From the NCBI GenBank assembly GCA_903833275.1, contig CAILEP010000031.1:186001-250000 (forward strand): DNA of 64,000 nucleotides, given 5' to 3'. The first letter of the stretch is position 1, and the number at the start of each line of letters is the position of its first letter. A program made the position numbers and the translations under genes. The notes below the pieces were generated by a model, which saw only the letters and a program-made list of their open reading frames with translations, did not search any database and had not been told where the DNA came from. Source of the DNA: an uncultured Bdellovibrionales bacterium. GTDB taxonomy: Bacteria > Bdellovibrionota > Bdellovibrionia > Bdellovibrionales > UBA1609. Below are positions 1 to 64,000 of this stretch, one piece after another.

Positions 1-888
1 GTTGCAAAAGGTCTACGCAAGTTGGGGCACAAGTGTGCGTTTTGCGGCATAAGTGATAAAATTTCTCCTTTACGTAAAGCAATTTTTCGGTTGAAGCCCG
101 ATGTAATTTTTAATTTGCTTGAAGAGTTTGATGATGAGGGGCTTTTTGAGCCAATAATCGTTAATTTTTTGGAAGGCGAAGGTTATTCGATCACGGGGTG
201 CGGAGGTAATGGGCTTTTGTTCGCCCGCAATAAGGTCGCCACAAAGATCTTACTGGGTGAGCTTGGGGTGCGTGTGCCCAGCTCGCATCGATGGCCACAG
301 ATTGTAAAATTCGTTGCTGAAGAGTCTTCGCGCGGCTTGAGCACCCGATCGATTGTAAATGACAATAAGCAACTGAAGCGCGAGATAGCCAGGCTTAAGA
401 AAAAGGCATCTGGGCGAGTATTTTCTGAGGAATACGTAGAGGGTCGCGAACTCTATTGTGGCGTATTTAAACATCAAGATCGAATCGTTATTTCGGACCT
501 TTGGGAAACCTCATTCGGCAACATGAGAGGGCCTAAAATATTGACCGAAAGGGCGAAGTGGGATTTTGCTTTTCGACGGCGACACGGTGTTAAAATGGCT
601 AGGGCGAAAAATATCAATCAAGAGGTGATAGCCGAGGCTCGTAACTTTGCCGAATTGGCTACAAAAGCTCTTGAAATTCGAGGGGCGGCTCGAATTGATT
701 TTCGTTTGAGCCCCAAAAAGGGACTCTATGTAATCGAGATTAACCCCAATCCGGACCTTGCGACCTATGATGAATATGCGGTTTGTTTGGTTGAGGCGGG
801 TATTAAATACTCAGATCTGATGCAAATGATCGTTGACGAGGCGCTGTCTCGGGGCACGTCGCGGCCTGGTAAAGGTCTGAATTGTTAA
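1..888 (+). CDS. ATP-grasp ligase, D-Ala-D-Ala ligase-like (5' end outside window)
   Basis: The reading frame is open from base 1, so the TTG at 22 is probably internal and the true start lies upstream; 295 codons are visible. The C-terminal half has ATP-grasp features: EYVEGRELYCGV resembles the strand that leads into the ATP site, and EINPNPDL near the end is the usual metal- and substrate-binding motif of D-Ala-D-Ala ligase-type enzymes. The N-terminal part (LRKLGHKC, then FNLLEEF) also matches the start of that family. The expected reaction is ATP-dependent amide or peptide bond formation; the substrate cannot be told. The next gene starts 27 bp downstream, so the two may be co-transcribed. 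Family is fairly sure; the specific role (cell wall or other) is not. Confidence 0.75.
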   Translation, partial: VAKGLRKLGHKCAFCGISDKISPLRKAIFRLKPDVIFNLLEEFDDEGLFEPIIVNFLEGEGYSITGCGGNGLLFARNKVATKILLGELGVRVPSSHRWPQIVKFVAEESSRGLSTRSIVNDNKQLKREIARLKKKASGRVFSEEYVEGRELYCGVFKHQDRIVISDLWETSFGNMRGPKILTERAKWDFAFRRRHGVKMARAKNINQEVIAEARNFAELATKALEIRGAARIDFRLSPKKGLYVIEINPNPDLATYDEYAVCLVEAGIKYSDLMQMIVDEALSRGTSRPGKGLNC

Positions 889-915
889 CGAAAAATGTAT
901 ACTTATGGTGACGCA

Positions 916-1941
916 ATGAAAAGATTTTTCGCGATCGTACTATTTGGAATGGCTTTTTGGATTCAAGCCCAAGATTGCCAGGCGCTTAATATTGACCCAA
1001 AGCAAACTTCTGTTTCGGGGGTTTCGTCGGGCGCCTATATGGCGGGCCAACTGGCTGTAGCCCACTCCGCGACGTTTATGGGCTTGGGATTGATCGCCGG
1101 CGGCCCATATTACTGCGCTCAGAGCTCTCTGTTGAGAGCCATGACGTTCTGTATGGATTATTTGCATTCGAAAATTGATGTTAGTGAATTGGTGACGAGC
1201 GCAAAAAATTTCGAGACGTCAAAAATAATCGATTCATTAGCTAATTTTAAGAGAATGCGAATCTATGCATTTTCAGGGTCGAATGACCGGGTTGTGCCGC
1301 AGGATTTGGTTGCCTCGAATTTCGATTTTTTTAAGAGCCTAGGCGTATCACCAGATCAGTTTAAATTTGATTCGGATACAGCCGCCGGCCACGCCTTTCC
1401 GACACTCGATTATGGCAATGAGTGTAGTGCACCCAGAGAGGCGCCATTTATAAGTAAATGTGGCGTCGATGGTGCGCTTCAAATTTTGACCCAGATTTAT
1501 GGCAGTCTTAAAGCCAAAACTACAGCAAAAGATGAAAACTTTTTTGAGGTTACGCAAGCAACGTCATCAATGCCTATACCAAAAGCATTTTCATTGGCCG
1601 ATTATGCGACGCTTTACGTCCCGACACAGTGTCAGGTCGGCGGCAAATGCAAACTGCATGTGGCGTTGCATGGTTGTCGTCAAACCAAAGAAGACATAGG
1701 CGATCAATTTATAAAACACACCGGCTACGCTGAGTGGGCAGAAACGAATGATATTATCGTGTTATTTCCGCAAGCGATTCGAAATGATGATTTGGGTAAC
1801 CCTAGGGGTTGTTGGGATTGGTGGGGGTATTCTTCTTCGTTTTATGCAACGAAAGAGGGCCCACAAATTAAAATGATTTATGAACTCGTACAATCAATCG
1901 GTCAGGGCAAAAGTTTAATTTTGAGTCATTTCAAGAACTAA
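916..1941 (+). CDS. Secreted PHB-depolymerase-like esterase (alpha/beta hydrolase)
   Basis: The 341-residue product begins with a signal peptide (residues 1-23, MKRFF then a hydrophobic stretch). I prefer the ATG at 916 to the in-frame ATG at 895 because it puts the charged n-region at the terminus. The lipase box is GVSSG with the nucleophile at Ser37. Asp124 in GSNDRVVP and His159 in AGHAFP complete a plausible catalytic triad. The C-terminal part carries HVALHGCRQT and GCWDWWGY, typical of the poly(3-hydroxybutyrate) depolymerase family. It would hydrolyse short-chain polyhydroxyalkanoate outside the cytoplasm. Predatory Bdellovibrio are known to degrade prey PHB, which would fit. Substrate remains inferred; other feruloyl- or acetyl-esterase roles are possible. 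Confidence 0.8.
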   Translation: MKRFFAIVLFGMAFWIQAQDCQALNIDPKQTSVSGVSSGAYMAGQLAVAHSATFMGLGLIAGGPYYCAQSSLLRAMTFCMDYLHSKIDVSELVTSAKNFETSKIIDSLANFKRMRIYAFSGSNDRVVPQDLVASNFDFFKSLGVSPDQFKFDSDTAAGHAFPTLDYGNECSAPREAPFISKCGVDGALQILTQIYGSLKAKTTAKDENFFEVTQATSSMPIPKAFSLADYATLYVPTQCQVGGKCKLHVALHGCRQTKEDIGDQFIKHTGYAEWAETNDIIVLFPQAIRNDDLGNPRGCWDWWGYSSSFYATKEGPQIKMIYELVQSIGQGKSLILSHFKN

Positions 1942-1950
1942 GTGCTTTTA

Positions 1951-2610
1951 TTATCGCGGTAGAATTTCTTTAATTTTTTCAAAGCCCAGAACAATTAACA
2001 TTCGTAAGGCTTCGCGTTCAGAGCCCAAATTTAACAGGCTTTGTACCTGCCTTAATGTCTCTAGAGATCGCATGTCTAGATTTAGACTGGCAGGGCTTTG
2101 AGTTGGTGCTGGAGCGTTGTGAATTGGGCCTGATGATGTGCTAGAGCTATGTCTAAGCGGCATATGTCCAGTAACAAAAGCAGGCGTGCTAACCGTAGAT
2201 TGTAGTGCTGGCTCATGGGTGGCGGTTGGGGTTACGGCGGGTGCTACTGCTGGCGTCGTGGCGAAAGCACCCAGGCTATTCGGGTTCGGGGCAAATGAAG
2301 GGCTGTTGGCCCCGATCTCACTCTCGTCAAATTGCTTTAGGCCTTCAGCCAAAAACTTTAAATCTTTTTTGAAAGCCTCAGCGCTGGCGCTGTTCATGGC
2401 TCCACCGGAGTTTGAAGAATTGGCGCTTTCGCTCGGCGATGTTTGATTCATGCCGCCGGGTCTGCGGCGAGATTGCATGTAGAGAGACACGAGATTATCA
2501 GAGCTAGTTGCAACTTCACGAACGGACTGGGGTTGCGAGCGCAGCCATTCGTAGGCTGCTGCCAAAACGTCGCGAGTGTAAGCCTGTGGTGGTAGATTCG
2601 AAAAACTCAT
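1951..2610 (-). CDS. Hypothetical protein with helical ends and Ser/Pro/Ala-rich linker
   Basis: This 219-residue protein is not recognised. Residues 1-50 look like a folded helical segment (YTRDVLAAAYEWLRSQP). The middle (about 55-175) is a low-complexity linker rich in Ser, Asn, Pro, Thr and Ala. The C-terminal 40 residues (LETLRQVQSLLNLGSEREALRM, with a final Lys-rich helix) resemble a ribbon-helix-helix-like or dimerisation helix pair, but this is weak. No signal peptide or membrane segment. It is the last gene after the sigma-54 regulator on the same strand, 70 bp downstream of that gene's stop, and a hairpin lies just before its ATG. It could be co-expressed with the kinase-regulator operon or have its own signal. 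Confidence 0.6.
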   Translation of the reverse strand: MSFSNLPPQAYTRDVLAAAYEWLRSQPQSVREVATSSDNLVSLYMQSRRRPGGMNQTSPSESANSSNSGGAMNSASAEAFKKDLKFLAEGLKQFDESEIGANSPSFAPNPNSLGAFATTPAVAPAVTPTATHEPALQSTVSTPAFVTGHMPLRHSSSTSSGPIHNAPAPTQSPASLNLDMRSLETLRQVQSLLNLGSEREALRMLIVLGFEKIKEILPR

Positions 2611-2613
2611 GGG

Positions 2614-2640
2614 AGTGAAAGGCTACTACTACCCTTCACT
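2614..2640 (-). promoter_or_regulatory. Hairpin directly upstream of the 219-residue gene's start codon
   Basis: Bases 2614-2619 (AGTGAA) pair with 2635-2640 (TTCACT), with two more G-C pairs after one mismatch and a 9-nt loop. On the minus strand the hairpin ends 3 nt before the ATG at 2610, and the only Shine-Dalgarno-like bases (AAGGG) sit in its 5' arm. It could hide the ribosome site. Read on the plus strand it is followed by TTTTT and would look like a terminator, but no plus-strand gene ends nearby. Confidence 0.35.
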
Positions 2641-2680
2641 TTTTGGCAACTATTAAGCGACACCGAAAATATAACATTGA

Positions 2681-4162
2681 TCAATCGGCGTAATCTTTTG
2701 CAATGATCCCATATTTTTCAATCTTTCGAAGTAAGGTTTTCTTTGGGATGTTTGCGTGCAGAGCAGTCTGATTGATTCTGCCCTTAAACATTTTAAGCGC
2801 TTTAACGATAAACTCGCGCTCAAATGCCTCTTTATGCTTGTTGAAGTCCAAGCTTTCGCCAGAAATCGATACAATGTCACGGACCTCAACCGATATATCG
2901 TCGGCATCGTCCAGACCCATTGAATCATCTTCTTCGTCTTGGTCTGCAAAATTCTTGACATTTAAATTGGCTGCAGAAAGCTCGACTCCGGTTGCGAGAA
3001 GAAAGGACTCGGGCAGAGATCGAATGGTCAGGTGAGTGCCCTCTTCAAGAATGAAAGCGTGCTCGATTACGTTTTCAAGTTCGCGAATGTTGCCTGGCCA
3101 ATCGTATTTCTTAAGTAGGGTCATGGCCTCTGGAGTCACGCCCACAATTTTTTTACTCTGTTTCTTGTTGAACTTATAAACGAAATTATTAACAAGCTGC
3201 TCGAGATCATCACGCCGCTCTGACAACGAAGGTAGAAAAATCGGCATTACGTTCATGCGATAGTAAAGATCTTCACGAAATCGGCCGTCTTTTATCATTT
3301 GCTCAAGGGGTCGATTGGTGGCCGCGATAATTCGAACGTTGGTGTCGATGTCACGGTTTGCGCCAACGGGGGTAAATGCCTTTTCTTGTAATACGCGCAG
3401 GAGTTTTACTTGCATCATGACGGGCATATCGCCTAATTCGTCAAGAAAGAGGGTGCCACCTTCAGCATATTGAAACTTGCCTATTTTACGTTGCTCGGCG
3501 CCAGTGAAAGCGCCTTTTTCGTGCCCAAACAGCTCCGACTCGAAGAGATTCTCGGGGATCGCTGAGCAGTTGATCGCGACAAACTTGCCCTCTTTATGGG
3601 CGGAGTTCATATGGATGGCTCGAGCGACAAGTTCCTTTCCTGTACCTGAAGACCCTCGAATCAATACGGGTGTATCGACCTTTGATAGCCGATTGATGAT
3701 ATGAAAAACTTTTCGCATTTGTTGGTTGGAGCCAATTATTTTGCGACCTTCTTCAGTCGCCAGCTGAGGCGCTGAGGCCACAACCTCGGAGATCAGGTTA
3801 TACGCAGTCAAGGCTTTGTTGACGAGTGCAACGAGTTCGTCGCCTTTAATGGGCTTTGAAATATAATTGTAGGCGCCATCTTTAACGGCCTGAACCGCGT
3901 CGTTGATATTGGCGTAGGCCGTCATCACAATCGCGACCATTGAGGGGTCGTGGTCTTTGATCGCGCTGAGAGCTTTTAGGCCGTTCATTCGTGGCATATC
4001 AACATCAAGGATGACCATATTGTACATGCCGGCCTTGACCTTCTCGAGAGCATTTATGCCGTCAAAAGCTTCATCGACCTGAAAATGGCCGGTTGTTTCG
4101 AGGGTATTTTTAACTGCGAGGCGAAGAGTTTGATCGTCATCGCAAACGAGGACCTTAATCAT
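2681..4162 (-). CDS. NtrC-family sigma-54-dependent response regulator
   Basis: The 493-residue product has the three classic modules. A receiver domain spans residues 1-120 with acidic pocket DDD at 8-10, phospho-acceptor Asp53 in ILDVDMP and the Lys of SKPIKG. The AAA+ sigma-54 interaction domain has Walker A GSSGTGKE, the GAFTGA loop in GHEKGAFTGAE and Walker B FLDELGD. A Fis-type helix-turn-helix ends the protein (GRINQTALHANIPKKTLLRK). It would activate sigma-54 promoters when phosphorylated. It starts 9 bp after the CHASE2 kinase stop with a strong AAGGAG site, so the kinase is its obvious partner. An acidic insert (DQDEEDDS) lies between the AAA+ and HTH domains. Target genes cannot be told. 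Confidence 0.95.
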   Translation of the reverse strand: MIKVLVCDDDQTLRLAVKNTLETTGHFQVDEAFDGINALEKVKAGMYNMVILDVDMPRMNGLKALSAIKDHDPSMVAIVMTAYANINDAVQAVKDGAYNYISKPIKGDELVALVNKALTAYNLISEVVASAPQLATEEGRKIIGSNQQMRKVFHIINRLSKVDTPVLIRGSSGTGKELVARAIHMNSAHKEGKFVAINCSAIPENLFESELFGHEKGAFTGAEQRKIGKFQYAEGGTLFLDELGDMPVMMQVKLLRVLQEKAFTPVGANRDIDTNVRIIAATNRPLEQMIKDGRFREDLYYRMNVMPIFLPSLSERRDDLEQLVNNFVYKFNKKQSKKIVGVTPEAMTLLKKYDWPGNIRELENVIEHAFILEEGTHLTIRSLPESFLLATGVELSAANLNVKNFADQDEEDDSMGLDDADDISVEVRDIVSISGESLDFNKHKEAFEREFIVKALKMFKGRINQTALHANIPKKTLLRKIEKYGIIAKDYAD

Positions 4163-4171
4163 AAATGCTCC

Positions 4172-6022
4172 TTAGAGATTCATGGGCAATTCGACGGTAA
4201 AGGTCGAGCCCTTATTTTTTTCACTTTCAACACTAATTTGCCCCTGATGAAGATCGACGAAGTAGCGAGCTAGGTAAAGACCGAGGCCAGTCCCTTTTAC
4301 GGCTCCGTCAAGTACGGTTCGGCTGCGGTAGAACTTGGTAAATAAATTACCAATCTCGTCGCTAGGTATGCCCATGCCTTGATCGGCGACCTGAACGACA
4401 ACACGGCCATCTACTTCGTCCGTGCTTACAAGAATTGAAGAATTGTCGGGCGAATATTTAATTGCGTTCTCGATCAGATTGTAAAAAACCTGGCGCATTA
4501 AATCTTCGTCAATTTTAACGCTAAAAAGGGGTTCAAATTCGGTGATGAGGTTGATGTTTTTTTGTTTTGCCAAATACTGAAGTTTTTGGGCGACTTCAGT
4601 TAATAGCGCATTTACATCTTTCGACTTGAGGTGAAGTTTTACATCTTTGCTTTCGATTCGCCCCAAATTAAGAATTGAACCAACAAACTCGGTCAATTCT
4701 TCTGACGATTGATTTATCGCACTCAGGGCCTCTTGTTGGGCGGTCGAAAGCGGAGTGGTGTCGCGAAGAGCCAGCTCAGTCATGCCCTGAATTCGGGCTA
4801 ACGGCGTTTTAAGATCATGCGACATCATTCGCAAAAAGTTCGACTTCAGTTCTTCAACCTGCGTCAGAAGATTGTTGCGCTGAAAGTACTCCCACGAACG
4901 ACGGTTTTCGATGATGAGGCGATACGGAATAAAAAAGTAGTAGCAAATAAAAATGGCAAGCAGCGGATGCGCAAAGTCGATCCAAATATTATCAAGAGCA
5001 AAAAGCCCCCATGCCACAACCGCGTAGCCAATGAGCGAAAGCGCGAGAATAAAAAGGCCGCGGCCAGGCCGCAAAGTCAGTACTACAAAAACTGTAAGCG
5101 CCGCGATCGCGCACGTAAGTAGAATGGTAAACCACTGAGGGGTTTGAATTGGTGAATCGTTTAATATCATCGAATCGAGAATATTGGCATGAAGCTCAAA
5201 GCGCGACATGGCCAAGACATCGCGTGAATAGGGGGTCATCAAATAGTCTTTTGTGTCAGACCTCGTGTCGCGGCCGATGATTACAATTTTATCTTTGAAT
5301 TTTTCTGGGCTCACTCGCCCTTCTTGCACGTCTATGTAGCTGTAGGTTTCATAAAAACCGGCAGGGTGAAAATTAATGTAAGCCTGGGTTGTTCGTTTCA
5401 TTCGAAATGAACCGCGATAGGTCTCTGACGAGGTCATGCCGTTGTATTCTTTGGCAATGGCCATATGGGCGAGTGGCTGGCCTTCGAGGTCAAAGATCAT
5501 TCGGCGGGTCACGCCGTCTTTGGCAAAGTTTTGAAGGTCCATCGTTTTTGGCGCTGATTTGACGACGACATCTTGAAGTGGCGGTAAAAGTCGAAACTCG
5601 TCTTCGAGGCCTTTCTCGGGCAACTTGCGGTCTTCAAGCATGGTGAAATCAAGACGCTTAACTTGGGTCGCCAATTCGTCAAGCTGTTCGTAAGAGCCCA
5701 TGACTTCCATAAAGTCATCGGCGTAAAGGACGTGGCGTGGCCGGGCCGCTTCGAGCTGCCTCAGCATCATAGTAAAGTCAGAAGCTTCGGGGAGCCGCTT
5801 CAACGTCTCTTGTGTTTTGGTGTCAATCGAGACCAGTACAATTTGGCCAGAGGTCTTGGCAACCGGTCGGGTGCGAACGCGGAGGTCATAAAAAAAACTT
5901 TCGATGTAATCGAGCTGAAGCTGACAAATAAAAAACGCGATCATGAGTGCCAGAGTGACACGCATGCCGGCGAACACCCAGCGGCGTTTTTTCTTTTTGT
6001 TTGGCTTTAGCTCCGACTCCAT
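4172..6022 (-). CDS. CHASE2-domain sensor histidine kinase
   Basis: The 616-residue kinase has one N-terminal membrane helix (about 18-36), a large extracytoplasmic CHASE2 domain (about 40-290, with SIDTKTQETL and KIVIIGRDT), three further helices (about 296-368), then HisKA with the phospho-acceptor His402 in SHDLKTPLAR. The HATPase domain follows with N box NLIENAIKYSP, DQGMGIP and GTGLGLYLA. It senses an unknown signal outside the inner membrane and should phosphorylate the regulator encoded 9 bp downstream. It starts 25 bp after the stop of a 40-residue peptide gene, which in turn follows a radical SAM maturase, so a modified peptide is one possible ligand. That link is inference from gene order only. 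Confidence 0.93.
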   Translation of the reverse strand: MESELKPNKKKKRRWVFAGMRVTLALMIAFFICQLQLDYIESFFYDLRVRTRPVAKTSGQIVLVSIDTKTQETLKRLPEASDFTMMLRQLEAARPRHVLYADDFMEVMGSYEQLDELATQVKRLDFTMLEDRKLPEKGLEDEFRLLPPLQDVVVKSAPKTMDLQNFAKDGVTRRMIFDLEGQPLAHMAIAKEYNGMTSSETYRGSFRMKRTTQAYINFHPAGFYETYSYIDVQEGRVSPEKFKDKIVIIGRDTRSDTKDYLMTPYSRDVLAMSRFELHANILDSMILNDSPIQTPQWFTILLTCAIAALTVFVVLTLRPGRGLFILALSLIGYAVVAWGLFALDNIWIDFAHPLLAIFICYYFFIPYRLIIENRRSWEYFQRNNLLTQVEELKSNFLRMMSHDLKTPLARIQGMTELALRDTTPLSTAQQEALSAINQSSEELTEFVGSILNLGRIESKDVKLHLKSKDVNALLTEVAQKLQYLAKQKNINLITEFEPLFSVKIDEDLMRQVFYNLIENAIKYSPDNSSILVSTDEVDGRVVVQVADQGMGIPSDEIGNLFTKFYRSRTVLDGAVKGTGLGLYLARYFVDLHQGQISVESEKNKGSTFTVELPMNL

Positions 6023-6047
6023 GACTATTTTTGCCTTCGGTTTACGT

Positions 6048-6170
6048 TTAATGAATCTCGGGGCAGGATTGGCGTGCTTTTTTGCCCTCTTTATTTAGAG
6101 CTTCACGCGTCTTAGTATCTGCTGTGCGTTTTGATGCATCTTTGGCCGATATCTTTTTAATATTTTTCAT
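6048..6170 (-). CDS. 40-residue peptide, candidate radical-SAM substrate (RiPP precursor)
   Basis: A short gene between the radical SAM/SPASM gene (stop 30 bp upstream) and the CHASE2 kinase (start 25 bp downstream), same strand. It has an ATG preceded by an excellent Shine-Dalgarno (AAAGGAG, 7 nt before the ATG). The product is Lys-rich: 10 Lys, a charged, helix-prone body (residues 9-33), and a distinct tail QSCPEIH with a single Cys36. There is no signal peptide. Position and size fit a ribosomally made precursor whose C-terminal core, possibly at Cys36, is modified by the maturase. Reservations: only one Cys, no recognised leader motif and no transporter or protease gene next door. It may instead be a small regulator or unrelated. 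Confidence 0.6.
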   Translation of the reverse strand: MKNIKKISAKDASKRTADTKTREALNKEGKKARQSCPEIH

Positions 6171-6200
6171 TTTGTGCTCCTTTAAAGCAGTTTATTAAAA

Positions 6201-7499
6201 TTAATTCTCGCTAAAACTATCAGCAAAGTACTGAATGGCCGTTGCTGAGAGTTCTCGTGTTCTATAACAAAAATTTGGATTCTTGCCGTGACGATGGCCC
6301 GAATGCCCTTTATGCACAGCCATGCAACCGCCTCCACACAGATGGCGCGCCCAACAAGATTCGCAATTATTTAATTCGATAAGTGAGGGCTGATATTTCG
6401 CCAATTTGGTTTCGTCGATTGACGTGAGGTGGCCGATTTTTTCTGACGGGTCATTCATAAACCAATTGCAAGTGTAGAGATCAGCTTTTGTATCAGCGAG
6501 AAGGAGTGACTTGCCCGCTGAGCAGTACGAATGAGTACGAGTTTGTGAAGTGAGGCGAGCAAGCGGTCGGCGAAATTGAGCAATACTTGAAACCCCTTCG
6601 AGGCCGTGGGTTTTAAAGAGTCGGGCGCCCAGCTCGCGCATTTCGTTAACATAATTTTGTGTGGCTCGCTCTTCGTCAGCTTGGTTATTGGCGAAATTAA
6701 AATTGATAACATCCCAATTCATGTCGAGACTTTGCAAGAAATCGTATGTTTCGATAACGGCCGTGTTATGCACTCCAAAAACCGTATTTACATTTAGATA
6801 GATAAGTTGTGCTCGAAATTTTGCTAATTCGCGTAGACCCAAAAGAGTCATTTCTGTCGATGAGGTGGTTTTTGATTTCGACGGTCGAAATTGGTCATTA
6901 AGCGCAGGCGGGCCATCAAGACTGATGGTTACGCCGAAATGGTAGCGACCTAAAATATCCGCCACTGTCGAAGTAATTAAAGTGCCATTGGTCGTGATGA
7001 CAAACTCAAGCTCGATGGGGCGACCGGCCGTGCTGAGTTTTGCAAAGCGGCAAAGTGAATCAATGATTTGTGGGTAGAGAAGGGGTTCGCCGCCAAGAAA
7101 TTCAATTCGAAAAGTCTGATTAATTTTAGCGCGACCTAGAAAAAATTGAATTTGCGCTTCGGCCTTCGAGGTGTCGATTTTAGTTACTGGAGACCCGTAA
7201 GTACCATCGCCGCCGGCCGCACAATAGGTGCATTTAAGGTTGCAAATCTGCGCGACATTAAGTGAGAGGGTTTGGATATTGTCGACGGTCACTTCGTCAG
7301 AAGTGGCGGGGTCGATTTCGTTATTCCAAGTTTCAATTTCTCGGCGTGCATCAACGTCGAAGGCGGGTTGAGTGCCATCAAGGTCGCGCCAGGCTTCAGG
7401 CGTGATTTCAGCCACCGCGAGGTTGCGCGCGTGAAAACCGATGAAGCGATTAGCCTCGGTTTGTACGGCGAAAATATTTTTATAACGACGCTGTTCCAA
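6201..7499 (-). CDS. Radical SAM/SPASM peptide maturase
   Basis: The 432-residue product starts at TTG, with GAGG 7 nt upstream and an in-frame TGA directly before it. The N-terminal 60 residues resemble the substrate-handling extension of peptide-modifying enzymes. The radical SAM cluster is CNLKCTYC (Cys86, 90, 93) followed by AAGGDGTYG, a signature shared with thioether-forming and related SPASM maturases; LGGEPLLYP binds SAM. The C-terminal SPASM region has CSAG...YTC, then CESCWARHLCGGGC (Cx2Cx5Cx3C), a His-rich stretch and a final NFC, enough for two auxiliary Fe-S clusters. It probably modifies a peptide by radical chemistry. The nearest candidate substrate is the 40-residue peptide gene 30 bp downstream. 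The exact subfamily and the chemistry are unknown. Confidence 0.9.
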   Translation of the reverse strand: MEQRRYKNIFAVQTEANRFIGFHARNLAVAEITPEAWRDLDGTQPAFDVDARREIETWNNEIDPATSDEVTVDNIQTLSLNVAQICNLKCTYCAAGGDGTYGSPVTKIDTSKAEAQIQFFLGRAKINQTFRIEFLGGEPLLYPQIIDSLCRFAKLSTAGRPIELEFVITTNGTLITSTVADILGRYHFGVTISLDGPPALNDQFRPSKSKTTSSTEMTLLGLRELAKFRAQLIYLNVNTVFGVHNTAVIETYDFLQSLDMNWDVINFNFANNQADEERATQNYVNEMRELGARLFKTHGLEGVSSIAQFRRPLARLTSQTRTHSYCSAGKSLLLADTKADLYTCNWFMNDPSEKIGHLTSIDETKLAKYQPSLIELNNCESCWARHLCGGGCMAVHKGHSGHRHGKNPNFCYRTRELSATAIQYFADSFSEN

Positions 7500-7520
7500 T
7501 CAAAGCCTCAATGAAATTTG

Positions 7521-7535
7521 TGACACCAGTTTTCG
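7521..7535. repeat. 15-nt near-direct repeat, proximal copy
   Basis: TGACACCAGTTTTCG here matches the copy at 7673-7687 at 13 of 15 positions. It lies in the leader of the radical SAM gene, just after the candidate -10 element. Two spaced copies around a promoter suggest regulator binding sites; this is inference. Confidence 0.4.
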
Positions 7536-7542
7536 CTCAACC

Positions 7543-7570
7543 CTTATGTCTAAAGCAAGACCTTTGCCAA
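7543..7570 (-). promoter_or_regulatory. Candidate sigma-70 promoter for the radical SAM operon
   Basis: On the minus strand TTGGCA (7570-7565) is followed after 16 nt by CATAAG (7548-7543). Transcription would begin near 7536, giving a leader of about 37 nt to the TTG start codon. The fit to consensus is moderate and no other candidate in the gap is clearly better. Confidence 0.35.
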
Positions 7571-7663
7571 GAGTCACACTCGACACATGCGTATTAAAAG
7601 TACGTAATATCAATATGTTATGTCTTTGGGGCGAAGGGTTGTTGGGCGAAATCATAACAAATA

Positions 7664-7687
7664 GTGTCACTTTGACACCAATATTCG
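7664..7687. promoter_or_regulatory. Short palindrome plus distal copy of the 15-nt repeat
   Basis: GTGTCA (7664-7669), loop CTT, TGACAC (7673-7678) form a perfect 6-bp palindrome. Its right arm begins the second copy of the 15-nt repeat (TGACACCAATATTCG, 7673-7687). The site is about 100 bp upstream of the candidate -35 of the radical SAM operon and about 20 bp after the stop of the next gene. It could be an operator or a weak terminator for the upstream gene; there is no clear T-run. Confidence 0.35.
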
Positions 7688-7707
7688 GCGGCGAGGTGTT
7701 TTATAGG

Positions 7708-8592
7708 CTATTTAGAGGTCAGCTGATAGACGAGAACGAAGGTTTTCATAATGTGCGAATCGACCTCATGAAGCTGAACTTCTATGGTCAATTGGTGATT
7801 TTCGGTCTGCCAACGTGGGTTTATGAAAACCTCGTAATTAAGGTCTCCCACTTTTTGGTCATATTGATAATTGCCGACTTCATCAAAAGGGCCGTCCGCT
7901 TGATTTAGCGTAGAGAGCGGGTTGATCTCGGCCTTGGGGTTGGTCGTTAGAGCGAAATCATAGGCGCCCTCTGGGTCGCGAAGGCCGAAAGATCTCTGAG
8001 CTTCTGACGAAGCCAAATGAAAGTTATAGCGCCCAAGATCAATATCAGAAAACTGCGGGCGGCCTTGTTTAATCTCAATTTTATTTGGGATGAGAATGGC
8101 TGAACTTATTGTTCGCTCGTCAGCCTCATTGATTCTGTCGGTAAAAAAAGTCACCTGACTCTCGTGTTGAGACTCGGATGGTAAATTGTGAATAAACATA
8201 ACTTCAAAACGATTCTCAACATTCTGATAATGAGAAAGAACCGACGTTAGTTTGAGAGAGCCGATTGCGATTTTATTTTTGAGCCAGTGATCGCTGTTCC
8301 ACTGAAATGGCAATGCCGGGCCAGCGATTTTTGAAATCTCATTGGTGATTTCGTCTGAATCGCGAAGGCCGCTTTGCAGTTCGTGTATGGGGTCATACTT
8401 GGTGCTAAGGTTTTCTTCGTTTTTGGCGTCACTGGCGTAGGCCAGCCCGGCGGCACTCAAAGCGCGTGAAGATAAACCGCTTCGATTGAGCAGGTCGTCG
8501 TCCGTAAAGCGAGGGGTCAGGGCGCCTGACATAATGACGGCCGAGATCAGGCCAATATTGCGCGAAAAAATTTGAAAAAATCGAGAGTTCAT
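7708..8592 (-). CDS. Secreted hypothetical protein
   Basis: A 294-residue protein of unknown function. I place the start at the ATG at 8592, which gives a signal-peptide-like terminus (MNSRFFQIFSRNIG then hydrophobic residues); a GTG at 8622 is in frame, but neither has a convincing ribosome site. The mature part looks soluble and beta-rich, with alternating charged and hydrophobic residues after residue 100 and few Cys. No family motif is recognised. It lies 184 bp downstream of the PBP1B gene on the same strand and upstream of the radical SAM operon, from which it is separated by 208 bp. A periplasmic location is inferred. Confidence 0.55.
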   Translation of the reverse strand: MNSRFFQIFSRNIGLISAVIMSGALTPRFTDDDLLNRSGLSSRALSAAGLAYASDAKNEENLSTKYDPIHELQSGLRDSDEITNEISKIAGPALPFQWNSDHWLKNKIAIGSLKLTSVLSHYQNVENRFEVMFIHNLPSESQHESQVTFFTDRINEADERTISSAILIPNKIEIKQGRPQFSDIDLGRYNFHLASSEAQRSFGLRDPEGAYDFALTTNPKAEINPLSTLNQADGPFDEVGNYQYDQKVGDLNYEVFINPRWQTENHQLTIEVQLHEVDSHIMKTFVLVYQLTSK

Positions 8593-8776
8593 GAGGTTAG
8601 ATCTATCCAATCCTTGTGCCACAAATCAGGTCGGGGGTTTTTGAATTCTCGACAATTTCAAATGGTTGCGTGTTTGAGAAGAGCCGAATTGATGAAATTT
8701 TTGACGGTGAGTGAATAAATTTCTTTTGTGATTAGTGCAAAAATAAGCGCGAAAATCGTCAGTTTCAATTAGCCGC

Positions 8777-11104
8777 TTAGCGAATGAGCTCCGTTGGCTT
8801 TTCGACTTCGTAGACCGCTGCTTTCGGTACAAGCTTGCGGTATTCGTCTGGGCTGAGAGTCAGTTTCTCAACCTCGCGGGGCCAGTTGAAATCATCAGGT
8901 GGAAACCGGGCGGCAGCCGTTTTCATGTAATCAACCCAAAGCGGCAAAGCGCCAGTCGCACCAGTCAGCGTGGTGGGGGTGTTGTCGTCGTACCCTGTCC
9001 AAGTGATGGTCAAGAGGTGCGGAGTAAAGCCCGCGAACCAGGTGTCTTTCAGATCACTTGTGGTGCCGGTCTTACCGGCGGCGGGCCAGTTAAAACCCGA
9101 GAGCGTGGCAAGGCGGGCTGTGCCAGTTAATAGAGTTTGTTTCATCATCCCGATAAGTGTCGCGACGGCCTCTGCGGAGAACACGCGCTCTATAGACGGA
9201 AGCGCGCGATAAATTTCTACGCCGCTTGGGCCTTCAATTTTTCGAATATATTGCAAAGGCACGCGCTCACCGCCGCGTGCAATTGTGAGGTAAGCTGTTG
9301 CGATCTCCCAGGGGAAGATTTCGAAGGCCCCAAGCGTGAGAGACGGATACGGTTTAATTTCAGACTGACTAACCCCCGCGCGTCGAGCGACGTCGATAAT
9401 ATTGCTGAGGCCCACTTGCAGGCCGAGCTTGGCGGTTGCGGCATTTAAAGACATTTTAAGAGCGTAAAAAAGTGGCACGGAGCCATTAAATTCTTTTGTA
9501 TAATTTTTTGGCGACCACTTCTGGCCTTCGTACTCGTAAATAAACGGGCGGTCTTCGACAATGGACAATGGGCTATAAGGTCGCCCTTCGGGGTCTCGAC
9601 TCTCGAGCGCAGTTAGGTAAACAAAAGGTTTCATGATTGAACCCACTTGGCGATGGGCATCGAGTACGCGATTGTATTGGGTCTTGACGAATTGTCGACC
9701 ACCCACGAGAGCGGTCACTTCACCTGAGGCGACCTCAACTGATATGAGTGAAGATTCGAGCAATTTGCCCTGAGCTTTAATTTTGGCAATATCGCGATTT
9801 GTGGCCTCTAAGCTTTGAACGTGAGCCAAGATTTTTTTCTGAGCCTCGTCTTGCGCTCGAACGTCGAGCGTGGTGAAAACCCGTAAGCCATCGTCGGCAG
9901 AAACATGCAGGCGAGTCAGTTCGCGAAAAACAGCTTGAGTGAAATAGGGCGCGGGTTCTCGCAGTAAACGAATCGGCGCGGCAGGCAAACTCGAGGCCTT
10001 GGCTTCGGTCGCGATATTGGCCGCGATCATATTATTCTCGCTCATTCGGTCGAGAACCAAATCGCGACGTTTTTTTGCGGCTTCAGCGTGTGCAAAGGGG
10101 TCGTATCGCCCTGGGTTATTGATAATTGCGGCGAGCAGGGCGCACTCGGATAAATTGAGGTTCGAGAGTTTTTTACCCACGTAGTGTTCGGCCGCCGCAC
10201 CAAACCCAATCACCTGAAAAGGCCCGCGTTGACCCATGTAATTTACGTTTAAGTAATTTTCTAAGATTTGATCTTTATCGAACTTCGCTTCAAGAAGTAC
10301 GGCCATCACCATTTCTTGAATTTTTCTTTTGATGGTTTTTTCTGAAGTTAAAAAGTAATTTTTAACAAGTTGCTGGGTGATCGTGCTGCCACCCTGCGCG
10401 TAACGGCCGGCTACAATATTTCGCGCCATCGCTCTCAGAAAGCCAGAGGCGCTGACTCCGCGATGCTCTAGAAAATCTTTGTCTTCGATTGCGGTGGCGG
10501 CTTGTAAGCATTCAAGTGGTGCGTCGCCAATCTGAATGACTGTTCTGAGAATCGGCTCACCGTCGAAAAATTGGGCGTAAAGCTCAGGCTCTAGTGAGGC
10601 CGAATCCACTTCTATTGGAGGCGACCCGTTAAAAATGTGCGAAATTTGACTTTTCGGCCTGTTTTTCTCTTCTGTCTTATCAGCCGTCTTCTCGCTAATG
10701 CCGATGACGAAAGTTTTATTGGTCTTTTCGCCAGGTTCAGTAAAGACAACGCAACTGCTGATGTCGCCGACAAACGAATCGTGAACCAGTTCGGTGCATT
10801 GGGTTGAGGTAAGTCGTGAAAAGTCGCCTGGGTAAAGGCTTTGCTCTTCGAATCGCTCGCGAAAGTGATGAATTTCTAATTTTTCGACTATCTCGGCTGG
10901 GGTCCAAAGCGCATTCTTGCGAAAGGTTTCGCCACGTGCGTACAATTCGATGGGCGGTCGAAACCAGCCCTTTTTGAGTCGATCTTCGATCTCGCTATTG
11001 AGATGCAAAACCCAACTGCAAATCATCACCAAAAGCAGAATTAGTAAAAGTGAAAATAGCTGAAAATAACGCTTCAAAGCAGGCCTGGCCATGTTGCTTG
11101 ACAT
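8777..11104 (-). CDS. mrcB: Class A penicillin-binding protein 1B (glycosyltransferase/transpeptidase)
   Basis: The 775-residue protein polymerises and cross-links peptidoglycan at the inner membrane. A single membrane helix (about 14-33) is followed by a UB2H-like region (about 55-180), as in PBP1B. The GT51 domain has catalytic Glu207 in EDKDFLEHRG, then GGSTITQQ and the KRKIQEM segment. The transpeptidase domain has the active-site Ser489 in SIMK, SLN at 552-554 and KTGTT near residue 670. Two start codons are close (residues 1 and 5). It is divergent from the DUF507 pair, the start codons lying about 30 bp apart. The UB2H region suggests control by an outer-membrane lipoprotein partner, as in enterics, but none is identifiable here. 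Confidence 0.93.
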   Translation of the reverse strand: MSSNMARPALKRYFQLFSLLLILLLVMICSWVLHLNSEIEDRLKKGWFRPPIELYARGETFRKNALWTPAEIVEKLEIHHFRERFEEQSLYPGDFSRLTSTQCTELVHDSFVGDISSCVVFTEPGEKTNKTFVIGISEKTADKTEEKNRPKSQISHIFNGSPPIEVDSASLEPELYAQFFDGEPILRTVIQIGDAPLECLQAATAIEDKDFLEHRGVSASGFLRAMARNIVAGRYAQGGSTITQQLVKNYFLTSEKTIKRKIQEMVMAVLLEAKFDKDQILENYLNVNYMGQRGPFQVIGFGAAAEHYVGKKLSNLNLSECALLAAIINNPGRYDPFAHAEAAKKRRDLVLDRMSENNMIAANIATEAKASSLPAAPIRLLREPAPYFTQAVFRELTRLHVSADDGLRVFTTLDVRAQDEAQKKILAHVQSLEATNRDIAKIKAQGKLLESSLISVEVASGEVTALVGGRQFVKTQYNRVLDAHRQVGSIMKPFVYLTALESRDPEGRPYSPLSIVEDRPFIYEYEGQKWSPKNYTKEFNGSVPLFYALKMSLNAATAKLGLQVGLSNIIDVARRAGVSQSEIKPYPSLTLGAFEIFPWEIATAYLTIARGGERVPLQYIRKIEGPSGVEIYRALPSIERVFSAEAVATLIGMMKQTLLTGTARLATLSGFNWPAAGKTGTTSDLKDTWFAGFTPHLLTITWTGYDDNTPTTLTGATGALPLWVDYMKTAAARFPPDDFNWPREVEKLTLSPDEYRKLVPKAAVYEVEKPTELIR

Positions 11105-11133
11105 TAAGGTTCATCCGGAATTTAGTCAAAGGT

Positions 11134-11412
11134 ATGAGACCGAATGAAAAGCTAATTCAGCGAATGGTTCAATACGTTTTTAAAGAGTTAAAGGGCCAAG
11201 GCGTGGTCACTTTCAAAGAGAAAGAAGAGACCGTCTTTCGACGAGCGTGCGAACTCATTACTAAAGAATATCGCACCGAATCGGATCTCGATAATGAGGT
11301 CAATCGCATGATGGACGATCTTGAAAGGCAAAACCCCGGCCAGTTTCAGAGATTCAAGATGTTCCCGTTGTTGAAAAGAAAATTGGCCAAAGAAAAAGGG
11401 ATAGTACTGTGA
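11134..11412 (+). CDS. DUF507 family protein (first of pair)
   Basis: A 92-residue cytoplasmic helical protein. I choose the ATG at 11134 because DUF507 proteins begin close to the MRPNEKLIQRMV segment and the longer frame upstream would overlap the divergent PBP1B gene. It carries the charged pattern of the family (FKEKEETVFRRACELI, then EVNRMMDDLERQ) and ends LAKEKGIVL. Its TGA overlaps the GTG start of the second DUF507 gene by 4 nt, so the two are translationally coupled. Function is unknown. Confidence 0.8.
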   Translation: MRPNEKLIQRMVQYVFKELKGQGVVTFKEKEETVFRRACELITKEYRTESDLDNEVNRMMDDLERQNPGQFQRFKMFPLLKRKLAKEKGIVL

Positions 11413-11684
11413 TTTTATCTGAGGAGAGGCAGTCGCATTTCGCCCATGTGATAGTTGATGGCATTTGGAAGGACGATCTAGTCGATTTCACGGATGATGA
11501 CATGGCGATAAAGGTTGCTAAACGCGCCATAATTAAATTTGTTACAGAATATGCTGAAATAGATAGCAAAGTGCAGGGCATGATTGCGAATTTGAAGCGA
11601 AATGTCCCCGAAGGATCGCCCGAATGGGACGTGATGTATTCAAAGTACTTTGAAGAAGAATTGCGTCGTAAGGGCGCGCAGTAG
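11409..11684 (+). CDS. DUF507 family protein (second of pair)
   Basis: A 91-residue protein starting at GTG, overlapping the stop of the preceding gene by 4 nt. It shares the family layout: ILSEERQSHFAHVIVDGIWKD at the start and KYFEEELRRKG at the end. The pair probably arose by duplication and may form a heterodimer. A 5-bp G/C hairpin (11689-11703) follows but lacks a T-run. Function is unknown. Confidence 0.8.
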   Translation: MILSEERQSHFAHVIVDGIWKDDLVDFTDDDMAIKVAKRAIIKFVTEYAEIDSKVQGMIANLKRNVPEGSPEWDVMYSKYFEEELRRKGAQ

Positions 11685-11751
11685 CAATGCCCCGCAAGGG
11701 GGCTAAAAATAATATTGTAACTTCTCAAAAACCGGTGTTCTAATGGGGACG

Positions 11752-13230
11752 ATGAAAACATATTTATTTCCGCTAGCGATAGCGGTCGGCGTTGGTTTTT
11801 TAGTTGGTCAAAGTTCGTTTGCGGGCGACATTGAATGGTCCGGTCTCTATCGCATAGAGGGCGTAACGTTTAATAACAATGTCTTAGACTCGGCGTTAAG
11901 TAAGCGCAAAGAGTACGCAGTTCATGATTTAATTCTTAGGCCAAAAATTGTGGCCGCCGACGGTCTTTACATAAATGCGCAATTAAATATTTTTAACAAC
12001 CAAGGCTATAATCAGCTTGGGGCCTATCTTGGCGACGGGCCCGGTAGCACTAACGGCAACCCAGCCTCAGGTGTTAATGATAGCTCAGCACAGTCTGCTA
12101 ACGAGCGCTCGGTGCAACTTCTTGTCTCTCAGTTTTATCTGACGTTGATGCAAGAAAATGGAATGTTGATTGTTGGGCGTGTGCCTATGCAATTTGGATT
12201 AGGGATTTCATACAATGCGGGGCAGGGCCTATTCGATCACTTCGCAGACACCAGAGATGCCGTTGGCTATAAAATACAAATGGGCAACTTCTTTATTATG
12301 CCGATGTGGTCGAAAGTAAGAGAGGGCGGTTTATCGAGCGGGGACGACGTAACTGAAATCGACGCTCAATTGCAATACGACAATTTAGAGAATGGCACTT
12401 CAATTGGTGTACTTTACTCGAGCCGATCGGCCTCACCGGCCGGAAACGACACCCCTGTTGGGCCGATTAGTGGCTATGACTCTGCGGCAACAAACAACGA
12501 TCAAATGAGCACTAAAAACTTCAACGTATTTTTCAAGAAAGAGGCTGACGCTTATAAAGTTGGCTTTGAAATTGGGATGCAAGGTGGCAACACGGGCGTC
12601 GATAATGCTGCCGGTACGAATGTTAAATTAAGCGGATTTGCTGCAGCTCTTGAGTATGAATACGGCAGCAAAGAAAGCCACTGGAGCTACGGTTTTAAAA
12701 GTGGCTATGTGACGGGCGACGACCCGAAAACTCATGACCAATATGAAGGATTTATTTTTAGCCGCAATTATGACGTTGGGATGATGCTCTTCAATCATCA
12801 AATGGGTCAGGCCGATATTTTACACACGGCTTTGTTGGGGCGTACGGATCGTCCGGTTTCAAATCCAGGAGCTACGACCGTTGAGTCGCAGCCCGATATA
12901 GAGGCAATTTCAAACGTCTATTACTTCGCCCCATCGGCCACTTATCGTTGGAACGATCACTGGTCTTTGGTCAGTACCGTAGTGACAGGCTTTCTTGATA
13001 ATAATACGGTTTATTTACCGGGCACGAGCGAGTATGCCGCGACCGGAAAGAATTTGGGGTATGAAGTTGATGTTTCTCTTCATTACAAAATCAGCGAAAA
13101 GATTATGTGGTTAAATGAGCTTGGTTATTTTGCGCCCGGTAATGCGTGGGCGGTGAACAGTCAAACGGGTTCGGCTTTCAGTACCGATAGTGCAATTGGT
13201 TTTCAGACAAGAGCAGCCGTCAGCTTCTAG
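11752..13230 (+). CDS. Outer-membrane porin-like beta-barrel protein
   Basis: The 492-residue product has a signal peptide (MKTYLFPLAIAVGVGF, cleavage near SSFAG). I use the second of two close ATGs (11743, 11752) because GGGGA lies 4-8 nt before it. The mature part is rich in aromatic-ended, alternating beta strands and Gly/Asn turns (WSGLYRIEGV, YINAQLNIFNN, HWSYGFKSGYVTGDD), and the last residue is Phe (RAAVSF), the usual C-terminal barrel signal. The size and the RVPMQFGLGI stretch suggest a large porin, possibly of the alginate-export type. Substrate unknown. A strong terminator follows at 13307-13332. Confidence 0.8.
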   Translation: MKTYLFPLAIAVGVGFLVGQSSFAGDIEWSGLYRIEGVTFNNNVLDSALSKRKEYAVHDLILRPKIVAADGLYINAQLNIFNNQGYNQLGAYLGDGPGSTNGNPASGVNDSSAQSANERSVQLLVSQFYLTLMQENGMLIVGRVPMQFGLGISYNAGQGLFDHFADTRDAVGYKIQMGNFFIMPMWSKVREGGLSSGDDVTEIDAQLQYDNLENGTSIGVLYSSRSASPAGNDTPVGPISGYDSAATNNDQMSTKNFNVFFKKEADAYKVGFEIGMQGGNTGVDNAAGTNVKLSGFAAALEYEYGSKESHWSYGFKSGYVTGDDPKTHDQYEGFIFSRNYDVGMMLFNHQMGQADILHTALLGRTDRPVSNPGATTVESQPDIEAISNVYYFAPSATYRWNDHWSLVSTVVTGFLDNNTVYLPGTSEYAATGKNLGYEVDVSLHYKISEKIMWLNELGYFAPGNAWAVNSQTGSAFSTDSAIGFQTRAAVSF

Positions 13231-13306
13231 AGAACTTCTAAGTTGACAGCGTGTACGACATCTAAGAATGCAGCTTTGATTACAACGAGCGACGGCGGTT
13301 GCAGGG

Positions 13307-13332
13307 CCCAGGGGGAAACCCCTGGGTTTTTT
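13307..13332 (+). terminator. Rho-independent terminator after the porin gene
   Basis: CCCAGGGG (13307-13314), GAAA tetraloop, CCCCTGGG (13319-13326), then TTTTTT. A perfect 8-bp stem about 75 bp after the porin stop. It ends only 14 bp before the next start codon, so the 13346 gene needs a promoter inside or downstream of it, or read-through. Confidence 0.92.
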
Positions 13333-13345
13333 CGCGAATAATAAT

Positions 13346-14062
13346 ATGAAATATTTCGCTTCATTTTTTTGTCTATTCATTGCCGCGGCGATGAGCGGAA
13401 GTTGGGCTTTCGCGTTGGAAGCCAATTCAACAGACGGACCAACGCACGAATTGGCGCATGAGTCTTGGGTGAAATACTATCCTTACGCTCCTGAGAAAAA
13501 CGAATATCAGGCAGAAGTCGGCAGCATGTGGGAGAAGTCGAGTCTCTATTGGCTGGGTGTAACTTATGGGCACCATGTGGGTCGCTGCCTTTGGGCTGAA
13601 ACTCAAAATTGCCAACAGTATTTTGATGTTATCGCCGGCTTTGGCAACGGTGACTCGGTTACTCACACTGCCGTTCTTGCAGGGCCAAGATGGCAGTTTG
13701 TTAGTTTTCCGAAACCTTTTTCGCCATTGCTACGAGTTTTTGTTGGTGGGATCAACGTGCGCGATTCAAACCGCGATCGTACCATTGGCGCATATGGCGG
13801 TGGGGTGGGGTTTGCGGCCACAGTGCACCCCCGTCTCGACGTTAAATGGGAGCTTCGCGCTGGCCAGTCTGATTTTTTTTGGGCCGGGACAATGCTCACT
13901 TTTTCGATGAGAATAGATCATGTAGTTGATTATTTTTCAGATAAAATTGTGAGTGCGAGCGTGGCGACGGCCCAGGCAACCGGTGCGATTATCCAAACAA
14001 CAATCGGCGCGCCAAAAACATTTATCGATTGGTTTAATAAGAAAGAAGAGGAGAAGAAATGA
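13346..14062 (+). CDS. Secreted beta-barrel-like outer-membrane protein
   Basis: A 238-residue protein with a signal peptide (MKYFASFFCLFIAAAMSGSW, cleavage near AFALE). The middle shows the short amphipathic strands of a small barrel (YWLGVTYGHHVG, YFDVIAGFGNGD, GAYGGGVGFAAT), but the last 40 residues are helical and end in a charged EEEKK tail, so the terminus is not the usual barrel signal. Its TGA overlaps the ATG of the DUF3996 gene by 4 nt, so the two are coupled. There is no good Shine-Dalgarno before the ATG. Function is unknown. Confidence 0.7.
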   Translation: MKYFASFFCLFIAAAMSGSWAFALEANSTDGPTHELAHESWVKYYPYAPEKNEYQAEVGSMWEKSSLYWLGVTYGHHVGRCLWAETQNCQQYFDVIAGFGNGDSVTHTAVLAGPRWQFVSFPKPFSPLLRVFVGGINVRDSNRDRTIGAYGGGVGFAATVHPRLDVKWELRAGQSDFFWAGTMLTFSMRIDHVVDYFSDKIVSASVATAQATGAIIQTTIGAPKTFIDWFNKKEEEKK

Positions 14063-14580
14063 GAAGGTTGGCTTTTGGGGTTTTATCAGTTGTTTTGGTC
14101 TTACTATCAATGCCGGTTTTTGCAGCTGAAGAAACAGCAGGCACCTGGTTTGGTTCGAGCGGAGCGCATGGCGAGAAGAAATTTGGCGCTGGGTTTATAA
14201 TCGGTAGCCCAACAGGGTTTTCGTTTAAATATGTTCGTGATCAAAGAGTTGCCTATGATGCCGCTATCGGTTGGCAGTATTCTCTTTTTCGAATTCATGC
14301 AGATTATTTGTTTCAACATCCAAGACTGTTTGAAATCAAACCCAGCGCACCCATCGATAGTTATTACGGGTTGGGCGGACGTATTCTAAATCGCGGCGGT
14401 GGGCACAAAGACTCAGGCGACAATGGCTTTCTGCTCGGGTTTCGTCCGGTGGCAGGTCTCAGATATCGAATGCCTGACCCGAGTTTAGAGTTTTTCGGTG
14501 AGCTCGCGATGGTGTTTAATTTCATCCCAACCACTGAGGCCGATTTTGAATTAGGTATTGGTGGGCGCCTGTTTTTCTAA
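14059..14580 (+). CDS. DUF3996-like outer-membrane beta-barrel protein
   Basis: The 173-residue product has a clear signal peptide (MRRLAFGVLSVVLVLLSMPVFA). The mature part matches the DUF3996 pattern: IGSPTGFSFKY, then AYDAAIGWQ, FRIHADYLFQHP, YYGLGGRI and the final LGIGGRLFF with C-terminal Phe. This family forms small 8-strand outer-membrane barrels of unknown function. It overlaps the preceding gene by 4 nt and is followed by a long hairpin at 14604-14639. Confidence 0.82.
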   Translation: MRRLAFGVLSVVLVLLSMPVFAAEETAGTWFGSSGAHGEKKFGAGFIIGSPTGFSFKYVRDQRVAYDAAIGWQYSLFRIHADYLFQHPRLFEIKPSAPIDSYYGLGGRILNRGGGHKDSGDNGFLLGFRPVAGLRYRMPDPSLEFFGELAMVFNFIPTTEADFELGIGGRLFF

Positions 14581-14598
14581 GAGGTTGCGCAGCCCCTT

Positions 14599-14639
14599 AA
14601 AAACTTACCGGGGGTCGCCTTGCAGCGACCCCCGGTAAG
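14599..14639 (-). terminator. Strong hairpin terminator, minus strand
   Basis: A perfect 15-bp stem (14604-14618 with 14625-14639, 6-nt loop CTTGCA). Read on the minus strand it is followed by TTTTT (14603-14599), so it ends transcription of the 14687-16198 gene. It also lies 23 bp after the plus-strand barrel gene and may stop that transcript too, though without a T-run on that side. Confidence 0.88.
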
Positions 14640-14686
14640 AGAAACAAATGAGGTTAAGGGGTATGAGGGATAGAGACTAAATCAAA

Positions 14687-16198
14687 TTACATTGTTCTAA
14701 AGGGCGGTACGCCGTTCACGTTATTGTTCGTGTAGCCAGGCCCAAAAGGTTGTGGACCATTTCGCTGTTGCATCATGTAGGGGCTCTGTTGCTGCTGGTA
14801 AGGCGACATTGTATTCATGACGTTACGGGGGCCGTTGTTGGTTGCATAAAAACCATTCGGTACGCCCATATTGCCCTGATTGTAGTAGCTATTCTGGTTG
14901 TTAGAGTTGCCTTGGTTGTTTGCATAGCCTTGATTGTTGCCATTACGATTCCAGTAATCATTGTAGGCATTGTAGGGGCTAGTCTCTGCTTCACGAGCAT
15001 AACCAAGCAAAGAGCTGCTGAAGGTGTCGATGTACGACTGTGTTTCTTCAGAGTGCTTAATTGGCATGTTGCCGTACTTCTGATCAAGTTGAGAAATCTG
15101 CAAGAAGTTTTGTGCGCGATGTGTGGGGTTCAGAGATGAGTCGCGAGCAAGAGTGGCGATTTGTTGGTAGTCGCTTGCATAGGTGCCAAGTCGGCTTACA
15201 TATTGTCGTAGCACAGGGTCGCCACCGACAGATGATTTTAACGCTCGGATATATGAGCGGGCTTTTCTGACGCCATCTGGGCCTTCTTTTATAAGATCCA
15301 TAATATCTGATTCGACGCTGTCGCGTAAATCGCTAAGGCGATCATTGCGATCTTCGCTCATCGCTTTGTGGCCAAAGCATGCATATTGTTGGTCATCTTT
15401 TAGCTTGTTGCCATCTTCATCTTTTTCGCAGGCATCAACAGAAGCTTGAAGTTGTTTTGCTTTTTTCTCTTCGGCGATGCGGGCCTTCTCAGCTGCCACA
15501 TTCACCACTGCGTCGTTCTGAAGCCTGATTCGAACGGCTGTTAGAATGTCACTCATGCTTTTGGCGGCACTAACGGAAACGCTGAGGGTTGCCTGTTCGC
15601 TGTTGCAGGTCGGGCAGTTCATAAGAGCCACTGTTGCTACAGTGTCTTTGACGTTGGAATTAACCAATTCACCAGCCGTGTTGAAAACTTTTGCGTCGTC
15701 ATTAGTCTGTTGGTGAAGATCTGTGATTCTAAACAATTTGTCCTCTTTACCTTTTAGGGTAAGGACTTCGTTTGAGTAGACTTTATTTTTATCGAATGCC
15801 TCGCCTGCGGTAGCACCAGTTATGGTGGTTGATACAACCGGTGCAGCAGCAACGGCGGCAGCAGCAGCAGCAGCAGGAGCTGGAGCAGCGGCAGCAGCGG
15901 CGGCTTGTGCGGTGGCGTTCGATCTTGCGTTGGCGGGGATATTTGGACGTCGGTTATTGCTGTTTGTAGTGGGTCGGCCCGCGTTTCTTGTATTAACACT
16001 CGCATCCACGCTATTTTCGCGGGTGCGATCATGTCTGGCCGGTGCGGGATCAGTTCCGTTGTCGGTCGGCGCTGACTCTGCTAGGTCGGCTTGGTTTGTT
16101 GACGCAGATGCCGTCATCGTCCAAGACTTTGAGAAGCCAAGGGTCACAATCAGTGCACAAAAGAGCACTCGTTTGTGATTCAGGGTTAATGTTTTCAT
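14687..16198 (-). CDS. Secreted low-complexity protein: Ala-rich linker and Asn/Gln/Tyr-rich tail
   Basis: A 503-residue protein with a signal peptide (residues 1-about 33) and an excellent ribosome site (AAGGAGG 6 nt upstream). Order of regions: an Asp/Asn/Arg-rich segment (35-95); an Ala/Pro linker (about 96-120) encoded by GCN repeats; a folded-looking domain (about 125-390) with a CPTC motif and one further Cys pair, and helices such as AAEKARIAEEKKAKQLQ; and a C-terminal 100 residues rich in Asn, Gln, Tyr and Gly (YANNQGNSNNQNSYYNQ), which look prion-like or adhesive. No family is recognised. It is transcribed alone from the divergent region 16199-16593. A surface or matrix role is only a guess. 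Confidence 0.75.
   Translation of the reverse strand: MKTLTLNHKRVLFCALIVTLGFSKSWTMTASASTNQADLAESAPTDNGTDPAPARHDRTRENSVDASVNTRNAGRPTTNSNNRRPNIPANARSNATAQAAAAAAAPAPAAAAAAAVAAAPVVSTTITGATAGEAFDKNKVYSNEVLTLKGKEDKLFRITDLHQQTNDDAKVFNTAGELVNSNVKDTVATVALMNCPTCNSEQATLSVSVSAAKSMSDILTAVRIRLQNDAVVNVAAEKARIAEEKKAKQLQASVDACEKDEDGNKLKDDQQYACFGHKAMSEDRNDRLSDLRDSVESDIMDLIKEGPDGVRKARSYIRALKSSVGGDPVLRQYVSRLGTYASDYQQIATLARDSSLNPTHRAQNFLQISQLDQKYGNMPIKHSEETQSYIDTFSSSLLGYAREAETSPYNAYNDYWNRNGNNQGYANNQGNSNNQNSYYNQGNMGVPNGFYATNNGPRNVMNTMSPYQQQQSPYMMQQRNGPQPFGPGYTNNNVNGVPPFRTM
15842..15905. repeat. GCN trinucleotide tract encoding poly-alanine
   Basis: The plus strand reads as runs of GCAGCAGCAG with GGC/GGA interruptions; on the coding (minus) strand it gives the Ala/Pro linker. 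Such tracts can change length by slippage in units of three bases without shifting the frame. Confidence 0.6.
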
Positions 16199-16217
16199 TT
16201 CGTTCCTCCTTAATTTT

Positions 16218-16235
16218 GTGAAGCCGCAGCTTCAC
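16218..16235 (-). promoter_or_regulatory. Leader hairpin upstream of the low-complexity secreted protein
   Basis: GTGAAGC (16218-16224), loop CGCA, GCTTCAC (16229-16235): a perfect 7-bp stem a few bases upstream of the AAGGAGG ribosome site on the minus strand. It could stabilise the mRNA or affect translation. Confidence 0.4.
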
Positions 16236-16518
16236 CCTCATTTAAAAGAGCGCCCAAAAGGCCCTCTCTCATACATTCTTAATAACAAGATTCAATCCAA
16301 CTTCCCTCACCGCATGCCAGGCTTATAAGTAATTGAAAATACTAAAGTTTATGTCGAATCCGAAAACGTCAAAAACGTCGACAGCTGCCGAACTCCTGAT
16401 CTTTTGTGGTGGGGGCGGCCGAATAAGTCTGTCGATACGGGTGGTTATCCGTTTTTTGAGTGCCTAGACAATTTGTGACAGAAATTGGCTAGATTTGGCC
16501 AAGGTAAAGGCTCTGCCT

Positions 16519-16547
16519 TTGACATATATATGGGGCGGTAAAAGAAT
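16519..16547 (+). promoter_or_regulatory. Candidate sigma-70 promoter for the DUF3015 gene
   Basis: A consensus -35 TTGACA (16519-16524), a 17-nt spacer and a weaker -10 AAGAAT (16542-16547). The leader to the ATG at 16594 would be about 40 nt. Confidence 0.5.
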
Positions 16548-16593
16548 GTTTTCTGAATCAAAATGGTAGATCTTTAATATAGAGGGGGCCCCA

Positions 16594-17121
16594 ATGAAGG
16601 CTAATAACAGTTTTCGCAATCTATTTTCTGCTCAAAAGGTAGTGGTCGCCAGCATGGCACTGATTTTTTCAGCGCTCGCATTCGCCGATGACGGCAGCTC
16701 AGGTTGCGGCCCCGGTTGGTACTTATTGAAAGACAATTCGCTCGTGTCATCTTCATTACGTTTCACGACTAATACGGTTTTAATTCCGGTGACGACAATC
16801 GGTATGACGATGGGCACTTCAAAATGCACTCAGCATAAAATCGTGTTGAAAGAAAAAGAGAGCCTTTATTATACGACAAATAGTTATTACGAGTTAAAGG
16901 GCGAAGTGGCTAAAGGCAATGGCCCCTACCTGGCGGCTTACTCTGAGACCATCGGTTGTGAGCCACGCGCTCAAGCGCGATTTAATAATGCGCTAAAAAA
17001 TAATTACGAAAAAATATTTAAGGCAGGGCGCCCGAACCCAGAAGGCTCTTTACTCGAAGTTTATAAAACAATTTTAAACGATCGAGATTTGACGAATCAG
17101 TGTTCTCTTCACCTCGGGTAA
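16594..17121 (+). CDS. DUF3015 family secreted protein
   Basis: The 175-residue product has a signal peptide (n-region to about residue 20, then a hydrophobic stretch ending SALAFA). The mature part fits DUF3015: GCGPGW near its start, SSLRFTTN, and TIGMTMGTSKC. Four Cys (in GCGPG, SKC, IGCEP and NQC) could form two disulphides. GAGGGGG precedes the ATG. Function is unknown; the family is periplasmic. A perfect terminator hairpin follows at 17150-17180, which overlaps the next gene's start codon. Confidence 0.85.
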   Translation: MKANNSFRNLFSAQKVVVASMALIFSALAFADDGSSGCGPGWYLLKDNSLVSSSLRFTTNTVLIPVTTIGMTMGTSKCTQHKIVLKEKESLYYTTNSYYELKGEVAKGNGPYLAAYSETIGCEPRAQARFNNALKNNYEKIFKAGRPNPEGSLLEVYKTILNDRDLTNQCSLHLG

Positions 17122-17149
17122 TATTTTACCTCTTTAGATTAGCAAAGAG

Positions 17150-17180
17150 CGCTCAATGAGAATCATTGAGCGTTTTTTTT
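17150..17180 (+). terminator. Rho-independent terminator that contains the next gene's start codon
   Basis: CGCTCAATGA (17150-17159), loop GAA, TCATTGAGCG (17163-17172), then eight T (17173-17180). The stem is a perfect 10 bp. The ATG at 17156 used by the following gene lies in the left arm, and the hairpin and T-run encode residues 1-8 of that protein. Confidence 0.88.
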
Positions 17181-19099
17181 ATTTGTGTTTAATGCCGGTC
17201 TTTGTAACGGCCTTAACCCAGCCACTCGCCGCTCAGAATAAACCAGGGGCGCTTGTGCCCGCGGCGGAGCTCGAGGCGTTTGCTCGTTCGGCGGCCTGGC
17301 TTAAGTTCTTTCAAGTTAAGAAAAGCGGTAAGAGCCCAATCGAGTCTCCTTACTTCTTTATTTCAGATACGGGAAGTGCTGATCTACTGGCTGAGCTCAA
17401 AGCTGAGCTCGCTGAGTTTTCGAACCCTAAATCAACGAGAACATTTGGTTTGCAGAAATCAGTTGCGGCATGCGCCTACCCTGCGCGAAAGCAATTGATT
17501 GAGCAGTACTTGAAGATTGAACTGCCGAGCCCGGCCTGCCCCGATTTGAAATACTGGCTCGAGCGAATGCACGCGAATCGCGCGTCGATCGTTTTTGCTG
17601 GGCCTTATGGTGGCAACCCCGCTTCGGTGTTGGGGCATACATTTCTACGGCTCTATAGTGACGAACGTATTGGAGCTCGTCATGATCTCCTCAGTTATGC
17701 GGTCGGGTTTCTCGCGAACTCAACGCCTGGCGATTCGCGGGCACTCTACATGGTTCGTGGTTTGACGGGCCAATACCCCGGGCATTTTGAAATCGAGCCG
17801 CTTTACGTAAAAATTGGCCTCTATAATAATTCAGAATCTCGCGACCTTTGGGAGCAATCTTTAAACCTTACGTCGGACGAAGTTAATTTTCTCGAGCTCT
17901 ATCTTTGGGAGCTCAATTTCAACTCGATCATCCCGTATTATTTTGCCGACGAAAACTGTTCGTATCGGCTGCTCTCATTGGTTGAAGCGGTTCGACCGCA
18001 ACTGAATCTGATCGCCAAACTGTCGCCGGTTGTTTTGCCGGCTGATACCGTGCGAGTGTTAATTTCTGAAAAAGTCGCAGAGAATGCTCCGCGCTATCGT
18101 GCTTCGGTGTTGAGAAAAATTGATATGCGAGTGCAGGGCATGTCGGCCGCCCAGACGAAGCAATTTGTTGAATTACAGAACGACGTTGGTGCCATCGGGG
18201 TCGCAAATGATGCCGTTGTTCTTGATGCCCTTATGGACTATTGGTCGTATCGAAATTATCGGGCAGAAATTAATTTAACGGCGGCCGAAAATGACATTCT
18301 CGAAGCGACCTACACGCGTCGATCGGCGCTCGCGGCCATTTCGACGCCAATCAATGATTCAGAAATTAAAGATCATTTTGGTTTAAGCCCGACTTACGTT
18401 GGTCATCACACTTCATCGGTTGAGCTGCGTGCGGGTCGGGATGGGCAATCGAAGGTCGGCACTGAAGAGCTGCGCTATCGAATGGGCACGCACTCGTTGG
18501 TAGATGCTCCTGGTGGTTACGATGGAGTTGGGCAAATTGAGTACTTAGGTTTTGATATTCTTAAGGCAAACCAGTCGGGCGGCGAAAAACAAAGCGGTCT
18601 TTACGGGTCAATTGCGCCAAGTGAAGTGACGATGTGGCGAGCGCTTCTAGTTGAGGCCAAGTCGATTGAGCCGTTGCAGTCGATTGATTTTAAACCTTCT
18701 TGGTCGGCGCACGTTGATTTTGAAGGGCGTGGCCCGCAGAGTGGATTAAATTTGAGTGGAGGCTTCGGCTCGGGCTTTGACTTGATTTCAAGTCGCGAGT
18801 CTTTACAGAAAAGGGTGCTACCAATAAGCGTGGCTCGAGCTTTTCTATTGCCGACGGTAGCGACCCACATTGCAGTGGCGAGTGCGCGCGAGCATCAGCT
18901 TGCTTTGGGTTTGGATAGCGGACTTTATATTCAGTCCGCGCGTATAAGTGCGAAGGTTGAGTTCGAGCCGCTCTGGTCGCTTGCAGAGTTCACCTCTGAT
19001 GTTTTAATTGAAGGCAGTTATCATTTTAGGGCTGATAATGATTTGAAAGTTATTTTCTCAAATCATCTTACTCAAATTGGCTATAAACTATTTTTCTAA
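17156..19099 (+). CDS. Secreted Lnb/DUF4105-domain protein with C-terminal beta-rich region
   Basis: The 647-residue product has a signal peptide from the ATG at 17156 (two Arg, then hydrophobic residues, cleavage near LAAQ). A shorter start at 17192 would lose the charged n-region. Residues about 120-290 carry the DUF4105 (Lnb N-terminal periplasmic) motifs: GHTFLRLY with His161 and ENCSYRLL with Cys268, the proposed catalytic pair of this thiol-type fold. The C-terminal 240 residues look like barrel strands ending KLFF. In Lnb of Firmicutes this fold transfers an acyl group between lipoproteins; whether this protein does is unknown. The start codon sits inside a terminator hairpin, so expression may depend on read-through. 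The stop overlaps that of the convergent MscS gene. Confidence 0.82.
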   Translation: MRIIERFFYLCLMPVFVTALTQPLAAQNKPGALVPAAELEAFARSAAWLKFFQVKKSGKSPIESPYFFISDTGSADLLAELKAELAEFSNPKSTRTFGLQKSVAACAYPARKQLIEQYLKIELPSPACPDLKYWLERMHANRASIVFAGPYGGNPASVLGHTFLRLYSDERIGARHDLLSYAVGFLANSTPGDSRALYMVRGLTGQYPGHFEIEPLYVKIGLYNNSESRDLWEQSLNLTSDEVNFLELYLWELNFNSIIPYYFADENCSYRLLSLVEAVRPQLNLIAKLSPVVLPADTVRVLISEKVAENAPRYRASVLRKIDMRVQGMSAAQTKQFVELQNDVGAIGVANDAVVLDALMDYWSYRNYRAEINLTAAENDILEATYTRRSALAAISTPINDSEIKDHFGLSPTYVGHHTSSVELRAGRDGQSKVGTEELRYRMGTHSLVDAPGGYDGVGQIEYLGFDILKANQSGGEKQSGLYGSIAPSEVTMWRALLVEAKSIEPLQSIDFKPSWSAHVDFEGRGPQSGLNLSGGFGSGFDLISSRESLQKRVLPISVARAFLLPTVATHIAVASAREHQLALGLDSGLYIQSARISAKVEFEPLWSLAEFTSDVLIEGSYHFRADNDLKVIFSNHLTQIGYKLFF

Positions 19100-20133
19100 A
19101 TTTTAGAGAGGCTCGCTGAGTGTATGACTCTTTGTGGATAGGGGATTTCAATACCCTCGCGCTTAAATCGGGCATGGATCGCCTTGATGTATTCGTGTCG
19201 CAATAATCCGCTATCAGCGAAATGCTTAGCTTGAAGAAGTACGGCGAAATTTATACTTGAGTCGGCGAATGTATGAAACCGAACAAGCGGTTGAAAGCCC
19301 GTGACCCCTGCCGACTCGCGCGCGAGAACATCTTTTGCAACCTCAATACAGACTTTCTCGACGGTCGGAAGATCGCTCTCATACGATACGCTGACTTCAA
19401 CTCGAAAGGTCGTTTCGTGCGACGGTATGTTGTAATTCGTTAATTGTGATGACGCAATTTTTGAGTTTGGCACCACAACAACGCTGTTTGTGGGTAGTCG
19501 AATGTGCGTACTTCGCCAGCCAATGCGTGCTACATAGCCCTCGGTGCCATCTTCAAGCTTAATGTAGTCGTCGATTTGTATAGGTCGATCAGCAAGTACA
19601 TAGACTCCGCTGAAAAAGTTATTGAGGGTGTCTTGCAGGGCCAAGGCAACAGCGACGGAGCCGACCCCTAATGAGGCTAAAAGGGGAGTGATTGAAATGC
19701 CCAAATTATCGAGTACCGACAAGAGGCCTAGAGAAAGAAGCACAATTAGAATTGCAAATTGAATCAATTGTCGGGTTCCGGCGGTGACCGCGCTGAAGTA
19801 AGGGTGAGACTTGAGGGTCACCTTAAATAAACGGTCAAGCAGCCACATAAAGGTAATAATAAAAAACACTCTCATGCCGAGAGCGATAAAAGACTGATGA
19901 GTAAACGTTTCGGGGATAAAATGAAGTGAAAACGAAAGAGTAATCCAGAAAACAATAAACTTTGCGGGCCGGTTAAGTTCGGCCAATAATCGTTCAACCC
20001 AAAGGGCTTTCGAGGCTTCAGACCATTTTATTAAGCGAACCCAAAGCAGCCGTTTGAGAAAAAGAGAGATAAAGAGAGTTGAGAAAAATACGGCAACAAA
20101 AACAGACCAGGGTTCAAACTTTGAAAAGCTCAT
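19096..20133 (-). CDS. MscS-family mechanosensitive channel
   Basis: The 345-residue protein has four or five membrane helices in the first 170 residues (for example the FVAVFFSTLFISLFL and IQFAILIVLLSLGLLS stretches). The pore-lining helix and beta domain of MscS follow: GVGSVAVALALQDTLNNFFSG, then LADRPIQIDDYI and VVVPNSKIASSQLTNY. It would open under membrane tension and release solutes. It is the last gene of a minus-strand run (lipoprotein, TolC-like, barrel, MscS), 31 bp after the barrel gene, and overlaps the convergent DUF4105 gene by 4 bp. Confidence 0.92.
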   Translation of the reverse strand: MSFSKFEPWSVFVAVFFSTLFISLFLKRLLWVRLIKWSEASKALWVERLLAELNRPAKFIVFWITLSFSLHFIPETFTHQSFIALGMRVFFIITFMWLLDRLFKVTLKSHPYFSAVTAGTRQLIQFAILIVLLSLGLLSVLDNLGISITPLLASLGVGSVAVALALQDTLNNFFSGVYVLADRPIQIDDYIKLEDGTEGYVARIGWRSTHIRLPTNSVVVVPNSKIASSQLTNYNIPSHETTFRVEVSVSYESDLPTVEKVCIEVAKDVLARESAGVTGFQPLVRFHTFADSSINFAVLLQAKHFADSGLLRHEYIKAIHARFKREGIEIPYPQRVIHSASLSKI

Positions 20134-20164
20134 TTGTATTCCATCGGTGCGAGTCGTGTCGAAA

Positions 20165-20866
20165 CTACATGCTGTAAGCTAAACCCAAGTCATAAATCTG
20201 CCCAGACCATTCTTTTGTTGAAGCGCTAAGTGCTTCGATTCGGCGGGCGCGAGCATGAACTTTAAAATCCCACGGTGTGACAAACTCGGCCCCAGCCGTT
20301 AAGACCGGCACAGCGTCGGCACGAGTAACGCTGTCAAGATCGGTACCGCGTTGAAACTGTACGAGCTCCATTGCCCCGAGGCCAATGAAAGGCATGACCT
20401 TGCGGTCTTTGGCAAAAACATATTCACCAAATAGGCCGACCGGTACCAAATTCAAGCGCGTTGGCGCGCCAACGTGTTGTTCAACCGGGTCATAGCCTGC
20501 GGTGAGGGTAATTCGTGCGAGTGAGATAGTTGATGAGTATTCGAAACCAACCGCGTTGCTGTTTGTTAGATCATATTGGCTCGACTGGGCAGCTGTTGTT
20601 ATTTGGGGCTGGCCGAGATTCAGCATGCTTAGGCCAAACGCCAGCTGGCCTGGTTTGCTTGGGGGCCCGGCGGTAACGCGAGTTTCGGTTTTCAAATCAA
20701 CGAGTACAGTCTCGCTTCTCAAGTCCGCATTTTTTTTAACCTTAATCGCTAAATCGTTACTTGCAGCGAAAGTGCTGAGCCCAATGAGGCAGAGGCTAAG
20801 AGTTGCGAAAAATGTTACCGGCACAAAATTTCGATTTTTTCTTAACGATAGATTATTTTTTTGCAT
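20165..20866 (-). CDS. Small outer-membrane beta-barrel protein
   Basis: A 233-residue protein with a signal peptide (cleavage near STFAAS). The mature part has repeated short strands (YEYSSTISLARITLTAGYDP-type pattern, PVGLFGEYVFA, VMPFIGLGAMEL) and ends in LGLAYSM, a barrel-like terminus. The start overlaps the 3' end of the TolC-like gene by 14 bp and its GGAGG ribosome site lies inside that gene, so the two are co-translated. Function is unknown; the operon suggests export or envelope stress. Confidence 0.72.
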   Translation of the reverse strand: MQKNNLSLRKNRNFVPVTFFATLSLCLIGLSTFAASNDLAIKVKKNADLRSETVLVDLKTETRVTAGPPSKPGQLAFGLSMLNLGQPQITTAAQSSQYDLTNSNAVGFEYSSTISLARITLTAGYDPVEQHVGAPTRLNLVPVGLFGEYVFAKDRKVMPFIGLGAMELVQFQRGTDLDSVTRADAVPVLTAGAEFVTPWDFKVHARARRIEALSASTKEWSGQIYDLGLAYSM

Positions 20867-22178
20867 AGCTGGCCTCCAGATTTATCCCCATAAGAGAACG
20901 AGTTTTCAACAACGTATTTAAGTATCCAAAAAGAGTATTAATAAAGGTTTGTTCGGCGTTGTAGCGCGAAGTTTGTAAAGTCAAAATATCTTGCGGAGAG
21001 ATGAGCGATCTCTGAAAATCGCGATTGCCAATCTCGAGGGCATTGCGTGCTTTCAAGGCGGCCTCACGTGTGAGCTGTAGGCGATCAAAGCTAGATTCGA
21101 GTTCTTTAAGTTGTGAGCGGAGGTTGGCTTCGAGACTGAGTTGAATAAGTTCAGCGTTGCGAGAGGCGCTAACTTTCTTCTCTTCATAGCTTCGGCGTTT
21201 GTAGATCGAGCTGAGGCCTGAAAAAAGTGGGGCCTTAAATTCGAGCATCACCTGGCCAAATTGTGACGAGCTGTCAAACAGGTGGGGCTGGTCGGGTGAT
21301 TGAAATCCAAGCTGGCCCGACAACGAAAGGTTTGGCAAGTCTTGAGAGACGTCGACGTCTTTCGAAGATTGAATCAGATTAATTTGTTTTTTTGCTGCCA
21401 GCAAATCAGGGTTGGCATTGAGCGCGATCGCCACGGCCTCAGAAGGGCTAATCTTGTCAATTTTGGTCAATGTGGAATCGCCCTCCAAATCAATTTCGGG
21501 CAGCTCGTCAACGGCAAGCAGTTGTCGAAGTTGCTCTTTTTGTGAGCTAACCTGTGAGTCGAGGTTATTTACGATGGCCCGAGCCGACACCAAATTAATT
21601 TCTGACAGGAGCTTATCGGTTGTTCGCGCACGGCCGATACGTTCGAAACGGTTGATGATTTTGTTGTAAGACTCTAAAATTTCGAAATTGTCTTTTGCCG
21701 CGAGAAAAAGTCGATTCTGTTGAGCGTAGCCATAATAGGCCAAAACAATGTTGCTAACGAGAGTTTGATCTGCGGTCAGTTTAGCCAGTACAGCGATGTC
21801 TTCACTGACGTGCCTTTGTTCAATGCCGGCGGTTAAGCCGCCGCTTTGAAACAATGGCTGAGTGGCCGCCAAATAGGCTTTATTGGTTTGGGTATAAGCG
21901 CCTGCATTCGATCCAGTCGAGAGGTTACTGAAGGTTTGAGAGTTGCGATTTGACTGTGTCGACAAATCTAAATACACGTTCGGAAACAAGGCGCCGCGAT
22001 ATTGAGCGGTGGTAGCAATAGCGTCATTTAGATCGGCCGCGGCCTTTTTAACTAAAGGTGAGCGTTTCATGCCCATCCGAACAATGTCCGCTAAGGCAAG
22101 TTTCTCGGCATTCGCGAACGAGCCAAGGCTCGAACACAAAAGTGAGATAAAAATTCTGCTAAATTTGGCGCCAATCAT
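20853..22178 (-). CDS. TolC-family outer-membrane efflux channel
   Basis: The 441-residue product has a signal peptide (cleavage near SFANAE) and the TolC/OEP layout: two repeats of long helices with short strands. Typical motifs are LADIVRMGMKRSPLVKKA at the start, ATQPLFQSGG, IALNANPDLLAAKKQI, and a final SRYNAEQTFINTLFGYLNTLL. It would form the outer-membrane exit duct of an efflux pump or a type I secretion system. No inner-membrane pump or adaptor is adjacent; the neighbours are a lipoprotein (1-nt TAATG overlap), a barrel and an MscS channel. The substrate is unknown. Confidence 0.92.
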   Translation of the reverse strand: MIGAKFSRIFISLLCSSLGSFANAEKLALADIVRMGMKRSPLVKKAAADLNDAIATTAQYRGALFPNVYLDLSTQSNRNSQTFSNLSTGSNAGAYTQTNKAYLAATQPLFQSGGLTAGIEQRHVSEDIAVLAKLTADQTLVSNIVLAYYGYAQQNRLFLAAKDNFEILESYNKIINRFERIGRARTTDKLLSEINLVSARAIVNNLDSQVSSQKEQLRQLLAVDELPEIDLEGDSTLTKIDKISPSEAVAIALNANPDLLAAKKQINLIQSSKDVDVSQDLPNLSLSGQLGFQSPDQPHLFDSSSQFGQVMLEFKAPLFSGLSSIYKRRSYEEKKVSASRNAELIQLSLEANLRSQLKELESSFDRLQLTREAALKARNALEIGNRDFQRSLISPQDILTLQTSRYNAEQTFINTLFGYLNTLLKTRSLMGINLEASYAKK

Positions 22179-22777
22179 TAGTTGAGTGCTTTCGTATTTA
22201 AATTCGAATCGCTCGAGTTCTTCGCGACGTTCTTCGGTGCCGCAGGGTTAACTCGGGTCACATCGAGGGTGTTGCATTTTACTGAACAAATGGAACCCGT
22301 CATTTTGCCGTTCGAAGTGTAGTGAAGGTGAACAGCCAACGAAGCATTGGGCACTGATCCGGTCGGATTTGATGCGGTAACGGCTGAGTAAAGCGTTGTT
22401 TGGCCAGTCTGTTGGTCGTAGGTGCCAGAACTAAAACTTTCAATGTCTTCGAGGGGTGGAGTTTTAATCGTAAGGCTACCGGCAAGGGTGGGGATTTCGG
22501 TTGGTGTAGCGGTGCCGGCGTTAACCAGCGTTTCTGTTGTAAGCCAAATTCGCAGCTCGACTTTAAAAACATCGCCATCCTCTGAGGTCACGGTGCCTTT
22601 ATATAGGCCCACCACGGCCGAGTACTCATCAGATGTTTTGCGGTTGTCCGCTCTAATTTGAGCTTGTTGTTGGTCACGAGCCGATTGGGTTGGTCCGCAG
22701 GCAGAAAGTGCCGTCAGGCATGAGGCTCCCAATGCGGCTGTTGCGACCAGGTTTCTTAGATTGCTGTTGAAAGACAT
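22178..22777 (-). CDS. Lipoprotein of unknown function
   Basis: A 199-residue protein with a lipoprotein signal: a hydrophobic stretch followed by lipobox LSAC (Cys26). The mature part starts with a Gln-rich charged segment, then has beta-rich segments (VVGLYKGTVTSEDGDVFKVE and similar) of a small soluble domain, with a second Cys pair (SICSVKC). GGGGGG lies before the ATG. It heads the run with the TolC-like channel, overlapping it by 1 nt, and so may be an accessory of that channel. No family is recognised. Confidence 0.75.
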   Translation of the reverse strand: MSFNSNLRNLVATAALGASCLTALSACGPTQSARDQQQAQIRADNRKTSDEYSAVVGLYKGTVTSEDGDVFKVELRIWLTTETLVNAGTATPTEIPTLAGSLTIKTPPLEDIESFSSGTYDQQTGQTTLYSAVTASNPTGSVPNASLAVHLHYTSNGKMTGSICSVKCNTLDVTRVNPAAPKNVAKNSSDSNLNTKALN

Positions 22778-22900
22778 TAGGCCCCCCGAGTCTATTTAGA
22801 CGTCCCGAATACTACCCGAGCTTTTGGCTAAAAACAAAACCATAAAATAGGAATGTAGGTAATAGTGAACAGCCGAATACGAAGAGGTAATTGTTAACTT

Positions 22901-22928
22901 TTGACAAAAATTCAGATAAGAATATTGA
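22901..22928 (+). promoter_or_regulatory. Candidate promoter for tRNA-Gly
   Basis: A consensus TTGACA (22901-22906), a 16-nt spacer and TATTGA (22923-22928). Transcription would start near 22935, 15 nt before the mature tRNA. Confidence 0.6.
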
Positions 22929-22949
22929 AAATATAGCCCTATGTATTTG

Positions 22950-23025
22950 GCGGGTGTAGCTCAGTTGATAGAGCGTCGGCTTCCCAAGCCGAAGGTCGCC
23001 GGTTTGATCCCGGTCGCCCGCTCCA
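22950..23025 (+). tRNA. tRNA-Gly (anticodon CCC)
   Basis: A 76-nt cloverleaf. Acceptor GCGGGTG (22950-22956) pairs with CGCCCGC with one G-U pair, and CCA is encoded (23023-23025). The D arm is AGCTCAGTTGATAGAGC-like, the anticodon stem TCGGC/GCCGA encloses loop TTCCCAA with anticodon CCC, and the T arm has GGTTTGATCC. It reads GGG codons. No tRNA or rRNA neighbours. Confidence 0.96.
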
Positions 23026-23036
23026 AATCCAAACTA

Positions 23037-25829
23037 TCACCACATAGTGGCAGCACCTATTGTTACAACCGTCTGCGAAGTTTTTGTAAAGCTAGATTTT
23101 GCGCTAAGGGCTGCCAATCGAAACGGAAATTTATGCAACAGCAAGAATTCGACTTCTCCGCCAAATACGGTCTCATCAAACAGCGACCTGGGGCTTTCGT
23201 GAGCGGCCAGGGCGCCACTGTATTGATTGTAGGCGCTAAAAACGGCAAAGCGGCGCGCTGAAAGCGGAAATTTAGTAAAATAATAGCCGATGTTGAAGCC
23301 CTGCTTCAATTGAACGGTGGTTCTTCGCGCTTCGTAAAAAAGTTGATCGAGGTAGGGTGTTAATCGATAGACAATTGTTGAAGTTGGTAATGGGAACTTA
23401 TCAAGGCCCTGACGTAAATGTACGGTGGCGATCGTGCCATCGGTCAGCGCGTCTTGAATGGCGGCACTTAGGTACGTCATATGATAGACATCGTACTGGG
23501 CCGTTAGCTGCCCGGCGAAAATATTGCGCCCGTTTTGCCACGTGGGCGCATCGTGAGCCCGGTCATGTGCTAGCTCGAGATTGAAGTGTTTTATGCTGCT
23601 ATAGGCTAGCGGGGCCGTCACAGTATTATCAAACATAATTCGGGTGAGAAATGAAAACGTTTGAGCGGTGTTTGAAATTTGAATATGGGGGTCGTCGTAT
23701 TGATAGACGAAGTACGGGATGAGTGTCGCCCGTAAATTGCGTTTTACATAGAAAGGATAGTTAAAGCCGGTCGTCGCAACCCACGAATTGTATTTATCGT
23801 CGACAGTCAGCAGCCCGGTGCTGTCTTTGGTGCCTGAAAAGTCGGCGATTCTTTGATAGCTGCCGAGCACCTGCCAGGCGGCCGCGTATTGCTGGTTGGT
23901 ATAGGAAAACTGAACCCCGCCCGTATTATAATCGCTCGAAGCCAGTGCTAAATTGAAGCTATGGTTTTGCAGTGGGTCTGAGGCGCGAAGGCCAATTGAC
24001 CCCACGACGCCTTGCTGTGAGCTCATGAGCAGCATGGGGTCGATGCCGTCAAATTGAACGGCCTTTAGCGAATGGTATTCGTGCTCTTGGGCCGAATCAA
24101 AACGTTGAGGAATTGTTTTGTCGTCGCTCTGAAAAGTTTTATTAAACTCTTCTTTTTCAAAAAAGTAAGAGTATTCAAATGGTTTTTCAGTGTGGGCCTT
24201 GAGGCCGATAGTTTTATATTCAAAACCCGAGTCAGTAGCTTCGACCACAACCGCATTTTCTGAGTTAATTAGTTTCGCATCGACAATCACATCTGAGGCG
24301 TTGAGGCGTTTAAATTCGCCGCTATGAAAAACAAAGAGCGACGCCCCTCGTTCAACAGGGCCGATAAAATAAACATCGCCACTCTCAGAGACTTCAACCG
24401 GAAAGCCGTAGAAGCCTTTGTATGAAAACAAGGGTTTACCGTTATGGTAGAGCGTGTGGTCTTTGCCAATCTGGCGAAAATAGTAGGGTTCGCCATCAGG
24501 CCCAAAAATAGCGCTCGAGTTTGCTGGGCCCATCGGCCGTCCGTCGGCAACTAGGCTTGGTTCTTTAAATGAGTTTCTGGCGTCAGCGTAGAGCTCGTGA
24601 TGCCCTTGTATGTCGTAATAGTACCGATTGAGCCGAGTTTGGTCGTAGCCTGAGCCTGGGTAAAAAAGGCCGGCGAGAATATTTTGATTGTCGACTTCGC
24701 CCGCGCCTGTAGCCACAAGCTCGCCGCCGGGCATTCGAAATAGGCGGCCCATGGGTAGTTGCAATCGCGAAGTTTGCCATTCGTTTGTATTAAGATCATA
24801 AATGTGAGCAACGGGGTCAGAAACCCCGTCGTTGGCAAGGGCGCGTATTTCGTGGGTGTCTTTGCTCAGCCAACCGTGGTCACGGGAATGAAAAAGTACG
24901 GGCTCTTTCGATGTTGTGATTGTTGAGTAAAGTGGCTGCCACTTTTTATTCAGTTCAGAAATAGCACCTTCGTAACCGACACCAAAAGTTTCTATAAAAG
25001 CGGCGTTCACTTTAAAGGGGTTGATGTAATTGTCTGCGTGTGAATAGAAATACTTATCGACCTTGTCGAGGCCGAAACTTTCAGCAAGCGAGAGTTGCAA
25101 ATACCCTCCGACCCAATATTTTTCTGACGTCCCTGGGTAATCTATATGGTCATTCATGAGTCGTTTCGAATTCACTTTTCCGGCGCGAGCGAGCTGTAAA
25201 AATGTCGCACGTATAGCGCCATTATAGAGTCGGCCGCCGTTGCCTGAACGACATTCGTTAAAAACCGCATTCCCCTCTAATAAAAAAGTGGGCAAAAACA
25301 CATTAGGGTATTCGGTGTAGGTAAAAGGTGGGAAAACTGAAGCGGCACTTAGGTCGGCGTTGTGAGTAATTTTGTGGAGCCACTCGCCGTATCCTCTTTT
25401 GGGATTAAGTTGATAGAGGTGGCTGGTTTCGTGAGAAAGTAATATGTAGAGCCAAGAATTAGACGAAAATTCGTCAGGCCACTCGGCCCCACCGGGGTAA
25501 AATACTGTTTCTAATTGTGGCAGTGGGGTCGCCAGACCGTTATCTATTTGATTGCGATTCGAAAGCAAAAAAACAGTCGCGCGTTGGTCGAACTTCCAAT
25601 TGAAATCATTTTCATACGTTTGACGAATGGCTTCGTTAAAGTGGAGGAGGTCGTTGAGTAGGGGGCGCTCGTTGGCAGTGTAAATGAAATTGTAAGGGCC
25701 GCTTTCATATAGATAATATTTATCATCGTTTGGGACGTTATATTTCTCGGCAAGACTGAGGGGCGAAAAAAAATGAAGCGATAGAAATAATGGGACCAAA
25801 AATCGATTTAATGGAGCGAAATTGAGCAT
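23037..25829 (-). CDS. Secreted zinc-metalloprotease-like protein with beta-propeller-like middle and outer-membrane barrel
   Basis: A 930-residue protein with a signal peptide (cleavage near SLAEK). The N-terminal 300 residues form a peptidase-MA-like domain: LSHETSHLYQ is an HExxH zinc motif (about residues 133-137), and LLEGNAVFNE downstream could give the third ligand. Residues about 320-600 contain repeated short strands that look like a TolB-type propeller. The last 330 residues have amphipathic strands of a surface-antigen-like barrel (GVQFSYTNQQYAAAWQVLGS, LRATLIPYFVYQY). This would place a protease on the cell surface, fixed by its own barrel. The gene ends 11 bp from tRNA-Gly on the other strand. 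The domain calls are by eye. Confidence 0.75.
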   Translation of the reverse strand: MLNFAPLNRFLVPLFLSLHFFSPLSLAEKYNVPNDDKYYLYESGPYNFIYTANERPLLNDLLHFNEAIRQTYENDFNWKFDQRATVFLLSNRNQIDNGLATPLPQLETVFYPGGAEWPDEFSSNSWLYILLSHETSHLYQLNPKRGYGEWLHKITHNADLSAASVFPPFTYTEYPNVFLPTFLLEGNAVFNECRSGNGGRLYNGAIRATFLQLARAGKVNSKRLMNDHIDYPGTSEKYWVGGYLQLSLAESFGLDKVDKYFYSHADNYINPFKVNAAFIETFGVGYEGAISELNKKWQPLYSTITTSKEPVLFHSRDHGWLSKDTHEIRALANDGVSDPVAHIYDLNTNEWQTSRLQLPMGRLFRMPGGELVATGAGEVDNQNILAGLFYPGSGYDQTRLNRYYYDIQGHHELYADARNSFKEPSLVADGRPMGPANSSAIFGPDGEPYYFRQIGKDHTLYHNGKPLFSYKGFYGFPVEVSESGDVYFIGPVERGASLFVFHSGEFKRLNASDVIVDAKLINSENAVVVEATDSGFEYKTIGLKAHTEKPFEYSYFFEKEEFNKTFQSDDKTIPQRFDSAQEHEYHSLKAVQFDGIDPMLLMSSQQGVVGSIGLRASDPLQNHSFNLALASSDYNTGGVQFSYTNQQYAAAWQVLGSYQRIADFSGTKDSTGLLTVDDKYNSWVATTGFNYPFYVKRNLRATLIPYFVYQYDDPHIQISNTAQTFSFLTRIMFDNTVTAPLAYSSIKHFNLELAHDRAHDAPTWQNGRNIFAGQLTAQYDVYHMTYLSAAIQDALTDGTIATVHLRQGLDKFPLPTSTIVYRLTPYLDQLFYEARRTTVQLKQGFNIGYYFTKFPLSARRFAVFSAYNQYSGALAAHESPRSLFDETVFGGEVEFLLLHKFPFRLAALSAKSSFTKTSQTVVTIGAATMW

Positions 25830-25986
25830 CTTGTGGCCTCATGGAAGTAACGGGTGTGCTGCTAAACCTTAATAATCTGAATGGTCAAAGGGGGTAAATG
25901 CCGTGCTGGCGCAGAGAAGTCGAGAAAGAAGTTCATGCTGCATGGCATAAGCGACTATCACAAGACTGCGAAAAAATTACGTAAAT

Positions 25987-26015
25987 TTGAAAATTGCTGT
26001 TGGATAGGCTATAAG
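25987..26015 (+). promoter_or_regulatory. Sigma-70-like promoter
   Basis: TTGAAA (25987-25992), a 17-nt spacer and TATAAG (26010-26015). Transcription would start near 26022, which excludes the GTG at 26018 as start of the next gene and supports the GTG at 26093. Confidence 0.65.
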
Positions 26016-26092
26016 GTGTGGATCGACCGTCTGTCGCAATATGTAACGTTAAGATGTTAACTTATGATGTCTTAGATTTCCTGGAGGAACGC

Positions 26093-26584
26093 GTGCTTAA
26101 TCCCCAACAACAAGAAACAGTTATTCGAGCCACAACTGCGCCAGTAGCAGGGGCATCGATTGTTACGCCGGTCGTTACTCAGAGTCATGAGGCCAATCTA
26201 GCTAATGAGAACGAAGACGATCTTTCGTTTATTGATGCGATCGACAATATTCTCGATTTGACGGATGCGCAGTTTCCGCAGTTTACTCTCGCGAAAAATA
26301 AAGCTCGCTTTTTGCGTATGTTGACCTGGTACAAGCAGAAAGAGACTTGGCTTGATGTCGCTCCACTTTCTGGCGTGGGCAAGCTTTTCAAGCAACAGAC
26401 AAAAGAGCTAGAAGGCATTCGCGCCAATAAGTTGGATTATGAAATGGAGCTTGAAACTGGCACCCTGACCCCCAGCCAACGATCTTACCGTCGTGATGAG
26501 CTGAAGATGTGCAAAGTTCAAGAGAAAATGGCTGTTCATCTTATTGCTAAAATGCAGGTTAAGATTAAATCCGGCCGTCGCTAA
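26093..26584 (+). CDS. Hypothetical helical cytoplasmic protein
   Basis: A 163-residue protein starting at GTG with a strong GGAGGA site 4-9 nt upstream; the longer frame back to 26018 would start at the predicted transcription start. No signal peptide. The N-terminal 40 residues are Thr/Val/Ala-rich and flexible. The rest is helical and Lys-rich (LSFIDAIDNILDLT, then LAKNKARFLRMLTWYKQ and DELKMCKVQEKMAVHLIAKM). No family is recognised. It is followed by a 12-bp palindrome and then the Fis-type regulator gene, 174 bp downstream on the same strand. Confidence 0.65.
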   Translation: MLNPQQQETVIRATTAPVAGASIVTPVVTQSHEANLANENEDDLSFIDAIDNILDLTDAQFPQFTLAKNKARFLRMLTWYKQKETWLDVAPLSGVGKLFKQQTKELEGIRANKLDYEMELETGTLTPSQRSYRRDELKMCKVQEKMAVHLIAKMQVKIKSGRR

Positions 26585-26659
26585 TCGCTGTTTTAGTAAC
26601 AATATCGAAACTATTAGTCGCAATAATACCTAATATATTCAAATACTTATAGGCGCGTT

Positions 26660-26686
26660 TAAGCTCAATTCAAAATTGAGCTTAAT
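26660..26686. promoter_or_regulatory. Perfect 12-bp palindrome between two genes
   Basis: TTAAGCTCAATT (26660-26671), CAA, AATTGAGCTTAA (26675-26686). It is AT-rich with no T-run on either side, so it is not a standard terminator. It lies about 75 bp after the helical protein and 72 bp before the Fis-type regulator, a good position for an operator or a processing site. Confidence 0.5.
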
Positions 26687-26758
26687 ATCTCACAATGAAC
26701 CGCCGATATATCTATGTGAGCCGGTACTGCTTTGTTTTGAATCATATTGGAGGTAAAA

Positions 26759-27184
26759 ATGGGACGTAAAATGATTGTAGTGAGCGATGACAATGAATTC
26801 ATCGTTCAAGCGAAGGCCTTTTGCGAGGGCAAGGGCGGCAAGGTTAAGGTCTACTCAAATGCAGAGTGGAGCCACCAAAAAAATATGCCAGGTTTTGTGC
26901 ATTCACTCACCGGTGAACTGCCACCTTTGACTACTGGTGCAAACCCAGTTGAGGGCGCAAAAATCCTGCAGTTTCCAACTGGTGGTGGGCACTTTGCACA
27001 TGACCCTAAAGTTCAGACTATCAATGAGCTTGAAAATGTTGCGATCCAAAATGCAATTCAAAACTTTAATGGCAATCTAACTGAAGCCGCAAAAGCTTTG
27101 GGGATTGGCCGTGCGACTCTTTACCGAAAAGTGAAGCAGTACAACATCGACCCGTCTTCGGCTCGTCGTAAAAAAGCTGCCTAA
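26759..27184 (+). CDS. Orphan Fis-type HTH protein with truncated receiver-like start
   Basis: A 141-residue protein. The ATG at 26759 follows GGAGG by 5 nt. Residues 1-35 (KMIVVSDDNEFIVQAKAF, then VKVYSNAEW) read like the first strand, helix and second strand of a response-regulator receiver, but the rest of that domain, including the phospho-site, is missing. After a Gly/Pro linker, residues 85-130 form a Fis-type helix-turn-helix (FNGNLTEAAKALGIGRATLYRKV), as at the end of sigma-54 activators. There is no AAA+ domain. It probably binds DNA as a dimer, as a free-standing regulator. A good terminator follows. Confidence 0.8.
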   Translation: MGRKMIVVSDDNEFIVQAKAFCEGKGGKVKVYSNAEWSHQKNMPGFVHSLTGELPPLTTGANPVEGAKILQFPTGGGHFAHDPKVQTINELENVAIQNAIQNFNGNLTEAAKALGIGRATLYRKVKQYNIDPSSARRKKAA

Positions 27185-27222
27185 TTGTTGCACCTTACGG
27201 GGTGTGTAAATCGAATCAATAT

Positions 27223-27253
27223 AACGAGGTCTCTTCGGAGCCTCGTTTTTTTT
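27223..27253 (+). terminator. Rho-independent terminator after the Fis-type regulator
   Basis: ACGAGG, one bulged T, CTC, UUCG loop, GAG, CCTCGT (27223-27246), then a run of eight T. The T-run overlaps the stop codon of the convergent TPR gene (27252). Confidence 0.85.
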
Positions 27254-28310
27254 AATATTGGCAGGTCGCTGCCTTAAGATCATATTTGTCGGCTAGGCTT
27301 GACTGGTTTTCTTTGCGGAGACGGGCCGCCGAATTCTTAATCAATGTAACACTCTCTTTTGATTTATCCGTGTGACATGCTTTTTCAAAGTGGCTGAGGG
27401 CGTCGTCGTAGCGTTTTGATTCGTAAAGCGCGCTAGCTAGCGTCAGTTGTGAGCGCAGTGCTGCCGGGTTGATACCAACGGCCTCGTTTAGGTACCTGAC
27501 GGCGGTGGGGAAGTTCTTTTCGTTGAGGTAATATTGCCCGGCCGCGTATTGCACAAATTCTGATTTTTTAAATTGGCGAGCCGCAGTCATAAATATTTTC
27601 TCTGCCGCTTGGGGGTTGTTTTGATCGTAGTATGATTGCGCGAGATAAACGTGATTCTCGGGGTTTTTCGGGTCTTCGCTAACGGCCTTTTTGCATGCAA
27701 CAGAGGCGTCTTTTAGATAGCCATCAATGGCAAATAATTTACATTGGGCCGCGAGCAAATCTTTTTTCGGCCCGAACTGCTGAATCATCTCCGTCACTAA
27801 CATTCGGCTTTCGTAGTTTTGTTTACCAGCCAAAAATATATCAAGTAGCGCGTCGTAACTCGGCTTGTGGCTTGGTGCGAGGTCGATGGACTGCTTGAGG
27901 GCTTTGGCCGCGTCATTGAGCTTGTTTGATTTTTTAAAAGCCAACCCAAGGAGATAATACGGTCGAAAGTGGCGGGGGTCTTTCTCGGTGAGGTGAGTGA
28001 GGGTGCGAATCGAATTGAGCGAATCGTTTTTTTCTCCGTAAGCCAATGCCAATTCTATTAGGGCATTGGTTGAAATTTCGTTTGAGTAAGGCGCGAGGGT
28101 TTCGATCGCTTTGTCGAAATTTTTTGATTTTACATAGGCTTGCCCGAGCGCCTCGCGTAGGCGAATTTGATCGGGGTGAATTTTTACCTTGTGTTCAAGT
28201 TCGGAAAGAGTTTCGGCTGAACCTGAAGACACGACGAAAGTCGAAAGGGTCAATGCGCAGTTGAGTGTAATCCAAAGGCGAAGGGAAAATTTGAAAGATC
28301 GTTTAAGCAT
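27252..28310 (-). CDS. Secreted TPR-repeat protein
   Basis: A 352-residue protein with a signal peptide when started at the ATG at 28310 (MLKRSFKFSLRLWITLNCAL, cleavage near GSAET); an in-frame TTG at 28340 would add ten residues before it. The mature protein is a chain of about eight TPR units, for example LREALGQAYVKSKNFDKAIE, YYLLGLAFKKSNKLNDAAKA and QYAAGQYYLNEKNFPTAVRY. It is probably a periplasmic scaffold that holds protein partners. No clear ribosome site. It stands alone and converges on the Fis-type gene. Confidence 0.8.
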   Translation of the reverse strand: MLKRSFKFSLRLWITLNCALTLSTFVVSSGSAETLSELEHKVKIHPDQIRLREALGQAYVKSKNFDKAIETLAPYSNEISTNALIELALAYGEKNDSLNSIRTLTHLTEKDPRHFRPYYLLGLAFKKSNKLNDAAKALKQSIDLAPSHKPSYDALLDIFLAGKQNYESRMLVTEMIQQFGPKKDLLAAQCKLFAIDGYLKDASVACKKAVSEDPKNPENHVYLAQSYYDQNNPQAAEKIFMTAARQFKKSEFVQYAAGQYYLNEKNFPTAVRYLNEAVGINPAALRSQLTLASALYESKRYDDALSHFEKACHTDKSKESVTLIKNSAARLRKENQSSLADKYDLKAATCQY

Positions 28311-28493
28311 AAAATATTCTATGGGTGGGTGTGACCGCAATCAATCGATGCGCATAAGGCTCTACTTAGGTCGGGGGCTCAACGGGGCTTCGACATTTTA
28401 ATCCCTCTATTTGGTCGAGAAATTGGTCCAGGGTGCGTTTGTTAAGGCGTCGGGAGTTAATAAAAAGCCGAGATTTTCCGATTGTTTAACCGG

Positions 28494-29453
28494 ATGAAAG
28501 CGAAAAAAGCAAAAGACCTTGTGAACGAACTTATTGGCGATATCTTGGGGGACGGTGACTCATCTTCAAAGGTAGCGCCAGTTGAGCCATTGGCCGATAG
28601 CTCGACCGGTACATCCGGCGCGCAATCTGTCGATTTCTCACCTGTTTCTGAAGCGGCAGATCCATCTATTCAAGCATCGACGCAGCAAACGGGCCAGCCG
28701 ACCGCGGCCGGGCTCTCACTTGCTGATGAGACTGTGAGATTGGGTGAATCAAAGATTTTGCCGAAAATAAATAAAGTCGTAGTGCCAAAAATCGCGTCGT
28801 ACCCGAGCCCCTCAAGGGGGAGTCAATTCAATTCGCCAATGACGGTAGTCAATACCGAAACCGCGTTGTCGCAGTCAGAAAACCTACGGGTTGCCCAAAA
28901 TCGGATCTTCGATCTTGAACAAGAGATTGAGCGCTTACGAAGAGAAAACGAGCAGCTGGCGGCGGCGGGCGAGACCATTCGAAAACGAACAAATGAGCTT
29001 ATTGCTGACAACGATTTCAAAACCCGCAAACTGGACGAGCTTCAAGAAAGACTTTCGAGTGAAAAAGAGATTTTAGAAGCATCGCTAAAAGCGAAGGACC
29101 GCGAACTTAAAGAAATTCGAATGAAGATTGAAGAGTACGAAATGCGCCTCTCGACTAATTTGCAAAAAATTCGAGTGCGCGAGCGTGAATTAGAAAATCG
29201 CCTTGAAATCGTAAAGCTGGAGTCTACCGCGCTTGTTCGCAATAAAGATGAGATTATTCTCGACCTTAAAAGGCAAATCGATCAGTTTACCTCAGACCTC
29301 GAAAACTATCGAGCTAAGGGCCAAGATCTCAATAAGCAAATTGTCGACAAGCAAGAAATGTTGAGACGTACAGTGAAGGCGCTGCGGTTGGCTCTCACCA
29401 TGCTCGAAGGCGGCGGCGAAGATAGCGGCGAGCCGTTCAAGAAGGCAAAATGA
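28494..29453 (+). CDS. Coiled-coil protein
   Basis: A 319-residue cytoplasmic protein; an in-frame TTG at 28482 is an alternative start. Residues 1-120 are a Ser/Thr/Ala-rich, disordered-looking segment after a short basic helix (MKAKKAKDLVNEL). Residues about 125-300 form one long coiled coil with clear heptads (IFDLEQEIERLRRENEQL, then ELQERLSSEKEILEASLKAK). The stop overlaps the start of the GGDEF gene by 4 nt (ATGA), so the two proteins are made together; the coil may localise the cyclase. No family is recognised. Confidence 0.75.
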   Translation: MKAKKAKDLVNELIGDILGDGDSSSKVAPVEPLADSSTGTSGAQSVDFSPVSEAADPSIQASTQQTGQPTAAGLSLADETVRLGESKILPKINKVVVPKIASYPSPSRGSQFNSPMTVVNTETALSQSENLRVAQNRIFDLEQEIERLRRENEQLAAAGETIRKRTNELIADNDFKTRKLDELQERLSSEKEILEASLKAKDRELKEIRMKIEEYEMRLSTNLQKIRVRERELENRLEIVKLESTALVRNKDEIILDLKRQIDQFTSDLENYRAKGQDLNKQIVDKQEMLRRTVKALRLALTMLEGGGEDSGEPFKKAK

Positions 29454-30466
29454 TCTCTCGGGCTTGGGCCAACATTAAAAATATTTTTGAATCGCGCGAG
29501 ATGAGACTCTCGCATTATTTCGACGAGATCGAGCTCGAGCTCGTTATCCCCCGTTTGCTAGGGTATGTGTATAATTTAGCTAACTGCGAAAATGTAGTTT
29601 GGTTGACGGCCAAACAGTTTCAAGATTTCAAAAGTCAGCAGCCTGGTCGAATTGAGCCCGACCCTGAGCAGTTTACCATGCGCGATCTGCGCCTGCAGGC
29701 CATCAAGCATTTCGACGAATCGCTGGTGTCGGAGGTGGTCAATAGGTTCGCGCCAAACGTGAGTGCGGCCACTGTTTTAAAAAACACCGAAACACACTCC
29801 GATCTATTGGTTCCGATACTAGACGTCAAAACCCGAGAAGTAATGGCTTTCGTTCTATTGTTAAAAATTTCGAATTCTGAAGCTGAAACTGCGAAGATCA
29901 GGCTCGAGCAGGATCTGGCAATTATGGCTCGTCACATTGGTTTCAGTCTAAAGCACTGGGAGTCTTGCCGACTTTCGTATTTGGACGATCTCACAGGCTT
30001 GTTCAATCAAAAATTTATGACAATGGCGCTCGAGAATGAAATCTTTCGAGCCCAAAGAGAAGGTCTTAAAATTTCGGTCTTATTTATGGATGTCGATTTT
30101 TTTAAGAACGTGAATGACACCAAGGGGCACCTCGTTGGCTCTCGGCTGCTCGTTGAAGTCGGCCGTGCATTGAAAACCAATCTGCGTCGCAGCGATTATG
30201 CTTTTCGCTATGGGGGCGACGAATACGTCGTTATTTTGCCAAATGCTGCGGCAAGCGGGGCCCAGGTAGCCGCGGAGCGCATTCGTCGCGTAATTGAACA
30301 AACGAATTTTGTAATTGATGGCGAGCCAATTCGATTGACCTTGAGTATTGGCCTTGCAACCTACCCGGATCATGCAAAAACTCACAAAGATATAATTCGA
30401 ATGGCTGACGAAGCCATGTATTGTGGAAAACATAAAAGTCGTAACGTCGTTTTTGTAGCGAGCTAA
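29450..30466 (+). CDS. GGDEF diguanylate cyclase with N-terminal sensory domain
   Basis: A 338-residue protein. Residues about 60-160 look like a GAF-type domain (VLKNTETHSDLLVPILDVKTREVMAF pattern). Residues about 175-335 are a GGDEF domain: LDDLTGLFNQKF, MDVDFFKNVND and RYGGDEYVVILP, with the GGDE signature intact. An RRSD (RxxD) inhibitory site precedes it at the correct spacing. It should make c-di-GMP from two GTP and be inhibited by product. It overlaps the coiled-coil gene (4 nt) and the phosphoesterase gene (TAATG). Confidence 0.93.
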   Translation: MISRAWANIKNIFESREMRLSHYFDEIELELVIPRLLGYVYNLANCENVVWLTAKQFQDFKSQQPGRIEPDPEQFTMRDLRLQAIKHFDESLVSEVVNRFAPNVSAATVLKNTETHSDLLVPILDVKTREVMAFVLLLKISNSEAETAKIRLEQDLAIMARHIGFSLKHWESCRLSYLDDLTGLFNQKFMTMALENEIFRAQREGLKISVLFMDVDFFKNVNDTKGHLVGSRLLVEVGRALKTNLRRSDYAFRYGGDEYVVILPNAAASGAQVAAERIRRVIEQTNFVIDGEPIRLTLSIGLATYPDHAKTHKDIIRMADEAMYCGKHKSRNVVFVAS

Positions 30467-31545
30467 TGAAAAAGAAAATTAAACTTGTAGTAAGCGATCT
30501 TCATCTCGGGCCTGGGCGCATCCTAGAAGATGGCCGGCTCAATCTTTTAGAAGAATTCTATTTTGACGAACGGTTTGCTGAATTTCTGCATTATTACACC
30601 ACTAGCGAATTTGCCAACTCGCAAGTCGAGATAATATTAAACGGTGACATCTTCAACTTTCTACAAACCGATTATAAGGGTCACTATTTGACGGTAATCA
30701 CTGAGAGCGTGACGCTTGATCAGATCGTCAGAATTGTTCGTGGGCACCCGGTTTTCTTTAATGCGCTGCGAGACTTTGCTGCCAAAGAAGGCAATGAAGT
30801 GACCTTTATCGTGGGCAACCACGATCAGGGCGTATTGTGGCCGGCAGTCCGCAATTTTTTAAATGAAGTGATCGGGCGAAATGTTCGATATAAAAACCTT
30901 GTCTATTTTTTCGACGGCATTCACATTGAGCACGGCAATATGCACGAAGCGGCCAATCGCACAGACCCGAGAAAGTTTTTCTTAAAAAAAGATTTGCCCG
31001 AGCCAATTTTAAATTTGCCATTCGGCAGTTTTTTCTTCGTTGAATTTGTTCTTAAAATTAAGCAGGCGCACCCGCACGTAGATAAGGTTCGACCATTTCG
31101 CTCGATGCTGCGCTGGGGTATTTTATTTCAAACACTTTTCACGCTCGGGGCTTCATTTCGCCTGGTCGCCTATTTTATCAAAAGCGTATTTTCGCCGGAC
31201 CCTCGCCGCATTTGGCGCTTTAGAAGGCTGGCAAAGATATTTTTTGAGAGTGCGATTTTTCCGGATTTAAGTGATTCGGCAAAAAAGATTCTACGCGATG
31301 AGCGCGTACACACGGTTATTTTCGGGCACACGCATGTCTATCAGTACCGACAGTTCGGCAACGATAAAGAGTATTTTAATACGGGCACCTGGACCGAGGT
31401 CACATCTCTTGACGTCGCCTCGTTGGGGCGAATTACAAAATTGACGTACGTCTTGATCGAGTATTTGGACGAAACCGCTCGACCAAGAGGGCGTTTAAAA
31501 GAATGGCGCGGCTACCATAGAATTGAAGATGACGTTGCTGTTTAA
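30466..31545 (+). CDS. Calcineurin-like metallophosphoesterase (UDP-2,3-diacylglucosamine hydrolase-like)
   Basis: A 359-residue protein with the metal-binding motifs of the family in order: SDLHLGPG, LNGDIFNF, GNHDQG and, near the C-terminus, FGHTH. The general layout resembles LpxH-like enzymes but the protein is longer, with an insert (about 175-270) holding hydrophobic and basic segments that may bind a membrane. It starts at the TAATG overlap with the GGDEF gene. A substrate of lipid or nucleotide type is possible; it should not be called LpxH without more evidence. Confidence 0.8.
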   Translation: MKKKIKLVVSDLHLGPGRILEDGRLNLLEEFYFDERFAEFLHYYTTSEFANSQVEIILNGDIFNFLQTDYKGHYLTVITESVTLDQIVRIVRGHPVFFNALRDFAAKEGNEVTFIVGNHDQGVLWPAVRNFLNEVIGRNVRYKNLVYFFDGIHIEHGNMHEAANRTDPRKFFLKKDLPEPILNLPFGSFFFVEFVLKIKQAHPHVDKVRPFRSMLRWGILFQTLFTLGASFRLVAYFIKSVFSPDPRRIWRFRRLAKIFFESAIFPDLSDSAKKILRDERVHTVIFGHTHVYQYRQFGNDKEYFNTGTWTEVTSLDVASLGRITKLTYVLIEYLDETARPRGRLKEWRGYHRIEDDVAV

Positions 31546-31564
31546 ATTAGTTTACAGTTGAAAC

Positions 31565-32494
31565 ATGGTCTCCCAACAGGACGACGAAAACACCTTAGAT
31601 AAGACGAGTGTCGTGCAAAGCGACACTTTTAAAGTGCGAATCGCGCAAGCGGGCGAGTCACCTCCGTGCATGGTTTTGCTCGTGGGGCCGTCGAACGAAA
31701 TTGGTCGACAGTGGCCTATTGATTCATCTGACTACATTATCGGGCGCGCCCCGACGGCCCACATTCATCTTGATGATCGTAGCTTGAGTAAGTCTCACGC
31801 TAAGCTTGTGCTCAGTGGCGGCGAAGTTTCAATTATAGATTTAGAGTCGACGAACAAGACGGTTGTAAACGATAAGATTATACCGTCGCTACAGGCGCAG
31901 AAACTAAAGAACAATGATCAGATTAAGTGCGGCAATATTATTATGAAGTTTCTTGAGCGCGGTAACATTGAAACAGTTTCGGTGGCTCAAACTTTTAATA
32001 AAGCCCTAATCGACCCCCTCACCGGGATCAATAATCGCGGAGCCCTGAACAATCAGGGCGTTGAATTATTTAATAAATCAAGATTGCTTGGGCACCCTCT
32101 CGCTATCATTGTTTTCGACATAGATTTCTTTAAGAAAATAAATGACGGTTTTGGCCACCCAGCCGGCGATTACGTTTTAAAGGAGCTCGCGCGCATCGTG
32201 CGAGAAGGGCTTATTCGCGGCAACGATTATTTCGCACGTTACGGCGGTGAAGAGTTTTGCCTGTTATTGATGGGTTCGCCCCTGAAACAGGTTGAAGAAA
32301 TTTGCGAACGCATTCGTCGAACTATCCAAGACAGTAATTTTGTTTTTGAAGGCCATAAAATGGAAGTCACAATCTCAGCAGGCTATTCGATGATTACTTC
32401 TGAGGATAAAAGCTGGAATGACATTTTTGGTCGTTCTGACAAAGCCATGTATCAATCAAAAAAGACCGGTCGTAACCGAGTCACCGGCATGTAA
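31565..32494 (+). CDS. FHA-GGDEF diguanylate cyclase (DgcB-like)
   Basis: A 309-residue cytoplasmic protein with an FHA domain at residues about 30-140 (YIIGRAP, then SLSKSHAKLV and DLESTNKTVVND) that binds phosphothreonine. A GGDEF domain follows (about 150-305): DPLTGINNRG, FDIDFFKKINDGFGHPAGD and RYGGEEFCLLLM. The RGND (RxxD) site suggests product inhibition. Bdellovibrio DgcB has this same order and is needed for prey invasion, so this may be its counterpart; that equivalence is inference. It lies 19 bp after the phosphoesterase gene and ends the run that begins with the coiled-coil gene. Confidence 0.92.
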   Translation: MVSQQDDENTLDKTSVVQSDTFKVRIAQAGESPPCMVLLVGPSNEIGRQWPIDSSDYIIGRAPTAHIHLDDRSLSKSHAKLVLSGGEVSIIDLESTNKTVVNDKIIPSLQAQKLKNNDQIKCGNIIMKFLERGNIETVSVAQTFNKALIDPLTGINNRGALNNQGVELFNKSRLLGHPLAIIVFDIDFFKKINDGFGHPAGDYVLKELARIVREGLIRGNDYFARYGGEEFCLLLMGSPLKQVEEICERIRRTIQDSNFVFEGHKMEVTISAGYSMITSEDKSWNDIFGRSDKAMYQSKKTGRNRVTGM

Positions 32495-32819
32495 AGCGCG
32501 CAAATAAGAATCGGATTTGCACCCAAAAAGTGACAAAATTGGTCGCTGGTTGCATTCCGCCCCCGAAAAATACCTAGACCAGGTGCACTTTCTCACATCG
32601 TTTAACGCACCAATGTTTCACAAAAGAAACTAAACGGCGTCATTCTGCCCATCTTTTATTGGCCCTTCTATTGCTCAATTGTTAGGCAGCTGGTTCGTAA
32701 AAACAGCAGGGCGGCACGGGGGCCACCTTCAAAAGAGTCATTTTCAATTTTTTTTGTGCTTTTGATAACAAATATTAACCCGTCAGGACCAAGGATGCGT
32801 CCAATAGGAGGTAAAAGGT
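32495..32819 (+). other. 325-bp intergenic region before the ECF sigma gene
   Basis: It contains the sigma gene's ribosome site (AGGAGG, 32805-32811) and several AT-rich blocks, including a run of eight T near 32749-32756. A small GTTTC/GAAAC hairpin lies near 32615. I see no open frame with a ribosome site, no clear terminator for the FHA-GGDEF gene and no convincing -35/-10 pair. Confidence 0.5.
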
Positions 32820-33404
32820 ATGGAGGCAGATAACCTTTTAGTAGAGAGAGCAAAGCAAGGGGACATGACCGCGTTTTCCGAACTCGTTGTACGCCACCAG
32901 AAGAGCTTATTGCGATTGGCGTTTCGAGTGGTCAGGGATCTTCAGACTGCGCAAGACGTCGTGCAAGAGAGTTTTTTTAAGGCACATCAGAAATTGAAAA
33001 GCTTTGAGGGGCGTTCGGCCTTCAAAAGTTGGATTTTTCAGATTGCCCTCAACACGGCAAAAAACAAACTGCGCGCTCGCTCTTTCGATACTGTCGACTT
33101 GGAGAAAACGCCTGTTTCAGACGGCGTCGACATTGAGGAGGCCATGATGAACGATGATTTAAAAGTAATGATTCAATCTGAAATTGAAAAATTGCCGACG
33201 AAACAAAGGACAGCGCTTAACTTAAGGATTTTTGAAGACTTGAGCTTTGCTGAAATCGCCGAGGTGATGGCGTGCCCGTATGATACCGCCAAAGCGAATT
33301 ATCGGCATGCCCTAATGAAGCTTCGGCATCAATTGAGCGAGTCTCTGGTGGTCGAGGGATGGCATAACCAACAAACGAGAAATTTAATGGAGGCTGACGC
33401 ATGA
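32820..33404 (+). CDS. ECF-type sigma-70 factor
   Basis: A 194-residue RNA polymerase sigma factor. Region 2 lies at about 10-85 (DMTAFSELVVRHQKSLLRLAFR, then AQDVVQESFFKAHQKL and FKSWIFQIALN); region 4 at about 125-175 (LPTKQRTALNLRIFEDLSFAEIA, then YDTAKANYRHALMKLR). AGGAGG with good spacing precedes the ATG. The stop overlaps the start of a small downstream gene by 4 nt, the usual arrangement with an anti-sigma factor. The signal and the target promoters are unknown. Confidence 0.95.
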   Translation: MEADNLLVERAKQGDMTAFSELVVRHQKSLLRLAFRVVRDLQTAQDVVQESFFKAHQKLKSFEGRSAFKSWIFQIALNTAKNKLRARSFDTVDLEKTPVSDGVDIEEAMMNDDLKVMIQSEIEKLPTKQRTALNLRIFEDLSFAEIAEVMACPYDTAKANYRHALMKLRHQLSESLVVEGWHNQQTRNLMEADA

Positions 33405-33748
33405 TAAAGTTAGAGGATTGGATAGATTATATGGAGGGTGAGGCCGATCTCAAAACGATGGGCCGACTCGGGCTTTTAATAGAACATTCGCGTGCCGATC
33501 GAGAAGTGCTCAGTAATTTAATGCGCATGAGGATGCTGATCGAACACGCTGATCCAGCGATTGCGTTAGAGCCGCTGACTGAAAAGGCCGGCTTTCTCGA
33601 TCGACTGCATGATCGAGTGATGACCTTTATTGAGGAGGGTCAGCGTGGGAGGGGGCGGTTGTCGACTTCAAAATCGTCGGCATCGGGTTCGTCGCGGTCT
33701 GAGGTGCGGGCTGATGATTCAAAAGAAAATTCTTCAGCTCTTGATTAG
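33401..33748 (+). CDS. Small putative anti-sigma partner of the ECF factor
   Basis: A 115-residue protein coupled to the sigma gene by a 4-nt ATGA overlap. The N-terminal 75 residues are acidic and helical (LEDWIDYMEGEADLKTMGRLG), a size and layout like the anti-sigma N-terminal fold, but there is no HxxxCxxC zinc motif and no membrane helix. The last 40 residues are Ser/Arg-rich and lie in a stretch that also codes, on the other strand, for the end of the aminopeptidase gene (122-bp overlap). The anti-sigma role is inferred from position. Confidence 0.65.
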   Translation: MIKLEDWIDYMEGEADLKTMGRLGLLIEHSRADREVLSNLMRMRMLIEHADPAIALEPLTEKAGFLDRLHDRVMTFIEEGQRGRGRLSTSKSSASGSSRSEVRADDSKENSSALD

Positions 33749-34790
33749 GATCTGAACTTTTCTCAAGGGTGCGGCAGTATTTGATGAACTCAATGAAGTC
33801 TTGTTTAAAATAACTGTAGAGCTTGGCGAAATCGCTAAGATCGTAGTCGTACGTTTGATAGTAGAGCAATATCGCATTGTTCAATTTGGCTTTTGAAAAT
33901 CGCAAATAAGACTTCGTCTTGAGGCGAGGGGCGACGTTATCGGTAAATTGTTTTTGGATGAGTTCAAACTGCCCCTGTCGGGCCGGTTCTTCAATCGGTT
34001 TTTTTTGACTTAGATACCATTCTTTCAAATTCTTATTCTTTTCACTTATAAATTTTGAAAATTCATTTTCGTCGGCATTTTCGTCGGCTATTTGCTTTAA
34101 GGTTGGCGAATTGGCCCCTTCGCGATTGCGGTAGAAAATCTCTGTGCCAATATTGCCCACGAATGTTGCCAGGCGTTCGTTAAATTCGGCTTGGCTCTTT
34201 ATATAAAGAGTGGCATGGGTTGACTCGTGAATAATGACGTTGGCAATGCCGTGATCTTCATAGTCGAGCATTGAAGAGAGTAGGGGGTCGTCAAACCAAC
34301 CGAGAGTGCTGTAGGCCGTGACTCCGCGAACCATGGTGTCGTAGCCATCGCTTGCTAGATTGGCGGCCTCAGCCTCGGCCTCTTCTTTGGTGAAAAACCC
34401 TTTATACGGTAAATTGCCGACAATCGGGTACCAATAGGTGTGGGTTGTCAGCTCATCTTTTTTGGCGGCCGAGGCGATCCACGAAACATACGGGCGTTTT
34501 AGATCGACGTAGGTTTTATAGTTTTCGGTCGCATTCAATTTTAGATTTTTTTCGGCAAACTCTCGCACCTCGAGAGCAAACTCGAGTTTGCGTCTCTGCT
34601 CGGGCGGCAAATCATTTCTTTTCAGTACGTCTTTGATGGGCTCTCGGGCGTTTAGAATTTGCATTTGATTGTAGCCTGATTTGACCAGATACGAGGGTAG
34701 GCAAGAGGTAAGGCACATTGCCGAAATGGCGTGGGTAAAAAGCGAGATTAAAAACAACTTTGAGCTTTTGTTAAACCCTAAAAATACCAT
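33627..34790 (-). CDS. Predicted zinc aminopeptidase lipoprotein (PF10023-like)
   Basis: A 387-residue protein with a lipoprotein signal (lipobox LTSC, Cys29). It matches the predicted aminopeptidase family: VRGVTAYSTLGWFDDPLLS is characteristic, followed by the HExxH zinc motif in IIHESTHATLY and a Glu in FNERLATFVG as the likely third ligand. It would act at the periplasmic face of a membrane. The start overlaps the end of the upstream barrel gene by 13 bp. Its C-terminal 40 residues (Gln/Pro/Thr-rich) overlap the small sigma-partner gene on the other strand. Family call is good; the peptide substrate is unknown. Confidence 0.88.
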   Translation of the reverse strand: MVFLGFNKSSKLFLISLFTHAISAMCLTSCLPSYLVKSGYNQMQILNAREPIKDVLKRNDLPPEQRRKLEFALEVREFAEKNLKLNATENYKTYVDLKRPYVSWIASAAKKDELTTHTYWYPIVGNLPYKGFFTKEEAEAEAANLASDGYDTMVRGVTAYSTLGWFDDPLLSSMLDYEDHGIANVIIHESTHATLYIKSQAEFNERLATFVGNIGTEIFYRNREGANSPTLKQIADENADENEFSKFISEKNKNLKEWYLSQKKPIEEPARQGQFELIQKQFTDNVAPRLKTKSYLRFSKAKLNNAILLYYQTYDYDLSDFAKLYSYFKQDFIEFIKYCRTLEKSSDPNQELKNFLLNHQPAPQTATNPMPTILKSTTAPSHADPPQ

Positions 34791-35374
34791 GAAACGCCGG
34801 CCTTGAGAGCGTCATCCCAAATGCTCGAGTTGCCATTTGTTCCGCTCTGCCAGCGGTCATAACTTCCCTTGATGCCAAACTCTTCAGTGATTTTTATGTT
34901 CAAGCCAAAACCATAGCTCGGGACGATTGAGTCCACGGGCGCACCGTAGAGGGTCGTATCGCCTTGAAAATCCTTTCGAAAGATTCTCTTTCTGAGGTGT
35001 GCCATGCCCCCGCGCACGAAGGGTTGTAAAAACGAAGTGTGAGACGCAAGGGTTAATACCACGTCTGCCCCTTCCATTTCAACCTCTTGATAATAGTGAG
35101 TTTGCCCAGGGTCACCTACGGCCATGAGCGATTGTTCGCCAAGACCGTTTGTATAACTAAATTCAAGCGCTGACATTTCGAGAAAATACCAAGCGAACGA
35201 GCCCGTCCAAGATTGCGACTCCGTGTAGTTATTGTCGTCAATGCGCGAGCTGCGCGTGCTATAGGTGGCGCTGACTTCCATCAAACCGGCATGGCCCACG
35301 GAGGTGATGATCATGGCCGTGGCTATCGGCAAAAATAATAGCGCAAGATTTTTAAAGGTTGCTCTGGTTGACAT
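34778..35374 (-). CDS. Outer-membrane beta-barrel protein
   Basis: A 198-residue protein with a signal peptide (cleavage near VGHAG). It shows the 8-strand OmpW/OmpA-like barrel pattern: LMEVSATYSTRSSR, GSFAWYFLEMSALEFSYTNG, FLQPFVRGGMAHLRK and the ending LKAGVSWYF with C-terminal Phe. It overlaps the start of the aminopeptidase lipoprotein gene by 13 bp and follows the TonB-like gene by 75 bp, so the three may be one unit. Function is unknown. Confidence 0.82.
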   Translation of the reverse strand: MSTRATFKNLALLFLPIATAMIITSVGHAGLMEVSATYSTRSSRIDDNNYTESQSWTGSFAWYFLEMSALEFSYTNGLGEQSLMAVGDPGQTHYYQEVEMEGADVVLTLASHTSFLQPFVRGGMAHLRKRIFRKDFQGDTTLYGAPVDSIVPSYGFGLNIKITEEFGIKGSYDRWQSGTNGNSSIWDDALKAGVSWYF

Positions 35375-35449
35375 AACAACAGTTTAACTCGCGACCAGAA
35401 AGTACGCCTACCGGCGAATGAAAAACTCTACCTAAATTGGTGTTGGGGG

Positions 35450-36418
35450 CTAGCGTGCGCCACTCGCTATTAAGCTAGGTTTGAATTCGAGGTGAAATTG
35501 ATAGTGCAAATGGATGAAACCATCCGGCTCGACGATCTCAGTTGGTGGATTAATAAAGGGTGAAGCTAGACGTATGGCTGAAACCGCCGTGTTGTCGATG
35601 ACCTGGGTTTCGGCATGTCGATAAAGAATAGTACGCACATAACGACCATCGGGCGCCAACAGCACTTCAAATTCGCTGACCTGGGGTTTCTCGGCCCACT
35701 TTGAGAGCTGCGATTGTGGTGATTCGTTTATGAGCGACCGAATGTTTTCGACCCAACGGTTGCGAATCTGTTCATTGATGCGAGCATAGAAAGTGTAGAA
35801 CAGAAACTGATCTTGATTGAGAGAGGTAAAGCCACCCACTTTCACTTCGGGGATATAGTCAGAAATTGTCGAATCGCCAAGGTGGGTTTCGCGCGCGACA
35901 TTGGCGCCGGGCATGGGTGCCGTAATTGATGGCGGCTCATAGCGAGGGTCGACCTGAATATCTTCTTCGGCCTTGTTTTGGCGTTTTGAAATTTCAGGGG
36001 CATCGTTTTGTGAAATTTCAGCTGGCGTATTCTGTGATTTATCGTGCTGGCGTCGGTTCAATTCTTCGCGAGCCACTTTGGCCATATTTTTGGCCGGGCG
36101 CATACCATTTTGCCCCGAGCGGTTCTGGGTCTCACCAGGTTTGGCGGCGATTTGTTCACGAACAACTCGGCGTGCGACACGCGACAATCGAGTCACTTCA
36201 TCTTTTAGGTCTTTTATTGCGTGATCTAAATCAGGCGTTGAGTCTTCAGCGAACTGCTTTGGGTTCTTTGTCTCATTTTGATACACGATTTCGACGTCTT
36301 GGTTAGTTGGCGGGGCCATTGGCACTTTGGGTAGACTCAGGGCCAGCAAGAAAAGGCACAAGTGCACGAGTACACTGATAATAAGGGCCTGTAGTTGTTG
36401 CTGGTTTAGCTTTAACAC
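35450..36418 (-). CDS. TonB-like / energy-transducer C-terminal protein
   Basis: A 322-residue protein with one N-terminal membrane helix (about 12-29, ALIISVLVHLCLFLLALSL), the usual TonB anchor. A long charged, Pro-containing periplasmic region follows (about 40-195). The C-terminal 110 residues resemble a TonB C-terminal domain: INEQIRNRWVENIRS, LAPDGRYVRTILYRHAETQ and AVSAIRLASPFINPP. It could couple the inner-membrane motor to an outer-membrane partner. No exbB/exbD genes are adjacent. It is divergent from the PilZ gene, with 74 bp between them. Confidence 0.78.
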   Translation of the reverse strand: MLKLNQQQLQALIISVLVHLCLFLLALSLPKVPMAPPTNQDVEIVYQNETKNPKQFAEDSTPDLDHAIKDLKDEVTRLSRVARRVVREQIAAKPGETQNRSGQNGMRPAKNMAKVAREELNRRQHDKSQNTPAEISQNDAPEISKRQNKAEEDIQVDPRYEPPSITAPMPGANVARETHLGDSTISDYIPEVKVGGFTSLNQDQFLFYTFYARINEQIRNRWVENIRSLINESPQSQLSKWAEKPQVSEFEVLLAPDGRYVRTILYRHAETQVIDNTAVSAIRLASPFINPPTEIVEPDGFIHLHYQFHLEFKPSLIASGAR

Positions 36419-36492
36419 GACTTAAGTGTAGCAGCTCAAATGGCTAAAGTTGAGACATTTTTCGGCCGATAATATGTTACGGGGTGGGGAAT

Positions 36493-37047
36493 ATGGTTAA
36501 GAGCAATATTATCGATTTCAGCAAGCGACTTGAGCAAAGAGCCAAACAAAAAGATACAAAGTCGCAACAAAATGCAAAGAGCGACAAAGCTCCGGTAGTA
36601 GACATGACCCAACGCCGAGAAGCCATTATGAGCGACGAGCGCCGAGAAGTGCGCCGTACGATTCTCACGGGTTTTATAGGCGCCTTTATCGTTATACCGT
36701 CCCCCGCCGGTTCAAAGTCAAAGGGCGGCCTTATGAAGGTCGATATCTACGACATTTCAGATGACGGTATCTCATTTGATGTCGACCCCGAGTATGGTCA
36801 ATTTAAAAAAGGCGAAGAATTTGCGATGCGCGTCTATCTCAGCCAGGGCGCTTATTTTCCGTTCACGATTTCAATTCAAAACGTGCGTCACCTTGATGGT
36901 GATGGCGCATTTCGACATGGAGCCAGCTTTGCGAAGGGCACCGTTAATGATGAAGCCCTGCACCACTTTGTGAAGTTTATCGAAACCGTGAGCGCCAGTC
37001 TTGAGCGAGACACTGGCGACGTCATGGTGTCCAACCTAAAGAAATAG
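36493..37047 (+). CDS. PilZ-like c-di-GMP-binding protein
   Basis: A 184-residue protein; the ATG at 36493 has GGGGA a few bases upstream and is preferred to the GTG at 36484. After a basic, flexible N-terminus (1-45), the PilZ domain has RREVRR (RxxxR site) and YDISDDGISFD (the D/NxSxxG motif). The end has RHGASFAKG. It should bind c-di-GMP and act as an effector for the GGDEF proteins encoded 4-7 kb upstream. A small hairpin with a T-run follows at 37087-37103. Confidence 0.78.
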   Translation: MVKSNIIDFSKRLEQRAKQKDTKSQQNAKSDKAPVVDMTQRREAIMSDERREVRRTILTGFIGAFIVIPSPAGSKSKGGLMKVDIYDISDDGISFDVDPEYGQFKKGEEFAMRVYLSQGAYFPFTISIQNVRHLDGDGAFRHGASFAKGTVNDEALHHFVKFIETVSASLERDTGDVMVSNLKK

Positions 37048-37086
37048 CTATACAATTTCGTTAATCTGCGGTGACATTAAAGAATG

Positions 37087-37103
37087 CGGACTTTCGTCCG
37101 TTT
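37087..37103 (+). terminator. Weak terminator-like hairpin after the PilZ gene
   Basis: CGGAC (37087-37091), TTTC loop, GTCCG (37096-37100), then TTT. The short stem and short T-run make it doubtful. It lies 24 bp before the PhoH gene and could instead be a leader element of that gene. Confidence 0.3.
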
Positions 37104-37126
37104 GACGCTTCTTTGGGGGTGCTTTA

Positions 37127-38464
37127 ATGGCGGCAAAAAAAAGCCTGGGCCACGAACGAAAAATTGTTCTCGACACTAACGTTATTCTCTTTGATGCGGC
37201 CGCAATTCAAAAGTTTCAGAACTGCGATATATACATTCCGTTCATCGTGATCGAAGAAATTGACCGGTTCAAACGTGATTTGGGCGAAAATGGCCGAAAT
37301 GCCCGCCAGTTCAGTCGGTACATGGATGCTCTACGCTCGCAAGGGCCTCTTGCTGACGGTGTTCTGATTGAAAAAAGCAACGCTCGCGTTTATGTAGCAA
37401 TCGATTCGCCGTCAGATGGCGTCCCGAAAGAATTTGATATTGTAAAAGCTGACAATCGTATTCTTGGTAAAGCGATGCAACTGCAACGGCTATTTCCGAA
37501 TTCAAAAATTGAGTTGGTGACCAAAGATATCAATTTGCGCATTAAGGCCGATGTCTATGGCGTTATCGCGAATGACTATCGCCCCGAAAGTTCTGACGTT
37601 GAAGAGCTTTACAAGGGCGTCGCAGAGCTTGATGTCAACCCAGAGATGATTGACACGTTTTACAAAGATAAGTCGATTCAATTGCCGGATGAAGTTTATA
37701 AGCCAATCGCCAATCAATACCTCATTATGCGTGATAGTTCGAACAGCAATCACAGTGCTATTGGTCGGTATGATGCCAAGCTAAATCGGGTTGTGCCGCT
37801 GATTACTCCCGGCGAGAGCATTTGGGGCATTCACCCGCGAAATGTTGAGCAAAGCTTTGCGCTCGATTGTTTGTTGAATGATGAAATCATGTTTGTTTCT
37901 TTGGTCGGCAAGGCAGGTACAGGTAAAACCTTGTTGGCCTTGGCCGCGGGGCTTTACAAGACGCTTGATGAAGGTAAATTTCACCGCTTGCTTGTCAGTC
38001 GGCCGATCTTTCCGATGGGTCGGGACATAGGTTATTTACCAGGTGATGTTGAGCAAAAACTCAACCCCTGGATGCAGCCAATTTTTGATAACGTCGAGTT
38101 TTTAATGGGCTCCGACAAAAAAGCGGCTGGGCGCGCGCGCGAATTGATCAATCAGGGGATGGTCAACATTGAACCGTTAACTTACATTCGTGGTCGCTCG
38201 ATCCCGAATCAATATTTGATCGTGGATGAAGCGCAAAATTTGACCCCGCATGAGATCAAAACAATTGTGACTCGCGCGGGCCAAGGCACGAAAGTGGTTT
38301 TGACCGGTGATTGCTATCAGATTGATAACCCCTATGTTGATTCGGCGAACTCGGGTTTAACCTATTCAGTTGAGCGATTCAAAAACCAAGCTATTTCGGC
38401 GCATGTTTCACTTGCGAAGGGTGAGCGTTCAGAGCTTGCGGAGCTGGCAGCGAATATTCTGTAA
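37127..38464 (+). CDS. PIN-PhoH2 family ATPase / ribonuclease
   Basis: A 445-residue protein. The N-terminal PIN domain (about 1-150) has acidic residues in VLDTNVILFD, IEEIDRF and KDINLRIKAD, as in nucleases. The PhoH domain (about 220-445) has Walker A GKAGTGKTLLALAAG, RPIFPMGRDIGYLPGD, Walker B YLIVDEAQNLTPHE and the GDCYQID sensor. PhoH2 proteins of other bacteria unwind and cleave RNA in an ATP-dependent way. GGGGGTG precedes the ATG. A compact bidirectional terminator overlaps its stop codon. Confidence 0.93.
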   Translation: MAAKKSLGHERKIVLDTNVILFDAAAIQKFQNCDIYIPFIVIEEIDRFKRDLGENGRNARQFSRYMDALRSQGPLADGVLIEKSNARVYVAIDSPSDGVPKEFDIVKADNRILGKAMQLQRLFPNSKIELVTKDINLRIKADVYGVIANDYRPESSDVEELYKGVAELDVNPEMIDTFYKDKSIQLPDEVYKPIANQYLIMRDSSNSNHSAIGRYDAKLNRVVPLITPGESIWGIHPRNVEQSFALDCLLNDEIMFVSLVGKAGTGKTLLALAAGLYKTLDEGKFHRLLVSRPIFPMGRDIGYLPGDVEQKLNPWMQPIFDNVEFLMGSDKKAAGRARELINQGMVNIEPLTYIRGRSIPNQYLIVDEAQNLTPHEIKTIVTRAGQGTKVVLTGDCYQIDNPYVDSANSGLTYSVERFKNQAISAHVSLAKGERSELAELAANIL

Positions 38465-38483
38465 AGGGCGCTTAGCGCCTTTT
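38463..38483. terminator. Bidirectional terminator overlapping two convergent stop codons
   Basis: AAAGGGCGC (38463-38471), TTA, GCGCCTTTT (38475-38483): nine pairs with one G-U, A-run and T-run on either side. It contains the end of the plus-strand stop codon and of the minus-strand stop codon of the PAP2 gene. Confidence 0.8.
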
Positions 38484-39384
38484 ACCAATGCCAGTTCGCT
38501 ACAAGTAGTGGGCGGTCGCTTTCTTCGTGAAAGCCCATTGTAAAATTCGGCAGATAAGGATTGCTTTTTTGGTCAGCCACTTTGAGTTCGGGGTGGTACC
38601 GATAGGTCACGATCTTGGCAAAGCTATAACCAAGCGCAAAGGCGATCGGAAAGTCGCTAAACCAATGGATATTATCACCGACACAACCAAGCGCAAATAC
38701 ACCCATAAGTGGGTAGCCGGCGTAGCTAATCCAGTGTTGTTCGGGGTAGTTATTTTCAATAACTTGAAAAATGACGAAGGCACTTGAGAGGTGCCCCGAA
38801 GGCATTGCATCGTAGTTTCGAAGGGTCGATGTGTAGGTCGATTCGCCCGGGTAAGAGCGCCATTGACCACCGCGAACCAGAGACCCTCGAGGGCTTTCGC
38901 GGCCGGTGGCGCGTTTCAAAAGCTGAACAACGACGCCACTTGAAAGTACCGATTCGCCAATTTCGTACGCGGTTCTTAGCGCGCGGGTATTGCCAGTTGC
39001 ACCCCATGCTAGAAATAATGCGCTTGAGGTGATTTGAAAAAGACCGCTGCTCCAGAGTTCGGCCCCTTTAAAAAATTTAGTAAGGCTCGCGCTGTCTTGT
39101 GTGGGGCGATAGACCGCCATCCAGGTCGAGTAATCCGTTGGGATCATGGCGGCGGTGAGGCCGAGTGTGCCGATCAGCTGTGGTGCATTTTCGCGCGAGA
39201 ACGTGAGGCCCCACCAATCCATAAGATCAGCTGGGGTATTGGTAAACATCTGCCAAAATGTCGGTTCGTGACTTTCAATTTTTGCGACAGCAGCGGTTTG
39301 AATGCTCGGTGCTTCTTGGGCGTTGGCGATTGGCATCGAGAATGTCGACACGATTACCAGTGCCGAAAGCGTGACCATTTTCAT
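38482..39384 (-). CDS. PAP2-superfamily phosphatase, membrane or periplasmic
   Basis: A 300-residue protein with a signal peptide (cleavage near ANAQE) and several hydrophobic helices. The PAP2 motifs are in order: KRATGRESPRG (C1, with Ser where Arg-Pro is usual), MPSGHLSSAF (C2) and GDNIHWFSDFPIA (C3, catalytic His). It probably removes phosphate from a lipid such as undecaprenyl pyrophosphate, phosphatidate or lipid A. The start overlaps the end of the upstream barrel gene by 4 nt, so they are coupled. Confidence 0.85.
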   Translation of the reverse strand: MKMVTLSALVIVSTFSMPIANAQEAPSIQTAAVAKIESHEPTFWQMFTNTPADLMDWWGLTFSRENAPQLIGTLGLTAAMIPTDYSTWMAVYRPTQDSASLTKFFKGAELWSSGLFQITSSALFLAWGATGNTRALRTAYEIGESVLSSGVVVQLLKRATGRESPRGSLVRGGQWRSYPGESTYTSTLRNYDAMPSGHLSSAFVIFQVIENNYPEQHWISYAGYPLMGVFALGCVGDNIHWFSDFPIAFALGYSFAKIVTYRYHPELKVADQKSNPYLPNFTMGFHEESDRPLLVANWHW

Positions 39385-40025
39385 AGCATAATGCCGACGG
39401 TAAAGTCGCCGCCCGTTTCTTGAATAGCCCCGGCCGATACCGCAAATAAGCCAAGATTAAAAGACCAAAAGCCTGCTTCAGAAAAACCGCGCAGGGCATA
39501 GCCAACCGAGGCTTTCATATTCATACCATTGTAGTAACGATCAAAATCGACAAGCGCGATTCGTTCGAATCGGTGAAGATAGGTGTAGCCAGCATCGAGG
39601 CGAAATAACACACCCTCGGCTCGGTCGGCGTTGAGAAACCAAAAGGCACTGGCGTCCAGGTTGAAATGAGTAAGCGCAATCGTAGTTTCTTGGCTGTAGT
39701 TTGATGAGTATTCTTCGGCGACGAGAGAGGGCAATAGTCCGAGCCAGAGGTGCGGGGTTTTTTTCACAAAGACACCGGGTAGTTCAAGCACCCCCGAGGC
39801 GTTAACTCGGCCATCAACTGAAACGTAAGAGTTTATTGCATCATTAAATTCGCCACTTGGTTTCGTAAAACCGCTGCCGCCTGCAAAATAAACGCGAAGA
39901 GCGCGGGTGCTCGGGGCCGAAGTGTTCGTTTGAGTAGAGCTTTCGACTTGCGCAATGGCAGTGGCCGTATTGAGGGTAAAAAGCAAAAGGAGGGCTAGAT
40001 TTGATCGCATAAGAAAGTGTTTCAT
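39381..40025 (-). CDS. Outer-membrane beta-barrel protein
   Basis: A 214-residue protein with a signal peptide (cleavage near AIAQV). The mature part has barrel-like strands (ALRVYFAGGSGF, HLWLGLLPSLVAEEYSS, HFNLDASAFWFLNAD, GVLFRLDAGYTYLHRF) and ends GGDFTVGIML. No family is recognised. It is the first gene of a two-gene unit with the PAP2 phosphatase. No terminator or promoter is obvious in the 100 bp between it and the divergent small secreted protein. Confidence 0.75.
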   Translation of the reverse strand: MKHFLMRSNLALLLLFTLNTATAIAQVESSTQTNTSAPSTRALRVYFAGGSGFTKPSGEFNDAINSYVSVDGRVNASGVLELPGVFVKKTPHLWLGLLPSLVAEEYSSNYSQETTIALTHFNLDASAFWFLNADRAEGVLFRLDAGYTYLHRFERIALVDFDRYYNGMNMKASVGYALRGFSEAGFWSFNLGLFAVSAGAIQETGGDFTVGIML

Positions 40026-40125
40026 TTTGAGACGGGTGGGTCCAGGTTTTTTAGGACCGGCCGCAACTTTTGTCCCCCCCCGATTGTTACTTGGTTGAAC
40101 GTTAACAAATAGCCTGGGAGGGCAA

Positions 40126-40488
40126 ATGAGAACATTTCAAATCACGAACCTAGTACTGATCGCAGCCATTGGGATCACCTCACTAATTGGCCAAGCAAGT
40201 CGCGCTGAAACCTTTGCTGAGAAGCACCCACGTCGTGCGCAGGTTAATCGTCGCGAGCGCCGTCAAGACAAGCGTATAGAAAAGGCTGAGAAAAACGGCA
40301 AGCTGACAGAAGGCCAAGAGAAGACTTTGATGGGTGAAGAAAAAGGCATTAAGGCCCAAGAGCGCGCTGAAGTTAAAGCCAACGGCGGTTACCTGACTAA
40401 AGGTGAACGGAAGCAGTTGAATGGCGAAATGAACAGCGTAAATAAGCAAATTCGCCAAGATGAAAAAGCCAACTCGGCTGGTAAGTAA
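40126..40488 (+). CDS. Small secreted basic protein with HPRRAQVN repeat-like family
   Basis: A 120-residue protein with a signal peptide (cleavage near SRAET). The mature part is highly charged and helical, with HPRRAQVNRRERRQDKR, then GKLTEGQEKTLMGEE and GGYLTKGERKQLNGEMN. This pattern (HPRRxQVN, LTxGQ, GGxxTKxExxxLNxxxN) recurs in a family of small uncharacterised secreted proteins in other Proteobacteria. GGGAGG precedes the ATG. Function is unknown. It may interact with the cell wall or outer membrane through its charge. Confidence 0.78.
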   Translation: MRTFQITNLVLIAAIGITSLIGQASRAETFAEKHPRRAQVNRRERRQDKRIEKAEKNGKLTEGQEKTLMGEEKGIKAQERAEVKANGGYLTKGERKQLNGEMNSVNKQIRQDEKANSAGK

Positions 40489-40555
40489 TTCGAAGGCTTT
40501 TCAAATTGAGCCACTTGACGCGGTTGCGAGAAATTGCGGCCGTTTCAATTTATTT

Positions 40556-41065
40556 TTAGTCTTCATACCCGAACACGAAATTGGAGAAATGAGTGAGCCA
40601 AATATTTTCGTCCATTAATGCCGTAATCGGTCTACCCGTTAAAATTGGGTCGATAACAAGCTTGCGGCCATCGCTTAAAACTTCGATCGCCTCGTGATAA
40701 TCAAAGAACTGACTGTAATCTCGTTTCAACGAAATCATTTTAATGCCCAGAGCATTCGTCGGGGTGAGTTTTACAATCCGCATTTTTGTATCGGGCCGAT
40801 CACGCCAAATGGCGGTTGAAATTTTTGTCGCTAAGCAGGCGCATTCTTCGAAGCAATAGTGGGGCGTTCGAAGGTGGGGGCCTTCGTACTCCCACTTGTA
40901 GACTTCGCGACTAGACTGAAGTCTGGCGACCTCACTTTGGGCAACTGACAATATGTGCAAAAGAGTCGGCTGAGATTCGTCACTCTGAGCCGGTGCGCCG
41001 ACGAAAAACGTCACCGAAATTGTGGCGGCAAGGCCTAAATGGATGAGGGCGGAGGGTGCTTTCAT
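40556..41065 (-). CDS. Secreted protein-glutaminase/transglutaminase-like protein
   Basis: A 169-residue protein with a signal peptide when started at the ATG at 41065 (MKAPSALIHLGLAATIS); an ATG at 41080 is also possible, and no ribosome site separates them. The pattern HYCFEECACLATKIS (candidate nucleophile Cys), DYHEAIEVL (His) and KLVIDPILTGRPI (Asp) gives a Cys-His-Asp order with the spacing of protein-glutaminase or transglutaminase folds. It may deamidate glutamines in a protein outside the cytoplasm. This is inferred from three motifs. It stands alone on the minus strand. Confidence 0.55.
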   Translation of the reverse strand: MKAPSALIHLGLAATISVTFFVGAPAQSDESQPTLLHILSVAQSEVARLQSSREVYKWEYEGPHLRTPHYCFEECACLATKISTAIWRDRPDTKMRIVKLTPTNALGIKMISLKRDYSQFFDYHEAIEVLSDGRKLVIDPILTGRPITALMDENIWLTHFSNFVFGYED

Positions 41066-41222
41066 ATAGCTAGAAAGCATTGCAATAAATAGGCTACGAC
41101 TGTCGTCGAGTCTAGATCGAGGCGGGCCACCCGGCATCAACGCAACTTACGCAAATGACTAAATTTTTTCTGCGAAGTCTCCGAATAAGACATTGAGCAA
41201 ACGCAATGAGATCGGGGAGCTT

Positions 41223-41501
41223 ATGTATTTACAAGGCAACTTGCAGGCAGTTTTTGACGCGCTTTATGAGCTCGGTGTGATTGAACCAGTTCTTCAAATG
41301 GATTGGCAAAACGCATTGAAAGAAGTGAATCAAGATCCGGCGCCACTATTTGAGGTTGTGAAGGTCGCAAATTCTTTTCAACACGATGCCGGGGTACTGA
41401 TGGCGAAACTTGAAGATTTTGACGAGCGTTCGCTCGAATACTTAGCAATGGAGGTGGCCCGTGAATACGCAGATTTTCACGCGCGTAATGAAATACATTA
41501 A
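41223..41501 (+). CDS. Hypothetical small acidic helical protein
   Basis: A 92-residue protein starting at the ATG at 41223, with GGGGAG 5-9 nt upstream. It is acidic and helical (LQAVFDALYELGVIEPVLQMDW, then EDFDERSLEYLAMEVAREYADF) with no signal peptide. Not recognised. It overlaps the start of the cupredoxin-like gene by 41 bp and precedes cpaF, so it may belong to that unit. Confidence 0.6.
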   Translation: MYLQGNLQAVFDALYELGVIEPVLQMDWQNALKEVNQDPAPLFEVVKVANSFQHDAGVLMAKLEDFDERSLEYLAMEVAREYADFHARNEIH

Positions 41502-42057
41502 TTTCATCGCGGTGCTTTTGCTGCCGCAAATGGTTTTTGCATGGACGGTCGATTTTTCTCGCCACCAATCGCAAACCGAAACGAGTGCCTCGCCGGCGGC
41601 GCGAGAGCTCAATTTGCCCGTGACGGGCGTCAGCGCGGATCGTAGCCCGGCCGCGGTGACACCATCGCATGAAGAGAAATCATTTGTTGAGAAAGTTTTT
41701 AATGCGGTCGTGCCGGTGCAAGACCTTGTGATCTTGAATACCGAGCAAGGCTTCGTACCGTCGACCTTGAGAGTGAAAGAGGGCGCACAATATCGCATCG
41801 TGGTTGTTAACGTTAATGAGAAGTCTCGCAATGTCAGTTTTGTGCTGGATGCGTTTTCAGAACATCACGCCACTTTCTACGGAAAAATAAAAACATTCTT
41901 CATTAGCCCCAAAAAAGAGGGTGTGTATTCTTATATTTCGCCTGAAACATCGGCTCAGGGGCGACTGATTGTTTACCCCTCGACAGGTTTTTCGCCAGCA
42001 AGTGGCCCCGCTGTTCCGACGGGTTCAGTGGATGCGCGCGCGCCGGCATCAGAGTAG
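41461..42057 (+). CDS. Secreted cupredoxin-like domain protein
   Basis: A 198-residue protein with a signal peptide (cleavage near VFAWT). It starts at GTG 41461, with GGAGG about 8 nt upstream, so translation begins inside the previous gene; an ATG at 41488 is the alternative. Residues about 80-180 match a cupredoxin-like fold of the EfeO type: FVPSTLRVKEGAQYRIVVVN, NVSFVLDAFSEHHA and SYISPETSAQGRLIVYP. The usual copper ligands (Cys and two clear His) are not complete, so it may not bind copper. It ends 13 bp before cpaF and is probably co-transcribed. Confidence 0.7.
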   Translation: MNTQIFTRVMKYINFIAVLLLPQMVFAWTVDFSRHQSQTETSASPAARELNLPVTGVSADRSPAAVTPSHEEKSFVEKVFNAVVPVQDLVILNTEQGFVPSTLRVKEGAQYRIVVVNVNEKSRNVSFVLDAFSEHHATFYGKIKTFFISPKKEGVYSYISPETSAQGRLIVYPSTGFSPASGPAVPTGSVDARAPASE

Positions 42058-42070
42058 TGAGGCTTAAGCC

Positions 42071-43177
42071 ATGAGCGGCCCAGGCGATGTTTTTAAAGAG
42101 GCCATACGCAGTTTTCTATCGCCGATTCAACATCTGCTTGATGATGAGCGCGTAACAGAAGTTATGATCAATGGCCCGGGCGAGATCTGGATCGAAATCG
42201 GTGGCAAGGTTCAAAAGTCAGATGCAAAATTTCGTGACGAAGATTCGCTTCGTGCGGCGGTCAACAATATCGCGCAAAGCGTGGGTCGAGTGATCAACGA
42301 TGCGGAGCCGCGGCTCGATGCTCGACTGCCGAACGGCTATAGAATTCACGCCGTATTGCCTCCGTGCTCGCGCAAAGGCACGACTGTGGCCATACGAAAG
42401 TTCACCACCAAGCAAATGACCTTCAAAGACTACGTAAAGATCGGAGCATTGACGGTCGATGCGGCACAGTTTCTTGATATCTCAATGAAGCTCGGAAAGA
42501 ACATCTTAGTCAGCGGAGGCACTGGTTCTGGTAAGACGACACTTCTCGGCGTGCTTTGTGAGAGAATTCCACCGGGTCAGCGAGTGATCGTTATCGAGGA
42601 CTCAAGCGAGTTAAAAGTTGAATATGAACATGTCGTATTTTTCGAAACGCGCCTCACTGACAGCCGCGGATTAAAAGAAGTTTCAATGCAAGACTTGCTC
42701 AAGAGCAGTCTGCGCCTGCGTCCAGATCGAATTATCGTGGGAGAAGTGCGCAGTGCTGAAGCCCTCGAGCTCATTCAGGCCATGAATACGGGTCACAAGG
42801 GCTGTATGGGCACCGTCCATGCGAACTCGGCCTTTGATGCTCTCACACGACTTGAGGCCCTCGCTCAAGGCGCTGAGGCGAAGATTAGCGAGCGAGCCCT
42901 AAGAAGTCAGATCGCCTCGGCTATTGATTTGATCGTGCAGATCTCGCGCTACCCAGATGGTTCAAGACGAGTTGCTGAAATTTCAGAGGTGCGCGGCTTT
43001 GCTGATGATGGCGCCTACGACGTGGTTTCAATCTATAATATGAGTCGAATGCTCCGTCAGGCCGATGGCAAATTAAGCGGCCAACTTCAGCCCACTGGCG
43101 AAGTACCAACCTTTATGGGCGAAATTGAAGATAACCAAATCCCATTTGCACGAGCCAAATTTCAAAAAGCAGGATAG
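42071..43177 (+). CDS. cpaF: CpaF-family secretion/pilus ATPase
   Basis: A 368-residue cytoplasmic ATPase of the type II/IV secretion family. The N-terminal domain has LDDERVTEVMINGPGEIWIE. The motor domain has Walker A SGGTGSGKTTLLG, the Asp box VIEDSSELK, Walker B RIIVGEVRSAEALEL and the His box MGTVHANSAFDALTR. In tad/Flp systems CpaF powers pilus assembly and retraction. Here no other tad genes are adjacent; the neighbours are a cupredoxin-like secreted protein and a nuclease. Similar ATPases also serve other systems, so the pilus role is likely but not shown. Confidence 0.9.
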   Translation: MSGPGDVFKEAIRSFLSPIQHLLDDERVTEVMINGPGEIWIEIGGKVQKSDAKFRDEDSLRAAVNNIAQSVGRVINDAEPRLDARLPNGYRIHAVLPPCSRKGTTVAIRKFTTKQMTFKDYVKIGALTVDAAQFLDISMKLGKNILVSGGTGSGKTTLLGVLCERIPPGQRVIVIEDSSELKVEYEHVVFFETRLTDSRGLKEVSMQDLLKSSLRLRPDRIIVGEVRSAEALELIQAMNTGHKGCMGTVHANSAFDALTRLEALAQGAEAKISERALRSQIASAIDLIVQISRYPDGSRRVAEISEVRGFADDGAYDVVSIYNMSRMLRQADGKLSGQLQPTGEVPTFMGEIEDNQIPFARAKFQKAG

Positions 43178-43203
43178 TATTTTTGCGTTGCTAGTTGGCC
43201 GTT

Positions 43204-43223
43204 ATGCATTTCATGCATTTTTA
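43204..43223 (+). terminator. Possible weak terminator after cpaF
   Basis: ATGCAT (43204-43209), TTC, ATGCAT (43213-43218), then TTTTTA. A short AT-rich stem, 27 bp after the cpaF stop; weak. Confidence 0.3.
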
Positions 43224-43386
43224 TATTCATTTTACGCAAAGCGCCAGAAAATGGGCTCAAAAAGTATCGGTTTTGTCGGGTAATATTAGATAGTTAATAA
43301 ATATCCTCACAATTCATTTAATTCGTTGCCATCTGGCCTTAAGTCCGTTGAAAATTTTACTCGGACATAAACAAGGAGGGTTGTTA

Positions 43387-44412
43387 ATGGCCTGTAAATC
43401 AGCAATGAGCATCATCTGTGTTTTAATGGCGACTTCTTTCACAGCAGAAAAGACTTTTGCTTGGGGTAAGATTGGGCACGAGTCGGTAGCCATCGTTGCC
43501 GAGAGTGTTCTTGATTCGAATATCAAGACCAAGGTTACAAAAATTTTGCAGGGCGGGACGATGGCAGATGCCGCGACCTTCCCAGACAAAGTGAAGCACA
43601 CGGGGCCATGGCAACACACGGCGCCTTATCATTTTGCCGACATGGACGATTCACAAACTTATCTTGAAATGATTGATAGTTTGCCGGCCAAATCAAAAGG
43701 CACGGGTGATGTTATTCGCGCCCTTGTGAAGGCAGAAGATATTTTGCGCGATTCGAATGCGTCAGCGGACCTTCAAAGAAATGCACTTAGCTTTATGATT
43801 CATTTAATTGGTGATTTGCACCAGCCACTTCATGAGGGTCGGCCTGATGACCGCGGTGGCAATGATATTGATGCGACTTATTTCGGGGTGAAAACAAACC
43901 TGCATTCGGTTTGGGACACGTACATCATCGAAAATATTCTAAAAAATCTTATGCCAGCTGGGGTCACCGTCCCATCGCTTAAGGCGCTCTTTGTGGGTAA
44001 GCCAGTTGCAAAAGACGATACGGCGACATTTGTTGATCAATTACGAACGCCAACCAAACGCGAAATCGCGCAATGGCAAGACTCTTATTTGATCGATTGG
44101 TCGACGGATTCAATTGAAAATCGTAGCGAAATTTATAGCAGCTGGAAGGGCTCAAACGGCGCTGCTTATCAAAAGAAATATTCTGATTACGTTAACGACA
44201 AGATTTTGATGGCGGGTTATCGCTTGGGCGCGTGGCTCAACGCCATCTTCGCCGGCGATGATTTTCAGGCCGAAAAGTCAGCCGAATTGCGCGATCATTT
44301 TGCCAAAGCATTGGGTAAAAACTACGGCGATGCGATCACTCTTGAGCCATCTGGCAAGGGCCTTGCAATGTCGGCCGCCGAGATCCACGCTCACGACTGT
44401 CACGACGATTAA
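43387..44412 (+). CDS. Secreted S1/P1-type nuclease
   Basis: A 341-residue zinc-dependent single-strand nuclease. The ATG at 43387 follows AAGGAGGG by 6 nt; in-frame codons upstream would lengthen the signal peptide needlessly. Signal cleavage before Trp26 puts Trp at the mature N-terminus, as needed for zinc binding, with His31 in KIGHE. Other ligands are in YHFADMDD, MIHLIGDLHQPLHEG and NLHSVWDTYI. It should degrade RNA and single-stranded DNA outside the cytoplasm, fitting a bacterium that digests prey nucleic acids. A hairpin follows at 44431-44456. Confidence 0.94.
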   Translation: MACKSAMSIICVLMATSFTAEKTFAWGKIGHESVAIVAESVLDSNIKTKVTKILQGGTMADAATFPDKVKHTGPWQHTAPYHFADMDDSQTYLEMIDSLPAKSKGTGDVIRALVKAEDILRDSNASADLQRNALSFMIHLIGDLHQPLHEGRPDDRGGNDIDATYFGVKTNLHSVWDTYIIENILKNLMPAGVTVPSLKALFVGKPVAKDDTATFVDQLRTPTKREIAQWQDSYLIDWSTDSIENRSEIYSSWKGSNGAAYQKKYSDYVNDKILMAGYRLGAWLNAIFAGDDFQAEKSAELRDHFAKALGKNYGDAITLEPSGKGLAMSAAEIHAHDCHDD

Positions 44413-44430
44413 ACGGACGCAGATCGATCA

Positions 44431-44456
44431 CGGCGCGCATGACCTTTTGCGCGCCG
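44431..44456 (+). terminator. Terminator-like hairpin after the nuclease gene
   Basis: CGGCGCGC (44431-44438), 10-nt loop, GCGCGCCG (44449-44456): a perfect 8-bp GC stem. The nearest T-run (TTTTGTTTG) is 12 nt later, so termination may be imperfect. Confidence 0.45.
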
Positions 44457-44504
44457 CGCAGCCCGCAGTTTTGTTTGTAACCACAACCCCCTCAAGTTAG
44501 AAGT

Positions 44505-45500
44505 TTGGGCGTGTTTTTCAGCGGTAAAATAACCAATTCTGTCATAACTTTTTTGCAAGGCCGAGGGGCTGAGCGCGGTGAAATCTACGAGCTCACCGAC
44601 CTGCCCGTCGAATTTCTAAAAGACCCAACAAGTTGGCTCGATGCCAACAAGGTTGAGGCTTTGCTTGCCCAAGTTGAGCGAATTTGTGTTATCGATTTGG
44701 GTATCGAAAACCCCATGCAGACGATTGGTCACCAGGCCCGTGATCTAAAGGCTTGGGGAGTGCTCGATAGCGTCTTGGCCATGATCGAAAAGCCTCAAGA
44801 TATCTTTCTTCAGCCCCAGAGATTTATTTCTTATTTTATTTCGCCAGCCCCACCGATCGCCAATATCCATCGAAGCTCGAGCATGGTGGCCTTTGATTTA
44901 CCGATATCGTTTGAAGAGTACCCCCACATGGCGAGCTATCTGAGAGCGGCCATCGAGGTTGTGCCGCTTTTTATGGGGCAACAATTGGCCGAGGCAACGT
45001 GGCGCCAAAACCGCGTATCCGTCAATTGGGAGGTCGCACAGGTGACCTTCGGCGACGGCCAGCTTGACCGTCGACAGATGGCGCCCGAGTTGGTGCAGAA
45101 TCTAATTTCAAATCTCGAAAAGACAGAGCGCGCTTTGCTTGAGAAAACTCGCGAAATTGAAAAAATTAAATCAGAAAATTTGATGGCGGCGCAGTCGCAA
45201 CCCTCGGCTATCGAAGAATTGGCACAGTTTCGTACGAAATCGGCCCACGTGCTCCAGCAAATTTTGCGCTTGCAAGATTACTTCACTCGATCGCAACAGT
45301 TGATCACGCTGCTGGTTGGGCAAGACCGCCTCAGTGCTCAGGTGCGCGAGGCAATGAAGCGTGTGAACTGGGAGCAGGTTCAAATATCGTTTCCACAAGT
45401 GACACAAGAATTGTTAGTTCAATTGGAGAACAAAAATGCCACAGATCACACAAGTTCGGGCCCGCGAGATTCTCGACAGTCGGGGCTTACCTACAGTTGA
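44505..45500 (+). CDS. Hypothetical protein with C-terminal coiled coil, overlapping eno
   Basis: A 331-residue protein starting at TTG 44505 or GTG 44511, without a ribosome site. Residues 1-185 form a folded domain of unknown type, with LDANKVEALLAQVERICVIDLG and IEVVPLFMGQQ, loosely like the sensor domains that precede some kinases and cyclases. Residues about 190-235 are a coiled coil (LISNLEKTERALLEKTREIEKI). The last 22 codons overlap the start of eno by 65 bp in another frame, and the ribosome site of eno lies inside this gene. Function is unknown; possibly regulatory. Confidence 0.65.
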   Translation: MGVFFSGKITNSVITFLQGRGAERGEIYELTDLPVEFLKDPTSWLDANKVEALLAQVERICVIDLGIENPMQTIGHQARDLKAWGVLDSVLAMIEKPQDIFLQPQRFISYFISPAPPIANIHRSSSMVAFDLPISFEEYPHMASYLRAAIEVVPLFMGQQLAEATWRQNRVSVNWEVAQVTFGDGQLDRRQMAPELVQNLISNLEKTERALLEKTREIEKIKSENLMAAQSQPSAIEELAQFRTKSAHVLQQILRLQDYFTRSQQLITLLVGQDRLSAQVREAMKRVNWEQVQISFPQVTQELLVQLENKNATDHTSSGPRDSRQSGLTYS

Positions 45501-46716
45501 AGTTGAAATTACCTTAGATAAAAAAATAGTCGGCCGAGCCGCGGTCCCCTCTGGTGCGTCGACCGGCGCCCACGAGGCTCTTGAGCTTAGAGATGGTGAT
45601 AAGAAGCGCTTTCAGGGCAAGGGCGTGTTGCATGCTATTCAAAACATAAATGAGAAAATTGCCCCGAAAGTATTGGGCGTAAACCCGCTCGATCAGGCGG
45701 CGCTCGATGAAATTCTTTTGAAAATTGACGGAACAGAAAATAAAACCGCACTTGGGGCTAATGCCATTTTGGGTGTTTCTTTGGCTTGCTTGAAGGCCTC
45801 GGCCTTGAGCAATGGAGTCTCGCTTTTTCGCCACATTGGCGGCGAGAAAGCCAACCGATTGCCGGTGCCGTTGATGAATGTTTTGAACGGCGGGGCACAC
45901 GCTGATAACGGTCTCGATATTCAAGAGTTTATGGTGGCGCCGGTTTGCGGAGGGCGCTTTTCAGAATCATTGCGCGCCGGTAGCGAGATCTTTCATCTGC
46001 TTAAAAAAATACTGAGTGAGAAGAATCTTTCGACGGCCGTCGGTGACGAAGGTGGCTTTGCCCCGCATTTGAAAAATAATGAAGAGGCGCTTCAGTTGCT
46101 AGTGATGGCCATTGAAAAGTCAGGCTACAGATTGGGCGAAGATGTATTTTTGGCTCTCGACGTGGCCTCGACCGAATTTTTTGCCGATGGCTTATATAAA
46201 TTCGAGGGCAAAAAGATTAGTGGAGAAGAATTGGGCGAGATCTATCGTGGTTGGTCTCGCAAGTATCCAATCGCGAGTATGGAAGACGGTTTTGCCGAAG
46301 ATGACTGGTCGTCATGGCAGAAGTTCTGCAAGGCCAATGAAGCCGGCAAAAATAAAATTCAAGTCGTTGGCGATGATCTTTTTGTAACGAACCCGAAGCG
46401 CATTGCTCGGGGTATTGAAGAGCGTGCCGCCAATGCACTGTTGGTAAAGGTAAATCAAATTGGTTCGTTTACTGAAACTAAGAAAGCTGTTGAACTCGCG
46501 CATTCTGCCGGCTTTCATGCGGTGATGTCGCACCGTAGTGGCGAGACCGAAGATGTAACGATTGCAGATCTAAGTGTGGGCTTGGGTTGTGAGCAAATAA
46601 AGACCGGAAGTCTATGCCGGGGTGAGCGAACTGCAAAATATAATCAGCTGCTTCGTATTCAAGAAGAGATCGGGACTAACGTCCAGTTCTGGGGTGCAGA
46701 CGCCTTTCGTTTTTAG
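45436..46716 (+). CDS. eno: Enolase
   Basis: A 426-residue glycolytic enzyme converting 2-phosphoglycerate to phosphoenolpyruvate. The start MPQITQVRAREILDSRG is typical and GGAG precedes it, so the 65-bp overlap with the upstream gene is real on this evidence. Motifs: PSGASTGAHEALELRDGD, GDEGGFAP, the metal-binding Asp of LALDVAS, SMEDGFAEDDW, and SHRSGETEDVTIADL. It is followed after 25 bp by ftsB, the common bacterial pairing. Confidence 0.97.
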   Translation: MPQITQVRAREILDSRGLPTVEVEITLDKKIVGRAAVPSGASTGAHEALELRDGDKKRFQGKGVLHAIQNINEKIAPKVLGVNPLDQAALDEILLKIDGTENKTALGANAILGVSLACLKASALSNGVSLFRHIGGEKANRLPVPLMNVLNGGAHADNGLDIQEFMVAPVCGGRFSESLRAGSEIFHLLKKILSEKNLSTAVGDEGGFAPHLKNNEEALQLLVMAIEKSGYRLGEDVFLALDVASTEFFADGLYKFEGKKISGEELGEIYRGWSRKYPIASMEDGFAEDDWSSWQKFCKANEAGKNKIQVVGDDLFVTNPKRIARGIEERAANALLVKVNQIGSFTETKKAVELAHSAGFHAVMSHRSGETEDVTIADLSVGLGCEQIKTGSLCRGERTAKYNQLLRIQEEIGTNVQFWGADAFRF

Positions 46717-46741
46717 TATCAAAGGCGTAAAATAATAGCTG

Positions 46742-47059
46742 ATGATCCGAAATTTCTTTGTTCGCCTCGGTCAGTCTATAGCCTCCTTTTTTCATCAACC
46801 TCTCAAGGTTTTGATCGTCTGCTCTATATTGGTCTTCTTCGGTTTGCTTCTCGATGGCAGTCTATTTCGTCTCTGGCGATTAAATCGCGACTCCGTTGAG
46901 CTTACTCATCGCATCCAGCTCCTGGAGAGCGATTCGAAAATAATTGATCAAAAACTTTTACGCACAAAAGATCCGTCTTTTATTGAACTCGAAGCTCGCG
47001 AGAAATTAGATCTCGCGAGTGAAGGAGATTTAGTTTTTGTCTTTTCAGACGAAGAATAA
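46742..47059 (+). CDS. ftsB: Cell-division protein FtsB/DivIC
   Basis: A 105-residue bitopic membrane protein: cytoplasmic N-terminus, one membrane helix (about 20-40), and a coiled coil (LNRDSVELTHRIQLLESD), ending in the EAREKLDLASEGDLVF motif common to FtsB/DivIC. It joins FtsL and FtsQ in the divisome. The eno-ftsB order supports the call. Confidence 0.9.
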   Translation: MIRNFFVRLGQSIASFFHQPLKVLIVCSILVFFGLLLDGSLFRLWRLNRDSVELTHRIQLLESDSKIIDQKLLRTKDPSFIELEAREKLDLASEGDLVFVFSDEE

Positions 47060-47171
47060 GCGGCCCCCTTCTTTTGGCTGCCGCCCGACAGACTTTTTAT
47101 TTTATCCAAGAGTGTGCCAACTCTGGCGCCTTATTAATTGACCAAAACTTTTAACCGGAGGGATGCAGTCC

Positions 47172-47375
47172 ATGACAAGCGGGCGAATCAAGTGTTTCTT
47201 TCATGCAAAGGGGTACGGTTATATTGAAGATTTTGACGGACGCGAAGTGTATTTTCATTACACGTCGATCGAGGGTGCGCGTGAGGTTGACATCACCGAC
47301 GGCCTCAATGTCTACTTTGATGCTATAAATACAGGCATGGGTCTTGAGGCCCACCGTGTGACTATTTCAAAGTGA
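47172..47375 (+). CDS. Cold-shock-domain-like small protein
   Basis: A 67-residue single-domain protein. The ATG at 47172 is chosen because GGAGG lies 10 nt upstream; the ATG at 47163 is too close to it. The fold matches the cold-shock OB domain: GRIKCFFHAKGYGYIEDFDG (RNP1-like), EVYFHYTSI (RNP2-like) and LNVYFDAIN. The aromatic residues that bind nucleic acid are partly changed, so it is a divergent Csp. It probably binds single-stranded RNA. Confidence 0.8.
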   Translation: MTSGRIKCFFHAKGYGYIEDFDGREVYFHYTSIEGAREVDITDGLNVYFDAINTGMGLEAHRVTISK

Positions 47376-47419
47376 TTTAAGGCTTGACGCCAGAAATGGC
47401 TATAGCAAAGTATGGCACC

Positions 47420-47737
47420 ATGAATCAGAACGAACGACAGCAAGTAAAGCCGGCGGAATGGGGCGCAGAAGAAATACGCAGTCTGCGCCTGCGGCTCGGT
47501 TGGTCGGCCGCCGATTTTGCTCGGCGCTTTGGTTGTCTATCGCAGCTGGTTTCGGATTGGGAGCGTGGCACTCAGGTGCCCACCTCGGACGATATTCTTC
47601 AGCTTCAGCGCTTGAGTCTTTATGTTGATTCGTATTCTGAACAAGTGCAGCGCGGCCCAGTCGCTGAACAGGTTTTGAAATCGGGTGGATTTGAGCAAGT
47701 TCATAACGATCTGTTGATTTCTTACCTTAAAAATTAG
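47420..47737 (+). CDS. XRE-like helix-turn-helix protein
   Basis: A 105-residue protein; alternative starts are TTG 47384 and ATG 47396, and none has a good ribosome site. Residues about 14-60 form an XRE/Cro-type helix-turn-helix (EEIRSLRLRLGWSAADFARRF, then SQLVSDWERGTQVPTSDDI). The rest is helical and may mediate dimerisation. It sits between the cold-shock gene and polA, ending 15 bp before polA. Its targets are unknown. Confidence 0.78.
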   Translation: MNQNERQQVKPAEWGAEEIRSLRLRLGWSAADFARRFGCLSQLVSDWERGTQVPTSDDILQLQRLSLYVDSYSEQVQRGPVAEQVLKSGGFEQVHNDLLISYLKN

Positions 47738-47752
47738 AAGCTGCGCCAACTT

Positions 47753-50359
47753 ATGAAGAAGCTCTATCTCGTTGACGTGAGTTCGCTTTTTTTTCGTGCG
47801 TTTTACGCCATTCCTCCGCTGAAGACCTCTAAGGGTCTGCCGACCAATGCCCTTTACGGGTTTATTTCGATGAGCATTAAATTGCTGCGAGAGAATCGCC
47901 CTGACTACATGGTCTATTGCTTTGACCGCAAAGAGCCGTCTTTTCGTCATGAGATCTACGAAGAATACAAAGCCAACCGCAGCGAGATGCCCGAAGATCT
48001 CGAGCCGCAGATGCCCTACATTCGAAAAATCACGGAGGTCTTGGGTATCAAAGCGATCGACCGTCTTGGTTATGAGGCGGATGACATTATCGGAACGATT
48101 GCCAAATTTGGCGAAAGAGAAAGTCTCGAAGTTTCAATAGTGAGCGGCGACAAAGATTTTGCCCAGTTGGTCTCCGACCGAGTATCGATTTACGATACAA
48201 TGAAGAATGTGCGCTATGATCGCGCCGGAGTTCTTGAAAAGTGGGGAGTGACCCCAGAGCAAATGATTGATTATCTCTCTATTGTGGGCGACACGAGTGA
48301 CAATATCCCTGGAGTGCATGGGGTTGGGCCGAAAGGCGCCCAAAAACTTTTGCACGAGTATAAGACGCTTGAGGGAATATACGAAAATCTTGCTTCGATA
48401 AAAAGCGAAAGCGTTCGCAATAAATTTGTTGAAAGTAAAAAAAATGCCTTCGTCGCGAAGAAGCTAGTGACGATCGTGACGGACATTGATCTCGAACTTG
48501 AACTTGAAGATTTGAAGTTGCGACCCATTGACAAAGAAAACGTCAAAACACTTCTCGAAGAGCTCGAGTTTGATGCCTTGGCAAAGAAATTGGTTGGTGA
48601 TGGTGCTCCGCCGATCCACTCTGGCCCAGATGAGGGCAGCCCTGCCAAAAAGGCCAAGCCAAAAGCGGCCCCTGTCGTGCACGAGCCAAAGTCTGTAAAG
48701 CCCGTGGATACTTCGATTCAATCTCTCGAGAGAGCTCAATGGAGTTTGGCTGAGTTGAAAAAAAATGTGCAGCCTTATGACGAAATTTGGGTGGTGAACC
48801 ACGAGCGTGGTTTTTGTCTCGGTTACGATGGTCGAGCGATTCAAGTCGATGCGACGCTGGCCGAAATTGGTCACGTGTTGTTTGGCAAACACCTGAAGTT
48901 CAAAGGCTTTGATATCAAGACTATTTGGCGCGCATTTCAGGTGCCCAAAGATATTTCGGCCCCGCAGCCCCCGCTCTGGGATACGATGCTGGCGGCTTAC
49001 ATCGATCGAGCCGGGGCTATAGGTGATTTCAGCGAAGTTTATGAAGGTTATCTTGGCCGAAAAGTGCCTGATCTTTCTGGCCCTGAAGATTTGCTGACCT
49101 GCGAGATTGAGCTCGAGGCGGTTTTGAAACCAAAGCTTGAGAGCGCTAATCTCACGCGAGTTTTAAATGAACTTGAATTGCCTCTCGTGCCCGTACTTTA
49201 TGAGATGGAGCGCACGGGTATTCTTGTCGACAAAGAGAAACTGCAAAAAGAAAGCGTCGAATTGCAGGCAGATATTAAGAGACTTGAAATTGAGATTCAA
49301 AAAGAAGCTGGTGAAAGTTTTAATATCGCGAGCCCAAAGCAATTGGGCGTTGTGCTGTTTGAAAAACTGAATTTACCGATGGGCAAGAAAACAAAAACCG
49401 GTTACTCGACCGATAATGAGGTATTGTCGAAATTGGCCCATCAATATTCGATCTGCAATTTCGTTATAAGTTATCGCGAACTCGCTAAACTCAAGTCGAC
49501 CTACGTTGATTCGTTGCCGAGCTTGATTGACCCCAAAGACCAGCGGTTGCACACACACTTCTATCAGGCCGTGACCCAGACGGGGCGACTCTCGAGTGCT
49601 AATCCTAATTTGCAAAACATTCCGATTCGCACCGAGCGTGGCCGTGAAGTGCGTAAAGCCTTTATTGCCCAGCCAAAGCATGTGTTGTTGTCGGTCGATT
49701 ATAGCCAAATCGAACTGCGCATTCTAGCCGAAATCACCCGCGACCCTGGTCTTTGCGAGGCGTTTAAAAATGACCTTGATATTCATGCGGCTACGGCCTC
49801 TGAAATTTTTGATGTCCCCATTCGAGAGGTGACGCCTGAGCATCGGCGAATGGCAAAAGCTGTTAATTTCGGTATAGCGTACGGTCAAGGCGTTTTTGGT
49901 CTCGCTGAGACACTTGAAATTTCGCGCGACGAGGCCAAAAAAATCATTGAAGGCTATTTTTTAAAATTTAAAAAAGTGAAAGAATATATGCTCGACACCG
50001 TTGAGGTCGCGAAGCGACAGGGGTATGTCGAGACTCTTTTTGGCCGCCGCCGCTATATCGATGAATTTAAATCGGCAAATGGGGCGGTTAGAAAGTTTGG
50101 TGAACGAGCTGCGATAAATGCTCCGATTCAGGGTACGGCCAGTGACTTAATGAAGCGTGCTATGATCGATGTGTTTGCTGCATCGAGCTCGCCCATGGTT
50201 TTACAGGTACATGACGAATTGCTATTCGAATGCCCGGCCGATGACGTCGAGGCTGAGGCGCAAGCCATCAAGAAGGTGATGGAGGGCATCGCAAAGTGGA
50301 GCGTGCCGCTTAAGGTGAACGTGGCCTGGGGCAAAACGTGGGAAGATGCCCACGCTTAG
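47753..50359 (+). CDS. polA: DNA polymerase I, proofreading site apparently lost
   Basis: An 868-residue DNA repair and Okazaki-processing polymerase. The 5' nuclease domain (about 1-290) keeps its acidic sites (VDVSSLFFRAFYA, GYEADDIIGT, SGDKDFAQLV, GDTSDNIPGVHGVGPKGA). A Lys/Pro-rich linker follows (about 293-320). The 3'-5' exonuclease region (about 325-475) is recognisable (GKHLKFKGFDIKTIW) but lacks the DxE motif of site I and the YxxxD of site III. The polymerase domain has DYSQIELRILAEI (A), RRMAKAVNFGIAYGQG (B) and QVHDELLFE (C). So polymerase and 5' nuclease should work and proofreading should not. Confidence 0.97.
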   Translation: MKKLYLVDVSSLFFRAFYAIPPLKTSKGLPTNALYGFISMSIKLLRENRPDYMVYCFDRKEPSFRHEIYEEYKANRSEMPEDLEPQMPYIRKITEVLGIKAIDRLGYEADDIIGTIAKFGERESLEVSIVSGDKDFAQLVSDRVSIYDTMKNVRYDRAGVLEKWGVTPEQMIDYLSIVGDTSDNIPGVHGVGPKGAQKLLHEYKTLEGIYENLASIKSESVRNKFVESKKNAFVAKKLVTIVTDIDLELELEDLKLRPIDKENVKTLLEELEFDALAKKLVGDGAPPIHSGPDEGSPAKKAKPKAAPVVHEPKSVKPVDTSIQSLERAQWSLAELKKNVQPYDEIWVVNHERGFCLGYDGRAIQVDATLAEIGHVLFGKHLKFKGFDIKTIWRAFQVPKDISAPQPPLWDTMLAAYIDRAGAIGDFSEVYEGYLGRKVPDLSGPEDLLTCEIELEAVLKPKLESANLTRVLNELELPLVPVLYEMERTGILVDKEKLQKESVELQADIKRLEIEIQKEAGESFNIASPKQLGVVLFEKLNLPMGKKTKTGYSTDNEVLSKLAHQYSICNFVISYRELAKLKSTYVDSLPSLIDPKDQRLHTHFYQAVTQTGRLSSANPNLQNIPIRTERGREVRKAFIAQPKHVLLSVDYSQIELRILAEITRDPGLCEAFKNDLDIHAATASEIFDVPIREVTPEHRRMAKAVNFGIAYGQGVFGLAETLEISRDEAKKIIEGYFLKFKKVKEYMLDTVEVAKRQGYVETLFGRRRYIDEFKSANGAVRKFGERAAINAPIQGTASDLMKRAMIDVFAASSSPMVLQVHDELLFECPADDVEAEAQAIKKVMEGIAKWSVPLKVNVAWGKTWEDAHA

Positions 50360-50378
50360 CAAAGCAAAGATTAATAGT

Positions 50379-51686
50379 TTACCGAATCCCAAACCGCGCG
50401 AGATCTTCTAGCGTTACGGCGCCGTGATTGTTATCCAAATTAATTACGTATAACAGCCCGCGAATTTTCAGTTCGTTTTCGGGCGTGGGCGAAAAACCCG
50501 ATGCGACCATCAGCTCGTTTAGAAAGAGCCGTTGATCAACATACTTCACGCCATCGTAATTGTTCTCTCTTTTTGCCACGCAGCCCGACGTGCCGACGAA
50601 CGGATAGAAATGGGTGCCAGGCATGCTCGGCACGCCAGTACCATGAATGCGAAATAAGCCGCGGCCCATGTCTCTAGCCACGACGGCCTCTTGCCACCAG
50701 GTTTCGTTTTGGCTCGATGGCGGCAACAATGACTTCTGCAATTCTTCGTCGCCTGATTTTTCAATCATGTTAATCATCAGTCGGCCAAATTTACCGAAAG
50801 CAAAGGAGCGATCTGTATCAGTCATAGGTCCATCAATTCGAAACACCCCGGCGGGGGTATTGCCGTTTGATTGGTTATAGTTTTTGTGGTGGCGAGAAAA
50901 GCCGAGCGATGGTTGCGACCAAAGCGTGTGGTCGGCTAAGCGGTGGAGACCGCCATTCGGTTCTTTAATAACCATAAGACACGGATAAGATCGGTCTTGG
51001 CGGCAAAACATATAGACGCGGGGGTGAGCGGCGAATTCGCCATTGTGGTAGTGGGTCAAATTGGGCTCGACAAACACCAAGTCGTGAATGACCGTTGGCG
51101 TGGCGAGCTTGGCCTTTTGATTTTTTAGAAGAGGGGTCTTATCAGAAAAACCCCATAGAGCTCTTTGTCGCAGCAACGCCCATTGAAAGCCCGAGAATAT
51201 ATTTTTATACGAAAATACGGTGTGTAGGCTTCGGGTGTCGAGGTTTTGAAGTTTAATCGACCCATCAAATTGATTCTCAAGTTTTGTTAGCCAGTCGTTG
51301 GCTTCTTCGCCGGCAGCGTCGGGGGCGTGGGTTTGTTTCAGTGTAACGTAAAGTTGCAGCTGCTCACCTAGCTCGACAAATCGCGAGCGATGAGCCAAGG
51401 CAAATGCCGCAACCTTCTCTTGTATAATCGGGTCGCCGCTGATTGCCAGTTCATCGAGCGCCTGAAGCATTATTTCATTTTGAGTTTGGCAGGCGGTAAA
51501 TTTTTTATCGCATTCGAGGTAGGGCTGATCTTCATATTCAGCTTGGTCAGTGAGATCGGATTCAATAATGGTGTGTGAAAAGGCTTGGTAGTAGTCGTCG
51601 GCCGAGGGCGCCGGGGCGGCCCAAGTGTGTGAAGACAAAAGAGTAAAAAGCACGAGGCCGAAATAGCGAATGGTATTAGTGTTCAT
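50379..51686 (-). CDS. Secreted L,D-transpeptidase (YkuD family)
   Basis: A 435-residue protein with a signal peptide (cleavage near TWAAPA). The N-terminal 180 residues are helical and of unknown role. The C-terminal YkuD domain has FRIHGTGVPSMPGTH (His) and the catalytic Cys in GTSGCVAKRE, with the SxGC core intact. It would cross-link peptidoglycan stems by 3-3 bonds or attach proteins to them. The gene converges on polA (19 bp apart). A second, structurally different YkuD protein lies next door in the divergent direction, 163 bp away. Confidence 0.88.
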   Translation of the reverse strand: MNTNTIRYFGLVLFTLLSSHTWAAPAPSADDYYQAFSHTIIESDLTDQAEYEDQPYLECDKKFTACQTQNEIMLQALDELAISGDPIIQEKVAAFALAHRSRFVELGEQLQLYVTLKQTHAPDAAGEEANDWLTKLENQFDGSIKLQNLDTRSLHTVFSYKNIFSGFQWALLRQRALWGFSDKTPLLKNQKAKLATPTVIHDLVFVEPNLTHYHNGEFAAHPRVYMFCRQDRSYPCLMVIKEPNGGLHRLADHTLWSQPSLGFSRHHKNYNQSNGNTPAGVFRIDGPMTDTDRSFAFGKFGRLMINMIEKSGDEELQKSLLPPSSQNETWWQEAVVARDMGRGLFRIHGTGVPSMPGTHFYPFVGTSGCVAKRENNYDGVKYVDQRLFLNELMVASGFSPTPENELKIRGLLYVINLDNNHGAVTLEDLARFGIR

Positions 51687-51849
51687 CTGAGTATTTTAAT
51701 GATGCCCCTAATTTTTGAGCAAGACGACATATTGGCAAGTGTGCATTTTTTTCCATAACTAGCTGAGATGATGAGAATTTTGAAAATTGAAGCTATACTA
51801 AGGTCCAGCTGAATAGTGGTCGTGCCAATGACATTAATAAGGGGGCGAA

Positions 51850-53316
51850 ATGGGTTTGTTTTTGAGTGGGTTCGCAATGTGTTACAAAAGTGAAGTTGTT
51901 GGTCGAAGCTCGCGAAATTTGATCGCCCTTATTTGTGCTGCCACAATCTTAGGTGGGTGCGGTAAAAAGTCTGACAGTGAAGATGCGCCAGCGCCCCATA
52001 CCGGCAATATTGTTTTTGAAAACGATAAAGCGCCAGCGAGCGAACAGCCAAGCGAAGAAAAAGAAAATGGTCAGATCCAAAAGACCACAGTGTTGCGCGC
52101 GGCCCCCGATTCGACTACCTATTATGTCCACATCAATCAGCTGAACGTTAGGTCGAGCCCTGAAGAAAATGCGGTTAATATTGTTGGCCGTCTTGTTTTG
52201 AATGATGAAGTTAAAATTATTGATATCGTACCCAATTCAGTTTTTGTGCAAATCGAAATTTCTCATTCGAGCGAAAAAATCGCTGCGGCTGAAAAGTATT
52301 TTGTTTCTCGCGAGTATCTAAGCGACAAAAAAAATGTTGTGAAGGCCAATGAGGCCGTCAGTCGCTATTTTATGATTCAGAATATCGCAACCGAAAAGTT
52401 GCGGGTCTATGAGAAGGGTTGCGAGCAAGGCAGCTGCCCGCATAAATTAGTTTTAGAGGCTGACATGGCTGCGGGTGAAAAAACCAGCAATCGTGAGCGA
52501 ATGACGTCTCTTGGTTATTTTCATATCGATAATTGGATTAAATTCTATCAAGATGGCGGCGAAGTTTATCCGTCTTGGTATGACCCCGCATTGCCACCGC
52601 CCCCGGGCCCACATGCCGGAGTATTGTCATGGACAAGTCGTAGCGTATTGCCAAAAAATAGTACGGCGAAGGTTCGCGGAGCATTCGGTTGGTACGCCGC
52701 CATGGTGAGCCCGAATTCGCACAATCAGTGGACACACGGAACATTGGGCTGGGGCGTTGATAAAGACAAATACATTCGCGCGACTCGCGGTTTTTGGGCC
52801 AACTTGTTTACAGACCCTCGTAGCCATGGTTGCAGCCGCACCGACAACGAGACGATTGCTTATGTTCGTCATTTGCTACCGGCGGGCACCCCGTTCATGA
52901 AAGTTTATGCGATTGAAGAATTGGCGGACTCTACTTTATCTCGGTACCCCGAGAAGACCAAGAATTGGGATTACATAATGACCAAGCGTGGGGTGCGCGC
53001 ATCGAATGGCGAAGAGGCTGATCGCGCGGTTATCTTGGCTCTTAACGTACCGAAAGCAGATTGGCTCGAAGAGGGCACGTACACGGTTCATATCATGCCA
53101 ACTGTAAAGAAATTCAAATCAGGATCGGCAGGGGCCGTGGCAAGCAAGAACGGAAACGTTTATGGGCTTGATCAGTCTGAAATGCGTGGTCAATTTTTAG
53201 TCGACGAAGGTCGTTTGGTGAATTACGCACACCCGGCCAATCTTTCAGTAGGTGGGTACGGTCGTGACGCCATGCCGGCATTTGCAATTGCTGGCGCGGC
53301 TGTCACAAAGCCTTAG
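51850..53316 (+). CDS. SH3-L,D-transpeptidase lipoprotein
   Basis: A 488-residue protein with a lipoprotein signal: lipobox LGGC (about Cys37), after a long n-region. A flexible Glu/Lys-rich segment follows, then a bacterial SH3-type domain (about 90-160: VHINQLNVRSSPEEN, VGRLVLNDEVKIIDI) that may bind cell wall. The YkuD domain (about 210-360) has HNQWTHGTLGWG (His) and SHGCSRTDN (catalytic Cys). The remaining 120 residues are unassigned. It overlaps the convergent lipoprotein gene by 4 bp. The role is likely wall remodelling. Confidence 0.88.
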   Translation: MGLFLSGFAMCYKSEVVGRSSRNLIALICAATILGGCGKKSDSEDAPAPHTGNIVFENDKAPASEQPSEEKENGQIQKTTVLRAAPDSTTYYVHINQLNVRSSPEENAVNIVGRLVLNDEVKIIDIVPNSVFVQIEISHSSEKIAAAEKYFVSREYLSDKKNVVKANEAVSRYFMIQNIATEKLRVYEKGCEQGSCPHKLVLEADMAAGEKTSNRERMTSLGYFHIDNWIKFYQDGGEVYPSWYDPALPPPPGPHAGVLSWTSRSVLPKNSTAKVRGAFGWYAAMVSPNSHNQWTHGTLGWGVDKDKYIRATRGFWANLFTDPRSHGCSRTDNETIAYVRHLLPAGTPFMKVYAIEELADSTLSRYPEKTKNWDYIMTKRGVRASNGEEADRAVILALNVPKADWLEEGTYTVHIMPTVKKFKSGSAGAVASKNGNVYGLDQSEMRGQFLVDEGRLVNYAHPANLSVGGYGRDAMPAFAIAGAAVTKP

Positions 53317-53966
53317 TTGAGGGTTTCCCAGCCGACGACGCGGCCCGATTCGAAGTAAACGATTCGGGTCTCGATTTTGTAGCCATCATCAGTAGAAACT
53401 TGTTTTGTATACTTCCATCTTTCGTTGCCGTAGAGCGTATTGCCGGCAACCTCGATCGCATCAGGCTCACCCCAGCTTTGTTTGACGGCGAATCGACTCA
53501 TCCCTCGGCCAACATCATTGTTATCGATCAGCCCGGTGGTCGGTTGATCAAATCTCGTTTCATCCGTCGTAATATTGTGGGCGCGGGCCCAGCGCTCGCG
53601 AGCTTCTCGATTGGGTTGATTCAAGAACGCGACCCTGTCAAAGTCGCTGCGAAAGAAGGGCTTGAGCGCATAATATTGTCTTCGCTCTTGTTCGTAGCGC
53701 AGGGTCTTCTCGGCTTGCTTTAATTGAACTCTTGCTTGGACTCGCTCGCCTTCGCCCTCACTGAGTTCTCGACCAGGCGGCAGACCCAATTCTTCGCGGG
53801 CCTCGTTCCAATCCTGTGATCTTTTGGCGCGGTAAAACTCTTGGGCGCCGGAAGGCGTCGCGCGGCTGTCTGAATAGCCGCTAACTTCGCTGCGACCGAG
53901 ATCAAGCGATGAGCAAGCCGTTAGTCCTGTCATTAAAAGGGCCAAAATATAAGTTTGCTTCAACAT
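53313..53966 (-). CDS. Lipoprotein with SmpA/BamE-like C-terminus
   Basis: A 217-residue lipoprotein (lipobox LTAC, Cys18) with AGGAG 7 nt before the ATG. After a Ser/Arg-rich segment, a helical charged middle (about 65-110, VQLKQAEKTLRYEQERR) precedes a C-terminal module: AVKQSWGEPDAIEVAGN, ERWKY and RIVYFESGRVVGWETL. That last pattern resembles the small SmpA/BamE-like fold. The role is unknown; possibly outer-membrane assembly or wall attachment. Confidence 0.72.
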   Translation of the reverse strand: MLKQTYILALLMTGLTACSSLDLGRSEVSGYSDSRATPSGAQEFYRAKRSQDWNEAREELGLPPGRELSEGEGERVQARVQLKQAEKTLRYEQERRQYYALKPFFRSDFDRVAFLNQPNREARERWARAHNITTDETRFDQPTTGLIDNNDVGRGMSRFAVKQSWGEPDAIEVAGNTLYGNERWKYTKQVSTDDGYKIETRIVYFESGRVVGWETLN

Positions 53967-54033
53967 ATTTTACTCCTGACGATTGTGTATCGGTTTAAGA
54001 CATGAAAAAATAAAGTACGAATGAGAGATTTAG

Positions 54034-55077
54034 ATGGCATCTGAAGAACAACCAAATCCGTCCAAAGCCGAGGCGACCGCCGCGGTGGCGGCACCAAATT
54101 CGGGCGGGCCGCCGGCCTCAAATACGGCCGTGTCATCGTCGACCGCGGACATTTTTTCTCTCGACGACCTTGATAAAATTATTGAGGCTGAAGACCCGGA
54201 ATTTAAAAAAGAACTCGATCTTCTTAAAAATCAAAAGATTGAACTCAGTGAGGATATGCAGGGCCTCGGCATTAGCAGCGATGACGATGACGAGCATCTG
54301 ACCAAAGACGAGGGCGAATCTGCGCTGATAAAGAGTCGCCAAAGGCTGGCGAACTTTTTTCGAGATCGAATTCAACGAGCGCAAATGTTTGCTCGCGCGA
54401 AATCGGGTTCGCTTAAAAGTGGGCTATTTGCGTTTTTCGAACGATCAAAAAAATATGTTCGGCATGATGTGCCAGATAGATTTAGGTTTTACAAATCTCA
54501 GGCATTAAAAGCAGCTGTCGCAATTAAAACGGTGTGGTTACAATTCAAGGCCTTAAGCCGTAAGCAGAAATTGGCTATCGCATTTATGAGTCTAGCGGCC
54601 ATTAGCTCGCTGTTTGTTCTCTCAAAAACATTAACCGGCCATTGGCTGCCGCACTACCAAGACAGTCTGCCGCGGTCTTTGGCAAATGGCGCTGCCTTTG
54701 TTCGATCATTTGAAAAGAAAGATGAGCTTCAGGATTTATTCCTAGCCTTTCCGGAGGTCGAATATCAGGTTCTTCTAAAAAAAGTAGTGGTGAATCTTCG
54801 CCCCTCAGCGAGCACGGGCCCGAACCCTATGGGTACATTTGAATTATATATTGGCGTCGATTCGCAAGACACCGCCGTTGAGGTTAAAGATCGTGAGCGT
54901 GAGCTTGTGGATATTGTGCAGAGATCGATTGAGACATTTTCTTATGATGATTTGGCGACTCTGATTGGCAAATCAAGAATGAAAGAAGTGGTCAGGGACC
55001 ATATAAATAGAATCTTAAATCAGGGTCGTGTTTTTCACATTTACTTCAGTAATTTTATTATTTACAACGGCAGCTAG
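54034..55077 (+). CDS. FliL-like membrane protein with long cytoplasmic extension
   Basis: A 347-residue protein. Residues 1-105 are Ala/Ser/Asp-rich and disordered-looking. A basic helical segment (about 100-175) leads to one membrane helix (about 182-199, LAIAFMSLAAISSLFVLS). The extracytoplasmic C-terminal domain matches FliL: GTFELYIGVDSQDTAVEVKDRERELVD, then FSYDDLATLIGKSRMKEVVRDHIN and GRVFHIYFSNFII. FliL assists the flagellar motor and stator. The N-terminal extension is far longer than in standard FliL, so this may be a paralogue for another motor. No other flagellar genes are adjacent. Confidence 0.78.
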   Translation: MASEEQPNPSKAEATAAVAAPNSGGPPASNTAVSSSTADIFSLDDLDKIIEAEDPEFKKELDLLKNQKIELSEDMQGLGISSDDDDEHLTKDEGESALIKSRQRLANFFRDRIQRAQMFARAKSGSLKSGLFAFFERSKKYVRHDVPDRFRFYKSQALKAAVAIKTVWLQFKALSRKQKLAIAFMSLAAISSLFVLSKTLTGHWLPHYQDSLPRSLANGAAFVRSFEKKDELQDLFLAFPEVEYQVLLKKVVVNLRPSASTGPNPMGTFELYIGVDSQDTAVEVKDRERELVDIVQRSIETFSYDDLATLIGKSRMKEVVRDHINRILNQGRVFHIYFSNFIIYNGS

Positions 55078-55103
55078 CGCCGCTGCCTCAATCAATTTTT
55101 TTC
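55069..55103 (+). terminator. Possible terminator at the FliL-like gene's stop
   Basis: GGCAGC (55069-55074) pairs with GCTGCC (55082-55087) around the TAG stop codon; a T-run begins 8-9 nt later. A weak candidate that also overlaps the end of the convergent sigma-54 activator gene. Confidence 0.3.
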
Positions 55104-56474
55104 GTTTTCTTTTTCAGACATACTATCGACTGCGTCGCGAATTCTTTGAGATTGGCTTTGTTGTTCAGGTTCTTTTTGAGACCGAAATCTAAATTGCTTA
55201 GCATTAATTTGATACCGTTTGAGGCGGTCGTGTAAGGTGCTTTTTGGTATTCCGAGTTCAAAGGCCACTCGCCTTTGATTGCCATTATAAAGTCGTAAGC
55301 GATCGACGATCATGCCCCTTTCGATTTCTTGTAAGCTGCGCCCACGCGTCGAAGACTCGCGCAGCCCTAAATCAAAAATCGGAAGGTTTTGAGCCGGCGG
55401 TTTTGATTCGATCAGCTTTCGAAGGTCTTCGACCGAAATGGTTTGCCCCGGGTAGAGGGCGGTGGCGCGTAAGATCACGTTTTTTAATTCGCGAATGTTT
55501 CCGGGCCAGTCGTGCTTGTGCATTTGAGCAAGTGCTTCGGGTGAGAAGCGGACGCCGAGGCCTTTTGCGAAAAAAGTTACGAGATCTTCGATGTCTTCAA
55601 TGCGATTTCGAAGGGCCGGTGGATGAATCTGTAGGATGTGAAGCCGATAGTAAAGGTCAGAGCGAAAGCGGCCGTCATTTACTCGGCGCTCAATGTCCTG
55701 ATTTGTTGCCGCTACAATTCGAACATCGGTAGAGATTGGGCGATCAGAGCCGACCGGTTTGATTTCGCTATTTTCTAAAGCGCGTAGAAGTTTGGGTTGT
55801 AGGCTTATGGGTAGGTCGCCAATTTCATCGAGAAAAAGGGTGCCTCCGCGGGCCGTTTCAAAAGCGCCTTTGCGTTCGCTATTAGCGCCGGTGAAACTAC
55901 CTTTGACATGCCCAAAGAGCTCGCTCTCAATCAGGCTTTCTGAAAGAGCACTGCAATTGACGCCCAGAAATGGGCCGTGTGCGCGCCCCGAAAATTTGTG
56001 CGCTAAATTCGCAAGGACCTCTTTGCCCGAGCCCGACGGGCCTAGAATCAATATTGGGTGGGGGCTTTGGGCCATCGCCGGCAGTCTTTGGAGTTCGTCG
56101 TTCCAAACAGTATTGCGACTCGATAGAAAAAGTGGGTTGAGGTCATCATCTTTTTCTGTAGAAAAGACCATTTCGGTTACGCCAATTCGAATGCGATCTT
56201 GATCTCGAAGCGGGGCTTCATTGATGCGACTGCCATTAAGATAGGTGCCATTCAGAGACCGCAGATCGCGCAACAGATAGCCCTCGTCAAGACGCTCGAT
56301 GCGGGCGTGACGAAGCGATGCGAATTCATCTGCAATTTGAATGGTCGCAATAGGGTCTCGACCGATTAGGTTAAAGTTCGCGAGTTCATAGGTTTTTCGA
56401 GTTTTGCTTTCAATTAAGGTCAAGTAGCCGTGTTCGGCGCTTTTGCTTCCGGCGTATAGATTCATGGTTTTCAA
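55092..56474 (-). CDS. FHA-domain sigma-54-dependent transcriptional activator
   Basis: A 460-residue regulator. The FHA domain (about 10-105: LANFNLIGRDP, SLRHARIERL, DLRSLNGTYLNG) binds phosphothreonine in place of a receiver. The AAA+ domain has Walker A GPSGSGKE, GSFTGA (Ser where Ala is usual in the GAFTGA loop), and FLDEIGD. A Fis-type helix-turn-helix follows (GNQRRVAFELGIPKSTLHDRLK). It starts at TTG 56474 with GGAGGG at ideal spacing, although an ATG at 56465 exists. It should turn on sigma-54 promoters in response to Ser/Thr phosphorylation. The gene converges on the FliL-like gene. Confidence 0.93.
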   Translation of the reverse strand: MKTMNLYAGSKSAEHGYLTLIESKTRKTYELANFNLIGRDPIATIQIADEFASLRHARIERLDEGYLLRDLRSLNGTYLNGSRINEAPLRDQDRIRIGVTEMVFSTEKDDDLNPLFLSSRNTVWNDELQRLPAMAQSPHPILILGPSGSGKEVLANLAHKFSGRAHGPFLGVNCSALSESLIESELFGHVKGSFTGANSERKGAFETARGGTLFLDEIGDLPISLQPKLLRALENSEIKPVGSDRPISTDVRIVAATNQDIERRVNDGRFRSDLYYRLHILQIHPPALRNRIEDIEDLVTFFAKGLGVRFSPEALAQMHKHDWPGNIRELKNVILRATALYPGQTISVEDLRKLIESKPPAQNLPIFDLGLRESSTRGRSLQEIERGMIVDRLRLYNGNQRRVAFELGIPKSTLHDRLKRYQINAKQFRFRSQKEPEQQSQSQRIRDAVDSMSEKENEKN

Positions 56475-56567
56475 TGTTGGGCCCTCCTGCCAGTACCGTC
56501 TTTATCAAGAATCGTGCCGCAGCCCCGGAGCCCCGCTTGGTGGTTTAATTCGTTATGGAGGTAAGTT

Positions 56568-56611
56568 GTCCGTCCGCTCGGACTGAGAGTCCGAACTTGC
56601 GGATTGATCCG
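56568..56611 (+). promoter_or_regulatory. Structured engB leader with mutually exclusive hairpins
   Basis: Several pairings compete: GTCCG (56568-56572) with CGGAC (56579-56583); CGGACT (56579-56584) with AGTCCG (56588-56593); TCCGC (56573-56577) with GCGGA (56599-56603); and CGGAT (56600-56604) with ATCCG (56607-56611). These cannot all form together. The element ends 38 bp before the engB start codon. Confidence 0.5.
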
Positions 56612-56649
56612 GATGTCTGGTAAAACCCCAATACACAAAGAGGTTGGCC

Positions 56650-57222
56650 ATGTCCGTCAAGTTTATGAAAAGCGCAACGAATTTGACAGAATGCCCAATA
56701 TCGGACCGGCCGGAAGTTGCGGTCATCGGGCGGTCAAACGCCGGAAAATCAAGCGTGATTAACGCATGGCTCGGTGGTGCGCCAGCCAGGGTCAGTCAAA
56801 CTCCCGGAAAAACAGATCTTTTGAACTTTTTTTTGCTCGATGAGGAAGTCGTCGTCGTCGATTTGCCGGGCTATGGATACGCCGCGCGGGGTAAAGCGCT
56901 ACGCGAGTCTTGGATTCCGATGGTTGAGGAGTACCTTAGCGGCCGCGAGCCACTACGCGGAGTTCTATTAATTTTTGATGGTCAACGCCCCTGGTCTGAC
57001 GACGAAAACAATCTAATAGAGTGGTTGGCGCACTATGATCGAAAAGTGCTACTCATTGTTAACAAAATCGACAAGATGAACCAGAGTGAAAAGGCCAAAC
57101 AGAAAAATCAATTGGCTAAAATAAACCCAGCTGTCGTTGGTACGGTCTGGGTTTCAGCCCGAAATAAAACAGGCATTGAAGATTTAAAGAGAAGTGTTTT
57201 TGAAAACTTCGTACGTTCGTGA
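56650..57222 (+). CDS. engB: Ribosome-assembly GTPase EngB (YsxC/YihA)
   Basis: A 190-residue GTPase needed for large-subunit assembly. The ATG at 56650 is preferred to the TTG at 56644, since AGAGG lies about 8 nt before it. Motifs: G1 GRSNAGKSS, G2 around SQTPGKTD, G3 DLPGYG and G4 NKID, then a final SARNKTG (G5). It leads the engB-kdsB-pyrG-kdsD run, 12 bp before kdsB. A structured leader lies upstream. Confidence 0.95.
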   Translation: MSVKFMKSATNLTECPISDRPEVAVIGRSNAGKSSVINAWLGGAPARVSQTPGKTDLLNFFLLDEEVVVVDLPGYGYAARGKALRESWIPMVEEYLSGREPLRGVLLIFDGQRPWSDDENNLIEWLAHYDRKVLLIVNKIDKMNQSEKAKQKNQLAKINPAVVGTVWVSARNKTGIEDLKRSVFENFVRS

Positions 57223-57234
57223 TACAGCTGATAA

Positions 57235-60640
<3,406 letters not shown>

Positions 60641-60674
60641 GCCTTGGTGCCGGTGCCTTACAAGGCGGTGCCGT

Positions 60675-61358
60675 CTATATTTCTTTAAAGACGATTTCTT
60701 TTGGTAAGCGATATTGTTCGCCCCAAATGCCATCGGGCGAGCGTGCCCCAACAGAAATCACCATGACCACGCGTGCGCGGCAATTTAACTTCAACAGTCG
60801 GGCGACCCGTGGTTCGTCAAAGCCCTCCATGGGGCAGGTGTCGAATTCTTGTGCGGCAATCGCCAGCATAAAGTTCTCGCAGGCAAGGGCGCACGATTTA
60901 ATAGCAACTTCATCAATATCGCGCGAAGACCAAGGCTTTCGTGGCGTTGGCTTTATTAGCCCCATTAAATTATAAAGAATCCACTTAATCGGTGCCAATA
61001 GCCGCCAAGAATAGAGAAAAGGGATTAGCTTTTTATAGTAGGATACGATTTGAGCTTGTGGGTTGGGCCCGGCTTTCTCAAGAATCGCCTTTTGAGCTAC
61101 CTGCCACTGCGAAGGGTCGGCGACAAATACCAGCAAATTCTGTGCAGTTTTAGCGGCATTTTGATTTAGGCAGGCCTCAACAAGTTTTTGGCGTTGAGCC
61201 TGACTGCGGACCCAAAAGATTCGCCAAGTTTGCATGTTTGAAGAGTTTGGCGCCAGCAGGGCGGCATCAACGGCCTTGTGAATGACGGAGTCTGGAACTT
61301 GTGAGTTCGTGTACTTTCTAACGCTTCTTCTTCTTTTAACAGCTTCAAAGAATTCCAT
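60675..61358 (-). CDS. Nitroreductase-family flavoprotein
   Basis: A 227-residue FMN-dependent oxidoreductase. Motifs: RRSVRKYTNSQVPD at the N-terminus (FMN phosphate), LAPNSSNMQTWRIFWV, and the C-terminal CPMEGFDEPRVARLL, typical of the family. It would reduce nitro compounds or quinones with NAD(P)H. The gene converges on kdsD and is divergent from the first barrel gene of the last cluster, with 81 bp between start codons. Confidence 0.9.
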   Translation of the reverse strand: MEFFEAVKRRRSVRKYTNSQVPDSVIHKAVDAALLAPNSSNMQTWRIFWVRSQAQRQKLVEACLNQNAAKTAQNLLVFVADPSQWQVAQKAILEKAGPNPQAQIVSYYKKLIPFLYSWRLLAPIKWILYNLMGLIKPTPRKPWSSRDIDEVAIKSCALACENFMLAIAAQEFDTCPMEGFDEPRVARLLKLNCRARVVMVISVGARSPDGIWGEQYRLPKEIVFKEI

Positions 61359-61439
61359 ATGACAATAATACTAGATATTGGTCGAGGGGATATCAAGTCG
61401 CAATAGTCAATATTGCGAATTCACTTTACGATTCTTGTT

Positions 61440-62198
61440 ATGCGCTTTGTATCAAAAATCGTAATTCTAATTCTTTTGGCCCTATCTTCGAATCGGGTGC
61501 GCGCAGAAACCATTGAGTTTTCAGAAGAAGAACTTGCTACCGAATCAGTAATGCCCGTCTTTGATAAAACAGTTGTGGTGCGCGAACGCAAAGTGAAAAC
61601 GGCCAGCCGACTCGAAGTGGGTGGTGGGTTCGGCTTTAATTTGGCTGAGCCCCTCTATGATCAAACGGTTTTTAATATTGTCGGGGCTTATCATTTCGAC
61701 GAAATTAACGGCATGAATTTAATTTCTATGTTCTTAAGTTCACAGCTTTCGTCAGCGGGTAATGATTTAAAAGCCGGCAAAGGTCTCGCGCAGGGCCCCG
61801 GTTTGCCGGGCAGCTATGATGCAAGCCGAGCGCCAACCGCACAGAATATTACTTTCGCAAATTATCAGTTCACGGCTTATTATGGCAAAATTAGTGTTAC
61901 AAAAGATTTTGTGATGAATCTTTCGCTCTATGGCTTTGGCGGCCTAGGCATGGTTAAGTGGACTGACACTTCAAAATTCGGGCTCGACGCCGGTTTTGGC
62001 CAGAAATTGTACTTCTCACCCAACTCTGCAGTTCGATTTGATATGCTTTTGGCAGTGTATCAGGGCGCGGACCCAACTGATCCAAAAACATCTCCAGGTT
62101 ATCTGCCAGCAGGCGGCGCCCCCTTGGGGAGCTCATCATTTAATACAACAACTTACTTTCGGCCATTCATGACTTTCGGCTACGTCTATCTATTTTAA
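61440..62198 (+). CDS. Outer-membrane beta-barrel protein (possible gliding Glt-type)
   Basis: A 252-residue protein. I prefer the ATG at 61440 (MRFVSKIVILILL signal peptide, cleavage near VRAET) to the upstream TTG at 61413. After an acidic stretch (EFSEEELATE), it has the barrel strands of the Myxococcus-type outer-membrane barrel family: SRLEVGGGFGFNLAEPLY, FNIVGAYHFDEINGMNL, LYGFGGLGMVKW and the end FMTFGYVYLF with C-terminal Phe. It is followed by a second barrel and a TPR protein, the order seen in gliding (GltA-GltB-GltC) clusters. Confidence 0.8.
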   Translation: MRFVSKIVILILLALSSNRVRAETIEFSEEELATESVMPVFDKTVVVRERKVKTASRLEVGGGFGFNLAEPLYDQTVFNIVGAYHFDEINGMNLISMFLSSQLSSAGNDLKAGKGLAQGPGLPGSYDASRAPTAQNITFANYQFTAYYGKISVTKDFVMNLSLYGFGGLGMVKWTDTSKFGLDAGFGQKLYFSPNSAVRFDMLLAVYQGADPTDPKTSPGYLPAGGAPLGSSSFNTTTYFRPFMTFGYVYLF

Positions 62199-62279
62199 CT
62201 GCAAAACAAGACAGCCTTTGGTCTAGCGATTTTTCTAAATGCTTAGATTTAAACGCGAAAGTTGTTATTCTTTACGTGT

Positions 62280-63101
62280 ATGCGGTTAGCAACTTTAGTT
62301 TCTTCAACATTGTTATTGGTCTTTTCTTCAGCGGGATTTTCGCAGATCTTGCCGCGCGAAGATAAGCAGGCTGAGGCTGGTCTCGAAGATCTCTACGATA
62401 AATTTGAGACCCAAGAGAGTCAAAAAGCCGAAAAGAAGAAGGCCAGTGAGGCAGCCAAAGAAGAAGAGAAAAAAGCACCCCAGGATATTAACAAAATATC
62501 TGAGCTTGTTCGCCTCTCGCCATTTGATGATATCGCCGTCATCGAAAAAAGATATTTACCAAAGACAAATAGATTTGAATTATCGGCCAGCGGTATGGTG
62601 AGCACGAACAATGCATTTTTTAACAACGTAGGTGCCAACGTACGTGGCGCATTTTTCTTTAATGAGAAGTACGGCGTAGAGGGTATTTATCAGTATATTT
62701 CAAGTTCAGAGCGCCCAATCACCAAGGGCCTTTCTAGCAATCAAAGCGTTTTGACGACTGCGCTCGTTGAGCCGAAGAGCTTTTATGGTGCTACATTTAA
62801 GTGGGCACCTATATATGGTAAAATGGCATGGTTTCAGCAAAAAATTGTGCCGTTTGATATCTATTTTACTCCAGGGATAGGCGTGACGAACACCGCCAAT
62901 GGTTCAAGCACTTCGGTTACTCTTGGCGTCGGGCAACTTTTCGCCTTGAGCAAATCATATGGTGTTCGGTGGGATTTCAATTGGAACTTCTACTCAGCCG
63001 CCACGACGGATAGCACCGGCACGACGGCAAATAGTGCACATAGTGATTTATTTCTAGGTGTAGGTTTTAGCTTCTTCATACCGGAGGCAACATACCGATG
63101 A
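62280..63101 (+). CDS. Second outer-membrane beta-barrel protein (possible gliding Glt-type)
   Basis: A 273-residue protein with a signal peptide from the ATG at 62280 (cleavage near GFSQI). A Lys/Glu-rich segment (about 40-70, KAEKKKASEAAKEEEKK) precedes the barrel, with strands such as RFELSASGMVSTNNAFFN, ANVRGAFFFNEKYGVEGIYQ and YFTPGIGVTNTANG. It ends FLGVGFSFFIPEATYR, slightly beyond the barrel signal. The TGA overlaps the next gene's ATG, so it is coupled to the TPR protein. Confidence 0.8.
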   Translation: MRLATLVSSTLLLVFSSAGFSQILPREDKQAEAGLEDLYDKFETQESQKAEKKKASEAAKEEEKKAPQDINKISELVRLSPFDDIAVIEKRYLPKTNRFELSASGMVSTNNAFFNNVGANVRGAFFFNEKYGVEGIYQYISSSERPITKGLSSNQSVLTTALVEPKSFYGATFKWAPIYGKMAWFQQKIVPFDIYFTPGIGVTNTANGSSTSVTLGVGQLFALSKSYGVRWDFNWNFYSAATTDSTGTTANSAHSDLFLGVGFSFFIPEATYR

Positions 63102-64000
63102 TCGCGCCTCGTAGAAAATATTTATCAACGTCGCTTGTCTTGGCGGTTCTGGCGCTCTCGCTTGGTGCGATTGCCCCATCTTCGGCAGGGGTTGCAAGCA
63201 AGAAGGCCTCGTCACAGTCACTTACTGAATCTGTGGCCCGCGGGGCGAGTCGGTCAGATTCGGGCGGCCAAGGCGAAGGGCGCGAATTAGCTGAGGCATT
63301 GCAGTTTGCAAAAACAGGCAAATATGCTGAAGCTTCAACGCGGCTGTTTCAATTGAGTTTGAGCCCACGATTTGTTGAAAAGCGCATGCAGATTCGCTAT
63401 CTGCTCGGCCTGATGCTCTACCAAATGAAAATGTACCAGCTCTCGGCATTTCAATTTATCAGCGTCATTCGAGAGGGCAATAATAAGTATATTTCGCAAA
63501 GCTTAGAAAAATTGTCATTAGCGGCGAACGAGCTTGGCGACGAGACGCTACTTAATTACGCAATTTCGAGGGTGAAGGCCGAAAGCTTTCCGGCTGTGCA
63601 CCGGGACATGCTGTTCTATCGAATCGGAGAGTTTCAGTTGCGAAATGAGCAATATAAAGAGGCAATCCGAAGCTTTGAAATGGTGCCTGATCAGAGCCCC
63701 TTGCTGGATAAAACGCTCTATTTAAAAGGCTTGGCTTACGCGCAATCAAGCGACGCGGCTTCAGCCGCTAAAGTGTTTAATGATTTGATTGAAAGAAAAA
63801 AAGAGGCTCCGGTTACGGATATGGCTCGAGTCGCCGCAATCATGGGCAAGGCGCGCGCGCTCTATCAAAGCAAAAATTGGGACGAAGCGATTCAGACCTA
63901 TAGAGAAGTTCCGCGTGATTCTGAGCTATGGCATGACACATTATTTGAGTCGAGTTGGGCGATGCTACGATCTGGCCGCTTTCGTTCAGCAATTAGCAAT
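63098..64000 (+). CDS. Secreted TPR-like protein (3' end outside window)
   Basis: The frame starts at ATG 63098 (4-nt overlap with the previous gene) and stays open to the window edge: 301 codons. A signal peptide lies at residues 1-32 (cleavage near APSSAG). TPR-type helix pairs then follow (LAEALQFAKTGKYAEASTRLF, then FYRIGEFQLRNEQYKEAIRSF, LYQSKNWDEAIQTYRE). It is probably a periplasmic scaffold for the two barrels. The order barrel-barrel-TPR resembles GltA-GltB-GltC of gliding bacteria. Confidence 0.8.
   Translation, partial: MIAPRRKYLSTSLVLAVLALSLGAIAPSSAGVASKKASSQSLTESVARGASRSDSGGQGEGRELAEALQFAKTGKYAEASTRLFQLSLSPRFVEKRMQIRYLLGLMLYQMKMYQLSAFQFISVIREGNNKYISQSLEKLSLAANELGDETLLNYAISRVKAESFPAVHRDMLFYRIGEFQLRNEQYKEAIRSFEMVPDQSPLLDKTLYLKGLAYAQSSDAASAAKVFNDLIERKKEAPVTDMARVAAIMGKARALYQSKNWDEAIQTYREVPRDSELWHDTLFESSWAMLRSGRFRSAISN

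Follow-up and report, generated by a model that had tools for sequence, protein, structure and literature searches.

A one-cysteine peptide gene beside a radical SAM/SPASM gene in a Bdellovibrionota sensor-kinase operon: a probable RiPP precursor

Does the 178-bp gap (6023-6200) between a radical SAM/SPASM enzyme gene and a CHASE2 sensor kinase gene of an uncultured Bdellovibrionales bacterium hold a gene, and how might its product relate to the two neighbours? An earlier note on the 64,000-nucleotide stretch of DNA analysed here (the window) had given the correct size of this gap and proposed an overlooked 40-residue gene inside it. The ORF is indeed present and runs from 6170 to 6048 of the minus strand, a strand that the note had not specified; there, an ATG is followed by 40 codons (MKNIKKISAKDASKRTADTKTREALNKEGKKARQSCPEIH) and a TAA stop; the plus strand over 6048-6170 is interrupted by stops. 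The claimed ribosome site is present as AAGGAG, at a spacing of 6 rather than 7 nt from the ATG. While the gene and its tail had been seen, they had not been connected to the adjacent radical SAM enzyme and two-component operon, which comprise the following features:

6048..6170, minus strand: gene of the 40-aa peptide, a very probable precursor, with homologues at the equivalent position in all intact related loci
6177..6182, minus strand: Shine-Dalgarno AAGGAG of this gene, recognised from the sequence
6201..7499, minus strand: radical SAM/SPASM maturase of 432 aa, with a TTG start and a predicted N-terminal RRE-like domain
4172..6022, minus strand: CHASE2 sensor histidine kinase (CHASE2, HisKA and HATPase_c domains)
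2681..4162, minus strand: NtrC-type response regulator (receiver, sigma-54 activator and Fis HTH domains)

A homology search with the maturase detected related loci in Bdellovibrionota, one of them (L015) from B. bacteriovorus strain kdesi; outside this group, it yielded only distant SPASM proteins. At E<=1e-40, the maturase was found in 78 of 369 Bdellovibrionota genomes, all belonging to three families of one order. After removal of identical maturase sequences and with intact downstream DNA required, 50 loci remained, all from Bdellovibrionota, and every one of them carried a short ORF directly behind the maturase gene, in line with the view that this gene had been overlooked. Three of these 50 ORFs escaped the script and were recognised when its translations were read. 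A motif-defined ORF was recovered by regular expression in 49 of the 50 loci and by eye in the last one. Dinucleotide shuffles yielded such an ORF in 0.56 of 50 loci, and 5 of 1623 control windows contained one. Because the motif was taken from the same loci on which the shuffle test was run, a profile search of whole genomes is the cleaner test. This search matched 43 of 44 genomes with the maturase gene and 0 of 55 without it: 42 genomes matched at E<=6.5e-5, all of them with the maturase, together with a split-contig case at 0.018, and no match better than 0.02 was obtained in the 55 genomes lacking the enzyme. The one maturase-positive genome without a precursor match (G079) has a maturase match spanning only 223 residues. 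In addition, pN is far below pS in close precursor pairs (e.g., 0.03/0.33, 0.05/0.37, and 0.07/0.63), so that the synonymous-site comparison, which the earlier note had named as a possible refutation, revealed protein-level constraint and indicates purifying selection on the ORF. The short length of the ORF, and the fact that no NCBIfam or Pfam model of known precursor families scores above cutoff for the peptide, would suit a chance ORF in an intergenic gap, but this explanation is contradicted by the codon substitution pattern, the shuffle and control counts, and the profile co-occurrence. We therefore rejected a chance ORF on conservation and substitution pattern, leaving it a negligible probability, and regard 6048-6170 as a real gene with near certainty.

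What is the peptide for? As in RiPP systems, the gene of a short precursor is linked in these loci to that of a modifying enzyme, and we are highly confident that the ORF encodes the precursor of the adjacent maturase. It could instead encode an ordinary small protein that the radical SAM enzyme leaves unmodified, for example a modulator of the kinase, since the ORF abuts the kinase gene and small kinase modulators exist; however, the peptide was never found without the radical SAM gene, although the kinase is common without both, which makes such a protein very improbable.

Read as a precursor, the peptide has two conserved ends:

6147..6170, minus strand: conserved leader motif, residues 1-8 (MKNIKKIS), with the lowest entropy of the N-terminal half
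6048..6074, minus strand: core tail, residues 33-40 and stop (RQSCPEIH), with the invariant Cys36

The 49 distinct peptides have a median length of 38 aa. Close to the N-terminus they share HI[KR] or a similar motif, and all of them have a single C-terminal cysteine (49/49). The family consensus of the leader is KHIKK[IV]KP, with residues 1-8 reading [M/V]KHIKK[IV]K in relatives, and the motif columns hold Ile in 45 and Lys in 44 and 43 of 48 peptides; as start codons were picked with this motif in view, the exact N-termini are provisional. Residues 9-33, which had been proposed as the leader, are a charged, unconserved spacer that varies in length among relatives and were rejected for this role, while residues 1-8 represent the putative leader element. 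In two precursors (L123, L127), the spacers are stretched (72-78 residues) and both conserved ends are unchanged. The positions given earlier for Cys36, Pro37, Glu38, and His40 are correct, and the suggestion that the cysteine-containing tail is the core gains support from the invariant cysteine, making it a probable RiPP precursor core. The expectation that the tail is more conserved than the body was borne out for the cysteine and for position C+2, which is Pro in 42, Glu in 6, and Ile in 1 of the 49 peptides, but not for Glu38 or for His40 (His at C+4 in 3/49), which are not family features. In the genus of the window, the tail reads C-P-E-[IR].

The maturase carries the CX3CX2C motif and cysteine set of a SPASM radical SAM enzyme. 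Ten cysteines are invariant in 49 sequences, three for the SAM cluster (C86, C90, C93) and three (C326, C344, C392) and four (C379, C382, C388, C411) for auxiliary clusters, and this set corresponds to the cysteines mutated in PapB (PMC10470005). Among solved structures, CteB matches best, in the profile search (E 3e-50) as well as in the comparison with the predicted fold of the maturase (pLDDT 94.4, TM 0.80). Residues 2-60 form predicted strands and helices, with a Foldseek alignment to CteB of about 450 columns, and are RRE-like by prediction. Among NCBIfam models, PapB scored best with 169 bits (cutoff 340); the SCIFF maturase model gave 119 (425) and the anSME model 87 (349), so that the enzyme falls below the curated cutoff of all three.

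It is likely that the maturase modifies the peptide at its single cysteine. By analogy, thioether formation is the likeliest chemistry and moderately favoured by us, based on the ten invariant cysteines shared with PapB and on CteB as best solved match. Among the 49 peptides, no conserved column of Asp, Glu, Asn, or Thr was found as thioether acceptor. Conversion of the cysteine to formylglycine, as carried out by anaerobic sulfatase-maturating enzymes (anSMEs), was weighed because of the tails: C-x-P is present in 42/49 and C-x-P-x-[RK], the sulfatase motif, in 18/49, and anSME structures formed the second fold group in the structure comparison. The aspartate after SPASM Cys276 is the catalytic base of anSME. 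In the maturase, the position after the matching cysteine is Asn345 in the window and mostly Pro in relatives, and there are seven SPASM cysteines instead of eight. Thus, despite the anSME-like fold and target-like C-x-P(-x-R) motif, the missing eighth cysteine and aspartate and the anSME model score far below cutoff render formylglycine unlikely and favour the thioether. A further difference from anSME is the free short peptide as substrate. Two further candidates were rejected: cyclophane chemistry, as the core contains no conserved aromatic residue, and a crocagin-type leader (NF038375), matched by 1 of 47 members with 13.5 bits (cutoff 27).

Compared to known thioether systems, the cassette resembles SCIFF ranthipeptides (CteA/CteB, TIGR03973/TIGR03974) in its short precursor beside a SPASM radical SAM enzyme, whose N-terminus is RRE-like by prediction here, and in an N-terminal KHIK motif in register with the Bdellovibrionota peptides. 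Profile comparison aligned exactly this KHIK part with SCIFF precursors (hhalign E 0.006), but with an hhalign probability of only 6%, the likeness is suggestive only. In contrast to the six cysteines in about 45 residues of the SCIFF precursor, the window peptide has one, the TIGR03973 precursor model gave no match at E<=1 among 47 members, and the window-type cassette was found in Bdellovibrionota only, inside a sigma-54 two-component operon. Distant maturase homologues at seven loci (L024, L025, L027, L029, L032, L040, L068) lie about 500 bp behind SCIFF precursors with KHIK N-termini. With PapA/PapB (freyrasin), the maturase shares the 3+3+4 cysteine ligand set, whereas the window precursor lacks C-x3-D repeats and the PapB model score stays below cutoff.

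Which circuit does the cassette belong to? The kinase gene directly follows the precursor gene in 50/50 loci from three families, and the regulator gene follows the kinase gene wherever the DNA reaches far enough, except in L124, where it lies on the other side. Upstream of the maturase gene are two putative control elements:

7554..7569, minus strand: sigma-54 -24/-12 promoter TGGCAAAGGTCTTGCT, with an equivalent site in 42/49 loci
7664..7678, no strand assigned: palindrome GTGTCAAAGTGACAC, putative NtrC-type regulator site

Against these 42 sigma-54 sites, a background of 0.028 per 250 nt predicts about 1.4. Roughly 95 bp upstream of the promoter is the perfect palindrome GTGTCAAAGTGACAC, and a genome-wide regulon search found its exact sequence at this operon only. 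In relatives, the palindrome is located upstream of the radical SAM gene if this is present and upstream of the kinase gene if it is absent, the latter also in two genomes of the window's genus. This placement, with or without the radical SAM gene, suggests that the operon is controlled by the regulator it encodes, the probable binder of the palindrome, and that the cassette is placed between this control region and the kinase gene. The operon therefore resembles NtrC-type sigma-54 two-component systems in its receiver, AAA+, and Fis domains and in a promoter arrangement suggestive of autoregulation, but differs from them by a RiPP cassette as its first genes. A one-mismatch copy of the palindrome (GTGTCACTCTGGCAC) is located in the start of the kinase gene (5947-5961, no strand assigned). 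In the Bdellovibrio group (L004, L005, L012, L015, L089-L100, L114), the sigma-54 site ahead of the radical SAM gene is preceded by another highly conserved element, TGAAATAGTTTCCTTTTG, accompanied by a second block resembling GGGCAAAAATACACC; this element is possibly the regulator site of that lineage.

Distances between maturases correlate with those between kinases and between regulators (r about 0.83), and the presence of the radical SAM gene requires 6 changes on a quick regulator tree versus 23 when shuffled. Both observations fit mainly vertical inheritance with losses. The kinase/regulator pair was present without radical SAM or precursor gene in 33 examined loci; as the pair survives without the cassette, the peptide is not its only input and appears as an accessory of an apparently autoregulated circuit. 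No CHASE2 residues separating kinases with and without the cassette were found across families, and co-evolving residues as a candidate were dropped, none being common to the cassette-associated kinases of all families. A comparison of the genes neighbouring the precursor gene in the window revealed neither a dedicated exporter nor a peptidase gene.

On balance, we lean towards the ORF being the precursor of a radical-SAM-modified RiPP in a self-activating kinase/regulator operon, whose product modulates the circuit. Leader residues 1-8 would bind the RRE-like N-terminal domain of the enzyme, and the maturase would, in analogy to CteB and PapB, join Cys36 through a thioether to a residue close by. 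The cassette would belong to a sigma-54-driven, self-activating operon of CHASE2 kinase and NtrC regulator, and the modified product would serve the cell as its own regulatory or signalling peptide, acting on the kinase circuit. Whether the kinase circuit receives input from the peptide or only produces it is evenly balanced in our judgement: the kinase occurs in many genomes without the peptide, which argues against an obligate ligand, and the unchanging place of the cassette in the operon speaks for coupling of some kind. A pure output, i.e., an effector or protective peptide that is modified, is produced on firing of the kinase/regulator pair and exerts no feedback on the kinase, is a possible but less probable reading. 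The cassette at the head of the operon, following palindrome and sigma-54 promoter, the kinase/regulator pair without it, and the lack of visible CHASE2 specialisation all agree with an output, while the kinase adjacency kept in all 50 loci speaks against it, although vertical operon inheritance could also keep this order. Hence, a modulatory or signalling role is slightly favoured over a pure effector. More specifically, a Bdellovibrio-wide loop, in which a thioether-bearing one-cysteine minimal ranthipeptide produced by the predator is sensed by the neighbouring CHASE2 kinase and amplifies its own production via the sigma-54 regulator, is conceivable but rather doubtful.

The precursor/maturase pair in a sensor-kinase operon suggests a modified-peptide signal or effector, which appears to be undescribed; our literature search on Bdellovibrio radical SAM, RiPP, or CHASE2, which covered few subscription papers, returned nothing relevant. 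The best-studied bacterial predators, among them Bdellovibrio bacteriovorus, would thus share a conserved RiPP system that has its own regulatory circuit built in and whose core, with one cysteine, is unusually small. The locus would thereby offer a concrete test case for whether Bdellovibrio regulates itself by a modified peptide, and the peptide a minimal substrate for studies of SPASM chemistry.

Two further genes accompany the operon. A 304-aa protein without Pfam or NCBIfam match (7708-8622, minus strand) is encoded between a penicillin-binding protein gene and the radical SAM gene in the window's genus only, and its homologue directly precedes the kinase in a locus without the cassette (L139). 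At the other end, the regulator gene is followed in most relatives by the gene of an uncharacterised 219-aa protein (1951-2610, minus strand), whether or not the radical SAM cassette is present.
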